Shown: one piece after another, positions 1 to 64,000 of the stretch
Layout of the letters: each line of letters starts with the position of its first letter
Numbering within the stretch: position 1 is the stretch's first letter
Assembly: GCA_023269675.1 (NCBI GenBank)
Contig: JAHFSX010000007.1
Coordinates: 1-64,000, forward strand
Reading direction: 5' to 3'
Length of the DNA stretch: 64,000 nt
From: Verrucomicrobiota bacterium
GTDB lineage: Bacteria > Verrucomicrobiota > Kiritimatiellia > RFP12 > UBA1067
Notes under the pieces: model-generated
What the model was told of the DNA's origin: nothing
The model's database searches: none
What the model saw: the letters and a program-made list of their open reading frames with translations, nothing else
Made by a program: the position numbers and the translations under genes

Positions 1-2292
1 GTGGCCAAGCGCGTGCTCTCCCCGACCAACCGTCCGGCCGCGATCGGCGAGACGGTGTCGTTCCTGATCACGGTGACCAACACCGGCGCGGTGCCGGTCT
101 ACACGGTGCCGCTCTCCGACGCGTTCAACTCGAACCTGCTGGCGTTCGCCTCGGCGGTGCCGCCCGTGACCTCGCAGAGCGGCAACACGCTGGCGTGGTC
201 CAACGTGGGCCCGCTGGGGATCGGCCAGTCCGCGACGGTGACGGCGTCGTTCACGGCGCTGACCAACGGCGTGGGCACCAACTTCGTGGTGACCCTGACC
301 TCGACCAACAGCGTGCCGCACACCAACGTGAACCCGCGCGTGGCGATCGCCAAGACGGTGACGTTCCCTGCTAATCGCCCGGCTGCCGTGGGCGAGACCA
401 ACGTGTTCACGATCACGGTGCGCAACACGGGCGACACGATGCTCGACACGGTTCCCGTGACCGATACCTATGACGCGTCGCTGCTGCAGTTCGTCTCGGC
501 GGTCCCCGCCCCGAGTTCGAACGAACTGGGACGCCTGACATGGAATAGCGTCGGGCCGCTCGCCACCAACGGCGCCGCGTCCGTGACGAACATCTTGGTG
601 ATGTTTGAGGCGCTGGCTCCGGGCGCGGGTACGAACTGGGTGGCCACGGCGCCCTCGATGACCAACGGCGTGCCTGTACCGCCCTCGACGAACAACGCGC
701 CTCACACCACGGTGGCTCCAGGGGTAAGCATTACCAAGACGCAGGTTATCCCGCTGGGAGGCGGCACGGCGCAGGTCGGTGAGTCGGTGGTGTTCCGCAT
801 CGACGTGACGAATACGGGCGAAGTGACGTTAGACACGGTGCCTGTGTTGGACACATACGAGACGGCGTTCTTGAGTTACGTCGGCGCGACGCCTCCGTCG
901 GTTGACAACCTCAACGACGGCGTCATCAACTGGGCCAACGTGGGGCCGCTGGCGCCGGGCGAAAGCACGACCTTGTTGGCAACGTTCGCGGCCAGAGCCG
1001 GCACCGAGTTTCAGAGGGCAACCAACACGGTGGTGACTATGCCCACGACGACCAACGGGGTGCCGGTACAGCCGCAGACCGGCAAGGCGCCCTACATGAT
1101 CGATGAGTCGATCGACGTGGACAACGTGTCCACCGGCGCGTTCAAGTTCGTCTCGACAGGTAACGTGAGTCACACGGTACTCGGGAGCAGTTCGAACCGC
1201 CTACTCCTGGCCGGTATCTCGGTCAACAACTCGCCCGAGGCGCGGGGTGTGCCTACGAATGTCATGTACGGCGCATCGCAGATGACTTTGGCGGGCTCCA
1301 GGACCAACGACGACAAAGTGGTCTCCATATGGGTTTTGTTGAATCCGCCCTCGGGCACCACGAATGTGGCTGTGAGGTTCAACCGGGCGCCGGGCGAAGG
1401 CTGGGTGGTGGGCGTGATGACCTTCAGGAATGTGGACCAGACCGTCCCGTACGATGGGTTCTCCTCCAGCGTGGGTGCCTCGGGCAACCCGGCCCTCACC
1501 GGCATTTCCTCGGCACTCGGCGAGGTGGTTGTGGATACGGTCGCCCTGCAGTGGACCAATCTGGTCGCGACAGGTGCCGGACAGACGCAGCGCTGGAGCC
1601 TGAGTTCGGCGCCCATTCCCCCCGGGTTCGCGACGGGCGGCGGCAGCACCAAGGCGGGTGCGGTCAGCGTGGACATGTCTTGGACGGCGGCAAACGGGAG
1701 TTCCGGCAATTGGGCCATGGGCGCGCTCGCGCTCCGGCCGCACAGAACAGTCTCCTCCGGCCAGTCAGAGGTGCAGGCTGCCGTGTTGCAGTCTTCCCAT
1801 AATCCCTCGTCGTTCGGCGAGCCGGTGTCCTTCACGGCGACCATCACGGGGGCGGGACCCGTTCCGACCGGCACGGTTCAGTTCAAGATCGACGGCACGG
1901 ACTTCGGCAGCGCGGTGGCCATGATCGGCGGAGTGGCCGTCAGCGGCGTCAAGTCTGACCTGTCGGAAGGCGCCCACACGATCACAGCCGAGTACAGCGG
2001 AGATGTGAACTATATGGGCAGCCTGGTGCCGGGTTTCCTGCAGACGGTCGGGAGCGCGGCCACGCTCGTCATCACAGCGATCCATATTCAGGATGGTCAC
2101 GCGGTGGTGGAATGGCCGGGGACAGCGACGTGGCTCTATACGGTTAGCGCCACACCCTCGCTCAACCCGCTCGTGCCGTGGTCCAACCTCCTGGATTACG
2201 TCAACATGCCGGGAGTGGACGCAACCATGTCCGCGACCGACACCAACGTTCTCTCCGGATCGTGGTTCTATCGGGTCAAGATGTTCAAGTAG
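1..2292 (+). CDS. DUF11-repeat surface/secreted protein, 5' end cut by window
   Basis: Partial gene: the frame is already open at base 1, so the true start and any signal peptide lie upstream. The visible 763 residues begin with three tandem DUF11-type repeats (about residues 1-115, 116-245 and 246-365), each with a VGE-VFxIxVTNTG core. A beta-rich module follows (about 370-580), then a bacterial Ig-like domain (about 595-690, with the FSTIT-like and AEYSGDxNY features of Big_3-type domains). The last 70 residues form a C-terminal module ending SWFYRVKMFK that resembles the ends of two proteins downstream. No enzymatic motif is visible. It is probably a long extracellular or outer-surface adhesin-like protein. 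It lies 35 bases upstream of the next gene on the same strand and may share a transcript with it. Confidence 0.8.
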   Translation: MAKRVLSPTNRPAAIGETVSFLITVTNTGAVPVYTVPLSDAFNSNLLAFASAVPPVTSQSGNTLAWSNVGPLGIGQSATVTASFTALTNGVGTNFVVTLTSTNSVPHTNVNPRVAIAKTVTFPANRPAAVGETNVFTITVRNTGDTMLDTVPVTDTYDASLLQFVSAVPAPSSNELGRLTWNSVGPLATNGAASVTNILVMFEALAPGAGTNWVATAPSMTNGVPVPPSTNNAPHTTVAPGVSITKTQVIPLGGGTAQVGESVVFRIDVTNTGEVTLDTVPVLDTYETAFLSYVGATPPSVDNLNDGVINWANVGPLAPGESTTLLATFAARAGTEFQRATNTVVTMPTTTNGVPVQPQTGKAPYMIDESIDVDNVSTGAFKFVSTGNVSHTVLGSSSNRLLLAGISVNNSPEARGVPTNVMYGASQMTLAGSRTNDDKVVSIWVLLNPPSGTTNVAVRFNRAPGEGWVVGVMTFRNVDQTVPYDGFSSSVGASGNPALTGISSALGEVVVDTVALQWTNLVATGAGQTQRWSLSSAPIPPGFATGGGSTKAGAVSVDMSWTAANGSSGNWAMGALALRPHRTVSSGQSEVQAAVLQSSHNPSSFGEPVSFTATITGAGPVPTGTVQFKIDGTDFGSAVAMIGGVAVSGVKSDLSEGAHTITAEYSGDVNYMGSLVPGFLQTVGSAATLVITAIHIQDGHAVVEWPGTATWLYTVSATPSLNPLVPWSNLLDYVNMPGVDATMSATDTNVLSGSWFYRVKMFK

Positions 2293-2327
2293 CGTGCAGT
2301 TCCAACAGGTTAGTCAAGGAGATTGCC

Positions 2328-5300
2328 ATGCAAGTAATAGTGAAGGCTAGGGAAGTTGAGTCGTTTCAGACGCGGCGGCCTATGACAGGTTCGCGCGCCC
2401 GAAAGGAGGGCGTGTTTACGCAGCCGGCGCGGCGGTGGCTAGCCGCGCTCGGGTTGTCGGTTCTGGGAGCTGTGGCCGCGCGCGGCGCTGACATTGTCGT
2501 GCAGGAATTCTATCTGCCCATGCCCGAAGCGCAACTCTACGCCGTCTTCGACACACAGGCGGACCTGCCGGATGACGTCAACATGGTCTCCTTTGTTTCC
2601 ATCGTCGTCACGACATCGGGCACCGTGGTCTACTACGACCAGTGGGAGGACGGATACGAGGCGGACATCAACAACCCCACCGACGTCAGCACGCGGGTCT
2701 GGGGCGACGGCGATGACGGCAACGGCATTTGCCCCGGTTTTGCCAGCGACCCCTTCGGGGTGCCGGCGGGCACGGTGATCACGTATCGCAACGATGTCCC
2801 GGTGCCGCGCGTCGTCTTTAATCCCGATCTCTTTGACGGAGGCGACCGGGTGGCGGCCACCAAAGCCGTCACCGTCTCCCGCGCCGGCTGGGAATCCGAC
2901 CGGGGAGGGGCACAGGCCAGCGCGGTTGAAGTCCTCAGCATTTTGGACCATGGCACCAGTTACATCGCGCCGGTCGGCACCAACGTTCTGGCCAACGGCA
3001 TGTTCTCGTATGTGGATCTCATGGTTATGGCAGACCAGGACAATACCACGGTGGTCATCGACGCCGACGGCAACGGACTGTCGCCCACAACGCAGATCGT
3101 CAATCGCGGTCCGCTCGCGGGTCTCCTGATCAGGGACATCAGCAAGGGTGCCACGGTCAAGGCGGATAAACCCGTCCAGGTGCACATGGTCACCGGCAAT
3201 GTCTTTAACGGGGGTTTCGAGACCCGGTCTTATGTGCTGCGTCCCGTCGAATTATGGAGCAGCAGGTACGTGATTCCGCTGGGCACGGTAGACGCCAACT
3301 ATCCCGGCATCGTCTTCCTGTTCAACACGAACGCCGCTCCGCTGTCCGTCACCTACACGGACCGCAACGGCAGCGGCACGCTGACGGTGCCGGCTTCGAA
3401 CGGACTGCTCGCCCACATACTCCCGTTGAACTCAGGCACGCTTCTCGAGAGTGTCGGCGGGGTGCCTTTCGCCAGCATCTGCGCCATGGACACGTCCCCT
3501 TTTGACGACCCGGATCAAACCCCGCACGGCGGAGACTTCGACTGGGGCTTTTCGCCCATGCCCTTCGGGGGATTGACGACGGAGCTGGTGGCTGGCCGGG
3601 CCCCCGGCGCGGACACGAACTCCGTGTTTTGGACCGGAACGGAAAACGGCAATCCGATATGGATCTCCGCGCTGTCTAACACCACGCTCTACGTGGACTT
3701 CCACGGCGATCATCTGGGGCCCCTGACCGATCCTGACGGGGGCGGCTACGACACGAATTTCGTGGTGTCCGCGCTCGAGGTGACGGCGATATACGATTTG
3801 ATCACCAACGATCAGACGGGCATGCGGGTCTATACGCTCGACCATACGCTGATCGTGGGGGCTTGGGGCGAGGATCCGTCGGTGGCCATTGCCGATCCGC
3901 CTTTCTTGGATATGGGCTATGCCCTGGTGCCGTTCCCGACCTTTACGTTCACCAAGACTTCGCGGGTGACTTTTGACAGTTCGCCCACCAACATCCTGAA
4001 CGTGGGCGACGAGGTGGAATACACCTTGCGGATCAGCAACAAAGGGCTGCTGCCCTTGGGCAACCTGTTGGTGTTCGACACTCTGCCGTTGGCTCAGATC
4101 CTCTACTTGACCAACACGTCGGTGTTGAACGGCAGTCCCTTGCCTGATGACGATCCGGGTATCGGATCGCCCTTCCCTGTTGATCAGCCGGGGAGCACCG
4201 TGTCGATCAACTATCAGGAAGAGATCGTCTTTACGTACCAGTGTCGCATCATCGGTTCCGGGAGCATTCTGAACTATGCGACCGCCGCGATCGATGAGGA
4301 CACCGAATTGGTGTCGACCAATATCATCAGAGCCAGTACTCCCATGTCGGTCGGCAATGCCATCGTGCCCGAGGGCAACAGCGGGACCACTGGCCTCGTG
4401 TTCACGGTGACATTGTCCAATGTCAGCACCGGCGACGTGAGCGTGGCCTTTGCCACGTCGAACGGTACGGCCGAGGCCGGCAGCGACTATGTGGCGACGA
4501 ACGGGACGCTGATTATCCCGCAAGGCAGCCTGACCGGTTTCATCGTGGTGCAGGTTTACGGCGACACGGACCTCGAACCGGACGAGACGCTGTTCGTGAC
4601 GCTCGACGGTGCGACGGGCGATGGCGTCATCATCGTTGGCCAGGCCATGGGAACGATCATCAATGACGACAGCATTCTCATCCGCCGTGTGGATTGGACT
4701 TACAACCCGCGCCGGGATTCCTGGTTTGGCACACTTACGCTCAGCAATGACATCCGCTCGGCGATGTCGCTGACGGCACCTCCCGTCTGGTACGAAGTCC
4801 TGAGCAATGCCGCCCATCGGTTACGCTTCCCGACGGGGCCGGATACCACGACGACACCCGAGCCCAACTGGTTCTATCTGGACTTGAGCAGCCCGTTTGC
4901 CGCGGCCGTGCAGAACATCGGAAACCTGAACCCGTTCCTCGACCCCGGTGAAACGGTGGTTGTGTCCACGAATATCGAATTGTGGGGTCGCGGCAGTGTG
5001 AGCAACCTGAGCGACCGGGTCGTGGCGACGAACTGGGTCAGCCCGCCCGTCATCGAGACCCGTCCCGCGGCGGCCCGAGTCGCGCTCCCCGCAAGCGCCG
5101 TTGCACTCCCGAAAGGTCCCGTGATTTCCGGCAAGGTCACCGGCTTCGGCACGCGCGCCGGGTTGGCCGGGGTCACGGTCACCCTCTCCAATAAGGGCGG
5201 GACGGTCAAGACCGGCGCAGACGGAACCTACGCTGTGGTTGTGCCCTATGGATGGAAGGGCAAGGTCACGGTGTCTTTGTCCGGCGGCAAGCTCACGCCT

Positions 5301-5378
5301 GCAAGCCGCTCTTTAACGGCGAAGGTAACCGCCAGCAAGAGCGGGTTGGACTTTACCTGGAAATCGACTAAAAAATGA
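2328..5378 (+). CDS. Exported DUF11 / Calx-beta surface protein
   Basis: 1016 residues. The ATG at 2328 is chosen because AAGGAG lies 7 bases upstream; a longer frame from 2178 would overlap the previous gene. An ATG at 2382 is also possible and would give a shorter leader. The N-terminus has basic residues and then a hydrophobic stretch (LAALGLSVLGAVAARGA), read as a signal peptide ending near residue 53. A large N-terminal region (about 55-530) is of unrecognised fold. A DUF11-type repeat follows (about 540-655), then a Calx-beta domain (about 672-775, with the typical GTAEAGSDY and DTDLEPDETL segments). A carboxypeptidase-regulatory/Cna-B-like beta sandwich closes the protein (about 930-1016). 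It is probably extracellular; substrate or partner unknown. Confidence 0.8.
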   Translation: MQVIVKAREVESFQTRRPMTGSRARKEGVFTQPARRWLAALGLSVLGAVAARGADIVVQEFYLPMPEAQLYAVFDTQADLPDDVNMVSFVSIVVTTSGTVVYYDQWEDGYEADINNPTDVSTRVWGDGDDGNGICPGFASDPFGVPAGTVITYRNDVPVPRVVFNPDLFDGGDRVAATKAVTVSRAGWESDRGGAQASAVEVLSILDHGTSYIAPVGTNVLANGMFSYVDLMVMADQDNTTVVIDADGNGLSPTTQIVNRGPLAGLLIRDISKGATVKADKPVQVHMVTGNVFNGGFETRSYVLRPVELWSSRYVIPLGTVDANYPGIVFLFNTNAAPLSVTYTDRNGSGTLTVPASNGLLAHILPLNSGTLLESVGGVPFASICAMDTSPFDDPDQTPHGGDFDWGFSPMPFGGLTTELVAGRAPGADTNSVFWTGTENGNPIWISALSNTTLYVDFHGDHLGPLTDPDGGGYDTNFVVSALEVTAIYDLITNDQTGMRVYTLDHTLIVGAWGEDPSVAIADPPFLDMGYALVPFPTFTFTKTSRVTFDSSPTNILNVGDEVEYTLRISNKGLLPLGNLLVFDTLPLAQILYLTNTSVLNGSPLPDDDPGIGSPFPVDQPGSTVSINYQEEIVFTYQCRIIGSGSILNYATAAIDEDTELVSTNIIRASTPMSVGNAIVPEGNSGTTGLVFTVTLSNVSTGDVSVAFATSNGTAEAGSDYVATNGTLIIPQGSLTGFIVVQVYGDTDLEPDETLFVTLDGATGDGVIIVGQAMGTIINDDSILIRRVDWTYNPRRDSWFGTLTLSNDIRSAMSLTAPPVWYEVLSNAAHRLRFPTGPDTTTTPEPNWFYLDLSSPFAAAVQNIGNLNPFLDPGETVVVSTNIELWGRGSVSNLSDRVVATNWVSPPVIETRPAAARVALPASAVALPKGPVISGKVTGFGTRAGLAGVTVTLSNKGGTVKTGADGTYAVVVPYGWKGKVTVSLSGGKLTPASRSLTAKVTASKSGLDFTWKSTKK

Positions 5379-5465
5379 CCAAGGGCGGTCGCGCCCGCTC
5401 TTCGCCGCGAGGCGCAGGGCGGGTCTGGGCAGCATCCGAAGCGGGAATTAGAGAAGGGGTGAGCA

Positions 5466-6665
5466 ATGAACTTGTCACATAGAATCGCAATGTCGTTGGT
5501 CGTGGTGTCGGCGGTTGCCACGGGGCGGTCAGAGGAACCCCGCGAGCAGCGGTGGAGGCTTCAGGCCGGCTGGGTCCATCAGTGGGGTCAAAGCATGGAG
5601 GTGCGTGGGCCCGCGCCGTCGCTCTACAATTCGCTGATACCGCGCGGGGGATCAAAGTGGTTTGGGCAATTGCCGCCCGGCGCGATGACAGGGCCCGAAG
5701 ACGGCCTTCCCGTCGTCTGGAACTTTGACGACGGCTATGTTTTTCCCGATGAGGAAAGCGGTGTGCGTCCCGGGGGCGACCCCGGCGCGCCCCTGTCGAC
5801 GCACTACTGGCATTACCAGAACGCCGGCCAGTACGATTCCGTTGCCGATACGCTGACTTTTCACCGGGATCTGGGCTTAAGGAGTTCAGGCTCTCCCGGC
5901 GTGCGCGGTGACAACGACGACACTTTCCAGAGTGACGGCGTCGAGATCAAGGCCAGCCGCTGGCTCCATACGTGGGAAGAGTGGGATGTCGACCTCGACT
6001 TGGTGGTGGGGGTGGCCTTTTTCCCAGATACTCAGACGATGCGGAACGAGCGCATGACCGAGCAGAACATGGTCCGCGAAACGGAGACGTATACCTACTC
6101 GGACTATTTCGGGTCGCCGGCGGGCGGAAACTGGCAGCCGGGGCTTGACCACTGGTATCCCTATTATGGCCGGTTCCGCACCAATGACGATCCGCCTGGC
6201 GACAACCCCATCATTCCGCTGGATTACGAGGTCAGTTCCGAACGCACGCCGGGCGTCATTCGCGACACGGCGCAGATCGAGGGCCGCCTTTGGCGCCTGC
6301 GGGGCGAAGTGGGCCCGACGTTCACGAAACCGCTCACGCGCAGGGTGAGCGTTTACGTCGCGCCGCAGCTCGCGCTTGAGTTTGTCGACGCTTGCGTGCA
6401 CCGTTCGGAGACCGTGACCTTTACCGAAAACGGTCAGACTTCCCGGCTCGGCTCGCGCTCCGACCATAACGATAAGACGACCGTTGTCCCCGGCTTTCTC
6501 TTGACGGCCGGGACGGATTGCCTGGTCAGCGAGAACTGGTATGTCGGCGGCAGTCTGGGATGGGAGTGGCTGTCCCGCGATGTGACCGTGAGTGTGGGTC
6601 CTGACCGCGTGCGTTTCGACTTGGACGGCTACGAACTCAATCTGTATCTGGGCCGTAAGTTTTAG
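5466..6665 (+). CDS. Exported outer-membrane beta-barrel-like protein
   Basis: 399 residues with a signal peptide (MNLSHRIAMSLVVVSAVATG, then SEEP). AAGGGGTGAGCA precedes the ATG. The mature part has alternating hydrophobic/polar strands, many aromatic residues, and a C-terminal strand pattern (YVGGSLGWEWL, then YELNLYLGRKF) ending in Phe. A terminal aromatic strand of this kind is typical of outer-membrane barrels. No catalytic motif is seen. It follows two surface-protein genes 87 bases downstream on the same strand, so it may belong to the same export/surface group. The barrel assignment is an inference from strand pattern and the terminal Phe, not from a recognised family. Confidence 0.65.
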   Translation: MNLSHRIAMSLVVVSAVATGRSEEPREQRWRLQAGWVHQWGQSMEVRGPAPSLYNSLIPRGGSKWFGQLPPGAMTGPEDGLPVVWNFDDGYVFPDEESGVRPGGDPGAPLSTHYWHYQNAGQYDSVADTLTFHRDLGLRSSGSPGVRGDNDDTFQSDGVEIKASRWLHTWEEWDVDLDLVVGVAFFPDTQTMRNERMTEQNMVRETETYTYSDYFGSPAGGNWQPGLDHWYPYYGRFRTNDDPPGDNPIIPLDYEVSSERTPGVIRDTAQIEGRLWRLRGEVGPTFTKPLTRRVSVYVAPQLALEFVDACVHRSETVTFTENGQTSRLGSRSDHNDKTTVVPGFLLTAGTDCLVSENWYVGGSLGWEWLSRDVTVSVGPDRVRFDLDGYELNLYLGRKF

Positions 6666-6695
6666 ACCGTCCAAGCAAACGGCTCATCACCTGGG

Positions 6696-6737
6696 AACGC
6701 ACGGACCGAGGCGCGCAAGCCACCCGGTCCGTGCGTT
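6696..6737 (+). terminator. Strong hairpin after the surface-protein block
   Basis: Perfect 13-bp inverted repeat AACGCACGGACCG / CGGTCCGTGCGTT with a 16-base loop, starting 31 bases after the stop at 6665. It has no long T-run, only a TTGTTG tail, so it may act with Rho or as an mRNA-stabilising end. Confidence 0.55.
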
Positions 6738-7146
6738 GTTGCGTCGGTCATGGATGTTGGCGGTCCGGTGTGCGGCCATGAGACGCGAGTCTGCCGGCGG
6801 CGTGGCTTAAGCTCGGAGGTGGAGACGGGTATTTGAACAGTGCGCGCGGGACGTCCCTGCGGCGCTCGCGGCGCGGGAGGCGGAACCTCCGGCCCTGCAC
6901 GGCTGCCGCCCCCGCCGCTGCCCACGACAGGTGGGCTCAAACAGACGGCGCACACCGCGTCAGATCCCCGCGAGAAGGGGGTGGTCACCCGCCGTCGGGC
7001 CCCGGCATGACCGCTATTGGACCAAGCCTGGGGCTGCTTGCCGTCCCTAGACCTGCCAGCCGGCCGGGCGCAAGTTTGCGGTTTTGCCCGGAACGGGCGG
7101 TGCGTCTCCCGTTGCGCAGAGCGGTTGCGACACGTGCGCTCGTACC
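6738..7146. other. Intergenic region between convergent genes
   Basis: About 400 bases between a + strand gene end and a - strand gene end. It holds short GC-rich palindromes (for example GGGACGTCCC near 6847) and GC-rich low-complexity sequence. Reading frames here have no ribosome site and no recognisable protein, so no gene is called. Confidence 0.5.
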
Positions 7147-10100
7147 TCAGTTTCCCTGCAGCAGGAAGTCGTACGACCAACTGAACGTGTACGGAACCTT
7201 TTTGCCCAGCGGGCTAAGATACTGCGCCTTGTCCGACCACAGGAAGAAGCCGCGTCCCTCCACGCCGTCGTCCTTGTTCTCGCGCTCGGGCGTTAAAACG
7301 CCCTCGAAAGAAATGGTCTTCGGGGTATGCGTCGTGGCATAGTCGAACCAGGCTTTGAAGGAACCTTTGAAGATGCCTGTCGCGCGGGTCAGGACCACCG
7401 TCAGTCCCAAAGCGTTACCGGCGTCGTCGTAGTCGTACACGCCGCCGACCTTCACGGGCAAAACGGCTTTAGGAGCCTTCAGGCCGGTCAGGACGGAGAG
7501 GCTGTTGGTGGCGACGGTCAGCGCGAGTCCGTTCGGGTTCCACCCGGCCGACTCGTAACGGTTGGTCCCGATCCAGAGGGCGGGGACAGGCGCGCCGGCG
7601 TTGGTGCCGACGGACAGCGCGTTGTCGATGTAGTAGTCGTACAGGTTGCCCAGTTTGGCATACCAGCCGCCCGTCAGGCCGAGCCCGCGGCTGAAGCCGG
7701 CGCCGGCCTCGCCCGTGGCGAGCGGGTTCAGGTTCAGCCAACTGAACGGGTCGTCCAGCAACCGCACCAGCACGGGGCCGCTCTGGGGGGTGACGAACTC
7801 GGCGACGCCGAAGAGGCCGCCACCCTTGTAGGCCACCGGGGCGGTATAGAGTACCGTGAAGGTCCGGCCCTCCTCATCGCGAATCAACGTTCCGCTCAGC
7901 GACACCACGGTGCCATCGCCCAGCTTGCCCACGGTCTTGACGCCGCCGGACTTGTCCACGGTGAAGGTCAGGTACCCGCTGCCGTACGCGTCGGCGCCCG
8001 GCAGTGTGGCCGTGTAGTAACCGGAGAACGTGTTGGCGGCGAAGGTGAGCATGGCCGGCTCTTTCCAGACATTGCTGTAGAGTCTGAGCCATCCGTCGGC
8101 GCCGAGGTCCCCGTCGGCTCGGCCCAACGCCTCGGGCGCCGGCGCGGGTCCGGCGTACTCAGGCGCGTACACCGCCAGGGTCAGCGGGATCGAGGCCCGC
8201 GCAACCGTCGCCGTCGCGGTGAGCCAGAAGACGCCCTTGTCATCGCGGTTCGCATAGGAGGCCGCGCTGAAGGTGAAATTGGAACCCCGCAGCGTCAGCT
8301 TGCCCGACACGCCGCCCGCCGGCGTGACGTTCAGGGCGGCGCTGCCGCAGCCGAGCGCATCCGTGCCCGCCGAGCCGCTGAAGGTTCCCTGGGCCCAAGC
8401 GGGCAGGGGGGCGGCCGTCAGCGAGAAGACCTGCGGCGTGGCGGGGCCCTTCGGGTTCGTCGCGGCGATGGTCAGGGTGAACGTGCCTGCCAGGGCCGGA
8501 GCGCCGACAATGCGGGTCTTGGCGGCGTCGTACTTCAAGCCAGCGGGCAGCCCGGTCACCGTCACTTTGGGCAGGCTCTCGGAGACGAGGTCCAGGGGCA
8601 GGCTGAATGCCACGCCCACGGTGGCGGCTTGTGCGCCGGGGTTCGCCAGCTGCGGCAGCGGGAGGTCGACGGTCCGTTTGAAGAGGGCTGTGCAGCGCAT
8701 GGCCCCGTTCTGCGCGCTCGCCGCCGCCTGCCCGCCGCTCACTTTACGGGGGGTGACCTGCGTCCCGTCTTCCCAGCGCAAGAAGGTCCAGCCCGCATTG
8801 GGGGTGGCGGTCAATGTTACGGTGCGGCTGGGCAGGCAGTAGGCGCCGCCCGTGACTTTGCCGCCCTCAGGCGGCTGAGGCAGGCCGGCCACGAACACGC
8901 CCTTGTTCGCCGCTGTCCCGAGCTCGTCGTCCGCGATGGTCACGGCGCACACGCGCGGCTCGGCGATCACACCGTTGCTGGGGGTTCCCAGCGCGAGATA
9001 GAACACCTCGTTGCCCTCGACCAGCGTGTCGCCCTTGATCGGGATCGACACCGTCTTAGGCCCTGTTTCGCCTTCCGCCCAGGTCAGCACGACCGGCTTG
9101 GCCGGAGGCACGTAATCCGTCGTCCCGGCGGATCCGGGCAACACGAAAACGCTCACCGAGGCTGGCCCGGTCCCGTTCACAGGCACCACGGCGCTGAAGG
9201 CGGCTGTACCGGAGGCGCCTTCGCCCGGCGTGACATACGCGGCGTCAGCGAAGGCGATGGTCCGGCTTTCAGCCGGCGTGCTGGAATCGGAGACCGTAAG
9301 CACCGCCGCCTGGCTGGTGACGCTGCCGGCGGCGTTGGCCAAAATCACGCGGTAGCGGCCAGCGTCATCCGAGGGGCTGGCGTTGGCGATCGCGAGCGTC
9401 GGGCTCTGCGCGCCGCTGACGCGGCCGCCGTCAACGAGGTTGGTGCCGTTGCACTGCCACTGGTAGGCCACGGAGGGCATCCCGGCCGCCACGACCGAAA
9501 AGAGCGCGGTCGTCGCGCAGGAGTTGGTGCGGCTTTGCGGTTGGGCGGAGATGCAAGGCATCACCGCGGAAACGGCCCACTGCCACGTGATCGAGGACTG
9601 CTGGCTCGTCAGCATCATGGGACCCGTGCTGTTGGTCATGCCCGCCGGCGGCACGCTGCCGGTGCCGGCCCAGCCGGTGCAGCTCCAGTTGGTTCCGCCG
9701 GCGCTGACCACGCGCGGGACGGCCCCGGTCACCGTGGTGGACCAGGCGTAACAATTGGTTCCGCTCGCGGGCGCGGGCTTGCCGCAGGTTGAGGCCACCG
9801 TCAGGGTGTAGTCGCGGAAGTCGGCGGTGAAGGGGTCGCTCGCAACCGGTGTCGCGAGGGGCGCGGCGGCCTCGGCCAGCGCTTCGGTGGAGAGTGCGCC
9901 GCCCGCCGGCGTGGCCTTGACGCAACGGAACCCGATGATGTTGGCGAAGCCGTCCGGCGTGCTGATTTCCCGGTCGGTGACGGTGCAGACGTAGGCGGCG
10001 GAAGGATTTGCCCCGCCCCAACTGCCGCCGCGGATGACGCGGTGGCTGCCGGTGGCCGCTCCCCGGGGGTTCAGGACCGGGGAAGTGAGGTAGGGGGCCT

Positions 10101-11082
10101 TGTAGAGGTCCCAGCACCACTCGAAGACGTTGCCTGCCATGTCGCAGAGGCCATAGGCGTTGGCGGCGAAACTCCCGGCGGGGCTGGTGTAGGGCGCCAC
10201 ACCGTCATTATAGGCCGGATGGTAGCCCCGCGTCAGACTGGTGTCGTAGGGGGTCCCTTCGTAACTCCAGTAGTTCGCGCGTGCGTGCTGGATCTCGTTG
10301 CTGTCGGTCCACGGGAAGCGGTTGGTGGTGCCGGTGCCGCGCGCCGCGTACTCCCATTCCGCCTCGGTCGGCAGCCGGTAGCCGTCGGCCGACCAGTTGC
10401 AGCCGCCCGCGAAGTTGCCGGTCTTGAACACGGTGCCGTCCGCATTGGTGTAGCACGGCGTCAGGCCGTCCCGCTCGCTGCGGGCGTTGCACCACCTCAC
10501 CGCGCTGTGCCAGTCCATGCTCTGTGCCGGGTGGCCGGCGGCCTTGCCGGCGGCGACGCAGATGGCGTAACCGTTGGCCAGGGCCCAGGTCCGCACCGCG
10601 TCCCACTGCGCTTTGGTCACCTCGGTGCGGTCCATGTCGAACGCGCTCACTTCCACCGGGTGGATGGGGGTGGCGACGGAGCTGCCCATGCTGAATGTGC
10701 CGGCCGGGACCGGTACCATGGTGAATGGCTGGGGCGCGACCGCGCCGCCGTCGCTGGCGGTGAGGCAGACCCTCAGGTTGCTCAGGATCTGCCCGTTCAG
10801 GTCCGCTTCGCCGTCCCAGACGATTTGGCGGGCGGTGCCGGTCGCGATGCCAGCGCCGATGTCGCCTGAGAAGTGCGACGCGCTCAGCACGCCGGTCGCA
10901 TTGGAAACAACCGCGACGACGGCCACGACGTTGGTCGTGCCGCTCGCCACGTCATAGGTGATCTCCACGCGCTTGGAACCCGCGCGTTGGCTCGCATGCA
11001 CATTCGAAACCGTGGGTGCCGCAGCCCACGCCTGTATCGCCACTCCCAACACTGCCACGCCAACCCTAATCGTATATAGCAT
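7147..11082 (-). CDS. Large exported SUMF1-fold / Ig / Calx-beta protein
   Basis: 1311 residues. Start taken at the ATG at 11082 (GAAGGGGCACGT upstream), ten codons inside the longest frame. A signal peptide (VGVAVLGVAIQAWAA) leads. A short beta domain follows, then a formylglycine-generating-enzyme (SUMF1/FGE-sulfatase) fold at about 130-387: GTFSMGSS, DRTEVTKAQWD, RLPTEAEWEYAARG, GNVFEWCWD, RGGSWGG, GFRCV. The region that carries the two catalytic cysteines in true FGE reads GGSWGGANPSAAYVCTV and lacks that spacing, so this is probably a binding domain, not a converting enzyme. Next come an I-set-like Ig domain (about 514-597), a Calx-beta-like segment (about 607-720), an InlB/Flg_new-like repeat (about 734-800) and a He_PIG-like Ig domain (about 810-884). 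The last 400 residues are unrecognised. The N-terminal 450 residues are a close paralogue of the next - strand protein. Confidence 0.8.
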   Translation of the reverse strand: MLYTIRVGVAVLGVAIQAWAAAPTVSNVHASQRAGSKRVEITYDVASGTTNVVAVVAVVSNATGVLSASHFSGDIGAGIATGTARQIVWDGEADLNGQILSNLRVCLTASDGGAVAPQPFTMVPVPAGTFSMGSSVATPIHPVEVSAFDMDRTEVTKAQWDAVRTWALANGYAICVAAGKAAGHPAQSMDWHSAVRWCNARSERDGLTPCYTNADGTVFKTGNFAGGCNWSADGYRLPTEAEWEYAARGTGTTNRFPWTDSNEIQHARANYWSYEGTPYDTSLTRGYHPAYNDGVAPYTSPAGSFAANAYGLCDMAGNVFEWCWDLYKAPYLTSPVLNPRGAATGSHRVIRGGSWGGANPSAAYVCTVTDREISTPDGFANIIGFRCVKATPAGGALSTEALAEAAAPLATPVASDPFTADFRDYTLTVASTCGKPAPASGTNCYAWSTTVTGAVPRVVSAGGTNWSCTGWAGTGSVPPAGMTNSTGPMMLTSQQSSITWQWAVSAVMPCISAQPQSRTNSCATTALFSVVAAGMPSVAYQWQCNGTNLVDGGRVSGAQSPTLAIANASPSDDAGRYRVILANAAGSVTSQAAVLTVSDSSTPAESRTIAFADAAYVTPGEGASGTAAFSAVVPVNGTGPASVSVFVLPGSAGTTDYVPPAKPVVLTWAEGETGPKTVSIPIKGDTLVEGNEVFYLALGTPSNGVIAEPRVCAVTIADDELGTAANKGVFVAGLPQPPEGGKVTGGAYCLPSRTVTLTATPNAGWTFLRWEDGTQVTPRKVSGGQAAASAQNGAMRCTALFKRTVDLPLPQLANPGAQAATVGVAFSLPLDLVSESLPKVTVTGLPAGLKYDAAKTRIVGAPALAGTFTLTIAATNPKGPATPQVFSLTAAPLPAWAQGTFSGSAGTDALGCGSAALNVTPAGGVSGKLTLRGSNFTFSAASYANRDDKGVFWLTATATVARASIPLTLAVYAPEYAGPAPAPEALGRADGDLGADGWLRLYSNVWKEPAMLTFAANTFSGYYTATLPGADAYGSGYLTFTVDKSGGVKTVGKLGDGTVVSLSGTLIRDEEGRTFTVLYTAPVAYKGGGLFGVAEFVTPQSGPVLVRLLDDPFSWLNLNPLATGEAGAGFSRGLGLTGGWYAKLGNLYDYYIDNALSVGTNAGAPVPALWIGTNRYESAGWNPNGLALTVATNSLSVLTGLKAPKAVLPVKVGGVYDYDDAGNALGLTVVLTRATGIFKGSFKAWFDYATTHTPKTISFEGVLTPERENKDDGVEGRGFFLWSDKAQYLSPLGKKVPYTFSWSYDFLLQGN

Positions 11083-11508
11083 ACGTGCCCCTTCTGTGCC
11101 GTCAGGCGGCACCCCACCGTTCTGAGCCTATTGAGTGCAGGACCGGTGCCATAAGGCTAATAACTCCAAATTTTTTGATAGAATACCACACGGTTGGCGG
11201 ATCTGTAAAGGTGTAAAAAATAGCCTTTTTTAGTAGCGTTCCTCAGTTTTTCGCTGAGGTTGGTAACAGTTTGAAAAGCGGTGCCGCTAGGGCATTTCCC
11301 TGTCAATTCGCCGATTTTTACGGTTCGAAAGTAGGAACGGGACCTAGGGGTGATTGCAGGTTAGAACTGATGGGCGCCTAGGGATAAATATATTCACGGC
11401 CTTGGACGGGCGCGGGTCTGCGGCAGCCGTCCCTGGGGTCGGGATTCTCTCAATTATGAGAATGGAGGGAGGGCTTGCCGCATTTTTGGGAGAGACGCAC
11501 GCGTCTTC
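11083..11508. other. Intergenic/5' leader between paralogous genes
   Basis: About 425 bases with no gene. It is locally AT-rich (11160-11235) and contains a 6-bp hairpin CCTCAG/CTGAGG at 11241-11259. Two TAGGGR-type words (11345 and 11379) resemble half of the 6-3-6 inverted repeats found upstream of 20827 and 23309. The promoter of the - strand gene starting at 11082 should lie here, but no convincing -35/-10 pair could be fixed. Confidence 0.4.
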
Positions 11509-13569
11509 CTAAGGCATCGAGACTCGCACGCGGTAGAAGCGGCTACTTGAGTTGGTCGGGCCCCAGGCGCCCGCCGTCAGATTGGTCCGGCCCTCGACCG
11601 CGTACACGCGCGTCGCGCCGAGGTCGGGTGTCCAGGTCACCCGCGGCACGCCGCCGAGCAGGGCGAGTCCGCAGCTGAAGACCGACGCGCTGTTGGAGGG
11701 CGAGGTCCCGGCGATGAACTCCTGCCAAGCGGCCATGCCGTCGCAGTCGGCGTCCGCCATCTCCTCCGGCGAGTAGGTCGTGGACGCGGTGAGCACTGCC
11801 GCCTGGCTGGTGACGCAGCCCAGAGCGTTGGACACCACGACGGTGTAACGGCTTCCGTCATCGGCCAGGCGGGTGTTGGCAACCTCAAGCGCGGGGCTCT
11901 GGGCGCCGCTGATGCGGTCGCCGTTGACTAGGTTGGTGCCGTTGCACAGCCACTGGTACACCACGCATGGCAGGCCCGTCGCCACGACCGAAAAAACGGC
12001 GGTGAAGGCGCAGCTGTTGGTGCGGCTCTGCGGCTGGACGGCGATGGCCGGCGCGAATGCGGACACGCTCCACTGCCACGTTAGTGAGGATTGCTGGTTC
12101 GTCAACACCATCGGCCCCGTGTTGGTGGTGGCGCCCGAGAGCGGCACGCTGCCGGTGCCGGTCCAGCCGGCACAGGTCCAGTTCGTACCGCCCGCGCTGA
12201 ACACGCGCGGCGCGGTGCCCGTCACCGTGGTGGCCCAGGCGTAGCTGAGCGACCCGGTCGCCGGCGCGGGGGTGCCGCAGGCCGAGGCTACGGTCAGGGT
12301 GTAGTCGCGGAAGTCGGCGGTGAAGGGACCGCTTGCGACGGGGTCGGACGCCAGCGGGCCCCCTGTGCCGTCGGCCAGCGAGGCCCCGCTGGCGGGCGCC
12401 GACCGCGCGCAGCGGAATCCGATGATGTTGGAGAGACCGTCCGACGAGTTGTAATTACGGTAATCAACCGTACAGATGTATGCGGCATAATTGCCGACTG
12501 TGCCCCAACTTCCGCCCCGAATGATGTGTCCGGAACCGGTGGCCGGCCCCCGTGGGTTGAGACTGGGGGTCGTCAGGTAGGGAGACTTGTAATAGTCCCA
12601 GCACCACTCGAAGACATTGCCTGCCATGTCTTGGAGGCCATAGGCGTTCGCGGAAAAAGCCCCCGCCGGACTCGTGTAAGGCATCGCGCCGTTGGTGTAG
12701 GCGGGGTTGTAGCCCCGCGTCAGGCTGGTGTCGTAGGGGGTCCCGGCATAGCTCCAGTAGTTCGCGCGGGTGTGCTGGATCTCGTTGCAGTCAATCCACG
12801 GGAAACGGTTGGTGGTGCCCGTGCCGCGCGCCGCGTACTCCCATTCCGCCTCGGTCGGCAAGCGGTAGCCGTTCGCCGACCAGTTGCAGCCGCCGGCGAA
12901 GTTTCCGGTCTTGAACAGGGTGCCGTTCTTGTTGGTGTAGCACGGCGTCAGGCCCTCCCGCGCGCTGCGGGCGTTGCACCACCTGACCGCGTTGTGCCAG
13001 TCCATGGACTGGACCGGATGGTTGGCGGCTTTGCCGGAAGCGCTGCTGAGGGTGTAGCCGTTGGTCAAGGCCCAGGTCCGCACCCCGTCCCACATGTCTT
13101 TGGTCACCTCGGTCCGGTCCAGGTAGAAGGCGCTCAGCGTCACGGGGTGTATGGGCGTGAAGGAGGCGCTGCCCATGCTGAAGGTGCCGGCGGGGATCGA
13201 GACCATGCCGGGCGGGGTCCCGGACGAGCCGCTGCCGTCGCTGGCGGTGAGGCACACCTGCAGGCTGCTCAGGACCTGTCCGTTCTGGTCCGCCCCGCCG
13301 TCCCAGACGATCTGGCGGGCGGTTCCGGTCGCGACTCCTGGCCCGACGTCGCCCGAGAAGTGCGTCGCGTTCAGCACGCCGGTGGCGTTGGACACCGTCA
13401 CGCTGACGGTCACGCGGTTGGTGGTGGTGCTCGCCACGTCGAAGGCGATTTCCACACACTTGGAGCCCGCGCGCTGGCTCGCGCTCACGTTAGAGAGCGT
13501 CGGGGTCGTAGCCCGCGCCACACCCGCCACACCCAGCAGCAAAAGGCTTAGGCGAATGATGTCGATCAT
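11509..13569 (-). CDS. Exported SUMF1-fold / Ig protein, paralogue of upstream-lying gene
   Basis: 686 residues. The ATG at 13569 is preceded by GGGAGG with 6-base spacing; the longest frame begins 21 codons earlier without a ribosome site. A signal peptide (LSLLLLGVAGVARA) is followed by a short beta domain and a SUMF1/FGE-sulfatase fold (about 123-386) with the same landmarks as the 7147-11082 protein (RLPTEAEWEYAARG, GNVFEWCWD, RGGSWGT, GFRCA). It too lacks the FGE cysteine pair. An Ig-like domain lies at about 510-596. The C-terminal 85 residues have an acidic DCDGMAAWQEFIAGTSP segment and end SSRFYRVRVSMP, a module shared with the metalloprotease at 13915. The tandem arrangement with its paralogue indicates local duplication. 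Probably an extracellular binding protein. Confidence 0.8.
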   Translation of the reverse strand: MIDIIRLSLLLLGVAGVARATTPTLSNVSASQRAGSKCVEIAFDVASTTTNRVTVSVTVSNATGVLNATHFSGDVGPGVATGTARQIVWDGGADQNGQVLSSLQVCLTASDGSGSSGTPPGMVSIPAGTFSMGSASFTPIHPVTLSAFYLDRTEVTKDMWDGVRTWALTNGYTLSSASGKAANHPVQSMDWHNAVRWCNARSAREGLTPCYTNKNGTLFKTGNFAGGCNWSANGYRLPTEAEWEYAARGTGTTNRFPWIDCNEIQHTRANYWSYAGTPYDTSLTRGYNPAYTNGAMPYTSPAGAFSANAYGLQDMAGNVFEWCWDYYKSPYLTTPSLNPRGPATGSGHIIRGGSWGTVGNYAAYICTVDYRNYNSSDGLSNIIGFRCARSAPASGASLADGTGGPLASDPVASGPFTADFRDYTLTVASACGTPAPATGSLSYAWATTVTGTAPRVFSAGGTNWTCAGWTGTGSVPLSGATTNTGPMVLTNQQSSLTWQWSVSAFAPAIAVQPQSRTNSCAFTAVFSVVATGLPCVVYQWLCNGTNLVNGDRISGAQSPALEVANTRLADDGSRYTVVVSNALGCVTSQAAVLTASTTYSPEEMADADCDGMAAWQEFIAGTSPSNSASVFSCGLALLGGVPRVTWTPDLGATRVYAVEGRTNLTAGAWGPTNSSSRFYRVRVSMP

Positions 13570-13914
13570 ACGAAAACCTCCCTCGCTGCTATGCGGCGAC
13601 CTCATAAACAGCTTGATCGATTTTAAGCACATCCGGTGCCATGTCTCTGCTTCGGAGGGGCTCGGGTTCTGTGCCGCCGCGTGTCGGGCGTCCCGCCCGG
13701 GCGGGCGGCGGCGAATGCGGGAGCGTCTGTGGCTTAGCCGCGTTTCAGCCTATAAACTGCCCGGCCGGTCGGCGTAAGGCTGGGTTTGGCCGTTCAGAAC
13801 GCCCGCGGAAATCGGTGGGGGACGGGGGTTCGCATAACGGGATTTCCCGATGACGGTACAGTAAAACGCTGAGGCGGTGGCGCGCCTGACGAGGCCACTC
13901 GGAGAGCCCGCCGG
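13570..13914. other. Intergenic region
   Basis: About 345 bases between two - strand genes. GC-rich, with no recognisable protein, RNA or strong terminator. It should contain the promoter for the gene starting at 13569. Confidence 0.4.
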
Positions 13915-16749
13915 CTACGGCAGCGCGACCCTCACGCGGAAGAAACGGCTTTCCGCGTTGGTTACGCCCCAGGCTCCCTCGGCCAGGCTGGTCCGGCCTT
14001 CGACCGTATATACCCGCGATGTGCCGAGATCCGGTGACCAGGTCACACGGGAAGTGCCGTTGCTTAGAGCGATGACGCAGCGGAAGACCGAGGCGCTGTT
14101 TGTGGGTTGGGTGCCGGCCACATATTCCTGCCATGCCGTCATGCCGTCTCCGTCGGTGTCCTTCATTTCCTCAGTGGCGGGCGCGTCACTCGTCAGCCCG
14201 TTTTGGATCAGCCACATGTCCGGTGTGCCCATGGGTGCGATGTTGTTCACGGACAGCGCCGTGGTGCTGCTGGCCGAACCTGGATTGCCGGCCAGGTCAG
14301 TGCCCGTGATCGCGATGGTGGCGGCCCCGTTCGCATCCGAGTCCAGAATCGTGTAGCGGTAGGTGTAGGTGTCTCCCGACCGGTTCACGAAACTCGCCGC
14401 GTGTGTGTTAACGGCCACGGTTGCCGCCGATAGCGGTTCTGAGGCCGTGAACGTGAGGGTCACCTCCGTGCCTGATTTTGCCAGTGCGGGAGTGGCCATA
14501 ATGTTGTTCAGGGTCGGCGGTATGTCGTCGGGTTCGATATTGAACATGCTGCTTGTCCCTGTATGCCCCGCCCCGTCATCTGCCGCAAGGCATAAGTTGG
14601 TGACCGCCTCCTGGACAGTGACCATGCCGGTCCAGACGCCGCTGACGAAGGTGCCCGCGCTCGCCGGCGCGATGGCCACGCGTTTGTCAGAATCCAAGTT
14701 GAAACGCAGGTCGACGAACCACCACCGGGCCGAGTCGGCTGAAGCCGGACAGGCATCGCCGCTGGCATTCAGGCTCTGATGGATGACGCCATGGCTGAAA
14801 GCCGTAGCCCCGTCCATTCTAAAGTACGATCCGCCACTCGTGAAAACTCCCACACGGTATCGGATGCCCGCCGTGAGGTGAACCGGAGTTGACAGCGGCG
14901 TTTCTGTCCACGTCCCTGGTACGCTGCTGACATTCTGGGTGGCGAGGCAAACGCCCGTATCGGTCCAAATGGAGACCTTTGTCCCAAAATAATGGCGCAG
15001 ATGGGTGACCGTGATGTTGTCGGCGGGCGTGAAGGAGTACCCCAGCGTATACGAGCCTGATGAGAAAAGCGGCGTTGGCAGATCGCCAAGAATGTTCGAG
15101 GTGTTTGTCGGGTTTCGCTGGAGGCCCGTCAGCGCCACGACACCCGTGTATCCGGTTACCGTATTGTTGCCGGCGTCTTGGGCTGTGAGGCTCACGGGGA
15201 AAGGCGCTGCCGCGTGTTGCGGCGGGATGGGGGCCCATGCGAAGTGATCCACTGGCCCCGTCGAAACCTCGAACGGTTGGCTTTGGCTGGCGTGCCCATT
15301 GCCGTCGTTGGCGGCCAGTCGTACGGCGCTATCCGCCGTTGAGACCCGGATGCTGCCGGTCCATTGCCCAGCGGCAAGGGCGGCGCTGCTCTCGAGTTGC
15401 AAGGACACCGGTCCATGGTTGCCGGCCCCGGAAATGACCAGCCGGTTTGTGCAACTCGTCAGAAGATTGTCGTAGACATCGCGCGCGCTGACTGAAACGT
15501 TGAACGGGATTCCGATGGTTTGGGTGGTGGAGACGGCTGACCAGGCGTAGTGATCAAGCGCGTTTTCGACTGTCAGCAGCGCGCTCATGCTGGTTGCTGT
15601 CCCGTAGGCGTTGGTGATCCGCACGGAGTACTGTCCGGCCTGAGTGGCCTGCACGTTGACAAGGGTGCAGACGCCGTTGGTGGCCCCGCCGATCGGCTCT
15701 CCGTTGAAGCGCCACTGATAAAAGACGGACGGGCCCCCAGCGGCAATCCCCACGGCAAAAGTTGCCGTCCCGGCCACGGGGACAGTCTGCGGGACCGGTT
15801 GCGTGATGATCGTCGGAACGTAGTCGTCGTCCGAAATTGTGGCGGCCACCTGCTGTGTGACGTTCTCCGTGCCGTTGGAGACCGAACCGATGTCCACCAC
15901 GACGGATTCGTCCCCCTCCTGTAGCGTGTCCTGCGCCGCCGTCAACGCAGTTGATCCGCTCAGGCTCCCCGCCGGAATGACGATGCTCGTTGTCGACGGG
16001 GTGTAATCCCCTGTCAAGGTCGCGGTGCCCGAAAACGAAAGGGTCACCGTCACCGCTTGCGGCGCAGCAGCCGAGAGCGTGGCGGTGACAATCGCGACGC
16101 CCCCGGCCTCCGCCATGGGACTGCCCGTCAATCCCAGTGTCACGGCGGGCAGCAGCGGATAGAGATGCGCGATGCCGGCGACGTCGTCGGGATCCAGGGT
16201 CTGCTTCTTGGTCTCGCCCGTGTTGACGTAGCCGTACATCGTCTTTTCGGCGTCGCCCGCGCCGTACAGATCAGCTAAAGAAAGGGCGTGCCCCAACTCG
16301 TGCGTGGCGACGTTCTGGACGTCGAACTTGCCCGCCGCGCCCGTCGCCGACCAGGAATAGCAGGTGTTGAAGACGATGTCGCTGTCGAGCAACTGCCCCG
16401 TGCTCGTGTAGTAGATGGTGGAGTTGCGGGCGACCGTTCCGTCCGTGCCCAGATAACTGAAGCTGCACACGTTGTTGCCGTCGTAGGTTGCGTTACTGAT
16501 GGTCGATGCTCCGGCATAGCAGAAGCGGAAGGTGGAGCCGGGCACGGCGCTCCATGTGTTCAGGGCGGACTGTAGGGCGGCGTCGGCTCCGCTGGGGCCG
16601 GCACTGGCGTTGAGGAGGACCGACTCTTTCGGCGCGGGCCACTTGATCGGCGCGCCGGTAGAGGTGGTGATAACCGTATAGGCCCGCGCGGCCATCGGCG
16701 CGACCACCGCCAAGAACAGCAAGCAAACACCGCGGGCGTATGCGTTCAC
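13915..16749 (-). CDS. Matrixin-like secreted zinc metalloprotease with Calx-beta/Ig tail
   Basis: 944 residues, GTG start at 16749 with GGAGG 9 bases upstream. A signal peptide (VCLLFLAVVAPMAARA) precedes an M10-type domain. The zinc site is H150-E151-LG-H154-ALS-LA-D160 with a Met-turn at M171 (KTMYGY). The usual glycine of HExxHxxGxxH is Ser157 and the third ligand position is Asp160, as in Asp-zincins such as snapalysin. Then follow a Calx-beta domain, an Ig-like domain, several further beta-sandwich modules and a Big-type Ig repeat. The C-terminal module holds a DTDGDGMTAWQEY loop and ends SRFFRVRVALP. The start codon overlaps the stop of the small gene upstream (GTGA), so the two are translationally coupled. 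Probably digests extracellular protein; substrate unknown. Confidence 0.8.
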   Translation of the reverse strand: MNAYARGVCLLFLAVVAPMAARAYTVITTSTGAPIKWPAPKESVLLNASAGPSGADAALQSALNTWSAVPGSTFRFCYAGASTISNATYDGNNVCSFSYLGTDGTVARNSTIYYTSTGQLLDSDIVFNTCYSWSATGAAGKFDVQNVATHELGHALSLADLYGAGDAEKTMYGYVNTGETKKQTLDPDDVAGIAHLYPLLPAVTLGLTGSPMAEAGGVAIVTATLSAAAPQAVTVTLSFSGTATLTGDYTPSTTSIVIPAGSLSGSTALTAAQDTLQEGDESVVVDIGSVSNGTENVTQQVAATISDDDYVPTIITQPVPQTVPVAGTATFAVGIAAGGPSVFYQWRFNGEPIGGATNGVCTLVNVQATQAGQYSVRITNAYGTATSMSALLTVENALDHYAWSAVSTTQTIGIPFNVSVSARDVYDNLLTSCTNRLVISGAGNHGPVSLQLESSAALAAGQWTGSIRVSTADSAVRLAANDGNGHASQSQPFEVSTGPVDHFAWAPIPPQHAAAPFPVSLTAQDAGNNTVTGYTGVVALTGLQRNPTNTSNILGDLPTPLFSSGSYTLGYSFTPADNITVTHLRHYFGTKVSIWTDTGVCLATQNVSSVPGTWTETPLSTPVHLTAGIRYRVGVFTSGGSYFRMDGATAFSHGVIHQSLNASGDACPASADSARWWFVDLRFNLDSDKRVAIAPASAGTFVSGVWTGMVTVQEAVTNLCLAADDGAGHTGTSSMFNIEPDDIPPTLNNIMATPALAKSGTEVTLTFTASEPLSAATVAVNTHAASFVNRSGDTYTYRYTILDSDANGAATIAITGTDLAGNPGSASSTTALSVNNIAPMGTPDMWLIQNGLTSDAPATEEMKDTDGDGMTAWQEYVAGTQPTNSASVFRCVIALSNGTSRVTWSPDLGTSRVYTVEGRTSLAEGAWGVTNAESRFFRVRVALP

Positions 16750-17381
16750 AAGCGGGGACCTCCGTGCCGCGAGGTCCTCAGTCGCTGCCGAACACGCTCC
16801 TTGAGCACGGCGGCGTCCACGTTGCGCTCGATGGCGGAGGCATCACCGACCACCTCGAATCCATCCTTGATCGCCCGGCCGGCCTCGATCCGGTACAACC
16901 CCTGCGCCGCGCCCAGCAGGGCATATCCGCGGCCCCGCTGGCCGCCGCTCAGGTCGCGCTTGGACTCATGGGGGGTCTTCTCACGCAGAAAGACCAGAAT
17001 CCGTTGTCCCCGGTTCAGCGTGGGCATGTCGGAGACGCGCTGCTCCAGATCACCTACGCGCCCTCCCTCGTAGAGAAAGGTCACGCGGTTGGTGCCCCCT
17101 AAAAAAACGTCGGTCGCGTCGATTTCCACTTCTGTGACGATCGCGGAGTGGTCGTCCGTCCAGCGCGAGGTCGAGCTCGTGACACAGCCTTCGACGATGC
17201 AGTCGGCGCGATCAACGATGGTCGTCGTGGCCAGCGGCACCATCAGGGCCGCCGCTTCCGTGCACAGTAAGAACGCTACGCCGCCTGCCACAGTGACCTG
17301 AAGATGGCGCCCGCACCAGCCGCACGCCGTTCCGACTCCTATGATCGCTTTCGCCCTGACGCTTGCCCAAAAATTCATCAT
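16746..17381 (-). CDS. Small exported protein coupled to the matrixin
   Basis: 211 residues. Tandem ATGs at 17381/17378 with AAGGAAGC upstream. A long N-terminal leader contains a hydrophobic segment (VTVAGGVAFLLCTEAAAL). The body reads LATTTIVDRADCIVEG, then VTEVEIDATDVFLGG, then GGRVGDLEQRVSDMP, then GQRILVFLRE. From memory, this resembles a family of small uncharacterised proteins that often sits directly before matrixin genes. The stop overlaps the GTG of the metalloprotease by four bases. A role as inhibitor, chaperone or anchor of the protease is an inference from position only. No catalytic motif is seen. Confidence 0.75.
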   Translation of the reverse strand: MMNFWASVRAKAIIGVGTACGWCGRHLQVTVAGGVAFLLCTEAAALMVPLATTTIVDRADCIVEGCVTSSTSRWTDDHSAIVTEVEIDATDVFLGGTNRVTFLYEGGRVGDLEQRVSDMPTLNRGQRILVFLREKTPHESKRDLSGGQRGRGYALLGAAQGLYRIEAGRAIKDGFEVVGDASAIERNVDAAVLKERVRQRLRTSRHGGPRL

Positions 17382-17913
17382 GCTTCCTTTTCACCTGATC
17401 CGCAGCGATTCACTAGCATGGCGTATGCCATTGCGAACAAGGAGGTTAAACTGCGCATGGCTTCAAAACGGATTAGGCTGTCGTAGGGAAATATCCTAGT
17501 GTGACCCTAAGTATATATTGGAGAGGCGGGTAAGGTTTTAAACTGTAGCCTTTTGATCGACATAAATAAAACGCCCAGCGCTTCTTACGCTCTTCTATTA
17601 TTTAATTAAAGGAAAAAACCTTATGGCTTGGTAGGGCGGCGTACGTGCTGACAGACCCTCGCGAAGGCACGGGAAATTTCCCTCCCGCACAGGAAAAATG
17701 AGCCGTCGCGGGGGCGTTCTTTGATCAGGCTCGTGCGGTCTCGATTATCAGAATTGAGAGGCGAGTTCTCACTTGCGTGGTGTCGGACCTCTCCGCTCCG
17801 ACCGCCGCACCGCGACCGGACGGTGGCGGGTGGCGATGGCACCCGACGGGTCCCGCGGCGGACCGCCGCCTCGAGCGATGGGTTCACGTGTGGTTGTGTG
17901 TGTAGGGGGGGAG
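17382..17913. promoter_or_regulatory. AT-rich upstream region of matrixin operon with candidate operators
   Basis: 530 bases without a gene and clearly AT-richer than its surroundings (17440-17640). At 17484-17498 the sequence TAGGGAAATATCCTA is a 6-3-6 inverted repeat. It overlaps CCTAGTGTGACCCTA at 17495-17509, whose right half equals the ACCCTA half-site found at 20605 and 23372. The site is about 100 bases upstream of the start at 17381. Operator function is inferred. Confidence 0.4.
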
Positions 17914-18660
17914 CTACACGGCGACGGGTTTGAGGAGGGCTAGGAGGTTGCGGGTGATGGTGTCGGCTTGCAGGGAGGTGAGCTGGCGGGAGGGGGCCGT
18001 CTTGGTGAGGTACTCGACCAGGCGGTCGAGCCGATGTACGGCGAGGGCACAGCGGGTGCCGGGCATGACATGGACGGAGGCGTGGGGAAAGACCATTACG
18101 CCCTGCACGAAAGTGTCGATGCAGGAGTTGTCATGGAGCTGCAGCTGGAGACTTTGTGCGCGGTTAAGCGTGGTCGTGACGGCGGGGGTTTGATCGTGTT
18201 TGCTGTCGATGGTGAGGATGCCTTGGCCTGAGAGGGTGATCATGCCGCGCCAGTCTTTGGTTTCGATGGCGAAAACGCCGGTGGGGCCGACTACGATGTG
18301 GTCGATGTGGCCTCCGAAACTGGGGTGGGTGACGTCGTGGAAAACGGCATAGCTGTCGGGCAGGTTGGTGAGGGCGTCGGCGGTGAGTGTCATCCCGTCA
18401 GCACCCTTGCGGAAGGCGATGGCGGCGTCCTGAAGGTCCTCGAGGATGCGGGAGACGCGGCGTTTGGCGACCCACAAGAGGACGATGAGCAGGGTGAGGG
18501 GGATGTAGGAGATGACAGGCGAAGTGATGGCGAGGCCGGCCGTAAACCCCGCGAGGTGGGCGATGACGGCAATGGCGACGACCAGGATGAGGAAGTAACG
18601 CAGGTTTTTGCGGGATACGGTCAGGGCGTAATTGCTGGGGGTGCCGAAGGATCTGGACAT
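17914..18660 (-). CDS. Membrane-anchored NERD-domain protein
   Basis: 248 residues from the ATG at 18660 (AAAGGA, 7-base spacing); the longest frame begins 24 codons earlier without a ribosome site. Two transmembrane helices (about residues 20-42 and 48-66) are followed by a NERD (nuclease-related) domain with the diagnostic run HIDHIVVGPTGVFAIETKDW at about 141-160. NERD domains share the restriction-endonuclease-like core and are often attached to membrane or kinase modules. The ETK portion fits the E-x-K of that fold, so catalysis is possible but unproven. It is alone on its strand at the edge of the stress-type island. Confidence 0.8.
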   Translation of the reverse strand: MSRSFGTPSNYALTVSRKNLRYFLILVVAIAVIAHLAGFTAGLAITSPVISYIPLTLLIVLLWVAKRRVSRILEDLQDAAIAFRKGADGMTLTADALTNLPDSYAVFHDVTHPSFGGHIDHIVVGPTGVFAIETKDWRGMITLSGQGILTIDSKHDQTPAVTTTLNRAQSLQLQLHDNSCIDTFVQGVMVFPHASVHVMPGTRCALAVHRLDRLVEYLTKTAPSRQLTSLQADTITRNLLALLKPVAV

Positions 18661-19287
18661 ATGGGTCCTTTCGCGGGAAGTTGGGAGGACTATGTTAAGC
18701 CGGCCTGCAGGAATGGGGGCCGGCTTCAACACGGCTGAGCGAGCCGAGCTTCAAGACGGTGCGCGTGAGCAGGAGATAACGTATAAAATAGCCCGCGCCT
18801 TTGCAAGCGGGGGTCACGAACCGCTTCTCCTGCCCTTGCCCATCAGCAGGGGCCCGGTCAAGGGCTTTGGCCATCTCGACGAAATAATGCATAAATACGT
18901 TACACATATTAGCGGAAAGTGCGATTCACTGCCAACCTAATAATGGTGGCCGGACGTCATTGGGGTGTGATTCAACTTTGTTGAATCCACGCCCGAAGGA
19001 GGAGCTAAAATTTAGGAGTTGGGAGTTACCATACCATGAAGTGAACGGCTGATCGCAGGTTAGCCACCGCTGACTCCGCCAAGGTGCGGCCGATCCGGCC
19101 CGCGTCATGGCTGAGCGGCGCGTCTCCGGAAACAGACGCCGTGCCAGTTGAGGGTGGGCTTGACGTTCGGTGCGGGAGCTGTCACACTTCCATGAGAATG
19201 TGGGTTTGAGGCTGTCGGGACACGGTTGTCGCTGGCCCCGCGGCCGGCGACAGGGTTCGTGGATAGTGAGCGTGGATATGAGAGGCA
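18661..19287. other. Intergenic region with decayed dispersed repeat
   Basis: 625 bases between divergent genes. It contains the left end of the dispersed element (18963-19048, listed separately). The rest shows no gene; the stretch 19050-19287 has no recognisable structure. Confidence 0.5.
18963..19048 (+). repeat. MITE-like element, copy A (left end only)
   Basis: Left terminal hairpin at 18963-18994 (arms GGGTGTGATTCAAC and GTTGAAT-C-CACGCCC), followed by GAAGGAGGAGCTAAAATTT and a body matching copies B-D up to about 19048. Similarity then stops; no right end is visible, so the copy is truncated. Confidence 0.7.
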
Positions 19288-20529
19288 ATGAATGGTATGC
19301 GCCACGGGAAACGTCATCTCCGAAGCCTGTATCGGGCGGTCTTGTCGGCGGGTTGGTCCAGCTTTCGCCCTGGCAACCAAGTCACCCTGTTACATAACGG
19401 AGAAGCCTATTTTCCGGCTATCGAAAGGGCCTTTGACCGGGCCAAGTATGAAGTTTACCTTGAAACGTATATTTACGAGAATGACGCCACCGGACGGCGG
19501 ATTGCTGACGCGCTAAAACGGGCTGCCCTGCGCGGCGTGAAGGTCTATGTGCTGATCGACGGCTACGGGTCTAAGGATCTGCCGCAGAGCCTGCTGGACG
19601 ACCTGCGGGCGGCCGGTGTGAAGACGCTTATTTATCGTCCCCAGATATCACCGTGGACGTTTCGGCGCGAGCGCCTGCGGCGGTTGCACCGGAAAATCGC
19701 GGTTGCGGACCGGGAAATCGCCTTTGTCGGCGGGATCAACATCATTTCTGACAGTAAGGCGGCGGGCGACAGTTCCCCTCGCTATGACTACGCGGTAGCT
19801 GTGGAAGGGCCGCTGGTAGACGTGATCCGACTTTCCGCGCAACGTCTGTGGTCGATGGTGGCGTGGAGTGATTTTCGCAGAGGCACCGTCCGGTGCGAGG
19901 CCCCGCCGACTTCGACTTTCAGCGGGGGGGGCATGAGAGCGGCCTTCCTGGTGAGAGACAATTTCCACCATCGCCGGGACATAGAAGGTGCGTATATGCA
20001 GGCGATCAAGCAAGCCGAATCTGAAATCATTCTGGCCCACGCCTACTTTTTGCCAGGTTTTGATTTTCGGCATGCGCTGATTCATGCGGCCGGGCGCGGC
20101 GTACGGGTGGTTTTGCTGTTGCAGGGGAAGGTGGAATACCCACTCGAGCATTATGCGGCGCGGGCGCTCTACGGCACGCTCCTCGATGCGGGAATCGAAA
20201 TTTACGAATACGGCACGAGCTTCCTCCACGCCAAGGTGGCGGTGATCGACGGGCACTGGGCGACGGTGGGGTCTTCGAATATCGATCCATTCAGTCTGCT
20301 GCTTTCACGTGAAGCGAATGTGGTTGTTGACGACGAAGAGTTTGGCGCGACCTTGGCGCAAAGTCTGAAAAAGACCGCGGAGACCGATTGTCGCCGGATT
20401 TTGGCGGACAACTGGAAACAGCACCCCGCGTGTTTACGGTTCATCAGTTGGCTCAGTTACGGATTGCTGAGAGTGATGATGGGAATCAGCGGCTATGCCC
20501 GTGAAAACGGCCGCTCTCGGAACGATTGA
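19288..20529 (+). CDS. clsB: Phospholipase D-like cardiolipin synthase
   Basis: 413 residues with two HKD motifs: H134-R-K136-IAVA-D141 (followed by EIAFVGGIN) and H314-A-K316-VAVI-D321 (followed by GHWATVGSSNIDP). This is the two-domain arrangement of cardiolipin synthases, which join two phosphatidyl groups at the inner membrane. It lacks the two long N-terminal transmembrane helices of ClsA and is nearest to the ClsB type (about 410 residues). GAGAGG precedes the ATG at 19288; an in-frame ATG nine bases later is also possible. It heads a + strand run with the AI-2E permease and pirin genes. The symbol is given by family resemblance; a general phospholipase D is the alternative. Confidence 0.8.
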   Translation: MNGMRHGKRHLRSLYRAVLSAGWSSFRPGNQVTLLHNGEAYFPAIERAFDRAKYEVYLETYIYENDATGRRIADALKRAALRGVKVYVLIDGYGSKDLPQSLLDDLRAAGVKTLIYRPQISPWTFRRERLRRLHRKIAVADREIAFVGGINIISDSKAAGDSSPRYDYAVAVEGPLVDVIRLSAQRLWSMVAWSDFRRGTVRCEAPPTSTFSGGGMRAAFLVRDNFHHRRDIEGAYMQAIKQAESEIILAHAYFLPGFDFRHALIHAAGRGVRVVLLLQGKVEYPLEHYAARALYGTLLDAGIEIYEYGTSFLHAKVAVIDGHWATVGSSNIDPFSLLLSREANVVVDDEEFGATLAQSLKKTAETDCRRILADNWKQHPACLRFISWLSYGLLRVMMGISGYARENGRSRND

Positions 20530-20604
20530 GCGCTAGCCGGAGCCCGATGGGGCACCACGTTTTTTAAGGTTTCGTTCCGCCCGCTTGAGCCCTGCCCGGC
20601 ATGG

Positions 20605-20648
20605 TAGGGTATCACCCTATCGTTTTAAAACGTCCCCTCCTGTATCAT
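20605..20648 (+). promoter_or_regulatory. 6-3-6 inverted-repeat operator with candidate -10
   Basis: TAGGGT-ATC-ACCCTA at 20605-20619 is a perfect inverted repeat. TATCAT at 20643-20648 could be a -10 element, which would put the repeat centre near -43, a usual place for an activator. The AI-2E gene starts at 20827. A one-mismatch version of the site lies upstream of the entericidin-like gene. Confidence 0.5.
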
Positions 20649-20826
20649 GTTTCACATGCGCGGGTGAATTCGCTGCCGTCAATAATCGGGGGCGGCGTGG
20701 CGTATTTCTTTAGCGCTAGGGCGCTCTTTGTGCGGCCGAAAGCATTCCGTTCCGCGCGGGCAGAGCGGCTGGCTGGGCCGGGTCCGGGTTAATGGGTCAG
20801 GGGCTGACAGGAACGGAGGTGATCAG

Positions 20827-22074
20827 ATGCCGGTTCAGGTACCAACTGGAATTCCGGGAAAGGATGATCGCCCCCGCGTGCTGCGCATCGAGCCCTCTCG
20901 CGGCACCATCATCATTTTGATACTGCTCATTCCCGGACTATGGGTGCTGAAACGCCTGCTGCCTGTCGTCCTGGTACTCGTGGCGGCACTCGTCATCGTC
21001 GGCACGGTAAGTCCTGCGGTTCGGTGGTTTGAAGAGCGGCGCATGCCCCGGAGCGCGGGCATCGGGATTGTGTTCACCGCGCTCTTGTTGGTCGCCGCCC
21101 TCCTCATTACCGTGACGATTCCCGAACTCATGGTGCAGGCCTCGAACCTGCTGGAACAAGAACCCGCCCTGCGGGAACGCTTGGTTCGATCGCTGGCGGA
21201 TTCTCATCTCACCGGTCCTTTGGCGGAGGTGCTTCGCAATATGCGCGCCGGTGAGCTTTTTACGGCAACCGCTTCAGATGCCATCAAGTTCTCCACGCGC
21301 GTTTTCGAGATTTTCGTGTATATCCTGAGTTCCGTTTTCCTCGCCCTGTACATCATGATCGACCGGGACCGGTTGCGCGGAGGCCTGTTCGCGGCGGTCC
21401 CCCGGTCCAGCCACATCCGCCTTTCCCGGATCATGCTGAGTTTGGAAACCATTGTAGGAGGTTACATCCGCGGGCAGGTTGTCACCTCGGCTTTCATGAC
21501 GGTTTTCGTGTTCGCTCTCCTGAGTTTTAGCGGCGTGACAAACGCCTTGGCCATCGCGGTGTTCGCGGGCGTTGCCGATGTTCTACCCTACATCGGGGCC
21601 CTGCTTTCGGTGGGGGTAACAGTGGCGGCCGCTCTTTCCCGCGGCCCCGCTGTCATGGTCGTCGTGTTCGTGTTGATGCTCGCCTACGAGGAACTTGAGA
21701 GCCGCTTTATAATTCCGCGCATCTATGGTCGCGCTCTGCGTCTCCCCTCGTCCGTGATCCTTTTCTCGCTTTTGGCGGGAGGCGTGCTATTGGGCATGGT
21801 CGGGGCGCTTCTCGCCCTGCCTGTGGCGGCGGCGGTGCGGATGCTCATCGAGGAACTGCGCGTCGAACTGCCGGGACAGCAGGAGCAGGCGGAAGACGTG
21901 GAGATCAAGGAGCGCGATGACCGCGGTGAGGAGGAGTACGAGCGCCGGGCCGAAGGCATGCCCGCCGATCAGGCAGCCGCCATCGCCGTCGAGATTTCCG
22001 CCGATCGACATAAGGAAGAAAACAGGCGGCCGACAAAAACGGAGACGCCGGCGGATCTCGGCACGGGTGTCTGA
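20827..22074 (+). CDS. AI-2E family (PerM-like) membrane transporter
   Basis: 415 residues. The ATG at 20827 follows GGAGGTGATCAG, an almost full anti-16S match, so the longer frame from 20728 is rejected. The protein has paired N-terminal helices (about 20-60), a further helix near 75-95, an amphipathic region, and a block of helices (about 200-355) with YIRGQVVTSAFMT and DVLPYIGALL, characteristic of the PerM/YdiK/TqsA family. A charged tail of about 60 residues rich in Glu/Arg is extra. Members export small molecules or act as Na+/H+ antiporters; the cargo cannot be told from sequence. A clear 6-3-6 inverted repeat lies 208 bases upstream. Confidence 0.85.
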   Translation: MPVQVPTGIPGKDDRPRVLRIEPSRGTIIILILLIPGLWVLKRLLPVVLVLVAALVIVGTVSPAVRWFEERRMPRSAGIGIVFTALLLVAALLITVTIPELMVQASNLLEQEPALRERLVRSLADSHLTGPLAEVLRNMRAGELFTATASDAIKFSTRVFEIFVYILSSVFLALYIMIDRDRLRGGLFAAVPRSSHIRLSRIMLSLETIVGGYIRGQVVTSAFMTVFVFALLSFSGVTNALAIAVFAGVADVLPYIGALLSVGVTVAAALSRGPAVMVVVFVLMLAYEELESRFIIPRIYGRALRLPSSVILFSLLAGGVLLGMVGALLALPVAAAVRMLIEELRVELPGQQEQAEDVEIKERDDRGEEEYERRAEGMPADQAAAIAVEISADRHKEENRRPTKTETPADLGTGV

Positions 22075-22225
22075 CCTTCCCGCGTTTCAGGTCCTTACGC
22101 GCCTTTTTGTCGTTTCCCTGACGTTGCGGAGCGTTAGCCTGTAAGGGCCCGCATGCGGCGTCATTTTCTGGTTGTGCCGCACGAGGCCAGCCTGGGTGTG
22201 CGCGAACGCACAAAAGGAGAAGACG

Positions 22226-22981
22226 ATGAATACGATAGAAATCATCAGGGCCGACAGGCGGCATTTTTCTGATTTTGGATGGTTGAAAACGTATTGGCTT
22301 TTCTCGTTCTCCAGCTATTTTGATCCCCGCAACATCCAGTTCGGGGCCCTGCGAGTTTTCAATGACGACGTCGTTGAACCGGGAATGGGCTTTCCCACCC
22401 ATCCCCACGAGGAAATGGAGATCGTGACCCTGGTGCTCGACGGCGAGATGACTCATGAGGACAGCATGGGCAACAAGAACGTCATCCGTGCGGGCGATGT
22501 CCAGCGCATGTCGGCCGGAACGGGACTGACCCACTCCGAGTTTAATCTGACCCAGACACCGGCGCACTTTTACCAAATCTGGCTCTTTCCGGACAAGAAA
22601 GGGCTTCGCCCAACATATGACCAGAGGACTTTCGCACCGGCTGAATGGAAAAACCGGCTTTTCCCCGTGGCTTCCGGACAGAACATACCCGGAGCGGTCA
22701 CGTTTCATATGGATGCCACCATCTATCGCTGTGACCTTGATAAGGGGAAGGAGGTGACATTGAAGAGCACAGCAGGCCGGCGGGTCTTTGTCTATCTCAC
22801 AAAAGGCCGTCTATCAGTCAACGGCCGGCCCATGGCAACCCAGGATCAGGCGCGGATCGACATTGAAGAACCGCTCGTTTTATCGGCCTCCGAGTGGGCC
22901 GAAATGATCCTGATCGATGTTCCCTCTTGCAAGGGCTGGGGATACAGCAGCGAGACTTTGCAGGGGGAAAAGAGGAAATAG
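22226..22981 (+). CDS. Pirin family protein (cupin, quercetinase-like)
   Basis: 251 residues from the ATG at 22226 (AAAAGGAGAAGACG upstream). Bicupin pirin: HPHEEMEIVTLVLDGEMTHED carries the metal-binding His pair, and GTGLTHSEFN supplies the further His and Glu. The N-terminal RADRRHFSDFGWL block is typical of the YhhW-like branch. Bacterial pirins bind Fe or Ni; some open quercetin with O2, others act as redox-sensitive regulators. It follows the AI-2E gene by about 150 bases on the same strand. Confidence 0.9.
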   Translation: MNTIEIIRADRRHFSDFGWLKTYWLFSFSSYFDPRNIQFGALRVFNDDVVEPGMGFPTHPHEEMEIVTLVLDGEMTHEDSMGNKNVIRAGDVQRMSAGTGLTHSEFNLTQTPAHFYQIWLFPDKKGLRPTYDQRTFAPAEWKNRLFPVASGQNIPGAVTFHMDATIYRCDLDKGKEVTLKSTAGRRVFVYLTKGRLSVNGRPMATQDQARIDIEEPLVLSASEWAEMILIDVPSCKGWGYSSETLQGEKRK

Positions 22982-23180
22982 CACGCGAACGGACAGCTCG
23001 CTCGCTGACCGCCCAGCCTCAGGGGGCCGAACGCTCCGCTTTTCCTCGGCCTGTGACTGAGGCGGGAGTCAGAACGCCGGCGCGTGGCGCATAGCCCGCG
23101 CACGCTGACAGGCCAAGGGGAGCGATCGGCTGCTCGTGGCCGAAGCATAGGCCGTTGTCGGTTCCGGATGTCGGTCAGGG

Positions 23181-23309
23181 CTAGTTGACCGCGTCTTTCA
23201 TGGCGTCGCCGACGCTCTCAATGTCCTGGCCCGCGCCCCGGACCGTATTGCACGCGGAGCCGCACACCGCCACACCCAACAGCACCAGCATCATAAACAG
23301 CATTTTCAT
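23181..23309 (-). CDS. Entericidin A/B-like small lipoprotein
   Basis: 42 residues. ATG at 23309 with AAAGGAG 7 bases upstream; stop TAG at 23181-23183. A hydrophobic leader (MLFMMLVLLGVAVCGSA) runs to a lipobox cysteine (GSAC, Cys20). The mature peptide begins CNTVRGAGQDIESVGDAMKD, the hallmark of entericidin EcnA/EcnB-type lipoproteins. These are made in stationary phase or osmotic stress and can disturb envelopes. A 6-3-6 operator-like site lies about 63 bases upstream. It is small but convincing because leader, lipobox, family motif and ribosome site all agree. Confidence 0.88.
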   Translation of the reverse strand: MKMLFMMLVLLGVAVCGSACNTVRGAGQDIESVGDAMKDAVN

Positions 23310-23339
23310 ATTGCGCTCTCCTTTGTTTGTATCGTTGGC

Positions 23340-23386
23340 ATTATGTTAAGCTACAAATCGGCGCCGCGCGATGGGGTGTTACCCTA
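23340..23386 (-). promoter_or_regulatory. 6-3-6 operator upstream of entericidin-like gene
   Basis: TGGGGT-GTT-ACCCTA at 23372-23386 matches the perfect 20605 repeat except for one base in the left arm and the spacer. On the - strand CATAAT at 23345-23340 could be the -10, which places the operator near -46. Confidence 0.5.
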
Positions 23387-23428
23387 CCCGTGGCCGCTTC
23401 TGCCGGGGCGGACGCACGGGGCACCCGT

Positions 23429-24241
23429 TCAGTCCCCGGTTTCAGGCGGTCGCTGCGCCTGGCATTCCCCCAGGCGTGCGGCTGGGTCCTGCCGGTAGTA
23501 CTGCCTGAACTCATCGTACAGGGCGGGGTGCTGTTGCTGGAGTTCAGCCGGCTTTTCGAAAAAGAGTTCCGTCACGACAGCGAAGAACTCCGCGGGTTTT
23601 GTGGCGCCGTAGGCGGAGATCAGCGAAGGCGTGCCCGTGGCGACCTCCTGTTGCAGGCGTTGGTATTCCGAACCCAGCACCCGGGCCCAGTCCCGGTACA
23701 TGTGCGCGCTGTCGAGGAGGGGCGCGCCGTTCATGGCATCGTCCAGTAGGTCAAGCTGGTGGGCGAACTCGTGGAAGATGACGTTCGTCCCGTCGCCGGG
23801 GCTCTTCGCCCCGCGTACCGTGTCAGGCCAGGACAGCGCGACCGCACCGCCGCTGGACGAAAGTCCCGCCACCGGAAGGTTCATGACCGATACGATGCCC
23901 GCCTCTCCCCGCACTTCCTGCTCGAAATCGAAACTCTCGGGATAGACGAGGATACTGACCAGCCTTTCATAATAGTCGTGCCTGAGGTTGAGCAGCAGCA
24001 GGCACGCCTGTGCCGCCACCGTGACCCTGATCTCATCGGTGACGGTCAGGCCTTTGCAGCCCTCGAAATGCTTTTCGCTGATGAACACTTTGATCAGGTC
24101 CTCTAAGCGCTTCCGTTCGTCCGGATGGAGACATCGGCAACAGGACACGTTTTGGCCCATGACCCGCGACCACTCGGCCGGGAAGGGCTGTTGGGCGAGT
24201 TCGCGCCTGTGGTGATCACGGAAGGGATGAAATATGTTCAC
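23429..24241 (-). CDS. mtfA: MtfA-like zinc peptidase
   Basis: 270 residues, GTG start at 24241 with CGGAG 8 bases upstream. The zinc-peptidase motif H157-E158-FA-H161 lies in VIFHEFAHQLDLLDD. A conserved PAEFFAVVTELFF segment near 217-228 supplies the third ligand Glu. This is the MtfA (glucose-specific PTS regulator peptidase, M90) family, close to the E. coli length of about 265. In E. coli MtfA binds the repressor Mlc; a free-living PVC relative may use it otherwise. No other PTS gene is in the window. It sits at the end of the stress-type island on the same strand as the entericidin-like gene. Confidence 0.88.
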   Translation of the reverse strand: MNIFHPFRDHHRRELAQQPFPAEWSRVMGQNVSCCRCLHPDERKRLEDLIKVFISEKHFEGCKGLTVTDEIRVTVAAQACLLLLNLRHDYYERLVSILVYPESFDFEQEVRGEAGIVSVMNLPVAGLSSSGGAVALSWPDTVRGAKSPGDGTNVIFHEFAHQLDLLDDAMNGAPLLDSAHMYRDWARVLGSEYQRLQQEVATGTPSLISAYGATKPAEFFAVVTELFFEKPAELQQQHPALYDEFRQYYRQDPAARLGECQAQRPPETGD

Positions 24242-24727
24242 GCAACATCTCCGGCTGTTTGTTCAATCGGTGCTCGCAGGTGCACCTGAATGCGGAAGAA
24301 CAATAGCACGCCGAAGTCGCCGTCGCAACACGGCGCCGCGGATGTGGCAGGGGATTACAGAATGAGAGGGCGGAGGGCGCATTTGCTCATTCTTGCGAAA
24401 GTGCGCGGTTGGGGAGCGGGTGAGAGCGGGTTGCCTGCAGACTGGGAGAAAGTGCGGCGGCCGCGAGGGCGGGCCCTCCCGTTTGCCCGGCACGCCGCCC
24501 TTTTTCAGCTTGGCACTCAACCTGCTTTCGCGGACCAAAAGGCTGACTGTGCTGACAGAATAAAGTGCGCAAGGGACCCTCGCAATCTGCGGTTTTCTGC
24601 TGGAGTTCCCTCGGCCGCGGCAACGTTCATTTTAACGCAGCTTTTTTTTTGAGGGAGAACCGTCTGCAGCCCCGGCCCCCGCACGGACGCCGGCTCCCAT
24701 TGGCGCGATTTATGCTTAAATAGTATC
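24242..24727. other. Divergent intergenic region
   Basis: About 485 bases between the GTG of the MtfA-like gene and the kinase gene. It has a run of ten T at about 24641-24651, with no convincing stem before it. No gene, RNA or repeat was recognised; promoters for both divergent genes should be here. Confidence 0.4.
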
Positions 24728-26326
24728 GTGTTGATTGAACCAAACAAACCCAATATTTTGCGAGCTGTGAAGCGTGAACCTGCCGCGGCCCCGAAGGAGT
24801 CCCCCAAAACAGGGATCATATTCGAATGCGCGGAGGAAACGAAATGCCTGCACTGCCATGCGGTTGTGCCGTTAGAAGCAGCCACGCCCCTGACGACTCG
24901 GCTTTGCCCGGCCTGCGGAGGTCAGGTCTTGGTTCCGGGTCGGGTGGGCGGGTTTTTATTGTATGATCACATCGGCGAAGGCGATATGGGGGCCATCTAC
25001 CGCGCGACCGACGAATCGCTGGGGCGGGACGTGGCGGTCAAGCTGGTGCGCGGGTGTCGTGCTGACGACCCGGAATCCTTTGAACGCCTGCGCCGCGAGG
25101 CCTGTGCTGCCGGGAAGCTGAATCATCCGCGGGTGGCCCAGATGTACGCGCTCAATTTTTCAAACGGGCACCCCTATCTGGTCATGGAACTGGTGACAGG
25201 CCAAGATTTCGCCCAGAAGATGCAAAGCGAAGGGCGCATCGAGGAGGGCGTCGTTTTGCGGATGGCGTTGGACGTGGCGGAGGGGTTGTCGGCCCTTAAC
25301 CGCGAGGGCCTGGTCCACGGTGATATCAAGCCTGCCAACATCGTAATGGACCGGGATGGCAACGCAAAACTGGTCGATTTCGGGCTCTCTGGCATGACGC
25401 GTGGCGACGGTCGCGGTGTTATCGTGGGCACACCGGACTATATCGCCCCTGAACTGCTCCGGGGCGCTGCTGACACCCATCGCAGCGACATCTATAGCCT
25501 CGGCGCCACGCTCTATCACCTGCTGTCCGGACGGCCCCCGCTCGAGGGTAAGACGTCGGTCGATGTCCTCAAAGCGCGGCTCTTCCAGCAGCCTGTGCCG
25601 CTCGGAACGTATGCGAGCCATGTGTCGTTAACCACGCGGAAACTGGTCATGCGGATGCTCGAGTGCAATCCGGAGAAGCGTCCGGTCAACAGCGATGCCG
25701 TCGCCGCCGACATCCGGGAGGCCCGGGCCCGACTGAACGCGCCGCCGACCGTCACCACCCGCATCGGCGTTTCGGTGTTTTTGCGCCGTTTCTTTGCGCA
25801 TCGCAGTTTGCCTCGGCGTGCGCAACCGGCGAAAAAAGAATCGCGGCGCCACGCCTACGTCATTGGCGTCCTTTGTCTGGTCGCCGTGGTCGCCTTCCTG
25901 TTCGCTTTGAGGGATCAATCCTACGTTCAGACCTTAGAGTGGCTCCGCCGGGATGTTGCCGGCCTTATGAAAACCTGGGCTCTGCGGGTCAGCCCTTCCC
26001 AAACCCGGGCCGAAACCGCCGTACGTGTCCGGGATGTCGTCATGGATGCCCAAGCGGGGGATTTATCCCTGAAAGACGGCGTGTTGCTCAGTGATGCGGT
26101 GGTCAAGGGCGTCTCATGCAAAAACGTCTTCATCATCAAGCATTCGGGCGGCGTGGGGATGTATTCCTACTCGCAGTTTGTGCCGGCCTCTGCGGCCATC
26201 GTCAGCAATCTTCTCCGCGAGGTGGCGGGGCGCGCGGTTGCGTCAGTCGGCCCCTCGGCTGGGCTCTGGAGGGGCAATCCGAAACCCGCGAGGGAAAGCC
26301 GAGATGCGGTTGAAGCGGGCGAATAG
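24728..26326 (+). CDS. Hanks-type Ser/Thr kinase with N-terminal zinc ribbon and one TM helix
   Basis: 532 residues. A CxxC...CxxC zinc ribbon (Cys40/43 and Cys60/63) precedes the kinase. The P-loop is IGEGDMGAIY (82-91), the lysine VAVK105, the catalytic loop H197-GDIK201-PAN204, the metal site D217-FG, and the activation segment GTPDYIAPE. HGD replaces the usual HRD, so it is a non-RD kinase. A hydrophobic helix at about 374-391 would anchor it, leaving a C-terminal domain of 140 residues with no recognised family outside the cytoplasm. The start is the least sure point: GTG at 24728 has no clear ribosome site. A PQQ-propeller gene follows 75 bases later on the same strand. Confidence 0.85.
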   Translation: MLIEPNKPNILRAVKREPAAAPKESPKTGIIFECAEETKCLHCHAVVPLEAATPLTTRLCPACGGQVLVPGRVGGFLLYDHIGEGDMGAIYRATDESLGRDVAVKLVRGCRADDPESFERLRREACAAGKLNHPRVAQMYALNFSNGHPYLVMELVTGQDFAQKMQSEGRIEEGVVLRMALDVAEGLSALNREGLVHGDIKPANIVMDRDGNAKLVDFGLSGMTRGDGRGVIVGTPDYIAPELLRGAADTHRSDIYSLGATLYHLLSGRPPLEGKTSVDVLKARLFQQPVPLGTYASHVSLTTRKLVMRMLECNPEKRPVNSDAVAADIREARARLNAPPTVTTRIGVSVFLRRFFAHRSLPRRAQPAKKESRRHAYVIGVLCLVAVVAFLFALRDQSYVQTLEWLRRDVAGLMKTWALRVSPSQTRAETAVRVRDVVMDAQAGDLSLKDGVLLSDAVVKGVSCKNVFIIKHSGGVGMYSYSQFVPASAAIVSNLLREVAGRAVASVGPSAGLWRGNPKPARESRDAVEAGE

Positions 26327-26401
26327 GGTGGCGAAAGGCTTAAACCGGGTGCGGTGCCGTTTGAAATGTGATTTCGTATCGGCCGACAGGGAGAATACAC
26401 C

Positions 26402-27688
26402 GTGATCAGAAGATGGATTCGCGTGATTGGATGTGCGAGCGTGGGCGTTTGTCCGGTCGTTTTGTCAAGGGCCGCGGATGCACAAGAGCCGGCGCCCTCG
26501 CTGGTCCGCTCGGCTGCCCCCGACTGGCCTCAATGGCGCGGCCCGAGCCGGGATGGAATCTCCGCGGAAACGGGGTTGCTGCAAGCCTGGCCCGCAGGGG
26601 GGCCGAAACTGTTGTGGAAAGCCTCCGGAATCGGCCGGGGCTACTCGTCCCCGATCGTCGTGGCGGACGGCGTCTACATCACGGGAGACACTGACACAGA
26701 ACTGGTCATCAGCGCGTTCACGCTCGATGGGCAGCCGCGCTGGAAGGCCGCTAACGGCGCGCCTTGGAAGAAGTCGTATCCCGGCGCCCGTTCATCCTGT
26801 AGCTTCGATGACGGCAAACTGTATCACATGAACGCCCACGGGAGCTTGGCGTGCCTGGATGCGGCCACGGGAGACAAAGTTTGGAGCGTGAATGTGCTGG
26901 AGCGCTATGAAGCCAAGAACATCGTGTGGGGCATCAGCGAATCCGTGCTGGTGCAAGGTGACCGCGTGTTCGCGACGCCGGCGGGGGCCCGGGGCCTGAT
27001 GGTGGCTCTCGACAAGCGGACCGGCGCGCCGATTTGGGCGACGCCTGCACTCGATGGCGAGCAAGCCTCTTATTCCTCGCCGATCCTCATCCAGGCGGGC
27101 AAGCGTGCGCTGCTGGTCAACGGCGGATCAAAGAACGTGTTTGCCGTGGACGCGGCGACGGGCGCCCTGGTTTGGCAGATGCCGCACGTGGATCCCAAAA
27201 ATACGGTCAACACCACGCCGGTGCTGTCCGGACGTTTGCTGCTCTTTACCGATTCGAGCCGCGATTACGGCGCGGTCTTCGGCGTCAGGCTGGGCGACGA
27301 CTCGGCGTCGCGCGCGTGGACCCGCGAGCTTAAGATCGGCCATGGAGGGACGGTCTGCGTTGATGGCCGGCTGTACGGATCAAGCAGTCGCGGCGACGTG
27401 ACCGGCTGGGTGGGGGTCGACGCGGAGACCGGCCAGTCGATACAGGTGAGTCCGGCCGGCGACTTGTCGGACGGCTCGGCGATCTTCGCCGACGGGCGGT
27501 TCTACTGTTTGACAGTGAGGGGCCTGATGACGCTGCAGGAGTTGACGGTTGCCGGATTCCGAACCGCAGGCGCGTTCCGGCTGGCGGAAGGGCAGGGGCA
27601 AGACGCCTGGGCGCATCCGGTTCTCAGCCAGGGACGGCTTTTCGTGCGGTATCACGACACGCTGTATTGCTACGCCGTCCGGCGGTGA
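26402..27688 (+). CDS. Exported PQQ-like beta-propeller protein
   Basis: 428 residues, GTG start at 26402 with GGGAG 8 bases upstream. A signal peptide (VIGCASVGVCPVVLSRAADA) is followed by WPQWRGPSRDGIS, the usual N-terminal motif of PVC-phylum outer-membrane or periplasmic propellers. Repeated blades of the type LYHMNAHGSLACLDAATGDKVW follow (PQQ_2/PQQ_3 repeats). Cofactor residues of true quinoprotein dehydrogenases are not evident, so this may be a scaffold or sugar/electron-transfer partner. Downstream of the Hanks kinase on the same strand; possibly co-transcribed. Confidence 0.85.
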   Translation: MIRRWIRVIGCASVGVCPVVLSRAADAQEPAPSLVRSAAPDWPQWRGPSRDGISAETGLLQAWPAGGPKLLWKASGIGRGYSSPIVVADGVYITGDTDTELVISAFTLDGQPRWKAANGAPWKKSYPGARSSCSFDDGKLYHMNAHGSLACLDAATGDKVWSVNVLERYEAKNIVWGISESVLVQGDRVFATPAGARGLMVALDKRTGAPIWATPALDGEQASYSSPILIQAGKRALLVNGGSKNVFAVDAATGALVWQMPHVDPKNTVNTTPVLSGRLLLFTDSSRDYGAVFGVRLGDDSASRAWTRELKIGHGGTVCVDGRLYGSSSRGDVTGWVGVDAETGQSIQVSPAGDLSDGSAIFADGRFYCLTVRGLMTLQELTVAGFRTAGAFRLAEGQGQDAWAHPVLSQGRLFVRYHDTLYCYAVRR

Positions 27689-27776
27689 CGGCCGGTAACC
27701 GTCTGGCGGATGATGCGCCACCGGTTTTTCTTCATTTGGCCCGTGAACGATGACGACCTCGCGCCCTCCCGTTTTG

Positions 27777-28187
27777 TCAAAGGTCAGGGTCGGGTTCCTG
27801 TTTGCCCGCCCCCGGTTTCATTCCGGAAAGACAGGCTTGGACCGCCTTTAAGAACGGATCCCTGTCGAAAGGCTTCTGAAAGATGTAATCCGCACCTAAC
27901 TTTAGGGCCATATTCAGGTAGAGTTTCTGCCCATAGCTTCCGCCGCCCGAAATGGCGATTATCGGAAGGGCTTTGTTCTTCCTGCGTATCGCGGGGATGG
28001 TTTCCAACCCTTCTTTTTCAGGCATGACAATGTCGGTGACGATCAGGTCAAAGAATTCGGACTCCAGAAGCCGCAGTCCTTGTTCGCCGTCACAGGCGCC
28101 TGCGACGTCATAGCCGGCTTTCGACAGCCACCTCAGGAGCATGTCGAGCACAAGCTCATCGTCATCAATGACCAGAATCTTAGACAT
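27777..28187 (-). CDS. Single-domain response regulator (CheY-like receiver)
   Basis: 136 residues from ATG 28187 (AAGGAACGG upstream). A receiver domain fills the whole protein: IDDDE acidic pocket near residue 9, phosphoacceptor Asp in LIVTDIVMPEKEG near 53, the Ser/Gly switch region AISGGGS, and the lysine in FQKPFD near 106. No output domain is attached. No histidine kinase gene is nearby, so the partner is unknown; the Hanks kinase at 24728 is of another class. Confidence 0.9.
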   Translation of the reverse strand: MSKILVIDDDELVLDMLLRWLSKAGYDVAGACDGEQGLRLLESEFFDLIVTDIVMPEKEGLETIPAIRRKNKALPIIAISGGGSYGQKLYLNMALKLGADYIFQKPFDRDPFLKAVQACLSGMKPGAGKQEPDPDL

Positions 28188-28481
28188 TCGACCGTTCCTT
28201 CTTTTTGGCGTCAAGGACCTCTCGGATTAATGTGCTGTTTCTCATCGGGCTTCAGCGCTTTGTTGTATGCGATGTGGCGTGCGGAGGCCAGACGCCGATT
28301 ACAGGAAGAGGGCGGGTTGGCGGATCATTGCAGGGTCACGCGCACATAAGAAACGTGCGGGTCCGCGACGGTGTACGCCAATAGGGCGGCGATATGGGGT
28401 CGGCAGTTTTTGCGAGGGGGATTCAATGGTTTTTAAGAGGGCCAGGGGATGTCGCGGGCGATGTCGGACCGTCGTCTGCGA

Positions 28482-29942
28482 TTAAACCTGGGCGAGTTGC
28501 GGGATTTCGAACCCTTTGCGGTTCTGGTTTTTCAACAACGCATTAGCCGAATCCGCATGTTCGCCGAAGTGCCGTTCCGTTTTGGGGTCAAAGGTCAGTA
28601 CGGGGCCGACAGTGTAGCTGTTGCCGTCCTCGGGAACGCCAACACCCGCACGCATGATTTCGTGCAGTTTCTGGAAGTGCTCACAGGCGTTTTTGTCGTC
28701 GCCGAACTTGCCGGCCTTCACATTGAAAGGGACCTGTTCGCCCAGCCGATAGGAGTTGTTCATCAAATGCCCGAGGACGCAGGAGCGGTGCGCATCGGAT
28801 GCTGTTCCGTTCGCCATCGTTGGATCGTTCGCGCGGACAGCCGCAATGAAACTCCCGAAGTTTCCCCCCGGAGTCACTTTGCCTGTCCCGACTTTGACCG
28901 CCTCTCCTTCGCGGCTCCCTCTGGGATAGTATTTATCTCGAACGATCCGACCGCCGTCTTCGAAGTAGTACTCATTCTCGACCTGCGTCTGGTAACCCTC
29001 ATACTTGACGTTACGGACATTGAAGAGGACCTGCTGGCCGTTCGGGTATTCCGCCATCGCGAACAGGGTGTTGGGGGTCACCCCCTGGTCCTTCCATTGG
29101 AACCGCCCTCCGATCGCCATCGCCTTGACGGGATGGATCTGGTCATCGTCGAGGGCCCAGCGCGCGACGTCGAGCTGGTGCGTCCCCTGATTGTTGAGGT
29201 CCCCGTTGCCGGTTTCCCAGAACCAGTGCCAGTTGTAGTGCACGAGATTGCGATGAAACGCCGCGACCTCTGCCGGGCCTCTCCACAGGTCCCAGTCCAG
29301 ATTCTCCGGCGGGGCTTCCGGGGGCTTGAAACCGATGCCGGCCCGCGCCTTGCAGCAATATCCGTAAGCTATTTTCAGGCGGCCGAACTTGCCCGCTTTG
29401 ATCGCTTCGTGCAGTCCGGCAATTTTAGGGTTGCTGCGGCTCTGCGTGCCGTGCTGGACAACGACACCGTACTTCTTCTGTGCCGCAACGGCAATCCGCC
29501 CCTCCGCCACGTCGTGGCTCATCGGTTTTTCGACGTACACGTGTTTGCCGGCCTGGGCTCCCCAGATGGTCATCAGAGCATGCCAGTGATTCGGGGCGGC
29601 AATCGAAATCGCATCGACGGTCTTGTCGTCCAGGACGCGGCGCAGATCCGCGACGGCTTGCGGTTTTTGAAGCCCCTTGCTTTTCGTCTCGACATCCTTG
29701 AGGCGCCGCGCCAGCACGCCGCGGTCCGGATCGACCAGGTAGGCGATCTCCACGTTGGGTTGGTCGAGATATCCCTGAATGTGGTTTGAGCCGCGGCCGT
29801 TCACGCCGACGATGGCGATGCGGACCTTGTCGCTGGCGCCCAGAACGCGCCCCGATGCCTTTGTGCCGTTGATCAACACGGACGAACCGGCCACGGCGGC
29901 CGAGGCCGATTGCATGAACTGGCGACGCGTATGCTGAGTCAT
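28482..29942 (-). CDS. Tat-exported Gfo/Idh/MocA family oxidoreductase
   Basis: 486 residues, AAAAGG before the ATG. The twin-arginine leader TRRQFMQSASAAVAGSS is followed by a Rossmann domain (VRIAIVGVNGRGSNHIQGY), the EKPMSHD catalytic-lysine motif (EKP), and the C-terminal alpha/beta domain with ENLDWDLWRGP and GTHQLDVARWALDD. This is the branch of the family that is abundant in Planctomycetes/Verrucomicrobia and acts on sugars or cyclitols in the periplasm, probably with tightly bound NAD(P). Substrate unknown. Isolated on its strand. Confidence 0.9.
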   Translation of the reverse strand: MTQHTRRQFMQSASAAVAGSSVLINGTKASGRVLGASDKVRIAIVGVNGRGSNHIQGYLDQPNVEIAYLVDPDRGVLARRLKDVETKSKGLQKPQAVADLRRVLDDKTVDAISIAAPNHWHALMTIWGAQAGKHVYVEKPMSHDVAEGRIAVAAQKKYGVVVQHGTQSRSNPKIAGLHEAIKAGKFGRLKIAYGYCCKARAGIGFKPPEAPPENLDWDLWRGPAEVAAFHRNLVHYNWHWFWETGNGDLNNQGTHQLDVARWALDDDQIHPVKAMAIGGRFQWKDQGVTPNTLFAMAEYPNGQQVLFNVRNVKYEGYQTQVENEYYFEDGGRIVRDKYYPRGSREGEAVKVGTGKVTPGGNFGSFIAAVRANDPTMANGTASDAHRSCVLGHLMNNSYRLGEQVPFNVKAGKFGDDKNACEHFQKLHEIMRAGVGVPEDGNSYTVGPVLTFDPKTERHFGEHADSANALLKNQNRKGFEIPQLAQV

Positions 29943-30403
29943 GTTAACGCCTTTTAAATGAATCGGAGGAGTGGAGCATGGGCAGGTTCACCAGAAGATC
30001 GGGGGTGGTCATGCAGGCAATCGGTTCATTTCTTTGTGCATGCCGCCAGTACTCATAATGATGAGCGGATATTACCCGAAACAGCGCAGAACGGCCAGCA
30101 TCAAAACGCGTCAAGCGTTCGCTGAAAGTGGCTGGCTTCGGTTGCGCTGAAAAAGGCGATCGTGAACGGTCGGGACGGAGCCCGACCCTCCAGAATGCGA
30201 GAAAGCACGTCCACGTGCGCGTCGAGGGACGACCTCCATGCCGTCCAAAGCCATTTTTAGCGCAACCTACTTTCGAGGGAATACAACAAACACACAATGC
30301 GGCAATCGCGGTTGCGTTTGCCGAACCCCACTCGTTTACCATTCTTTGTCGTCACAAACTTAATAAGGATACTATAGCACCATCCGGGCCCGCGCTTCTT
30401 TCG
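29943..30403. other. Intergenic region with palindromic element
   Basis: 460 bases with no gene. It holds the nested inverted-repeat element at 30140-30267 (listed separately). The remainder shows nothing recognisable. Confidence 0.5.
30140..30267. repeat. Nested palindromic repeat element
   Basis: Outer arms GGTTGCGCTGAAAAAGGC (30140-30157) and GCCATTTTTAGCGCAACC (30250-30267) are near-perfect inverted repeats. Inside lies a hairpin with GGTCGGG (30168-30174) and CCCGACC (30181-30187) and a second GC-rich palindromic stretch (about 30210-30245). It looks like a REP/BIME-type intergenic repeat; no second copy was found in this window. Confidence 0.5.
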
Positions 30404-30886
30404 TTAATCGTCACTAAATTGCGAATTATACTCAGAGGTCTCACTCTCCTCTTCCATCATCTGACTCTCCGCTTCGGGCACCGGAATCTCTGATTCGATC
30501 ATAGGCTCCTCCTGTTCGGACGTTTGATTTTCGACCTCGGACATCGGACTCTCCAGATCGGGCACAGGATCATCCTGTGCGATCATCGTAGTCTCCGTCT
30601 CTGCCATGGGGTTCTCTGATTCGATCAGAGGGACCACCTCCTCGGACATCGGAGTCTCCGGGTCAGGGAGCGGACGATCCTCCTCGATCATCGGAGCCGC
30701 CTCTTCTGACGGACGATCCTCCTCGATCATCGGGGTCTCCTGCTCAGGTGTCCGATCCTCCTCGATCATCGGGGTCTCCTGTTCAGGTGTCCGATCCTCT
30801 TCATCGGGCACCGGACCCACCTGTGCAAGCGCAGGCGCGGCAGAAAACAGTAAAGACGTTACACACATTTTAACTGACGTTTTCAT
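30404..30886 (-). CDS. Exported, extremely acidic repeat protein
   Basis: 160 residues. AAGGAGGCTCGC precedes the ATG. A normal signal peptide (VKMCVTSLLFSAAPALA) precedes about 138 residues made of degenerate repeats of the form TPMIEEDRxPEQE. By count about one third of the mature residues are Asp or Glu, there is no Lys, and there are only four Arg. Met, Pro and Ser/Thr fill the rest, so the chain is predicted disordered. No family was recognised. The first three units are almost identical at the DNA level, showing recent slippage or expansion. Plausible roles (cation binding, extracellular matrix) are guesses. Confidence 0.8.
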   Translation of the reverse strand: MKTSVKMCVTSLLFSAAPALAQVGPVPDEEDRTPEQETPMIEEDRTPEQETPMIEEDRPSEEAAPMIEEDRPLPDPETPMSEEVVPLIESENPMAETETTMIAQDDPVPDLESPMSEVENQTSEQEEPMIESEIPVPEAESQMMEEESETSEYNSQFSDD

Positions 30887-31205
30887 GCGAGCCTCCTTAT
30901 CGTGTAATCTGTTATGAAAAGATCCTGATCTGTGAGCTACGATACTCTCACAACTTCAATTCAAATTATCGCTACACTTTTTGATTAATCAAGTATTTTC
31001 GAGCGTTTGGACCCGCCGGCCAGGCGCGGTCTGAAAAGGGTGCCGCTGCGTCGATCCGTCTGGTCGCGCAGCAGGAGAACGGCGTGTACGGGTGCGGCAT
31101 CGCGGGAGAAAGGAGTCCCGGACAAGCTGCGCGCGGCCGCCGCCGCGCGCGCGGGCTGGCGGTCGAGGGCGTGGTCAGTTGCGGGATCCGGAAGCTGGTC
31201 CGAGC
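30887..31205. other. Intergenic region
   Basis: About 320 bases. The first 120 are AT-rich with a small hairpin (TGTGAG 30931-30936 / CTCACA 30947-30952) and the palindrome TTGATTAATCAA (30981-30992). This is the probable promoter area for the acidic protein. The remainder is GC-rich with no recognised gene. Confidence 0.4.
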
Positions 31206-32483
31206 TTACTTTAACCCGATACAGTACAAATGCGTCTTTGTACGCAGGATCAGTGAATCTCCAGCCGCGGCGGGAGAGGCCATGAAGCCGGAGGCCAAAT
31301 GGTTTTCCGCCAGCTTTTCAAATATGCGGCCGGCGCGGATCACGGTTGTTTTGCCCGAAACACTGCAAATGTAGATCCGCCCGCCGTCAATAATGGGCGA
31401 AGCCAGGCAGTTTCCGCCAATATTCTCCCGCCACACGGTCTTACCTGATCCGGTTTCAAGGCAAGTCATGACGCCATTGTCAGAAAGCATATACAGCAAA
31501 CCGTCCCGCACGACCGGCGACGGGGTCAGCGGAACATCCTTGCCCGCCACGCGCCACACGACATGCGAATCGGTCACATCGTTCGTGCCATCCGGACGGA
31601 CGGCCAGCATTTCCGCCGCCCCGTGGCCCGTCACGGCCAGCACCAAACCACCGTCAAAAACAGGCGTGACCGCGGGTGTATAAGCCGTGTTCAGGACCCT
31701 CCAAATCTCTTTCCCGGTATCCGGTTCATATGCAAAGAGCGCGCTGGACGCCGGGCTGATCAACTGTGCCTTTCCACCGACATCAATCACCAGCGGTGTG
31801 GCAAACCCCTTACGCATGTCACCGTCCCTTTTCGGCTGGCCTTTCTCATCCAGATCTTTCCATTCGATCTTGCGGTCGCTCTTCCAGACCGTCTTGCCGG
31901 TCTGCGTATCCAGTGCCACCAGGTACTGCACATCCACGCCGTCGAAAGTCAGAATGAGCAGGTTCCGATACAGGATGACCGACGAACCCGGTCCGCGATA
32001 ATGTCGGCACTTGAGATCCTCGCGCTTCCAAAGCACCTCGCCGGTCGCCGTGTCGAGGCAGGCTGTGCCATAGCTTCCGAAATGGACATACACCCGTCCC
32101 GGCTCGATCGCAGGAGAAGGTGACGCGTAGCAATTCACCGCGTTTCCGAGGGGCTCTGGCGCATCGGAATGAAACAAATGCTTTTCGAAGAGAATCTTGC
32201 CCGACTTTACGTCCACGCAGAACGCGAAGTAATCTTGCCCCTTCTCTGTCGCACTGGTCACCCAGGCCTGATTACCCTGCACCACGGGCGTCGACCACCC
32301 CAAATGGGGAATCGCTATTTTCCAACGCACGTTGTTGGTCTCGCTCCAGAGCAAGGGCAAATCGGCATCGGTCACCGTCCCGTTGCCCTGCTGGCCGCGA
32401 AACATCGGCCAGCCCTCGCCCGCATACACCAAACCCTGAAAGGCAACCGAACAAGCTATTAATCCGAACCGTTTCATTTTCAT
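31206..32483 (-). CDS. Exported PQQ-like beta-propeller protein
   Basis: 425 residues with a signal peptide (MKMKRFGLIACSVAFQGLVYA) and the start motif GWPMFRGQQGNG. Blades are of the form VYVHFGSYGTACLDTATGEVLW, and the last reads LILRTKTHLYCIGLK. It is the same architectural class as the 26402 protein, but sequence similarity is limited to blade motifs. AGAGGG lies about 10 bases before the ATG. It stands 58 bases from the gene at 32628 in the same orientation and is downstream of it. Function unknown; probably periplasmic. Confidence 0.85.
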   Translation of the reverse strand: MKMKRFGLIACSVAFQGLVYAGEGWPMFRGQQGNGTVTDADLPLLWSETNNVRWKIAIPHLGWSTPVVQGNQAWVTSATEKGQDYFAFCVDVKSGKILFEKHLFHSDAPEPLGNAVNCYASPSPAIEPGRVYVHFGSYGTACLDTATGEVLWKREDLKCRHYRGPGSSVILYRNLLILTFDGVDVQYLVALDTQTGKTVWKSDRKIEWKDLDEKGQPKRDGDMRKGFATPLVIDVGGKAQLISPASSALFAYEPDTGKEIWRVLNTAYTPAVTPVFDGGLVLAVTGHGAAEMLAVRPDGTNDVTDSHVVWRVAGKDVPLTPSPVVRDGLLYMLSDNGVMTCLETGSGKTVWRENIGGNCLASPIIDGGRIYICSVSGKTTVIRAGRIFEKLAENHLASGFMASPAAAGDSLILRTKTHLYCIGLK

Positions 32484-32627
32484 AGTGCTGACCCTCTTGC
32501 AAGCCCCGCTTTTTTTTGGAAGCCAGAAAGCAGAATGCGTTTCCGCCTGCCTTTCCGCACGGCCGGCGTCCGGGTTGCCCAGTGACCGCGAAGGGGCACT
32601 GCCACCCGGCTCATTCGCAATCGTGAA

Positions 32628-33569
32628 TCATTCGGTTTTCTCGGCGGATTTCGTCTCCCCGGCTGCCAGCAGGTCGCGCAGCTCCTTTGCATACATGTCA
32701 AATTCGGCGAGATTGGTGTGCTGTCGCAGAGTTTCGATCATCGTTGAAAAGCCTTCGGCCTCCCTGCCCAGGAGAACCAGGTCGCGGGCGCGCTGCCAGT
32801 TCAATTTGGGGAGGGTCTGCTGGGTGAACTGGGTCGCCTTGTCGTTCAGCCCCTGGCGCTTGGCTCGTAATGTTTCATTGACGATGCGTTTGTCCCAGAG
32901 CTGGATCAGTGCGGGGCTCTTTTTCGCCCTCAGAAACGGAAAAACGGTTCTGTCCAACATGCCGTCGGTATTCGCCGGCGACCACTCCCATGTTTTGTCC
33001 TGCTCCTTGGTTTTTTCCCCTTCCTGGGGCCCCCCCAGTTTCTGCCCCAGATGGAAGTGACGCGCCAGCACGCCTTGTGTGACCGGCCGGTCCAGCAACT
33101 CGGCGTTTGTGCGCTTACGAAGGTCAAACTTGCTCTCCGCCGCCCAGACCTTGAGCACATGCTGAAGCAGCGCCTCGTTCAGCTTGCCTTCGTCCTCGCC
33201 GGAGGCGCGGAGAAAGGTCAGGTGGAGGTAATTCGCATGAAGAGCCAGCGCGGCCTGAAAATCGTCGGCCTTAAGAGTGTCGTCCTGAGCGCTTTTCCAC
33301 TTCTTGAACTCGGTGTTGTCTTTCTTGCCCCCCTCAAACTTCGTGGCAAAAACAGCATCCTCGTACAGATCCAGCAAAGACTTGGTGCTGGACAAGGCCT
33401 TGCCCAAACCATCCCCGACGCTCTTTTGTTCGGCCGTGACCTTATCCTTGTGGGACTGCTCCAGCTTGTCCAGTTCTCTGAGCATCGCAGCTTTGTCAAA
33501 ACCGCCCTGCTGCGCCATGCCGATCCCGGCCAGCAGCGCCATGAGCGCACCTGCAAACCCTGCCTTCAT
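32628..33569 (-). CDS. Exported helical protein of unknown function
   Basis: 313 residues from the ATG at 33569, chosen because GGAGG sits about 9 bases upstream; another ATG three codons earlier abuts the same ribosome site. A signal peptide (MKAGFAGALMALLAGIGMA) is followed by a mostly helical, Lys/Glu-rich chain (for example DKLEQSHKDKVTAEQKSVGD). No enzyme motif or family was recognised. It lies upstream of the propeller gene at 31206 in the same direction, suggesting a two-gene unit. Confidence 0.75.
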   Translation of the reverse strand: MKAGFAGALMALLAGIGMAQQGGFDKAAMLRELDKLEQSHKDKVTAEQKSVGDGLGKALSSTKSLLDLYEDAVFATKFEGGKKDNTEFKKWKSAQDDTLKADDFQAALALHANYLHLTFLRASGEDEGKLNEALLQHVLKVWAAESKFDLRKRTNAELLDRPVTQGVLARHFHLGQKLGGPQEGEKTKEQDKTWEWSPANTDGMLDRTVFPFLRAKKSPALIQLWDKRIVNETLRAKRQGLNDKATQFTQQTLPKLNWQRARDLVLLGREAEGFSTMIETLRQHTNLAEFDMYAKELRDLLAAGETKSAEKTE

Positions 33570-33981
33570 TGTATTCATCCTCCATTGCTCCAGATGTCCG
33601 CATCGGAAGATCCCCCGCCGACGTACATGAGTTAGAAGAATGCCCAAACCGGGCAGGTGTGTCAAGTCAGTGCGTGCTGAGGTGGCCGGGAGGTGCGGCT
33701 TGTCTCCCCACACCTTGACCGGGGATGATGTGCGGAGTTGGATGGAGGGAGGCAAGCCAACCCCATGTCCCGTCGCCGGTGGCTTGTCCAGCTGCGTGCC
33801 TCTGAAGCCGTGAACCCGGCGGTTGCCGCCCGGAGGGGGAACTGCGGGCGCTTCAGCTGAACCGGGGGTGATTCGGCAGACGGACTATGCGCGCGAACCT
33901 TATCGCGCGGTTACGCGTTGAAATGTCAAAGTGTGCCCTGTCAGTTTGTGTGTAGCTTTGGGGGGAAGGCTGACGGTGCGC
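33570..33981. other. Intergenic region
   Basis: About 410 bases between the gene starting at 33569 and the end of the broken SIMPL gene. GC-rich; nothing recognisable apart from the presumed promoter of the downstream - strand gene. Confidence 0.4.
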
Positions 33982-34677
33982 CTAAAGAAGTTCAAAGATT
34001 GCATAAACTGTGATGCGGAGTTTCTCGGCATCGGCACTTACCACGGCGGAACTCTCATCGACGATGACATTCTCGTCTTTGATCGTGCTGCCAATGGGTG
34101 GATACTCGTTGAGGCACAAGACGGGGCCGAGTGTGGCACCGAGAGCTGTCGCCATGGCGGCAGCCTTGTCTTTTGCAGCTAGGGTTGCCCTGAGCATCGT
34201 GTCCCGCGTTATCTTGTCTGTTCTTGAACAGTAAGTCGAATATTTGACTTTACCGTTGCCGTTACTCAGCAGGGCGAGCATATCGTTAAAAAGAGGGAGT
34301 TCTTTCTGCCGGAGTGTCAGGGTGCGTGTGACAATGAATTTCTTGGTGGGGTCACTGGCACCGCCTTCTTGGCCAGACGATGGGTCTTGAACCCTGATCA
34401 TGCCGAGTGACGCATCGCCGCCCTGTATGCCTTTTTTGACGCAAGCATCAATCAGGAGTTTCATCTCTTGTTCATTTGCTTCCTTGGCCGCAAGGAGAGT
34501 TTTTCCCGTACTTTCACGAGTGACCGTCCACAGGATGGCGTCAGACTGTATGTAACCAATCGCGCTACCGCTGACAGAGATTGTCCTGGGTTTCAGTTGC
34601 GGCTAGTTTGCCTCCGGGGCCGCCTTTGCGTTGAAAAGCGTGCTTACGATGAAAAGGGATACGAGAGTCCGCTTCAT
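33982..34677 (-). pseudogene. SIMPL-domain (DUF541) exported protein interrupted by an amber codon
   Basis: One continuous frame runs from an ATG at 34677 (AAGGAAATGAC upstream) to the stop at 33982, except for an in-frame TAG at 34605-34603. The 24 codons before TAG encode a clean signal peptide (MKRTLVSLFIVSTLFNAKA, then APEAN). The 46 codons after it, up to the next ATG at 34464, continue with RTISVSGSAIGY and VTRESTGKTLLAAKEANEQE, typical SIMPL/DUF541 sequence. The domain then runs to the end (VTRTLTLRQKELPLFNDMLA, ALGATLGPVLCLNE). As written the gene yields a 24-residue peptide. Restart at 34464 would lose the signal peptide and 46 residues. A sequencing error or a fresh nonsense mutation are the simple explanations. 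Confidence 0.8.
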
Positions 34678-34774
34678 GTCATTTCCTTAATCATGGTGTA
34701 ATTGAACTTAACTTTATTAAAATGCCACTACAACTGGGGACAAGCAAGCTCATTGTTAGAATTAGAGGTTGATA

Positions 34775-35060
34775 GGGTGTGATTCAACTTCGTTGAATCC
34801 ACACCCTAAGGAGGAGTTAGGATTTAGGAGTTTGGAGTTGCAATGCCGTGGCAGCGAACGTGTTCGTACCATGCTCGAGAGTCCGTGTTCGTGTCTTCAA
34901 AATGAGGTCAAACGTAGTGTCTCAAGAAACGTTTGCTCGCGGAAGGGTTCCTCCATGTCCAACGCCCTGTTTTCAGGGCCTTCTGCGCTTCCAACTCCTC
35001 GATCCTAACTCCTAAATTCTCCTGGGTGTGACTCAGTTTCAACGAAACTGAATCGCACCC
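34775..35060 (+). mobile_element. MITE-like element, copy B, complete with 9-bp target duplication
   Basis: 286 bp bounded by two hairpin ends: left 34775-34806 (GGGTGTGATTCAAC / GTTGAAT-C-CACACCC) and right 35024-35060 (GGGTGTGACTCAGTTTC / GAAACTGAATCGCACCC). The right end read on the other strand aligns with the left end for about 65 bases, including AGGAG-TTAGGAT words, so the element has long terminal inverted repeats. Both sides are flanked by AGGTTGATA (34766-34774 and 35061-35069), the direct repeat expected after transposition. It carries no open frame for a transposase. Confidence 0.75.
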
Positions 35061-35220
35061 AGGTTGATAGGGCGGGTGGTGTGCTTCGGCATAGGGGGGT
35101 CGAGAAGGCGTTTTGTGGGGCAGGAAGTGTCAAGGCTGGCGCTGCGCGGGCTAGCCGTAGGCGCATCACGTGGCACACGGACAAGACGCGGAATAATGGC
35201 AAATTTCGGCAACAGGGACA

Positions 35221-35275
35221 TTGAACGCTCAACATTCAACGTCGAACGTGGGATGCGCCCCTTCTGGAAACGCTT
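35221..35275. repeat. Iterated-word intergenic repeat (GAACG/CAACG type)
   Basis: TTGAACGCTCAACATTCAAC followed by GTCGAACGTGGG and CCCCTTCTGG. The same words occur at 47491-47585 (including the CCCTTCTGG end) and, as a longer palindrome, at 61074-61175. Confidence 0.5.
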
Positions 35276-35448
35276 GATAAGACTGAACGTTTATGTAAAG
35301 CTGTCCGCAATGTTGGCCAAGTGAAAAGCAAGAGTCCGATCATGCGATTGTTTCGAGGAGTTAGTTCGTGATCTCCTCAACACGGAGTGCCTGGCGCGCA
35401 GCAGGCACATATGGCACTGACCCGCAAGTGCCTTAAGAAAGAAGAGTT

Positions 35449-36528
35449 ATGATGCGTTTTTTTCTGTTAATCATCCTGGCATCAGGCTGCGGCCTGTCCG
35501 GCCTCGCTAAAGTTAACCAGCTAGCGGGACAGCACGCTCTCGACACGCAGCAGTCTTTGGCTGCACCGCAATCACTCGCTGAGCAGCCGTCCCTCGCTAC
35601 ACAAACGCCGCTCTCTATTCCGCGGTCGCCCGCGCAGATCGAGTCGCGTGTTCTCAAGTTGCTCGGTGCGGGCAAACAGTCGGACGCTGAGGAATATCTC
35701 GATACTTATGCTCCGCAACACAAGAATAATCAGCGTGTGGTGTTTCTTCTGGCGTGCTGTGTGCGAAGCCGGTTTATGGTGCGCGAAGCAGCCCCTATTT
35801 TCGCGGCCGTTGCCGAAATGGGTACGAACTCGGTCACGGGCCAGTGCGCCCTCCAGATCCTGTACCTTGACGTCAGGAAAGACACGGAGCAGCACTTCGA
35901 TGCTTTGCGCGGTCTGGTCGAGTCGAATCCGGGTGACATGATGCTGCGTTGGATGATAGCCGTCCAGTGCCGGTCGTTTGACAAGAACGAGGAGGGGGTC
36001 ACGCACTATCGGAAACTCCTGGAGCACTGGAGCCCCGGTCCGGTGCTTGTTCATCAGACATACGGCAACCTCCTCGAAGAACTCGATAAATATGATGAAG
36101 CCTTGGTTGAACGACGTAAGGCCGTTGAGCTTGAGCCAGCGGGTTGGAGCTATCAGGGCCTCGGCAGCACGCTCTCCTCATTGAAGCGGTTCAAGGAAGC
36201 CGATGAAGCTTATGCGAAGTCCGTGGAACTCGCGCCGGATAATTCTTCCTACTGGGCTAGCTGGGGCTGGGGGCTTATGCAGGAACGCCGTTTTCCAGAA
36301 GCCATCGCAAAATGCGAAAAGGCGACAAGCCTCAATCCAAAGGGTTACCGCGCGTATAGTTATTGGGGCAGGTGCCTGGAACTGCAAGGAAATAAGCCAG
36401 AGGCGATCGCGAAGTACAAGAGAGTGCTCGAACTCAACAACAACTATAAGTACGCCAAGGAGCGCATCCAGGCTTTGGAGGCGGAAGCAAAACCTGCTCC
36501 CGCCGGCGGCGAGAACACCAGTAAATGA
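35449..36528 (+). CDS. Exported TPR-repeat protein
   Basis: 359 residues. GAAGAG precedes tandem ATGs at 35449/35452. The short leader MMRFFLLIILASGC ends in a cysteine and may be a lipoprotein signal, although Ala at -3 of the lipobox is unusual. A Gln/Ser/Leu-rich linker of degenerate QSLA-type repeats (about 25-60) follows. From about 65 the chain is helical with tetratricopeptide repeats, clearest at 195-340: DEALVERRKAVELEPAGWSY, KEADEAYAKSVELAPDNSSY, PEAIAKCEKATSLNPKGYRA, PEAIAKYKRVLELN. Probably a protein-protein interaction scaffold at the envelope. Confidence 0.85.
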   Translation: MMRFFLLIILASGCGLSGLAKVNQLAGQHALDTQQSLAAPQSLAEQPSLATQTPLSIPRSPAQIESRVLKLLGAGKQSDAEEYLDTYAPQHKNNQRVVFLLACCVRSRFMVREAAPIFAAVAEMGTNSVTGQCALQILYLDVRKDTEQHFDALRGLVESNPGDMMLRWMIAVQCRSFDKNEEGVTHYRKLLEHWSPGPVLVHQTYGNLLEELDKYDEALVERRKAVELEPAGWSYQGLGSTLSSLKRFKEADEAYAKSVELAPDNSSYWASWGWGLMQERRFPEAIAKCEKATSLNPKGYRAYSYWGRCLELQGNKPEAIAKYKRVLELNNNYKYAKERIQALEAEAKPAPAGGENTSK

Positions 36529-36987
36529 ATGTGAACCGTCTGTGATTCTTTTTTTTGTCAGGTAGAGGAACTGCTTTGCCAAGGGCTCAAGCTTCAGGGC
36601 TGTTTCTTCGGCTCCCTGCTCCCCGAGTTTCAGCCCGTATCGGTATCCAAGTATCTATTTTCTCATGACGCGCGCGTGTGCCCACTTTCGTTTCTACAAA
36701 TAGAAACACTCGCTCAATCTTTGAAGTTGAGTGCCTGTTTACCACTGGAGGACCCGTTCGACCCGAAAACAACATAAAATTAAACACTTGTTTAAATAAA
36801 TGGGCTTGCCGAATCCACGCGTTTAAGGTGTCCGTTTGTTGGTTACAGACAGGGTGTAACATGGTACACTTCCGGAAGTTTAATTGCTTAAAAACCCCAA
36901 CAAAAATGCGCAAACCGTTCCGTGACGGGCCTTGCTCAGTCGGTCGGAGCGGAGGGCGAAAAAGCCCTAAATATTCTCGGTAAAAAG
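36529..36987. other. Low-GC intergenic region downstream of tRNA
   Basis: About 460 bases of distinctly lower GC than the rest, between the TPR gene and the 3' end of the tRNA gene. It contains an 8-T run (36548-36555) and short inverted repeats (CTCAA/TTGAG at 36715-36733). Frames crossing it run into the tRNA and are not credible genes. Confidence 0.45.
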
Positions 36988-37064
36988 TGGTGGGCCCAGC
37001 AGGACTTGAACCTGCGACCAAAGGATTATGAGTCCTCCGCTCTGACCGACTGAGCTATGGGCCC
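36988..37064 (-). tRNA. tRNA-Ile (CAU anticodon, lysidine-type) with encoded CCA
   Basis: 77 bases on the - strand. Acceptor stem GGGCCCA/TGGGCCC, D-loop AGTCGGTCA, anticodon stem GAGGA/TCCTT with loop CTCATAA (anticodon CAT), T-arm GCAGG-TTCAAGT-CCTGC, and genomic CCA. The CTCATAATC...TTGGTCGC context matches ileX-type isoleucine tRNAs read after TilS lysidine modification, not initiator or elongator Met. Confidence 0.9.
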
Positions 37065-37124
37065 GCAAAATGTCGGGCAACTATACCACGGGGAAACCGG
37101 CGGGTTCAACGCCAAAGGTGATCG

Positions 37125-38081
37125 ATGACACGCGAAATGACTTTTACGATCCGTGAGAAGGACGCGGGCAAGACGCTGACCGCGTTTCTGACCTCGCGCT
37201 TCACGTATCACACCGATATGGAATGGGCCCGGCTGATCGCCGAAGGCCGGGTGCGCGTGAACGCCTGCCCCACCGTGCCCGAGGTGGCGCTGCGGACCGG
37301 CGACGTGCTGCGCTACGACGCGGCCGACATTCCCGAGCCGCCGGTGGACGAGGCGTACCGCGTCGTGTCGGATGACCCGCTGCTGCTGGTGGTGGACAAG
37401 TCCGGCAACCTGCCGTGCCACCCGGGCGGACGGTACTTCAACCACACGCTCTGGGCGCTGCTGAAAGAGCGTCACGGTTTGCAGGAGCCTGTGCTCATCA
37501 ACCGCATCGACCGCGAGACCTCGGGGCTGGTGATGATCGGCAAAACGCCCGCCGCGGCCCAAAACCTCTGGAAGCAGTTCGCCGCGCACACGGTGTCGAA
37601 GCGCTACACGGTCTTTGTGGAGGGCGAGTTCCCCGGGCGCCTCGAAACCACGGGGTGGCTCAGCCCCGACCGGGCTTCGTCGATCCGCAAGAAACGGCGC
37701 TTCACGCAGGCCGAGGCGGTCAGCGCCGCGCCGGACGAGGGCGCGGAGTGGGCCGAGACCGCGTTCGAGCGGGTGCGCGTGTGCGACGGCTTCAGCGTGG
37801 TGACCGCCCTGCCGCGCACCGGTCGGCTGCACCAGATCCGGGCGACCCTGCTCTCGCTGGGGTATCCCGTGGTGGGCGACAAGCTCTACGGCCTGGACGA
37901 GCGGCTGTTCCTCAAATTCTGCGAGGATGCGGTGACCGCCGAGGATTGGGCGCGGCTGCGCATGCGGCGGCAGGCGCTGCACGCCGACTACCTCAAGTTC
38001 ATCCATCCGCGTTTCGGGGCGCTCACGGAACTCACCGCGCCGCTGCCGGCCGACATGGCCGCGCTCCTGCCGGCGGAGTGA
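37125..38081 (+). CDS. RluA-family 23S rRNA pseudouridine synthase
   Basis: 318 residues; AAAGGTGATCG precedes the ATG. An S4-like N-terminal segment (residues 5-60, with GRVRVN) is followed by the RluA catalytic domain. The active-site motif reads INRIDRETSGLVM (normally HRLDRxTSG; His is replaced by Asn, the catalytic Asp is kept). RTGRLHQIRATLLSLGYPVVGDKLYG and LHADYLKFIHP are typical. It converts uridine to pseudouridine in rRNA; the exact site cannot be told. The TGA stop lies inside the left end of a dispersed element (copy C), so the C-terminus may have been set by that insertion. Confidence 0.9.
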   Translation: MTREMTFTIREKDAGKTLTAFLTSRFTYHTDMEWARLIAEGRVRVNACPTVPEVALRTGDVLRYDAADIPEPPVDEAYRVVSDDPLLLVVDKSGNLPCHPGGRYFNHTLWALLKERHGLQEPVLINRIDRETSGLVMIGKTPAAAQNLWKQFAAHTVSKRYTVFVEGEFPGRLETTGWLSPDRASSIRKKRRFTQAEAVSAAPDEGAEWAETAFERVRVCDGFSVVTALPRTGRLHQIRATLLSLGYPVVGDKLYGLDERLFLKFCEDAVTAEDWARLRMRRQALHADYLKFIHPRFGALTELTAPLPADMAALLPAE

Positions 38082-38424
38082 TTCAACGTCGTTGAATCCA
38101 CACCCGAAGGAGGCGTTAGGATTTAGCACGCCGCCCGCGGAGCGGGAACAAACGGCGGGGTAACTTTTTTGAACGAATAAGATTAAGATTAGGATTAAGA
38201 TTACGAGTAAGAAGGGTCTCTGATTCCTCTTAATCGTAATCGTACTCTTAATCGTAATCCGGTTGGAGTTATCGGCAAGGAGTTAGGAGTTGCAATGCCA
38301 TGGCAGCGAACGTGTTCGTGCCAGGCTCGGGAGTCCGTGTTCGTGTCTACAAAATGAGGTCACACGTATGGCCTCAAGAAACGGTTCTGCACGGAAGGGT
38401 TCCTCCTTGTCGAACGCCCTGTTT
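38078..38424 (+). repeat. MITE-like element, copy C (right end missing)
   Basis: The left hairpin is present but its first bases are changed (GTGATTCAAC / GTTGAAT-C-CACACCC, 38078-38106). The body matches copies B and D to about 38424. Relative to B it has an extra module of about 170 bases (about 38123-38290) with ATTAAGATTA-type words arranged as a long imperfect palindrome (38174-38260). No right terminal hairpin was found. Confidence 0.65.
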
Positions 38425-38621
38425 GCGTAAATGCAGCTCTACTTCGACAATTTGCGGTTCAGTATTCGGCCATCTGCGGTTCAATTGGGTTGCGGGCTTT
38501 GCCCACGTTAGTCAATGAAACGGGGATGCGCCCCTCGCGCGTCCCGCGTGCGAATCCGCATGGCGTTCAAAGGAGGGGTGTGGTATCCTAACCAAACCTT
38601 TATGGAAACACGGGGGATGTG
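38425..38621. other. Upstream region of sppA
   Basis: About 200 bases with repeated TGCGGTTCA words (for example near 38441 and 38471) that also occur at 46534-46546. Presumed promoter region of sppA; no gene. Confidence 0.35.
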
Positions 38622-39677
38622 ATGTCTGAGAATCAGGAAAATACAAAAAAAGGCCGCGGTTGCGGGTTCGGCTGCATGGTGCTCGTGGGGTTGTTCCTCG
38701 GGGCAGGCCTGCTGGTGGCGGTCATGCTCTTCGGTTTTCTGGGCGCGTCAAGCCTGCCGCAGGAGAAGCGGCTCGCGGGGCTCTTTCACCTGCACGGCGC
38801 CGAGGCGGATGCGGGCGAGGACGAGGCCCCTTACATGGTCGAGACCTGGTCGCTGGGTCACGGCGACGTGAAGGTGGTCCGCATTCCCGTGGAGGGCATG
38901 ATCATGCTGGGCGAGAGCGCCTGGTATGCGGGGAACGCGAACACGGCGCTGCGCTCCATCCGGCGGGCCACGCATGATCCCGAAGTGGAGGGGCTGATCC
39001 TCGAGATCAACAGCGGCGGCGGCGGCATCACGGACAGCGATATCATCTACAAGGCGCTGCTGGACTTCAAGTCGGCCCAGCCGGGCCGCGCGGTGGTGTC
39101 CATCATGGGGGACATCGCGGCTTCGGGCGCGTACTATATCGCGTTGGCGTCAGACCACATCATGGCGCACCCGACCACCCTGACCGGCTCGATCGGCGTG
39201 ATCATGCAGTCGTACAACTTCAAAGAGCTGGCGGCCAAGCTGGGCATCCAGGATGTGACCATCAAATCGGGCGCGAACAAGGACATGCTCAATCCGTTCC
39301 AGGAGGTGAAGCCGGAGCAGCGGGAGATGCTGCAGAAGGTCATCAGCGCCATGCACGACCGCTTCGTGACCCTGGTCGCCGAGAACCGCAAGCTGCCGAA
39401 AGAGACGGTCGCGCCGCTGGCCGACGGGCGGGTGTTCATCGCCGACGAGGCCGTGAGAAACCGGCTCATCGACAGCATCGGGTATAACGAGGACGCGCTG
39501 GTCAAGATCGCCGAGCTGCTGAAGACCGACGCGGTGAAAGTGTACCGGTATGACGAGCAGGTGACGCTCATGGACTTTTTCGCATCGCGGCCCGGGATCG
39601 GCATGCATTTCGACCTGAAGCGCTTCATGCAGGAGAGCGCGGGCGACGTGAAGCTGATGTTCCGCTGGAGCTGGTGA
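38622..39677 (+). CDS. sppA: Signal peptide peptidase SppA (36K type)
   Basis: 351 residues. GTG-ATG are adjacent; the ATG at 38622 is chosen with CGGGGG upstream. One N-terminal transmembrane helix (about 15-42), then a single ClpP/crotonase-fold peptidase domain of the S49 family. The nucleophile is Ser168 in DIAASGAYYIALASD and the general base Lys220 in SGANKDMLNP; the oxyanion strand is EINSGGGGITDSD. It degrades signal peptides left in the inner membrane. It stands directly before the murein/division cluster on the same strand but is separated by a word repeat. Confidence 0.92.
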   Translation: MSENQENTKKGRGCGFGCMVLVGLFLGAGLLVAVMLFGFLGASSLPQEKRLAGLFHLHGAEADAGEDEAPYMVETWSLGHGDVKVVRIPVEGMIMLGESAWYAGNANTALRSIRRATHDPEVEGLILEINSGGGGITDSDIIYKALLDFKSAQPGRAVVSIMGDIAASGAYYIALASDHIMAHPTTLTGSIGVIMQSYNFKELAAKLGIQDVTIKSGANKDMLNPFQEVKPEQREMLQKVISAMHDRFVTLVAENRKLPKETVAPLADGRVFIADEAVRNRLIDSIGYNEDALVKIAELLKTDAVKVYRYDEQVTLMDFFASRPGIGMHFDLKRFMQESAGDVKLMFRWSW

Positions 39678-39740
39678 GAAGTGCATGAGTTCATTAGTGC
39701 ATGAGTTCGTTAGTGCGTTAGTGCGTTAATGCAGGAAGCA
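39678..39740 (+). repeat. Short tandem GTGCATGAGTTCRTTA repeat
   Basis: Two copies of GTGCATGAGTTC-TTA are followed by shortened GTGCGTTA units between sppA and murCB. It overlaps the 5' edge of the longest murCB frame, which is one reason a downstream start was preferred. Confidence 0.5.
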
Positions 39741-39743
39741 TTG

Positions 39744-42104
39744 ATGCGGCGACAAGTGGAAACTTTTTCAGGCGGGTGGCGGAGCATGCGCGAAGACGGG
39801 GAAAGATGGGATGCGTGCGGCGCGGTACACATGCTGGGCGTTTGCGGCGTGGGGATGGCGGGCGTGGCGTATCTGTTGGCGCGGCGCGGCTGGCGCGTGA
39901 GCGGCTGCGACGCGTATGCCGGCAACGCCTTGGCGGCGTGGCTGCGGGCGGCCGGCGTGCCTGTGTCGGAGGGTCACGCGCCCGGGCACCTCGCGGCCTG
40001 CCCTGTGCCTGACCGGGTGATCGTGACCCCGGCGGTGTCACCCTCGGAGCCTGAACTGCTGGCGGCGCAGGTCAAGGGCCTGCCGGTTTTCAGGCGCGGC
40101 GAAGTCCTGGCGTCGCTGCTCTCGCAGGGGCGCGGCGTGGCTGTGTGCGGGGCGCACGGCAAGACCACCACCGCCTGTTTCACGGCGCGGCTCCTGCAGG
40201 AGCTGGGGGCGAATCCCGGCTGGTGCATCGGGGGCGCGACGCGCCGGCTCGGCGGCGTGGCGGGCGGCAGCGGGGGCGCCTTGCTCGTGGCCGAGGCGGA
40301 CGAGAGCGACGGCACGCTGGCCCTGTACCGTCCGGCGGTGACGGTGCTCACCAACATCGATCTGGATCATCTCGAGCATTTCGACGGCGAGGCCGCGTTG
40401 TGCGCGTGTTTCCGTCAGGCGGTGGTGCAGACGCGCGAGGGCGTGGCGGTGTGCCGCGACAACGCGCGCGCGTGGCAGGTGGCGCAGAGCGCCGCCGTGC
40501 CGGTCTTGGGCTTCGGCTTTTCCGAGGCGGCGGAGCTGCGCGCGGTTGATGTGGGCGTGGATGCGGTTTCGGTCTCCTTCGAGGTTTTCTATCTCGGCCG
40601 CGCGTTCGGGCGGGTCAGGCTCGGCGTGTCGGGGCGCCACAACGTGCTGAACGCGCTGGGGGCCGCGGCGGCGGCGCTGCTGTTGGGCTATGCGCCGGAG
40701 ACGGTGTTTTTGGCGCTGGCGGCGGCGTGCGACGAGCTGCCGGGTCGGCGCTTCGAAGCTGTGGTGGAGGTGCCGGGCATCCGCGTCATCGCCGATTACG
40801 CGCATCATCCCGCCGAGCTTCAGGCGGCGGTCGAGATGGCGCGGGTGCAGCGCCCCGAGCGGTTGATCGTGGTGTTCCAGCCGCACCGCTACACGCGCAC
40901 GCTGGCGCTGGGGCCGGCGTTCCCCGCGGCGTTCGCGGCGGCGGACGAGGTGATCCTGCTGCCGGTGTACGCGGCCTCCGAGGCCCCGCTGGAAGGGGGC
41001 GACAGCTGCGATCTCTACGCGCATTTCCGCAACGTGCTGCCGGCGCTGAGCGTGCGGCTGGCGCGTTCGCGCGAGGAGGCGTGGCGGTATCTGCGCCAGG
41101 TGTTGCGGCCGGGGGACCTGCTGCTGATCGCGGGCGCGGGCGACGTGATTGAACTGGCGGGGCTGATCCGCGAGGATGTGGCGCGCGGCTGGCCGCTGCG
41201 CAAAGACCCCGAGGGTTTTGACGCGGCCTTGCGGCAGGTGGCGGGCGCGCGCGTGGAGGCCTTCGGGCCGTTGGCGGGCTGGTCCTATTTCGGCGCTGGA
41301 GGCTGGGCGCGCTGGCGCGTGGAGGTTTCCGATGAGGCGGCTCTGGCGGCGGTGCTGCGGGAATGCGGCGCGGCCGGCGTGGCGTGGCGCATGGTGGGCG
41401 CGGGCGCGAACGCGTGGTTCAGCGACCTGGGCGAGCCGGGCTGCGTGATCCGCTTCGCGGAGGGCGCGTGCCGGGGCTTCGAGGTGCGCGGCGGCGAGGT
41501 GGAGGTCGGCTGCGGATGGCGGGGGCCGGCGCTGCTGGACAGGTTGGAGCGCGAGGGGCTGGCCGGACTGGAGTTTCTCGACAGTGTGCCGGGCAGCGTG
41601 GGCGGCTGGCTGGCGATGAACGCGGGGGCGCACGGCGGCGAGATCGCGTCACGCGTGATGTGGATTCGCTGTTTGAATCCTGACGGCGGAATCGGTATAC
41701 TCACGCCCCATGATTGTGGATTCGCCTATCGACATTGCGCCGGGCTTGAAGGACGCGTGGCGCTGGCGTGCGGCCTGCGGCTGACGCGGGCGGACGCGCA
41801 GGCGGTCAAAGCGGCGCGGCAGCAGGTGCGGGCCAGGCGGATCCCGCTGGCCGGGCTGCGCACGGCGGGATCGGTTTTCCGCAATCCGGCGGGCGATTCG
41901 GCGGGAAGGCTGCTTGATCTGGCGGGGTGCAAGGGACTGCGGATCGGCGGGGCGCGGGTGACGGAGTTTCACGCCAACATTGTGGCGGTGGACGGGGCTG
42001 TCACGGCGTCGGACGTGTTGGCGCTGGTGCTGAAGCTGCGCAACCGGGCGGCGCTGGGCGGCGGGGTGATACTCACGCCGGAGATCAGCGGGCTTGAGGT
42101 TTGA
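39744..42104 (+). CDS. murC-murB: Fused MurC-MurB: UDP-MurNAc-L-Ala ligase / UDP-MurNAc dehydrogenase
   Basis: 786 residues from the ATG at 39744 (AGGAAG, 8-base spacing; 39729 and 39786 are alternatives). MurC half, about 1-480: nucleotide-binding HMLGVCGVGMAG, P-loop CGAHGKTTTACF, ADESDGTL, NIDLDHLEHF, SGRHNVLNALGA and YAHHPAE. It joins L-Ala to UDP-MurNAc. MurB half, about 490-786: FAD-binding GAGANAWFSD, VPGSVGGWLAMNAGAHG, FAYRHC, the catalytic serine in TAGSVFRNP, and FHANI. It reduces UDP-GlcNAc-enolpyruvate. The fusion joins the step making UDP-MurNAc to the step using it. The two domains lie in one frame without a stop. It leads the cluster murCB-ddl-ftsQ-ftsA-ftsZ. Confidence 0.93.
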   Translation: MRRQVETFSGGWRSMREDGERWDACGAVHMLGVCGVGMAGVAYLLARRGWRVSGCDAYAGNALAAWLRAAGVPVSEGHAPGHLAACPVPDRVIVTPAVSPSEPELLAAQVKGLPVFRRGEVLASLLSQGRGVAVCGAHGKTTTACFTARLLQELGANPGWCIGGATRRLGGVAGGSGGALLVAEADESDGTLALYRPAVTVLTNIDLDHLEHFDGEAALCACFRQAVVQTREGVAVCRDNARAWQVAQSAAVPVLGFGFSEAAELRAVDVGVDAVSVSFEVFYLGRAFGRVRLGVSGRHNVLNALGAAAAALLLGYAPETVFLALAAACDELPGRRFEAVVEVPGIRVIADYAHHPAELQAAVEMARVQRPERLIVVFQPHRYTRTLALGPAFPAAFAAADEVILLPVYAASEAPLEGGDSCDLYAHFRNVLPALSVRLARSREEAWRYLRQVLRPGDLLLIAGAGDVIELAGLIREDVARGWPLRKDPEGFDAALRQVAGARVEAFGPLAGWSYFGAGGWARWRVEVSDEAALAAVLRECGAAGVAWRMVGAGANAWFSDLGEPGCVIRFAEGACRGFEVRGGEVEVGCGWRGPALLDRLEREGLAGLEFLDSVPGSVGGWLAMNAGAHGGEIASRVMWIRCLNPDGGIGILTPHDCGFAYRHCAGLEGRVALACGLRLTRADAQAVKAARQQVRARRIPLAGLRTAGSVFRNPAGDSAGRLLDLAGCKGLRIGGARVTEFHANIVAVDGAVTASDVLALVLKLRNRAALGGGVILTPEISGLEV

Positions 42105-42238
42105 GAGTCAGTCAGAGGACAGAGGACGGAAGGCAGAGGACGGCGGACGGATTGATTGGCGGACACGCAGGTTTCGAGTCCACATCAATTCCGGATTCCG
42201 GCTTCTGGCTTCTGTCTGCGGATTTTTCAAGGAAACGG
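42105..42238 (+). repeat. CAGAGGAC word repeat forming an imperfect palindrome
   Basis: CAGAGGACAGAGGACGGAAG plus CAGAGGACGG on the left (42113-42146) and a roughly complementary CCGGCTTCTGGCTTCTGTCTG on the right (42199-42219). It lies between murCB and ddl. Confidence 0.45.
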
Positions 42239-43144
42239 ATGAACGTTATGAAGCGTGTGGCAGTGGTGATGGGCGGGACATCGAACGAGCGCGAGGTGTC
42301 GCTCAGGTCCGGAGCTGCGGTGGTTGAAGGTCTCAAGGCTGCCGGTTTCGACGTGGTGCCGGTGGTGCTGGACTCAGACCGGATCGAGGCGCTGCCGGCC
42401 GGGGTGGAGGCGGTGTTCGTGGCCTTGCACGGCGGCTATGGCGAGAACGGCGGCGTGCAGGCTGACCTGGACCGGCTGGGCGTGCCCTACACGGGGCCGG
42501 GGGCGGCGGCGAGCCGCATCACCATCGACAAGATCGCGACCAAGCGGGTGCTGGACGCGGCGGGCGTGCCGACGGCGCCGTATGAGGTTCTGCCGCGCGG
42601 GGTGGAAACCACCGCGCTGCCGCTGCCGGTGGTGGTGAAGCCGCCGCGCGACGGGTCGAGCGTGGGCATCTCCAAGGTGACCGAACCGGGGCAGTGGGCC
42701 GCGGCGCTGAAGGCGGCGCGCGATGTGGACCCGCAGGGCGAGGTGCTGGTCGAGGCCTACATCCCCGGGCGCGAGTGGACGGTGGGCGTGGTCGGCGACG
42801 AGGCGTTGCCGGTGGTCGAGATTCAGGCGCCGAACGGCTGGTACGGGTTTACGGAAAAGTACACCAAAGGGGTGACGAGCTACGTGTTTCCCGAGGGGGT
42901 GGAGGACGCGCCGCTGGTGGCGCAATGCCGGATCCTGGCGCTGCTGGCCTTCCAGGCCGTGGGGTGCCGCGGGGTGAGCCGCGTCGATTTCCGGGTGACG
43001 CCTGAGGGGCAGCCCTACGTGTTGGAGATCAACACGATTCCGGGCTTCACGGCTACGAGCCTGTTGCCGAAAGCGGCGGCCAAGGCGGGGCTTTCGTTCA
43101 GCGCGTTGTGCGCGAAGCTCCTGACGTTTGCGGCGTGCGACTGA
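42239..43144 (+). CDS. ddl: D-alanine--D-alanine ligase
   Basis: 301 residues from the ATG at 42239 (AAGGA, 6-base spacing); the longer frame reads through the upstream word repeat and is rejected. ATP-grasp enzyme: N-terminal VAVVMGGTSNEREVSLRSG, the VFVALHGGYGENGGVQ loop, LPVVVKPPRDGSSVGI (ATP lysine), EAYIPGREWTVGV, and C-terminal metal-binding RVDFRV...LEINTIPGFT. It makes the D-Ala-D-Ala dipeptide for the peptidoglycan stem, consistent with its position directly after murC-murB. Confidence 0.95.
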   Translation: MNVMKRVAVVMGGTSNEREVSLRSGAAVVEGLKAAGFDVVPVVLDSDRIEALPAGVEAVFVALHGGYGENGGVQADLDRLGVPYTGPGAAASRITIDKIATKRVLDAAGVPTAPYEVLPRGVETTALPLPVVVKPPRDGSSVGISKVTEPGQWAAALKAARDVDPQGEVLVEAYIPGREWTVGVVGDEALPVVEIQAPNGWYGFTEKYTKGVTSYVFPEGVEDAPLVAQCRILALLAFQAVGCRGVSRVDFRVTPEGQPYVLEINTIPGFTATSLLPKAAAKAGLSFSALCAKLLTFAACD

Positions 43145-43181
43145 GTGTCGGCCGGGACGGAGCGACACGGAGAGACAAGCG

Positions 43182-44051
43182 ATGAAGTGGGATTTATTCA
43201 AAAGGGGCAAGGCGCGTCCGAGCCGGTTCGCGCTCAACAACCGGCGCGTGACCGGCGTGGTGACGGGGCTGCCGGGCGGGGTGAAGGTCGTCCTGTTCCT
43301 CTTGGCGTTCACGCTCGGCGGGGCGCTTTTCGGCTGGGGCAGTTGGGCGCTGTTCGAAACCTACTATTTCCGCTCCCAGAAACTTTTTGTGCTGCGCGAC
43401 CTCCGGAACAGCGTGACGATCACCACCGGCAAGACGCTGACGCCGGACCTGATCTGCGAGGTGCTGGGGATCCGCGAAGGGATCAACCTGTTTTCACTGA
43501 AGATCGAGCAGAAACGGCAGGAACTGTTGGAGCAGGCGCCGAACATCCGCGACATCACAATCGTGCGACGCATGCCCGACAAGATGAACATCAACATCAT
43601 TGAACGCGAACCGATCGCCCGCGTGGGCTCGAACGGGCGGGTGGTGGACGACGAGGGCGTGGTGTTCATCCGCTATGCGGGCACGGGCGGGCTGCCGATG
43701 ATCAAGGGGGGCGACGAGTTCGCGCAGATCAAGCCGGGGGACCGGGTGAGCGGCAACGAGATGGCGGCTGTGCGGCTGGTGAACAACTCGCTGCGTCCCG
43801 AGTGCCGCCTGCGACTTTTGGTTTTGGACACTACGAAAGACGACTATCTGCTGCTGACGCTGTCGGATCACCGCCAGGCGAAGTTCGCTTGGGACGGGAT
43901 GCAGGACGCCGAGAAGAACACCGAGGCCAAAATGCAGAAGCAGTTCGATCAGCTCGGCAAGGCGATGGAGAGCGATATCGGTCGCCCCTGTCAGCAATGG
44001 GACGCGACACAGTCCGGGCGGATTTTCGGTACCCCGCCTGGCGTTCAATGA
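43182..44051 (+). CDS. ftsQ: Cell division protein FtsQ/DivIB
   Basis: 289 residues, ATG at 43182 with GGAGAG upstream. Basic cytoplasmic tail, one transmembrane helix (about 35-58, VVLFLLAFTLGGALFGWGSW), then a POTRA domain (about 70-140: LRNSVTITTGKTLTPDLICE, EGINLFSLKIEQKRQELLEQ, RMPDKMNINIIEREPIARVG). FtsQ bridges early and late divisome proteins in the periplasm. The sequence is divergent after the POTRA domain, as is usual; position between ddl and ftsA secures the call. Confidence 0.88.
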   Translation: MKWDLFKRGKARPSRFALNNRRVTGVVTGLPGGVKVVLFLLAFTLGGALFGWGSWALFETYYFRSQKLFVLRDLRNSVTITTGKTLTPDLICEVLGIREGINLFSLKIEQKRQELLEQAPNIRDITIVRRMPDKMNINIIEREPIARVGSNGRVVDDEGVVFIRYAGTGGLPMIKGGDEFAQIKPGDRVSGNEMAAVRLVNNSLRPECRLRLLVLDTTKDDYLLLTLSDHRQAKFAWDGMQDAEKNTEAKMQKQFDQLGKAMESDIGRPCQQWDATQSGRIFGTPPGVQ

Positions 44052-44070
44052 CGCGAAGAAACGAGGTTTT

Positions 44071-45273
44071 ATGGCGATTCCTCCAATAGCGGCGCTTGAG
44101 ATCGGGACCTCACGCACGGTGGTGTGCGTGGGCGAGGTCGACGAGGGCGGGCGCGTGAAGATTACGGGTGTCGGGTCGTACCCGACGACGGGCGTGCGCA
44201 AAGGTCAGGTCGTCGACCTGACGCAGGCGCGGGTGGGTGTCGAGTCGGCTGCGAAGCAGGCGGAAAAGATGTCGACGGTCAGCATCTGGCAGCTGCTGCT
44301 GGCCACGTCCGGCGGGCACATCCAGTCGGTGGTGAACCCCGGCATGCTGACGATCCGCTCGGCGGAGCGCGTGGTTTCGCGCGAGGACATCGAGGAGGTC
44401 ACGGAGAACGCGCAGTCGATCCCCCTCGACAACGAGCACCAGGTGCTCCACACGATCACGCAGTCGTTCACCGTCGATGACCAGCCGGGCATCGTGAAGC
44501 CCGAGGGCATGCGCTGCAAGGTGCTGACGCTCAATGTCATGGCGGTGCACGGCTTGAAGAGCCGGATCGACAACGCGGTGGCGGTGGCGAAAAGCGCGCA
44601 GCTCGAGGTGACGGACGTGGCCTTTTCCGGCATCTGTGCGGCCCTCGCGGTCTTGAGCCCCGAGCAGCGGCGCAACGGGGTGGTCCTGGTCGATCTCGGC
44701 GGCGGCACGACGAATTACATCGCGTACTGCAACAACGTCATCTCGGCGGTGGGGTGCATTGCGGTGGGCGGCGACCACGTGACGAACGACATCGCGCAGG
44801 CGTTCAACATGACGCAGACGCGCGCCGAGGAGATCAAGCGGGCTGAGGGCTGCGCCGTGCTTGACCTGGAGACCAGCGCGCGGCGCGTCGTGCTGCCCGC
44901 GCAGGTCGGTTTTGAGGAGCGCATGCTCAGCTGCAAGGCGTTGCACACGGTGATCAACGCGCGCATGGATGAGACCTTTCACGTGTTGCGGTCGAGGCTC
45001 GACGAGGCCGGCGTGTTGCCGCACCTGGGGGCCGGCGTGGTGCTGACTGGGGGCGGCGCGTATCTGCGCAAGGTGTCGGATCTGGCGCAGCGCGTGTTCG
45101 GGCTGCCGTGCCGGATCGGGCTGCCGGTGAACGTGGACGGGCTTGAGAACGCGGAGCAGCCGGCCGCCTTGTCAACGGCCGCCGGGCTGGTGCTTTACGG
45201 CCGGATGACGTATGAGGACCGCGGGCTATTTTCACCGCTGAGGAACCTGTTCAAAGGAGTGTTTCGTCGATGA
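44071..45273 (+). CDS. ftsA: Cell division protein FtsA
   Basis: 400 residues; ACGAGG before the ATG at 44071. Actin-like ATPase: ALEIGTSRTVVCVGEV (phosphate 1), SHS2-like 1C domain (about 85-160), DLGGGTTNYIAY (phosphate 2), VLTGGGAYLRKVSDLAQ (adenosine). The C-terminus SPLRNLFKGVFRR is the amphipathic membrane-targeting helix that tethers FtsZ to the membrane. The stop overlaps the ftsZ start by four bases (ATGA), so the two are translationally coupled. Confidence 0.93.
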   Translation: MAIPPIAALEIGTSRTVVCVGEVDEGGRVKITGVGSYPTTGVRKGQVVDLTQARVGVESAAKQAEKMSTVSIWQLLLATSGGHIQSVVNPGMLTIRSAERVVSREDIEEVTENAQSIPLDNEHQVLHTITQSFTVDDQPGIVKPEGMRCKVLTLNVMAVHGLKSRIDNAVAVAKSAQLEVTDVAFSGICAALAVLSPEQRRNGVVLVDLGGGTTNYIAYCNNVISAVGCIAVGGDHVTNDIAQAFNMTQTRAEEIKRAEGCAVLDLETSARRVVLPAQVGFEERMLSCKALHTVINARMDETFHVLRSRLDEAGVLPHLGAGVVLTGGGAYLRKVSDLAQRVFGLPCRIGLPVNVDGLENAEQPAALSTAAGLVLYGRMTYEDRGLFSPLRNLFKGVFRR

Positions 45274-46445
45274 GCCAAGAACCGCAATCGGGCCTTCTTT
45301 TGTTGGGCGTGGGCGGCGGCGGATGCCGGCTGGCCGCGTCGGTGCTGTCCGCGTACGGCGGCGGGTTGCGGGCGCTCGGTGTGGACACCGACGCGCTTTC
45401 GAACCGCGAGACCGCGGCGGGCGGAATGACCTGCCTGCTCTTTGGCGGCACGCTGCTGGCGGGGCATGGCACGGGCGGCGATGCGATCAAGGGGCGGATG
45501 GTGGCGCAGGAGGACATGCGGAATCTGATGCCGCACCTGCAGGGCGTCAGGACGGTGGTGGTGCTGGCCTGTCTGGGCGCCGGGACCGGAGGCGGCGCGA
45601 CCCCCGAGATCATCAAGGCCCTGCACGACATGGGTCTGGCCACGGTCTGCTTCGTGACGTTGCCGTTCGCCTTCGAGGGAGAAGCGCGCCGCAAGGCTGC
45701 GGAGCGCGTGCTGCCGATGATCGAGGAGAACGCGGACTCGATGGTCGTCGTTCCGCTGGACGAGCTTTTTCACGATGCGGGCGACGGTCTGCTGTCCGAT
45801 GCGATTCAGATCACCGAGGGGCTGGTGGCGGCGGGGATCACGCTGCTGTGGCGCTTGCTGACGAAGCCGGGTTTCATCCGGCTGGATGCGGAGCGGCTGC
45901 ACGCCATGGTGCTGAAGGGCGGCAACGCGCGTTTCGGCTTCAGCTCGGCCGACGGGCCCGGCCGCGCGGAGCGGGCCGTGGCGGCGTTGCGGGCCAGCCG
46001 CCTGCTGCGCTCGGGTGACGCGCTGGCCAAGGCCAACGCGCTGCTGGTGGGTATCCTGGCCGGCTCCGATCTGCGCTTGTCCGAGGTCGGCGAGGTCATG
46101 GGCCAGCTGCGCGGCGTGTGCAAGAGCGACTGCACCATCGAGATGGGCACGGTTTTGGACGCGCGGTTTGACGGTCGGATCGAGCTGGTGGCGCTGGCCT
46201 TCGAGAGCTGGACGGCCGCCGCGAAACTTGAATCGCGCAAGGACGCGCCGCCGGTGCAGGAGCCGCCGGTGGCGGACGCGTTCCCGATCCAGTCGGGCAG
46301 CAAGAAGAGCCGGAACAAGAGCAGCAAGCTTTCGCTGAACGCTTCCGGACGCGGCAAGTTCCAGAATGTGGAGCCCACGATCTATGACGGGCAGGACCTC
46401 GATGTCCCGACCTTCCTGCGTCGCGGGATCACGCTGGAGCGATAG
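45270..46445 (+). CDS. ftsZ: Divergent cell division GTPase FtsZ
   Basis: 391 residues. The tubulin/FtsZ core is recognisable: nucleotide loop GVGGGGC (13-19), VDTDALSN (39-45), tubulin signature GAGTGGGA (103-110; canonical GGGTGTGA). The T7 loop reads KPGFIRLDAERL (199-210) where ordinary FtsZ has PGLINLDFADV. The Asn is replaced by Arg204 and the second catalytic Asp by Arg209, while Asp206 is kept. After a Lys/Ser-rich linker (about 320-370) the C-terminal peptide DLDVPTFLRRG (376-386) is canonical and should bind FtsA. Coupling to ftsA and position at the end of the cluster fix the identity. GTP hydrolysis may be weak or altered. Confidence 0.9.
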   Translation: MSQEPQSGLLLLGVGGGGCRLAASVLSAYGGGLRALGVDTDALSNRETAAGGMTCLLFGGTLLAGHGTGGDAIKGRMVAQEDMRNLMPHLQGVRTVVVLACLGAGTGGGATPEIIKALHDMGLATVCFVTLPFAFEGEARRKAAERVLPMIEENADSMVVVPLDELFHDAGDGLLSDAIQITEGLVAAGITLLWRLLTKPGFIRLDAERLHAMVLKGGNARFGFSSADGPGRAERAVAALRASRLLRSGDALAKANALLVGILAGSDLRLSEVGEVMGQLRGVCKSDCTIEMGTVLDARFDGRIELVALAFESWTAAAKLESRKDAPPVQEPPVADAFPIQSGSKKSRNKSSKLSLNASGRGKFQNVEPTIYDGQDLDVPTFLRRGITLER

Positions 46446-46589
46446 GCGGGAGTTCTTTTGCATCTGTTCGAAACCGCAGATCGGCGCATGATGAGTTCCT
46501 GTTTTTGAAGGAGAAAAGCCTTCGGCGTCAAAAATCTGCGGTTCATGATTCGACATTCGGCTGTTCACCGGCGGAGAGAGGGAGGCGAG
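46446..46589 (+). repeat. Inverted repeat between ftsZ and the propeller gene
   Basis: AACCGCAGAT (46472-46481) and ATCTGCGGTT (46534-46543) form a perfect 10-bp inverted repeat with a 52-base loop. It could end the division transcript. Confidence 0.4.
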
Positions 46590-47477
46590 ATGAGACAAAT
46601 CGTTGCGGGGATTGCGTTTGTGATGGCGGTGGGACTGGCGCGTGCGGACGGGTTCGAGGGGACACCGGAAGCGCAGGTGCTGGCCACCGGCGGCGGGCGG
46701 GTGCTGTTGCTCTCGCCGCAGGGCGAGACCGTGTGGGAGCACAAGGCGGGAACGCCCCATGACGTTTGGATGCTGCCGAACGGGAACGTGCTTTTCGCCG
46801 ACGGCAACATCACCGAGGTGACGCGCGACCACAAGGTCGTGTTCGAATACAAGCCGGAGATCCAAAAGGGCGGCGGCGCCTATTCATGCCAGCGGCTGGC
46901 GAACGGCAATACGGTCGTCGGCGAGAACGCCTCCGGGCGCGTGGTCGAGGTGGACAAGGAGGGCAAGGTCGTTTTCTCGTTCATGACGCGCTACGGAAAA
47001 ACGGATGAGCATCACCACATGCGCATGGTGCGCAAGCTGGCCAACGGCAACTATCTGGTCAGCCACTCGCAGGCGAACATCGTGCGCGAGTACAAGCCCG
47101 ACGGCACCACGGCGTGGGAAAAGGCGACCAAAGGGTTGGCCTTCGCGGCGGTGCGGCTGGCGAACGGCAACACGCTGATCTCTTCGCTCAGCCAGATCAC
47201 CGAGTATGACAAAGACGGCAACGAGGTCTGGGAGTTCAAGAAGACGGATCTGCCGGGCGTGCTGATCCAGAACATCACCGGCATCGACGTGCTGCCCAAC
47301 GGCAACATTGTCGCGGGCTGTTATGCGGCCTACACCAAGGAAGGTGAAGGCACCGGCATGTTTGAGATCACGCGCGAAAAGAAGCTGGTCTGGCGCTATG
47401 TCAGTCCGAAACGCCGCGACTCGAGCATGATGGGCGTGCACAAGCTGGTCGAGGGCGCCGAGCCGCCGCTGCGCTAG
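46590..47477 (+). CDS. Exported beta-propeller protein
   Basis: 295 residues from ATG 46590 (GGGAGG upstream). A signal peptide (IVAGIAFVMAVGLARA) precedes repeated blades with a strong xRLANGNTLI / LPNGNVLFADG signature: DVWMLPNGNVL, CQRLANGNTV, VRKLANGNYLVSHS, VRLANGNTLISS, VLPNGNIVAGC. NGN repeats of this kind occur in secreted propellers related to the arylsulfotransferase/PQQ superfamily. Catalytic residues are not evident. Transcribed away from ftsZ in the same direction. Confidence 0.8.
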   Translation: MRQIVAGIAFVMAVGLARADGFEGTPEAQVLATGGGRVLLLSPQGETVWEHKAGTPHDVWMLPNGNVLFADGNITEVTRDHKVVFEYKPEIQKGGGAYSCQRLANGNTVVGENASGRVVEVDKEGKVVFSFMTRYGKTDEHHHMRMVRKLANGNYLVSHSQANIVREYKPDGTTAWEKATKGLAFAAVRLANGNTLISSLSQITEYDKDGNEVWEFKKTDLPGVLIQNITGIDVLPNGNIVAGCYAAYTKEGEGTGMFEITREKKLVWRYVSPKRRDSSMMGVHKLVEGAEPPLR

Positions 47478-47486
47478 GGATTAAGG

Positions 47487-47585
47487 AAGCAAACGTTCAA
47501 CATCGAACGCTCAACTCTCAACGCTGAACAAAATGCGCTTGAGGGTTGAACGTTGCGAGCTGAACGTCAAGTGGCCCTTCTGGAC
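47487..47585 (+). repeat. Iterated-word palindromic repeat (AACG type)
   Basis: AACGTTCAACATCGAACGCTC and TCTCAACGCTGAAC (left, 47492-47529) face GGGTTGAACGTTGCGAGCTG (right, 47543-47562), and the element ends CCCTTCTGG. Same word family as 35221-35275 and 61074-61175. Confidence 0.5.
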
Positions 47586-47611
47586 AAACCTTACGTATTG
47601 GGGTGTGCTTC

Positions 47612-49879
47612 ATGATAACCAGGGCTCTTCATATCTGTTGCCTGACGCTTGCGTGTTTGCCCCTTGCAGGCGCGGTCACCGCTCCGGAGCTGCCCGGCAC
47701 CGCGCCGCTCACAGGTACGAACGACCTTTCCGACGCCTATCTGAGCGGGGTCGACCGCTTCATGCTCAAAGAGACGGAGCGGATGTCGGGTGAGCGGCAC
47801 CGCTACTGGAACCGCGTTTTCACCGCGGGCGCGGAGGGCTACGCCGCCTCGGTCGCCACCAATCGGCAACGGCTCGCCCGACTGCTCGGCGTACGTGACG
47901 CGCGCGTGCCTTTCGATGCGCCGGAGCCGGTCGCCACGCTGTCGCGTTCCGCGGTCCTAGGCGAGACCTCGACCCATATGCTCTATGAGGTCCGCTGGCC
48001 AGTGACGGGCGGCTTCCAGGCCGAAGGCCTGCTGCTGGAGCCCAAAAGCAAACCCGTCCTCCAGGATATCGTTCGCATCCCTCACGCGGGGATCACGCCC
48101 GAACAGGTGTTAGGGCTGGCGGCGGGCGGCGAGGCTGCCGCCGCAGGTTTCGCTTTTCCGGGACCGGGCTGCCGCATGGTGCTGCCCGCGGTAGTGAGTC
48201 GCACCAAGACGGCTTTCGAGAGCGCGTTTAAAAAGCCCGGCAAGGGCCAGCTCCCGGGGCGGATGGCCATGACCAACCGCGAGTACGTCTACCGTCCGGC
48301 CTATGTCATGGGACGCCACATCATCGGTTATGAGATCCAGGAGGCCCTGGCGCTGGTGGACTGGTTCTGCAGGGAGAACGGCCATGCGGCGATCCGCGTG
48401 GAGGGGTGGGGGGACGGCGGCATGCTCGCCCTCTACGCCGGCGCGCTGGACGCGCGCATCGGCGAGACCGTGGTGGCGGGGTACTTCGACAGCCGGAACG
48501 AACTGTGGCAGGAGCCGATCGACCGCAACGTGTTCGGACTGCTGCGCGAGTTCGGCGACGCGGAGATCGCGACGCTGATCGCGCCGCGCAAACTCACCGT
48601 GATCGCCTCGCCCGGTCCGGTCGAGACGGTCACGCGCAACAAAGGCGAGGGCGGCGCACCCGGACGGCTGGCCTCTCCCGAGTCCGCCGCCGTGACCCGC
48701 GAGGTCGAGAAGGCGCGCGAACTCGTGAAGCCGCTCGGTGCTGCGGAGTGGCTCACGTTGGTTCCCGCGTCAGCCGCCGCGCCTCGCCACGCGGGCGAGG
48801 CCGAACGGTTCATCGGCGGCGTGCGGCTGCCGGATGCGGCCGCGCGCGAGAAGCGGCTGGTTCTGGGGATGAACGCGATCTCCCAGCAGCTCCTGGCCGT
48901 ATCGCCCGCCACGCGCCGCGAATTCATGTCCGGTCTGGACTTCATCTCGCCCGAAGCCTATGACCGTTCCGCCGAGGGGTACCGCGACTATTACCGCGAG
49001 GAGGTCATCGGCCGCATCCATGCGCCCAAGCTGCCGCTGAATCCGCGCTCGCGCCTGATCGGGGAGACTGCGGGCTACGCCTGTTACGAGGTCGCGCTCG
49101 ACGTGCTGCCGGACTTCATGCTGTACGGCTATCTGCTGCTGCCCAAAGACATTCCGCCGGGGGAGCGGCGGCCGGTGGTGGTCGCGCAGCACGGGCGCGG
49201 GGGCACGCCGCGGACGGTGATGTCGCCGGAACTGGGCGGCGCCAAGACCTACCACGCGATCGGGCCGCGCCTGGCCGAGAAGGGCTACATCGTTTTCGCG
49301 CCGCAGAATCCCTACGTATTCGAGGACCGTTACCGCCAGCTGCAGCGCAAGGCCAATCCGCTCAAGCTCTCGCTCTACGCGGTGATCCACGCGCAGTACG
49401 AGCAGATGTTCACGTGGCTCAGGACGCTGCCGCAGGCGGATGCCGGCAAGGTCGCCTTCATCGGGCAGTCCTACGGCGGCAAGACGGCGGTGCGCCTGCC
49501 GCCGGTGATGCCGGAGTTCTGTCTGGCGATCACGACCGGCGACTTCAACGAGGGCGTGACCAAGATGGCCTCGACGCTCTACCCGTTCAGCTTCGCGCTG
49601 TGGGACGAGTACGAGATGTTCGAGTTCGACCTCGGCAACACCTTCAACTATTCCGACCTGGCCGGCCTGATGGCGCCGCGCCCCTTCATGGCGCAGCGCG
49701 GGCACTCCGACACCGTGGGGTGGGACGAGTTCGTGGGCTACGAGTACGCGCTGGTGCGCAAGACGTACGCGCAGCTCAAACTGTCGGAACGCACCGCGAT
49801 CGACTGGTTCGACGGCGGTCATGAGATCGACCTTGAACCGGCGCTCGCCTTCTTCGACCGGTTTCTGTCGGGGAAATAA
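47612..49879 (+). CDS. Exported double alpha/beta-hydrolase, first domain degenerate
   Basis: 755 residues; ATG 47612 chosen over a GTG nine bases earlier. A signal peptide (LHICCLTLACLPLAGA) leads. There are two alpha/beta-hydrolase domains of the acetyl xylan esterase / dienelactone hydrolase type. In the first (about 115-380) the nucleophile elbow reads EGWGDGGML, with no Ser, Cys or Asp at the usual position. The second (about 480-755) is intact: oxyanion HGRGG, elbow IGQSYGGKTAV with Ser, and a C-terminal DWFDGGHEID with His. Probably a periplasmic esterase on sugar esters. The dead copy may bind substrate. Convergent with the next gene. Confidence 0.82.
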   Translation: MITRALHICCLTLACLPLAGAVTAPELPGTAPLTGTNDLSDAYLSGVDRFMLKETERMSGERHRYWNRVFTAGAEGYAASVATNRQRLARLLGVRDARVPFDAPEPVATLSRSAVLGETSTHMLYEVRWPVTGGFQAEGLLLEPKSKPVLQDIVRIPHAGITPEQVLGLAAGGEAAAAGFAFPGPGCRMVLPAVVSRTKTAFESAFKKPGKGQLPGRMAMTNREYVYRPAYVMGRHIIGYEIQEALALVDWFCRENGHAAIRVEGWGDGGMLALYAGALDARIGETVVAGYFDSRNELWQEPIDRNVFGLLREFGDAEIATLIAPRKLTVIASPGPVETVTRNKGEGGAPGRLASPESAAVTREVEKARELVKPLGAAEWLTLVPASAAAPRHAGEAERFIGGVRLPDAAAREKRLVLGMNAISQQLLAVSPATRREFMSGLDFISPEAYDRSAEGYRDYYREEVIGRIHAPKLPLNPRSRLIGETAGYACYEVALDVLPDFMLYGYLLLPKDIPPGERRPVVVAQHGRGGTPRTVMSPELGGAKTYHAIGPRLAEKGYIVFAPQNPYVFEDRYRQLQRKANPLKLSLYAVIHAQYEQMFTWLRTLPQADAGKVAFIGQSYGGKTAVRLPPVMPEFCLAITTGDFNEGVTKMASTLYPFSFALWDEYEMFEFDLGNTFNYSDLAGLMAPRPFMAQRGHSDTVGWDEFVGYEYALVRKTYAQLKLSERTAIDWFDGGHEIDLEPALAFFDRFLSGK

Positions 49880-49919
49880 TTAACGTTAACCGAGATGAGC
49901 ACTGGTTGACGGTATTGTT

Positions 49920-50034
49920 TTGAGTGCGCCCGGCTCCGGGCGCTTTTCTCCGGCGCGGCCCGGCGCGACGCCGAGCGCGACGCGGGCGGGTTCGGGCCCC
50001 CGCCCGGAAAGCGCGGCCAGGTCCGCGCACTCAA
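49920..50034 (+). terminator. Multi-hairpin GC-rich terminator between convergent genes
   Basis: GCGCCCGG-CT-CCGGGCGC (49926-49943) followed by TTTT is a good intrinsic terminator for the hydrolase gene. It sits inside a larger inverted repeat TTGAGTGCGC (49920-49929) / GCGCACTCAA (50025-50034). A second stem lies between (GGGCGGG / CCCGCCC, about 49984-50006). The symmetry would also serve the - strand gene ending at 50143. Confidence 0.65.
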
Positions 50035-50142
50035 CAGCGTCCAAGCGGCCGTTCACTGGATCAACCGACTCACCCCTTTGGACCGCGATTCCCATCACGC
50101 TACAGGAGATGTATCTGTTATATAACACATTTCCGCGAACGG

Positions 50143-53043
50143 CTATTCCACCAGCATAAGGGTGCCGTGGAGGTAGCTCAGGGTCAGCGTTTTAGTGTCG
50201 AGGCGGAAGACGGCGAGCGGACTCTTCTCGCCTTCAACGGTCCAGCGCGTCGCCGCCGGCATGATCAGGTTCCCGTCCCAGGAGAGCATCGCGCGGCCTT
50301 CCGCGTCGCTGGTGGGCAAGCCGTTGACGGTCAGGTTGGCGGTGGCGGGAAGGGTCAGGTTGCCGGTCACATGGACGCCGCCGTAGACGCCGCCGAGCAT
50401 GTTGAAGAGCAGCGTGCTGCCCGCGTCGAGGGTCAGGTCGCCGTTGATCGTCAGCACGGCAGGCGCGCCGGCGGTGCCGCCGCTGATGACCGCGCCGCCG
50501 GCGAGGCGCACCGCGCCGGTCACCGTGCCGCCGCCGATGAGCGTCTGGTTCGTCGTGATCACGAAGGCTGAGGCGCGGTTCACGCTGACGTCCAGCGTCG
50601 CGCCGGACCGGACCTCGATGACGCCGCTGGCGAGGCTGGCCACGCCGTTGCTGAGCGCCAGCGTGCCGGCCTCGACCACGGTGTCGCCCTTATAGGTGAG
50701 GGCGCCGCCGAGGGTGACCGTGCCCGCGCCGCGCTTGGCCAGTCCGCCGTTGCCGGCGAAGGTGCAGGTCGCCGTGACGGCGCGTTCGGCTCCGTCCTTG
50801 TCCACGGGGCTTAAGCCGAACCGCGTGCCGGTCGCGCCGTAGCCGATGTCGTTGGTGAGCGTCGCGCTGAAGGCGAAGGCGGTGTCGCGGTTGTAGGGGT
50901 GCAGCGTGCCGCCCGCCAGATTGAGCGCGCTCAGTCCGCCGCCTCTCCGGACGGTGTTGAAGTAGAGGTCGCCGCCGGCCACGTACACCAGACCCGTGGA
51001 GCCGGCATCGCGGGCGATCACCAGCTCGTTCGTGCCCTTCAGTGCGCCACCGGTCATCTCCAGGCGTCCGAAGGTGCCTGAGTCGCGCCCGACCTCCATG
51101 CATTCCGTGGTGCTGCCGTTACGCAAGGCCTCGATCTCGCCGCCGCTGACCGTGGCGTAACCGCTGCCAAAGGAACCGACGATCCAGCGGTTCGCCACGA
51201 GGAGCTTGCCTCCTGACATTGAAAACTTTCCGACGGCGCCGAAGAATTTGACGCCATGGCCGATTAAGAATTCGTTAGCCGAATAGGCTTCTCCGCCGGC
51301 GATCTCGACGGTGCCTGTGGTGCTTAAAATGTTGCCCACGGTAAAACCCGTGTTGCTGACGGTGCCGCCGTTCATGACGAACGCGCCCACGCTGTTTGAC
51401 GCGACGCCCAACGTGATAACGCCGTTAACGTAGAGCAGTCCGCCGTCGACCTCGCAGCGGCCGGTCGCGTTGGACATGTTGCCCACGTTCAGGCCGCTGG
51501 CCGTGATGAAAAGGCCGTTGCTGACGATGAGCGTGCCCGAGCTCGCGTAAGCGCTGCCGATGACCGTCGTGTTGTTGCTGACGATGCCGTTGTTCTGGAC
51601 GAACGTGCCTGAACCCATGGTTCCTGATCCCAGCCAGACGGTGCCAGACAGATTCAAAAGGCCACCGTCAACCTCGCATCGGCTGGTCGCATTTGATACG
51701 TTGCCGACGTTCATGCTGCCTGCTACATTGAAAAGGCCGTTGCTGATGAGCAACGTGCCTGAGCTTGCATAAGCGTTGCCGATGACAGTCGCCGCGTTGC
51801 TGACGATGCCGCCGCTCTGAATGAGCGAGCCGTTGCCGAACGGCACCGAGCCGAGGTAAAGGGTGCGGCCGGCGGCGTTCAGAAGCCCGCCGCTCACGAG
51901 ACAGCGACCGGTCGCGTTGCTGAAATTACCAACGTTGATGTTCGCGTTGGCTGCCGAGAGGTTGAGCGTGCCGCCCAACAAGTTGAGGTTGCCCGTGGCG
52001 TTGGTCGATGCGCCGACCAGAATGGTTTTTTCAAAAAAGGAGTTGCCGCCGCTCTGCTCGAACGTGCCGTAGCCGCCTGTTGCTGTTCCAAGGTACATGG
52101 TTCCCTTGTTGGTGAGCACGCCGTCGGTCATGGTGAAAAAGCCTTTGCCGGCCGCGTCCCGGCCGCCGAGGCGCATCGAGTCGCCGCCATTGAGGAGCGA
52201 GAGCCGCCCGCCGCTCAAATTGAAGAAGCCGGTCGCGTACGTGTTGACCGGCATGCTGATCATGCCGCCACCGCCGATGGTGACCGCACCGCCGGTCTGC
52301 TCGACCACGCCGGTGATGCTGGCGGTACTATTGCCTGTGTGGCCGACTTCGATCGTGCCTGACAGGTTCAGAGAACCGGAGCGCATACGCAGAATGTTCC
52401 GGCACACCTTGCCGCTGGCGTTTTGCACATCACGACCGATGGCCATGGCTGTCAAGTTGACCGTGCTGTCGACGATCTCGAATGTGCTGGTTGCCGACGA
52501 GCCGTGCAAATAAGAGGTGAAGGTGGTGCTGAAGGTTGAATTGCTGACCAAGACGCTGCCGTTATAGAGACGGAAAGCGGCCGTGGAGGTGTAGTTTCCG
52601 CTGTTGATGATCTCGAGATAGCCTGGATTGTTTACGTTATCGGTGCCGAAGAGCTGAATGCCTGTCGCATTCACAAAGCCGCCGTCGACGACCACGCGTC
52701 CGGGTGTGGTCGGACTTGTGCCGTTCTGTGCGACGTTGAGGAGGACGGTCGGCAGGTACGCGCCGGGGCCGACGACGAGCGTGCCGCGCTGAGTGCCGTT
52801 CAGCTGGACCATGGCGAAGCGGTTGGTGTCGTCCAGCGCCGGGCTGTTGAGGTTGACGGTGGTGCCGTTGTTGATCGTGACCGTGTCGGTGTTCTCCGGC
52901 GCGGTGGCGGCGACGCCATTGGTGGTCCAGACGTCGGTGTCCATCCAGTTGGCGTTGTTCGCGCCGTTCCATATACGCTCGGCGGCGTGCGACGCGCATA
53001 CTCCGGCCAGGATGACTCCACAGGCGACAAGATTGGTCTTCAT
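50143..53043 (-). CDS. Autotransporter-associated beta-strand repeat (PATR) protein
   Basis: 966 residues; AAGGGAAACGT before the ATG. A signal peptide (LVACGVILAGVCASHAAE) is followed by RIWNGANNANWMDTDVWTTN, the usual start of such proteins. A long beta-helix of about 20-30-residue repeats follows (GGLLNLSGTVWLGSG, QSGGIVSNAATVIGNAYASS, SNGLFNVAGSMNVGNVSNAT). PATR motifs lie near 740-810 (LAKRGAGTVTLGGALTYKGD, VEAGTLALSNG). No membrane barrel of a classical autotransporter is present at the C-terminus, which ends in a short beta domain (TLTLSYLHGTLMLVE). Several internal repeats are nearly identical. Function as adhesin or matrix component is inferred. Confidence 0.85.
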   Translation of the reverse strand: MKTNLVACGVILAGVCASHAAERIWNGANNANWMDTDVWTTNGVAATAPENTDTVTINNGTTVNLNSPALDDTNRFAMVQLNGTQRGTLVVGPGAYLPTVLLNVAQNGTSPTTPGRVVVDGGFVNATGIQLFGTDNVNNPGYLEIINSGNYTSTAAFRLYNGSVLVSNSTFSTTFTSYLHGSSATSTFEIVDSTVNLTAMAIGRDVQNASGKVCRNILRMRSGSLNLSGTIEVGHTGNSTASITGVVEQTGGAVTIGGGGMISMPVNTYATGFFNLSGGRLSLLNGGDSMRLGGRDAAGKGFFTMTDGVLTNKGTMYLGTATGGYGTFEQSGGNSFFEKTILVGASTNATGNLNLLGGTLNLSAANANINVGNFSNATGRCLVSGGLLNAAGRTLYLGSVPFGNGSLIQSGGIVSNAATVIGNAYASSGTLLISNGLFNVAGSMNVGNVSNATSRCEVDGGLLNLSGTVWLGSGTMGSGTFVQNNGIVSNNTTVIGSAYASSGTLIVSNGLFITASGLNVGNMSNATGRCEVDGGLLYVNGVITLGVASNSVGAFVMNGGTVSNTGFTVGNILSTTGTVEIAGGEAYSANEFLIGHGVKFFGAVGKFSMSGGKLLVANRWIVGSFGSGYATVSGGEIEALRNGSTTECMEVGRDSGTFGRLEMTGGALKGTNELVIARDAGSTGLVYVAGGDLYFNTVRRGGGLSALNLAGGTLHPYNRDTAFAFSATLTNDIGYGATGTRFGLSPVDKDGAERAVTATCTFAGNGGLAKRGAGTVTLGGALTYKGDTVVEAGTLALSNGVASLASGVIEVRSGATLDVSVNRASAFVITTNQTLIGGGTVTGAVRLAGGAVISGGTAGAPAVLTINGDLTLDAGSTLLFNMLGGVYGGVHVTGNLTLPATANLTVNGLPTSDAEGRAMLSWDGNLIMPAATRWTVEGEKSPLAVFRLDTKTLTLSYLHGTLMLVE

Positions 53044-53223
53044 ACGTTTCCCTTTTGGTTCTCTGGGAAAATACCGTACACTAGAGCGCCTGAACCGTCA
53101 ACCGGATAAGGCGGTCCGCTTCCTTCGTCCAAGAGAAGCGGATGGGGAATTTGATTGCCAAAACAGGCGTTATTCCGCTAGATTTTGACGGCGTTTTTAA
53201 AACCAGCAACCGAGGGCTTGTCT

Positions 53224-55065
53224 ATGTGCGGGATTGTCGGCTATGTGGGAAAACGCAGCGCGTGCGATATTCTGATCAACGGCTTGCGCCGCCTCGAGTA
53301 CCGGGGCTACGATTCGGCGGGCGTGGCGCTGCTGACCCATGAGCGGCTGTTGGTCGTCAAGCAGACGGGCAAGGTCGCCCTGCTCGAGAAACGCCTGGCC
53401 GAGACCGTGCCGGCCGCCGTGCGCGAGCAGGCGCGCATCGGCATCGCCCACACGCGCTGGGCGACGCACGGTCTTCCGACCGAGGCCAACGCCCATCCGC
53501 ATGTGGCGGACGGCGGCCAGCTCGCCCTGGTCCACAACGGCATCATCGAGAACTACGCGACGCTGCGGCGGCAGCTCGAGACGCGCGGCTGCGTGTTCGT
53601 CTCGCAGACCGACACCGAGGTTCTCGCGCACCTGGTCAGCACGTTTGACACCGGCGACCTGCTGGCGGCGGTTTCGCAGGCGCTGAAGCGGGTCGAGGGC
53701 ACCTATGGCATCGCCGTGGTCTCCACGCGTCACCCGGGCCAGATCGTGGTGGCGCGCAAAGGCAGCCCGCTGGTGGTCGGCATCGGCGACAACGAGACGC
53801 TCATCGCCAGCGACGTCTCGGCGATCGTGGCGCACACGCGCCAGGTGATCTACCTGCAGGACGGCGACGTGGCGCTGGTGACGGCCGAGGGTCCGCAGAT
53901 CTACACGCTCGACAACATGCCGGTGGACCGGGCGGTCGCGAACGTGGAGTGGGAGATCGGCGCGGCGGAGAAGGGCGGCTACGAGCACTTCATGCTGAAG
54001 GAGATCTTCGAGCAGCCGGCCGCGCTGCAGAACACGATCCGCGGGCGGCTGGACCTCACGCTCAGCACGGCGATCCTTTCCGGCCTCAGCCTGTCGCCGC
54101 GCGAGCTGGCGGCGATCCAGCGCCTGGTGATCGTGGCCTGCGGCACCTCCCTGCACGCGGGCATGGTGGGCAAGTACCTGTTCGAGGGGCTGGCCGACCT
54201 GCCGACCGACCCCGAGCAGGCGGCCGAGTTCCGCTACTGCAATCCGATCATCGGGCCGGACGATCTGGTCATCGCGATCAGCCAGTCCGGCGAGACGGCG
54301 GACACGCTGGCGGCCGTGCGCGAGAGCATCCAGAAGGGCGCGCTCGTGGCCGGCCTCTGCAACGTGGTGGGCTCCACCATCGCCCGCGAGGCGGGGCGCG
54401 GCGTGTATCTGCACGCGGGGCCGGAGATCGGCGTGGCTTCCACCAAGGCGTTCACCGCGCAGGTCACCGTCCTGCTGATGATGGCGCTCAAGCTCGGGCG
54501 CTGCCGCCGGCTCTCGCGCGAGACGGGGCGCACGCTGTGCGAGGAGATCGTGAACATCCCGGCGATGATCCAGAAGGTGCTGGCGCAGAACGAGGCGATC
54601 GCGGCGATCGCCGCGAAGTACGCGCACGTCAACAACGCGTTCTTCATCGGGCGCGGCATTCTGTATCCGACGGCGCTGGAGGGGGCGCTGAAGCTCAAGG
54701 AGATCAGCTACATCCATGCCGAAGGCTATCAGGCGGCGGAGCTCAAGCACGGCCCTATCGCCCTGCTCGACGAGAACATGCCGGTGATCGCCCTGCTCAA
54801 CGACATTCCCGGTAAAGAGAAAACGTTGGGCAACGTGCAGGAGTGCCGCGCGCGCCGCGCCCCGGTGATCGGCATCGTGACCGAAGGCGACACGGAGGCG
54901 GAACAGGGCGTGAACGACGTGATCCGCCTGCCGCGCACGAGCGTGTACACCGCGCCCGTGGTGACCGCCGTCGCGCTTCAGCTCTTCGCCTACCATGTGG
55001 CGCGGCTGCGCGGGTGCGAGATCGACCAGCCCCGCAATCTGGCCAAGAGCGTCACGGTCGAATAA
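53224..55065 (+). CDS. glmS: Glutamine--fructose-6-phosphate aminotransferase (isomerizing)
   Basis: 613 residues. The start at 53224 is fixed because the mature enzyme needs Cys at position 2: MCGIVGYVGK. Glutaminase (class II amidotransferase) domain: LRRLEYRGYDSAGVA, HTRWATHG, HNGIIENY. Two SIS domains follow (VACGTSLHAG, ISQSGETADTLAA, GPEIGVASTKAFTAQ, GRGILYPTALEGALKLKEIS, LKHGPIALLDE), and the C-terminus RNLAKSVTVE is the usual one. It makes glucosamine-6-P for peptidoglycan and LPS. No glmS ribozyme-like sequence was recognised in the 180 bases upstream. Confidence 0.97.
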   Translation: MCGIVGYVGKRSACDILINGLRRLEYRGYDSAGVALLTHERLLVVKQTGKVALLEKRLAETVPAAVREQARIGIAHTRWATHGLPTEANAHPHVADGGQLALVHNGIIENYATLRRQLETRGCVFVSQTDTEVLAHLVSTFDTGDLLAAVSQALKRVEGTYGIAVVSTRHPGQIVVARKGSPLVVGIGDNETLIASDVSAIVAHTRQVIYLQDGDVALVTAEGPQIYTLDNMPVDRAVANVEWEIGAAEKGGYEHFMLKEIFEQPAALQNTIRGRLDLTLSTAILSGLSLSPRELAAIQRLVIVACGTSLHAGMVGKYLFEGLADLPTDPEQAAEFRYCNPIIGPDDLVIAISQSGETADTLAAVRESIQKGALVAGLCNVVGSTIAREAGRGVYLHAGPEIGVASTKAFTAQVTVLLMMALKLGRCRRLSRETGRTLCEEIVNIPAMIQKVLAQNEAIAAIAAKYAHVNNAFFIGRGILYPTALEGALKLKEISYIHAEGYQAAELKHGPIALLDENMPVIALLNDIPGKEKTLGNVQECRARRAPVIGIVTEGDTEAEQGVNDVIRLPRTSVYTAPVVTAVALQLFAYHVARLRGCEIDQPRNLAKSVTVE

Positions 55066-55144
55066 CCTTTTCGCATGACAACTCCGAGCGGGTGTGCCAA
55101 AATGCCTGTACGTGTTTAGGTATACATGGCGGAAGGGGGATGTG

Positions 55145-56449
55145 ATGCGAGCAGTTGTTTTTGGCACAGTCGTTTGGATGCTGTGTCTGGGCGCGCAGGC
55201 GGAGGGGTGGTACCGGGGCAACCTGCACATGCACTCGCTGTGGAGCGACGGCAATGCGTTTCCCGAGGATGCGGTCGGCTGGTACCGCGACCACGGCTAC
55301 CAGTTCGTCACGTTGTCCGACCACCAGGCGCTGCAGCTCGATACCAACGCGTGGCTGGAGGCGGGGTCCAAGAAGCTCAGCCGTGAAGTCGCTGACCATT
55401 TCCTGAAGGCGCATCCGGCCAGCGCCGAGGTGCGAAAAGAGGGCGGCAAGCAGTATCTGCGGCTCAAGACGGTTTGGGAACTGAAAAAGATGTTCGATGA
55501 GCCCGAAACGTTCCTGATGGTGCCCGGGCACGAACTCAACCGCGTGATCGGCGGCCTGCAGGTCCATATGAACGCGGTCAACGTCCACGACACCCTTCCG
55601 TACCGCTACGGCGACACGCCCGCTGAGACCTTCGCGCGCATCGAACTGGCTTTGCGCTCCTGGGGCGATGAGCAGGACGTGCCGACGCTGTTCATGCTGA
55701 ACCATCCGACCTGGCCCTATTTCGACATCCGGCCGGAAGTGCTGATCGGCCTGCCGCAGATCCGCTTTGTTGAAGTTTGCAACGCCGACGGCGGCAGCAC
55801 GTTCCCGCCTAACCGGTCGTGGTACTCGGTCGAGAAGTTCTGGGACATCGTAAATGCCTTCAGGATCGAGGACGGGTATGACCCCGTCTTCGGTACGGCC
55901 AGTGATGACACGCACACCTACACCGATCCCAAGGGCAGCGCCCGCCCGGGCGAGGGGTGGGTCTGCGTGCGTGCGGCGCGGCTGGAACCCAGTGCGCTGG
56001 TGCAGGCCATGTACCGCGGCGATTTCTACGCCTCCACGGGCGTGACCCTGGCGGACGTCGCGTTCGATGCCGGCACGGGCACGTTGCGGGTGAAGGTCAG
56101 TCCGGATGCGGGGGTCACCTATACGGTCAGGTTCATCACGACCAAGGCCGGTTTCGACCGCACGACGGAGACGTTCGATGATCCGGCCAAAGAAAAGAAG
56201 CCGGCGCGCACGGGCATCCGCTACTCGGACGCGATCGGCCGGACGGCCAAGACCGTCGAGGGGGCCGAAGCCGCCTATACCCTGGAGCCGGACGACCTGT
56301 ACGTGCGGGCCACCGTGACCTCCTCCAGGAAAGCGGTCAACCGGGTGAGCAACGAGCCGGATTTCGACACCGCGTGGACCCAGCCTTGCGGCGGGCGCCT
56401 GTGGCAGGCGCGCAACCCGCTGAAGGCCCGCCTCGCCCCGCAGAAGTGA
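55145..56449 (+). CDS. Exported PHP-domain phosphoesterase-like protein
   Basis: 434 residues from ATG 55145 (AAGGGGGATGTG upstream). A signal peptide (VFGTVVWMLCLGAQA) precedes a PHP domain: WYRGNLHMHSLWSDGN (metal His28 and His30), FVTLSDHQAL, GHELN, MLNHPTWPYF, FGTASDDTHTYT. PHP enzymes use a trinuclear metal centre to split phosphoesters. The C-terminal 130 residues form a beta-sandwich. An exported PHP protein suggests extracytoplasmic phosphoester use; the substrate is unknown. It lies 79 bases after glmS and may be read through from it. Confidence 0.85.
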   Translation: MRAVVFGTVVWMLCLGAQAEGWYRGNLHMHSLWSDGNAFPEDAVGWYRDHGYQFVTLSDHQALQLDTNAWLEAGSKKLSREVADHFLKAHPASAEVRKEGGKQYLRLKTVWELKKMFDEPETFLMVPGHELNRVIGGLQVHMNAVNVHDTLPYRYGDTPAETFARIELALRSWGDEQDVPTLFMLNHPTWPYFDIRPEVLIGLPQIRFVEVCNADGGSTFPPNRSWYSVEKFWDIVNAFRIEDGYDPVFGTASDDTHTYTDPKGSARPGEGWVCVRAARLEPSALVQAMYRGDFYASTGVTLADVAFDAGTGTLRVKVSPDAGVTYTVRFITTKAGFDRTTETFDDPAKEKKPARTGIRYSDAIGRTAKTVEGAEAAYTLEPDDLYVRATVTSSRKAVNRVSNEPDFDTAWTQPCGGRLWQARNPLKARLAPQK

Positions 56450-56565
56450 GTGGGGCAGGCTGTTAGGCTGTTAGATAAGAATAAGGGTGCTTCAACGGTG
56501 CATGCTTTTGCCGGCAGCCCGCTTGGCGTCATACCGTCGGCCGAAATGATATTTAACGGGTCTTC

Positions 56566-56633
56566 GGTAGGGCGCGCGCTCCTGCGCCGCCGCAGATCGC
56601 TCAAAGCCGGCGGCACGGAGTGCTCGCCCTACC
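56566..56633. repeat. REP-like palindrome
   Basis: GGTAGGGCGCGCGCTCC (left arm) and GGAGTGCTCGCCCTACC (right arm, ends 56633) enclose a GC-rich centre (GCCGCC/GGCGGC). Lies in the 270-base gap between the convergent PHP and ilvD genes. A related copy is at 58439-58505. Confidence 0.6.
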
Positions 56634-56720
56634 AGCCGACACGGTGCCGTCTTTAGGCCAAACCACTATCGCCTGTGGCCTGACAGCCTAAAAGCCGGCA
56701 CCGCTGACAGCCTTTTTCCG

Positions 56721-58385
56721 TCACAGCAGCGACGCGCCGGAGCTGGCGTTGCCCACTGACAGCGCGTAGCGGCGCAGCCAGCCGGAGGTGGCGCGGGGCT
56801 TCCACGCGGGCGCGGCGGCACGGCGGCGCGCGATCTCCGCGTCGTCGATGAGCGCCTCCAGCTTGCGGCCGGGGATGTCGATGCGGATGCGGTCGCCGTC
56901 CTTGAGCAGGGCGATGAGTCCCCCCTCGGCGGCCTCGGGCGAGACGTGGCCGATGCAGGCGCCGCGCGTGCCGCCGGAGAAGCGCCCGTCGGTGATCAGC
57001 GCGACCGATTCGCCGAGGCCCGCGCCCATGATGTATGAGGTGGGGGCGAGCATCTCCTGCATGCCGGGGCCGCCGCGCGGGCCCTCGTAGCGGATGACCA
57101 CCACGTGGCCGGATTTCACCCGGCCCGCGAGGATGCCTTCGCAGGCCTCGTCCTGGGAGTCGAAGCAGATCGCCGAGCCCTCGAACTGGTGCATGGAGGG
57201 GGCGACGCCGGCCTTCTTGACTACCGCGCCTTCCAGGGCGAGGTTGCCGCGCAGGATGGTGAGCCCGCCGTCCTTCGAGTAGGCGTTCTCCAGCGTGCGG
57301 ATGACCTGGTCGTCTTTGACGGTGGCGGCGGCGATGGTCTCGCCGATGGTCTTGCCAGTGACCGTGGGGCAGGATTTGTCGATCAGGCCCGGGATGTCCG
57401 CGATGCGCTTGAGGATCGCGGGGATGCCGCCGGCGGCGTCGACGTCCTCCATGTGATAGGCGGAGGAGGGCGAGACCTTGCAGACGTTGGGGCAGCGCTG
57501 CGAGATGGCGTTGATGCGGTCGAGGTCGTACGCGATGCCGGCCTCGTGGGCGATGGCGAGGGTGTGCAGCACGGTGTTCGAGCTGCCGCCCATGGCCATG
57601 TCGAGCGCGAAGGCGTTGTCGAGCGCGGCGAGGGTCACGAGCTCGCGCGGCTTGGGGCCCTCGGCCTTGGCCATTTCGACGACGCGGATGGCGGCCTGTT
57701 TCCAGAGCTCGCGGCGGGCGGGGTCCTGGGCGAGGATCGAGCCGTTGCCGGGCAGGGCGAGGCCGATGGCTTCGCAGAGGCAGTTCATGGAGTTGGCGGT
57801 GAACATGCCGGAGCAGGAGCCGCAGCCGGGGCAGCCGGCCTCTTCGACGCGCTCGAGCTGGGCCTCGGTGATCTTGCCGTTGTTGAACTGGGCGACGCCC
57901 TCGAAGATGGAGATGAGGTCCACGGGCTTGCCGTCGAGGTGGCCGGCCGCCATGGGGCCGCCGCTGGCGAAGATCGTGGGGATGTTGGCGCGGATGGCGC
58001 CGAGGATCATGCCGGGGGTGATCTTGTCGCAGTTGGGGATGCAGATCATCGCGTCGAAGCAGTGGGCGTTGACCATGGACTCGACCGAGTCGGCGATGAG
58101 CTCGCGGCTGGGCAGCGAGTACTTCATGCCGCTGTGGCCCATGGCGATGCCGTCGCAGATGCCGATGGTGTTGAACTCGAAGGGCACGCCGCCGGCCTCG
58201 CGGATGCACTGCTTGATCCATTCGGCGACCTTGTTCAGGTGGCAGTGGCCGGGGATGATCTCGATGAAGGAGTTGCAGACGCCGATGAAGGGCTTCTTGA
58301 AATCCTCGCGTTTGACGCCGGTGGCCATGAAGAGGCCGCGGTGGGGGGCGCGCTGAAAACCTTTTTTGACTTGATCGCTGTTCAT
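56721..58385 (-). CDS. ilvD: Dihydroxy-acid dehydratase
   Basis: 554 residues. IlvD/Edd family with all landmarks: [30 protein letters not shown], iron-sulfur cysteines in CIPNCDK and [70 protein letters not shown]. It dehydrates dihydroxy-isovalerate and dihydroxy-methylvalerate in valine/isoleucine synthesis. GGAG lies about 10 bases before the ATG. No other ilv gene is nearby, so it appears to be transcribed alone. Confidence 0.97.
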
Positions 58386-58438
58386 GGGAGGAGCTCCGTT
58401 AGAGGTTACGGGTTACGGGTTGAGTGAGCGGGCGACGT

Positions 58439-58505
58439 GGAGGGCGCGCACTCCGTGCCGCCCTCCACGGCCGGTCAGCGGCGGCGCCGGAGCGCACGCC
58501 CTGCC
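58439..58505. repeat. REP-like palindrome, second copy
   Basis: GGAGGGCGCGCACTCCGTGC on the left and GCCGGAGCGCACGCCCTGCC on the right, with GCCGCC/GGCGGC inside. Lies between ilvD and the efp gene; preceded by GGTTACGGGTTACGGGTT words. Confidence 0.55.
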
Positions 58506-58537
58506 GTCTTGATCCAGACATTCATCGGACCGGCACG

Positions 58538-59119
58538 TTAGAATTTCGAGACGTTGGCGCGGGAGAGGAAGGTGCCGGTGGCGGTGTCCACGATGATGGG
58601 CTCGCCGGCCTCGAGGTATTCGGGCACCTGCACGACCAGCCCGGTCTGGCAGACGGCGGTTTTGGTGCGCGCGGTGACGGAGGCGCCCTTCATGACCGGG
58701 TCGCACGTCTCGATCGTCAGCACCACTTTCTGGGGCACCTCGATGGTGAGGACTTTGCCGTCCGACATGAGCGCGAGGAGCCCTTCCATATCCTCGACGA
58801 GATAGAGGAGCTGCTCCGCGATCGCGTCCTTCTGGAGGGTGAACTGCGAGAAGTCCTCGTTGTCCATGAAGGTGTAGAGGTCGGCCTCCCGGTACAGATA
58901 CTGGATGGGACGGCGCTCGAAATCGATGTCGGCGAAAGGCTCTTCCCCTTTGCACGAGACGTCCTGTTTCGCCTTGGTGACCAGATTGCGGAAACGGAAG
59001 CGGTAAATCGAGGAGGCCCCGCGCGCGCTGGGGGTCGTGATGCTCATGCCTTCGACAACGTGGGGCAGCCCGTTGATGCCGATGAGGCTGCCTTTTTTCA
59101 GGTCACATGCTTTTGCCAT
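58538..59119 (-). CDS. Elongation factor P-like protein, EfpL/YeiP type
   Basis: 193 residues; CCGGAG about 9 bases before the ATG. Three-domain EF-P fold. The first-domain loop reads TTPSARGASSIYRFRF, with Arg33 at the tip where ordinary EF-P has a modified lysine. TPSARGA and YTFMDNEDFSQFTL closely follow the E. coli YeiP (EfpL) pattern, as does the C-terminal VCQTGLVVQVPEYLEAGE. Such proteins bind stalled ribosomes at the E site and relieve stalling at proline runs. No modification enzyme (EpmA/B, EarP) is in the window. Confidence 0.9.
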   Translation of the reverse strand: MAKACDLKKGSLIGINGLPHVVEGMSITTPSARGASSIYRFRFRNLVTKAKQDVSCKGEEPFADIDFERRPIQYLYREADLYTFMDNEDFSQFTLQKDAIAEQLLYLVEDMEGLLALMSDGKVLTIEVPQKVVLTIETCDPVMKGASVTARTKTAVCQTGLVVQVPEYLEAGEPIIVDTATGTFLSRANVSKF

Positions 59120-59139
59120 GGTTGTTTTCTCCGGTCTAA

Positions 59140-59195
59140 AAGACGGTTAGGTGTTTATGACGGTTGGACTGTTAGGCTGTTAGGTGTTTGGACGG
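59140..59195. repeat. GGTTAG/GTGTTT iterated-word repeat
   Basis: GACGGTTAGGTGTTT, GACGGTTGGACTGTTAGG, CTGTTAGGTGTTTGGACGG: the words GGTTAG, CTGTTAGG and GTGTTT recur within 60 bases between the glycosyltransferase and efp genes. The word GGCTGTTAG also appears at 56458-56477. Confidence 0.45.
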
Positions 59196-60371
59196 TTAGA
59201 CGGGTGGCGTGCCTGACTGGCACAAAGGGTTCTGTTCTGTCGAGCGCGGGTGCGGCTTCGGGTAAAGATGGCGGTAGACCTCGAGGGTGGCACACGCGGC
59301 GGCGTGCCACGAGAAGTGCGCGGCGCGGGCGAGGCCTTTCTCGCGGTAGACGTCGTGCCAGTCGAGCGAGACGATCGCGGCATGGATGGCGCGGCGCCAC
59401 TCCTGCCGGTCGGTCGGGTGAACGATCTTGGCGGCCCCGCCGGTGATCTCCCTGAGCACGCTGAGCGCGGAGCAGATGACCGGCGTGCCGCAGGCCATGG
59501 CCTCCAGCACGGGGAACCCGAAGCCTTCGACCAGGCTGGGGAAGAGAAACGCGTGCGCGGCGCAGTAGAGGGCGGGGAGGTCCTCTTCCGGGATCTCGTC
59601 GATCCACTGCACGCGCTTTTCGAGCCCGAGCTGCTCGGCCTCGCGGCGCAGGGGGCTGTTCTCGCTGTTGAAGCCGGCGATGACCAGCGGCAGCGAGGCG
59701 GTGGGGTCCATGAGCGCGAGCGCGTTGAGCAGCGTCGTCACGTTCTTGTGCGGCCGGTCCGAGCCCACATAGAGCAGAAACTTCTCCGGCAGCTTGTAGG
59801 TGCGGCGGATCTCCGCGATGACCTCGGGCGGCTGGGGGTGGAAGGCGGGGTCGATGCCGTGGTGGATGACCACGCTGCGGCGGATCGCGTGCGGGCCGAA
59901 GAAGCGCGCGCAGGCCTTGAGCGCGTCTTCCGAGACGCCGATGAGTTTGCGGCTGTGCCAGATGGCGCGGCGGCCGGTGAACTTCCAGAAGAGGCGGGTG
60001 TAGACCGTGCTGTACTGCGGGTGCGAAAGCGGGATGACGTCGTGGACGGTCAGCACCATCTTGCCCGGCACCTGCACGGGGGTGAGGATATACGGCGCGT
60101 GGTGGATCTGCGCTTTGATGCTGAGCGCGAGCTTGAACGTCTGCCAGTGGCTCTTGAACGTGCTGACGGGCTTGTCGGTGGCGTAGGTGGTGACGCTCGG
60201 ATGTTCGAGGCACGGGATCACCGTGTCGGGGGGGAGGATCACATGCAGGCGCTCGTCGGGGCGCAGTTCGGGGATCATCGACGCGAGCAGCGAACGAATG
60301 TAGCGGTTGATGCCCGGATAGGCGCGGGTGGCCGTGCGGGCGTCAAAGAGTATCGTATGGATGCCGTCCAT
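59196..60371 (-). CDS. GT4-family glycosyltransferase
   Basis: 391 residues from ATG 60371 (AAGGACTGACG upstream). GT-B fold of the GT4 family: N-terminal YPGINRYIRSLL and VHDVIPLSHPQYS, C-terminal LYVGSDRPHKNV, and the nucleotide-sugar motif SLVEGFGFPVLEAMACGTPV (EGFG...E). Members of this group with the DGIHTILFDAR start transfer mannose or similar sugars in surface polysaccharide synthesis. Donor and acceptor cannot be told. No other polysaccharide genes are adjacent. Confidence 0.92.
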   Translation of the reverse strand: MDGIHTILFDARTATRAYPGINRYIRSLLASMIPELRPDERLHVILPPDTVIPCLEHPSVTTYATDKPVSTFKSHWQTFKLALSIKAQIHHAPYILTPVQVPGKMVLTVHDVIPLSHPQYSTVYTRLFWKFTGRRAIWHSRKLIGVSEDALKACARFFGPHAIRRSVVIHHGIDPAFHPQPPEVIAEIRRTYKLPEKFLLYVGSDRPHKNVTTLLNALALMDPTASLPLVIAGFNSENSPLRREAEQLGLEKRVQWIDEIPEEDLPALYCAAHAFLFPSLVEGFGFPVLEAMACGTPVICSALSVLREITGGAAKIVHPTDRQEWRRAIHAAIVSLDWHDVYREKGLARAAHFSWHAAACATLEVYRHLYPKPHPRSTEQNPLCQSGTPPV

Positions 60372-60539
60372 CGTCAGTCCTTGAAACAAGAAAATCCGTT
60401 CGTGACGAAACGGAACCGAAACGGTACTTTTATGGTGTCTCTACTCATTTTAGGCTTCTCTGCCCGGTATCCCCCTTTTCCGGCAGGAATGAACTTTATA
60501 CCATAAACGGGGCTCACTTCCAAGTACACACGGTGCCTA

Positions 60540-61073
60540 ATGAAACAGAAGCGGAAGAACCGGATCGTGCTGATCACGGGCGAGGGCAAGGGCAAGACCA
60601 CCGCGGCGCTGGGCATGGCGGTGCGCGCCGTCGGCCACGGGCTGCGCGTGTGCGTGGTGCAGTTCATCAAGCGGCGCGGCGACACGGGCGAGGCGCGGGC
60701 TTTGGCGGGCATGCCCGGCGTGGAGACGCACCTCTGCGGCGAGGGCTTTGTGACGGTGAAGTCCGGGCCGGTCTTCGAGGCGCATGCGCGGGCGGCGGAG
60801 GCGGGCCTGCTGCTGGCTGCCGGGAAGCTGAGCGACCCGGCCTTCGGCATGGTGGTGCTCGACGAGGTGTGCGGGGCCGTGGCGCGCGGGCTGCTGAGCG
60901 CGGCCGCGGTGAGCGCGGCGGTGGCGGCGGCGGCTCCCGGCACGGTGATCGTGTTGACCGGGCGCGACGCCTGTCAGGAGCTCATCGACCTCGCCGACAC
61001 CGTGAGCCGCATCGACTGCGTCAAGCATGGCATGAACGACGGCTGGCCCGCGCAGGTAGGGGTCGAGCTGTAA
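60540..61073 (+). CDS. cobO: Corrinoid adenosyltransferase (CobO/BtuR type)
   Basis: 177 residues. P-loop GEGKGKTT (14-21), VVQFIKRRGDTGEA, MVVLDEV (Walker B) and VLTGRDACQELIDLADTVS are typical of the CobA/CobO/BtuR family. It adenosylates cob(I)alamin or cobyrinic acid a,c-diamide using ATP to form the coenzyme. It stands alone, so it more likely serves salvage than a full synthesis pathway. The glycosyltransferase gene is divergent. No strong ribosome site was seen before the ATG. Confidence 0.92.
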   Translation: MKQKRKNRIVLITGEGKGKTTAALGMAVRAVGHGLRVCVVQFIKRRGDTGEARALAGMPGVETHLCGEGFVTVKSGPVFEAHARAAEAGLLLAAGKLSDPAFGMVVLDEVCGAVARGLLSAAAVSAAVAAAAPGTVIVLTGRDACQELIDLADTVSRIDCVKHGMNDGWPAQVGVEL

Positions 61074-61175
61074 CAACAACGCTGAACGTCCAACGCCCAA
61101 CGCATAACGCTGAACGAAACACACGTGAGCGTTGAGGATTCAGCGTTCGGAGTTCAGCGTTCGGCGTTGAGCGCT
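61074..61175. repeat. Iterated-word palindrome after cobO
   Basis: The left arm, made of AACGCTGAACG, CCAACGCCCAACG and ATAACGCTGAACG, faces a right arm of CGTTGAG, TTCAGCGTTCGGAG and TTCAGCGTTCGGCGTTGAGCG. The whole could fold into a long hairpin and end cobO transcription. Confidence 0.55.
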
Positions 61176-61210
61176 TCTTCGACCCCTAGTAGTCTGTCCA
61201 AGTTAAACTG

Positions 61211-61292
61211 TCGGATATTTTGACATGATTACCTGATTATCATGAGTGTCTTTGTTGACTCTTAATCAAGTAAATCATGTAATCCTGTCCGA
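61211..61292. repeat. AT-rich long inverted repeat
   Basis: Left arm 61211-61239 (TCGGATATTTTGACATGATT...) and right arm 61263-61292 pair over about 29 bases with a few mismatches around a 23-base loop. It is strikingly AT-rich in GC-rich surroundings and lies between the convergent cobO and Gfo/Idh/MocA genes. Confidence 0.55.
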
Positions 61293-61313
61293 AAATTCAT
61301 ATTGTACAGCATA

Positions 61314-62738
61314 CTAGACCTTGTAGTACTGCTCCCAGCCTTTGCGCGGGGGCGGCCCGGCCAGCAGGGCGTTGGCCACTTTGTCGTTGGTGATTTGCCG
61401 CGTCTCGCGGTCGAAGGTCATCTTGTTGTTCAGCCGCTGCGCGATCACGCCCAGCGCCAGCACCTGGCTCAGGGGGCCGGCGACCTCGAACGACGAGCGG
61501 CACTTCTCCTGGCCTTTGCACGCCAGCAGGAAGTTCTTGAAGTGGTTCGACGGGCTTTTGGGGACCTGTGGCAGCGTGGAGGCCATCTCCTTGGCCCTCG
61601 CCTCCGGGATGATCGACAGTTGGCTGCCGTGCGAGCCGCCTTTGAAGATCAGGTCATCGCTGTAGATCTCCTTGCCGGGCGAGAGCTTGTCGGCCGCCAC
61701 CGTAGCGCCGCCGCCGGGAGGCGGGATGTCGCCGCTGACGACGGCCTTGCCGTAGCCCTTGGGAAGCTCGGGGTAATTCTTGGCGCCGTCGTACCACTGC
61801 ACCTCGCACGCCGGCATGGCTCCGCGGGCGGGGAACTTGAAGGAGAGGGTGGAGGCCATGGGGAAGACGTAGGGGTTGTGCCCCTCCATCTTCACCGCGC
61901 TGACCTCGGTCGGCAGGCCGAGTTGCAAGAACTCGTGGGCGGTGTCCAAGATGTGGGCGCCCCAGTCGCCGAGCGCGCCGTTGCCGAAATCGAACCAGCA
62001 GCGCCAGTCGCCGTTGACGTAGTCCTTGTTGTAGTCGTGGAACGGCACCTGGCTGAGCCACGTGTCCCAGTCCAGCGTGGCGGGGACCGGCTGGGCGGCG
62101 GGCAGGCCCGCGACCTGTCCGTTCCACTTGTGCCAGCGGCGGCCGCCGTTCATGTGGGCGTTGATGCGGGTGACGTTCTTGATGATCCCCGCATCGACCC
62201 ACGCCTTGAACTGGAAGTAGTTGGCGTCGGAGTGGCCCTGGTTGCCCATCTGCGCGGCCACCTTGTGCTTCTTTTCGGCCTGCATCATCAGGTCGATTTC
62301 CTGGAAGGTGTGGGCCATGGGCTTCTCGACGTAGATGTGCTTGCCCATGCCCATGGCCATCATCGCGATCGGGAAGTGCGAGAAGTCCGGCACGCCGGCG
62401 GTGACCGCGTCGATCTGTCCGCCCAGCTTGTCCATCATCTTGCGGAAATCCTGGAAGCGCGGCACGTCCGGGAATTTCTTGAGCATCTTCTCGGTGTGCT
62501 TCGCACCCATGTCCGTGTCGCACAGGGCGACGATGTTGCAGAGGCCGGTCGCGTACAGGCCGTTGATGACGTCCGCGCCGCGGTTGCCGATGCCGCAGCA
62601 GGCGACGTTGACCTTTTCGTTCGGCGTGGCGGCGGCCGCCTGCGCCGAGGCGCGGATGAACGGGAAAGCCGAAAGCGCGGAGAGCGCCATCGTCCGCTTC
62701 AGGAAGGTGCGGCGCGAGGTGTCGTAACTGCTGTGCAT
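61314..62738 (-). CDS. Tat-exported Gfo/Idh/MocA family oxidoreductase
   Basis: 474 residues from ATG 62738 (AAGGGAG 6 bases upstream); the longest frame starts 65 codons earlier without a ribosome site. Twin-arginine leader SRRTFLKRTMALSALSAFPF. Rossmann domain VNVACCGIGNRGADVINGL, catalytic EKPMAHTFQE, then WNGQVAGLPAAQPVPATLDW, FDFGNGALGDWGAHILDTAH. Same class as the 28482 protein, but the two share only family motifs. Probably acts on sugars in the periplasm with bound nicotinamide cofactor. Divergent from the autotransporter-repeat gene at the window end. Confidence 0.92.
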   Translation of the reverse strand: MHSSYDTSRRTFLKRTMALSALSAFPFIRASAQAAAATPNEKVNVACCGIGNRGADVINGLYATGLCNIVALCDTDMGAKHTEKMLKKFPDVPRFQDFRKMMDKLGGQIDAVTAGVPDFSHFPIAMMAMGMGKHIYVEKPMAHTFQEIDLMMQAEKKHKVAAQMGNQGHSDANYFQFKAWVDAGIIKNVTRINAHMNGGRRWHKWNGQVAGLPAAQPVPATLDWDTWLSQVPFHDYNKDYVNGDWRCWFDFGNGALGDWGAHILDTAHEFLQLGLPTEVSAVKMEGHNPYVFPMASTLSFKFPARGAMPACEVQWYDGAKNYPELPKGYGKAVVSGDIPPPGGGATVAADKLSPGKEIYSDDLIFKGGSHGSQLSIIPEARAKEMASTLPQVPKSPSNHFKNFLLACKGQEKCRSSFEVAGPLSQVLALGVIAQRLNNKMTFDRETRQITNDKVANALLAGPPPRKGWEQYYKV

Positions 62739-63454
62739 GGAAAACTCCCTTAAAGGTTGGTCAGACCGTCTCCAGCAACCGTCGGTCACGGTCACGCGGA
62801 GACGTGAAAAACAGTGTGAATCAGCACAAGCGTAGCAGACGAAGTGCGGGTTATCAAGCGCGCCGTGCCCGGAAACTTGCGCCGGGGTGTGAGTCGACTT
62901 TGTTGAATCCACACCCGAAGGAGGAGTTAGCATTTAGCCCGCCGCCCGCGGAGCGGTAACAAACGGCGGGGTAACTTCTTGAACGCTTGAGATTATGATT
63001 AAGATTATGATTATGATTACGATTGCGGGTAAGAAGGGTTCCTGATCCCTCCTGGTCCTGATCGTGTTCTTAATCCTAATCCGGTTGAAGTTATGGACGA
63101 GGAGTTCGGAGTTGCAAGGCCATGAAAGTGAACGTGCGAGCGCGATGCGCGAGAGGCCGTACCTGTGTCTTCAAAATGAAGTCATGCGTGGGCTTCCAAA
63201 AAATCGGTTCTTCGCGGAAGGATTGCTCCTTTTTGCAACGCCTTCTTTCGCGGCCTTTTGGCGCCACCCACTTCCAATTCCTAACTCCTGAAGTCTCCTT
63301 GGTGCGACCCAGTTTCAACGAAACAAATCGCACCCCATGCGCCGCGGCGATCGTTTTTTGCGCGGCAACGCACTTCCCGCCTTGACGTAGACGGCCAATG
63401 GGTCTACGATTTTTCCCTACCTGACCACTAGATGTTAACAAATAAGGGGTTTTC
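62739..63454. other. Intergenic region holding a complete MITE-like element
   Basis: 715 bases between divergent genes. Copy D of the dispersed element occupies 62885-63335 (listed separately). The remaining flanks would hold the promoters of both genes; no other feature was seen. Confidence 0.5.
62885..63335 (+). mobile_element. MITE-like element, copy D, complete with near-perfect 9-bp duplication
   Basis: 451 bp. Left hairpin 62885-62916 (GGGTGTGAGTCGAC ... GTTGAAT-C-CACACCC) and right hairpin 63301-63335 (GGTGCGA-CCC-AGTTTC / GAAAC-AAATCGCACC). Flanks are CTTGCGCCG (62876-62884) and CATGCGCCG (63336-63344), eight of nine equal. It carries the ATTAAGATTATG-word module also seen in copy C (about 62980-63095) and the subterminal AGGAGTTAG / CTAACTCCT inverted words. 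No transposase frame. Confidence 0.72.
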
Positions 63455-64000
63455 ATGAATATCGCACGCCTGACCGCTTACCTGAGTTTCGTCGTACTGG
63501 CGATTGGTTCCACGCCTGCCCTTGCGCAGACCACGCGCACCTGGAACGGCGGCGGAGAGAACGATACCTGGAGCGCCAGCAACAACTGGGGCGGGTTCAC
63601 CCTTGTCGGCAATGAGTCGCTGGCCTTCGGCGGCACGGCGCGGCTGACGAATGTCAATGACCTCGCGGCAGATACGCCGTTCACCAACATCACCTTCAAC
63701 AGCGGCGCGGGCCCGTTCCGCCTCACGGGCAACCGCATCGCGCTCGGCGGCAACATTGCCAATAACGACGGGGACAACCAGCAGCTCGACATGGACATGC
63801 TCCTCGCCGGCACGCGCACGCTGAACGCGGGCAGCGGGAACCTTTTGCTGAACGGCGTCCTGAGCGGCAGCGGCGGCTTGGTCAAAAGCGGGGCCACTAC
63901 GGTTGTCCTTGCCGGCGACAACACCTACGAGGGTGCGACCTCCGTGAACTCCGGGTTTCTGCGCATCACGCATGACCGCGCGCTGGGATCGGCCGCGGGC
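63455..64000 (+). CDS. Autotransporter-associated beta-strand repeat protein, 3' end cut by window
   Basis: 182 residues visible and open at base 64000. AAGGGGTTTTC precedes the ATG. A signal peptide (LTAYLSFVVLAIGSTPALA) is followed by TRTWNGGGENDTWSASNNWG, the family start, and a first PATR motif GSGGLVKSGATTVVLAGDNT-YEGATSVNSG near 136-165. Same class as the 50143 protein but not a close copy. Probably a long secreted or surface beta-helix. The 9-bp-flanked element lies 119 bases upstream. Confidence 0.85.
   Translation, partial: MNIARLTAYLSFVVLAIGSTPALAQTTRTWNGGGENDTWSASNNWGGFTLVGNESLAFGGTARLTNVNDLAADTPFTNITFNSGAGPFRLTGNRIALGGNIANNDGDNQQLDMDMLLAGTRTLNAGSGNLLLNGVLSGSGGLVKSGATTVVLAGDNTYEGATSVNSGFLRITHDRALGSAAG

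Follow-up and report, generated by a model that had tools for sequence, protein, structure and literature searches.

A family of hairpin-ended MITEs in a Kiritimatiellia genome shares its ends and its distance from promoters with ISKra4 insertion sequences

TnGBS, ISLre2 and several ISKra4 elements are inserted upstream of sigma-A promoters, at a published distance of 13-17 bp from the junction between inverted repeat (IR) and genome (PMC3942029). The described group closest to the element studied here is ISKra4 (p-MULT 4, Mutator superfamily), which has the same GGG-starting IRs (up to 19/22 identical positions), the same 9-bp duplication and likewise a constant spacing from sigma-70 promoters, upstream of which it inserts. 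Our element, a MITE, differs from this group in that it has no transposase and its IRs are enlarged to full palindromes; its main promoter distance is 27 nt from the end, whereas 13-17 was reported for the ISKra4 group. TnGBS and ISLre2 (p-MULT 3) resemble it in that they too insert in an oriented manner in front of sigma-A promoters (PMC3942029), but they belong to a different transposase lineage. According to the consulted part of its description, MITEAba12 is also a bacterial MITE with 9-bp duplications and IRs matching those of an insertion sequence (ISAba12), but its ends are of the IS5 type (GGCTTTGTTGC), its length is 113 bp and no promoter spacing is reported in that part (PMC6382973). 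REP/BIME and other bacterial hairpin repeats share with our element the hairpin ends and the dispersed, extragenic occurrence. To our knowledge, these families have neither 9-bp duplications nor DDE-type IRs. Nezha, a cyanobacterial MITE which may be linked to ISKra4-like transposases, differs in sequence and host. Among described MITE families we are aware of no other that has inherited from Mutator-like transposases their geometry of promoter targeting, and a limited literature search turned up none.

The element and its family in the host genome

The window (the whole 64,000-nt stretch of DNA that was analysed) contains at 34775-35060 a 286-bp element flanked on both sides by the 9-bp target-site duplication AGGTTGATA (34766-34774 and 35061-35069). 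All parts of the element are given for the + strand. The left terminal hairpin GGGTGTGATTCAACTTCGTTGAATCCACACCC (34775-34806), whose first 22 nt represent the ISKra4-like IR, has a stem of 7+7 bp with a 1-nt bulge and a 3-nt loop. It is followed by the left subterminal repeats GGAGTTAGGA/TTTAGGAGTT (34810-34839), which are kept in relatives, a variable core with the conserved blocks GTGTCTTCA... and AACGCCCTGTTTTCAGGG (34840-34987), the right subterminal repeats, which are the inverse of the left set (34988-35020), and the right terminal hairpin (35024-35060), whose stem comprises up to 17 bp with one internal mismatch. The last 22 nt, read inward (GGGTGCGATTCAGTTTCGTTGA), are identical to the left IR at 19 of 22 positions. 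Inverted similarity of the two ends reaches through the GGAGTTAGGA-type subterminal repeats over approximately 65-70 nt with 74-76% identity. The predicted folding energy of the single-stranded DNA is -62.7 kcal/mol (z = -7.5; z = -8.7 for the RNA). Because the element is only 286 bp long, it cannot accommodate a transposase gene. An earlier interpretation made from the letters of the window (the sequence-only reading) had proposed a 286-bp element between exact copies of AGGTTGATA, with terminal inverted repeats of about 65 bases that are each a hairpin and with no transposase frame; its coordinates and all these features were borne out.

The host assembly (6.3 Mb, 85 contigs, 94.8% complete) is a draft and metagenome-assembled, like all genomes used. 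A first-pass search detected about 40 near-full copies. End-pattern searches combined with fetched loci yielded at least 55 two-ended copies after removal of two reversed duplicates, a number which, being derived from searches, is a lower bound. Their boundaries fall on identical bases. In 24 of the 55 the 9-bp repeat in the flanks was exact (mean with permuted flanks, 0.42), and ten more copies had a repeat with one mismatch (34/55 with at most one mismatch; permuted mean, 0.61), while flanking repeats of 8 or 10 nt were not enriched among the same copies. Since the two-ended copies carry 9-bp duplications far above the permuted mean, 34775-35060 belongs to a genuine MITE family, and the supposition of the sequence-only reading that it is a transposed, non-autonomous MITE-like element was correct: dozens of copies have constant ends and a target duplication of 9 bp, and the flanking 9-mers are duplicated in other copies as well. 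In a search for empty sites the joined flanks of ten copies were compared with the sole congeneric genome; only fragments of flanks matched, and the matches stopped before the junctions.

Most complete copies are 245-293 bp long, with two shorter ones of 177 and 221 bp. Longer copies reach about 430-475 bp; among them, a long class of about 430-450 bp has approximately 150 extra bases after position 53. The copy in locus L081 (501-928) has inside it a different insert that possesses inverted repeats of its own (CTAGAGATTTTATTT...TGTAGCCG...CGGCTACA...), which is probably a second, nested small mobile element. Conservation is highest in the ends and the subterminal repeats. Pairwise identity among copies averages 83% and does not exceed 96.7% even for the closest pair, so that, as judged from these values, the burst of transposition is not very recent. 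Four truncated copies with unrelated flanks (L033, L039, L047 and L050) all stop just short of the right hairpin, their last base being element position 249; judged by these copies, the hairpin base is a deletion hot spot.

In a search of 346 genomes of the class, the left hairpin was present in 12, the host accounting for 72 matches, and there was no match in the sole congener. The named genomes with the hairpin are mostly Kiritimatiellae MAGs. A relative in another family of the same order (L147) is flanked by an exact 9-bp duplication (CCGGGAACC). A complete relative, also with an exact 9-bp duplication (AATTCCGGG), was found in a MAG labelled Armatimonadota (L120, 6101-6377), which may be due to mis-binning or to horizontal transfer.

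Distance from promoters

Sigma-70-like -35/-10 pairs were scored outward from each element end with a simple E. coli-like matrix. At 27 nt to the left of the element, scores averaged +1.1 compared with a background of -4.69 (sd 0.46). A pair with the -35 box at exactly 27 nt was found in 20 of the 55 MITE copies (mean at other distances 0.45, maximum 6), and at the right end in 8 of 55, indicating that it is mostly the left end which faces the promoter. The same distance was seen in 9 of 20 further left ends, nearly all of them truncated copies that had played no part in finding the signal (0.18 at other distances), and in 12 of 35 flanks of ISKra4 insertion sequences of relatives (mean elsewhere 0.87). 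The number expected per position across the sets was 0.2-0.9. There is also a minor cluster of -35 boxes at 14-17 nt, which is similar to the published 13-17 and brings the box nearer by about one helical turn. Because the excess at 27 nt appears in the flanks of both, the MITE and the ISKra4 insertion sequences have one insertion geometry, in which 18 nt separate the 9-bp duplication from the -35 box.

The copy at 34775-35060 has this layout on its left side. A -35-like hexamer (TTGCTT, 34742-34747, - strand) starts 27 nt from the left end and 18 nt past the duplication, and is followed after a 17-nt spacer by a -10-like hexamer (CATTTT, 34719-34724, - strand), which faces the SIMPL gene. Read in this direction the order is TATCAACCT, 18 nt, TTGCTT, 17 nt, CATTTT, toward the ATG at 34677.

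With dozens of insertion sites of one genome aligned, the promoter distance is fixed to the single base pair, and the geometry common to insertion sequences and MITE makes the question of promoter recognition by these transposases directly testable. Insertion at this distance suggests a natural way of replacing the upstream regions of many genes while leaving the core promoter intact. Dozens of genes thereby appear to have acquired a spacer with hairpin ends immediately in front of them.

The fixed placement upstream of promoters could also be expected of a transcribed structured RNA or a regulatory cassette maintained by selection, with mobility being secondary. The strong fold, the core blocks conserved across genera and the 12 pairs of the consensus fold that are changed on both sides are in favour of such a function. 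However, the covariation term of the consensus fold is about zero (0.09 kcal/mol), no Rfam family scored above threshold, and there is free variation in length, as well as decay, among the copies. The placement itself is explained by transposase targeting, because ISKra4 insertion sequences show it too. We therefore regard selection for an RNA or a cassette as an improbable explanation of the family.

ISKra4-type ends and the probable mobilizing transposase

ISKra4 transposases (NF033572) are encoded in 89 of the 346 genomes of the class. Complete ISKra4 insertion sequences with GGG-starting IRs and exact 9-bp duplications were found at eight loci (L171, L182, L184, L192, L201, L206, L210 and L216). 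Two matches to the left end of the MITE lie directly after transposase stop codons, GGGTGTGATTCAAAATAGTTGA in genome G046 (fragment L257, 19/22) and GGGTGGGATTCAAGATAGTTGA in genome G021 (fragment L256, 18/22); the latter genome also carries MITE ends. Complete ISKra4 elements in three genomes (G274, G005 and G031) match the left end at 16-18 of 22 positions. The clade that shares its ends with the MITE consists of L194, L201 and L207 (45-54% identical to the first row of their comparison) and the fragments L256 and L257, with 16-19/22 overall. By comparison, the IR of the congeneric ISKra4 copy L193 (G001) is different (GGGCGCATGGCAG), and this copy was rejected as a match of the ends. L193 (contig C260) is flanked by near-perfect inverted repeats of about 180 bp, which include GAGGAGTTAGGGAGAATTTAGGAGTT, a sequence resembling the subterminal motif of the MITE. 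An 825-bp element in which no transposase frame was found adjoins an ISKra4 insertion sequence in genome G022 (L188, 2702-3526); its ends (GGGTGTGATTTTATTTCGTTGA) are 19/22 identical to those of the MITE.

When compared with 52 ISKra4 loci, the core of the MITE showed no similarity beyond the ends and the low-complexity motif GGAGTTAGG. The comparison thus gave no sign of a type I MITE, whose core would derive from ISKra4 by internal deletion. Since the core lacks similarity, only the ends are common to the MITE and the ISKra4 insertion sequences, and by this comparison the MITE resembles those of type II.

The profiles of ISKra4 (NF033572), UPF0236 (PF06782) and IS256 had no match in the host assembly (G000), nor did a profile of the end-sharing ISKra4 clade find a copy there. 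IS256, IS4/IS5 and UPF0236 profiles were also run on the MITE-bearing genomes, and the ends of candidates were compared. A 5.45-kb "pair of ends" on contig C85 (L041), considered as an autonomous element, turned out to be two solo hairpins around ordinary genes. The autonomous source, which is without a match in the host assembly, has probably been lost or was left unassembled. Because no such transposase was matched in the host, our claim is limited to ISKra4-type ends and targeting and does not extend to a local pair of MITE and transposase.

That the ISKra4 transposase was not found in the host would be accounted for if another DDE family (IS4/IS5-like, IS256 or an unrecognized transposase) mobilized the MITE, and 9-bp duplications occur also in IS903-like and other families, e.g. 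with MITEAba12/ISAba12 (PMC6382973). Against this, IS256 (PF00872) is absent from six MITE-bearing genomes, and the only DDE_Tnp_1 match of the host, rejected as the source, is IS1182-like with unrelated ends. The match to ISKra4 ends together with the common promoter distance makes another DDE family a very improbable source. The hairpin ends had reminded the sequence-only reading of hairpin-end transposons or REP-type systems. Spreading as REP/BIME-like pairs of extragenic palindromes by a RAYT or other HUH (Y1) transposase that uses hairpins of single-stranded DNA, with which true hairpins and the occurrence of solo hairpins would agree, is scarcely credible, because HUH transposition is not known to make target duplications such as the exact 9-bp ones of 24 copies, the 22-bp IR is shared with DDE elements, and the solo hairpins, which carry adjoining element sequence or lack a duplication, look like truncation products. 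REP/RAYT and IS200-type mobilization were ruled out by these target duplications; duplications, IRs and promoter distance point instead to a DDE transposase of the ISKra4 type.

Because of the 9-bp duplication, the 22-bp IRs and the promoter-distance fingerprint, the MITE very probably owes its transposition to a DDE transposase of the ISKra4 family (Mutator-like, p-MULT 4) acting in trans. This parentage and the targeting rule are what is added here to the earlier MITE interpretation. We infer that the transposase would bind the 22-bp IR GGGTGYGATTCARYTTCGTTGA at each end and that the element would be excised or copied, probably via a circular form such as that reported for related Mutator-type elements, and inserted at a staggered cut of 9 bp. 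The complex at the target would sit on a sigma-70 promoter, so that the -35 box would come to lie 27 nt from the end; contact of the protein with RNA polymerase or with the promoter may serve as the targeting cue.

Terminal hairpins and copies in the window

Several ISKra4 IRs contain a small dyad at the place that matches the MITE hairpin: TCAA-N5-TTGA in L194 and L201, TCAC-N5-GTGA in the left IR of L201, and TGTCA-TGACA in L213 and L185. Judged from this correspondence, the MITE hairpin appears to be an enlarged form of the ISKra4 dyad (TCAA-N5-TTGA), extended to a full palindrome, and would illustrate how hairpin-ended elements can arise from an ordinary inverted repeat. The stem is preserved in different genera, and at pair 6-27, which is T-A in the host and C-G in relatives, both bases have changed. 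In other genomes the right hairpin has another sequence and is likewise palindromic. An asymmetry is conserved: the left hairpin has a bulged base, the right one a C.A mismatch. While the two arms of the left hairpin vary equally (3.9% and 3.3%), the inner arm on the right varies more than the outer one (6.9% vs 3.2%), which argues that on this side the outer bases matter most. The preserved stem and the conserved asymmetry are suggestive of a role for the hairpins, but the covariation term of the consensus fold is, as stated above, about zero. It is conceivable, although we consider it rather unlikely, that the palindromic ends are functional, that their asymmetry marks outer and inner arm and biases orientation, and that the element, by landing 27 nt upstream of -35 boxes, serves dozens of promoters as a portable insulator or regulator.

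The family has four members in the window. In addition to the complete copy at 34775 there is a second complete copy, of the long class (62885-63335, + strand, 451 bp), with the extra segment of about 150 bp after position 53. Its flanks, CTTGCGCCG and CATGCGCCG, differ by one mismatch in the 9-mer, and it has a TTGATA -35 box at 27 nt. A truncated copy consisting of the left hairpin and the first approximately 86 nt (18963-19047, + strand) has a TTGGCA -35 box at the same distance.

The SIMPL (DUF541) frame next to the element (33982-34677) contains an in-frame TAG after residue 24, with the remainder open from an internal ATG. The sequence-only reading had called this gene broken, and the stop in the N-terminal part agrees with that description. 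The fourth member, a truncated long-class copy (38074-38424, + strand), starts within the final codons of a gene for a pseudouridine synthase (37125-38081). The stop of this gene (GAG TGA) lies inside the left terminus of the truncated MITE (38074-38081), and the element thus supplies the 3' end of the gene.
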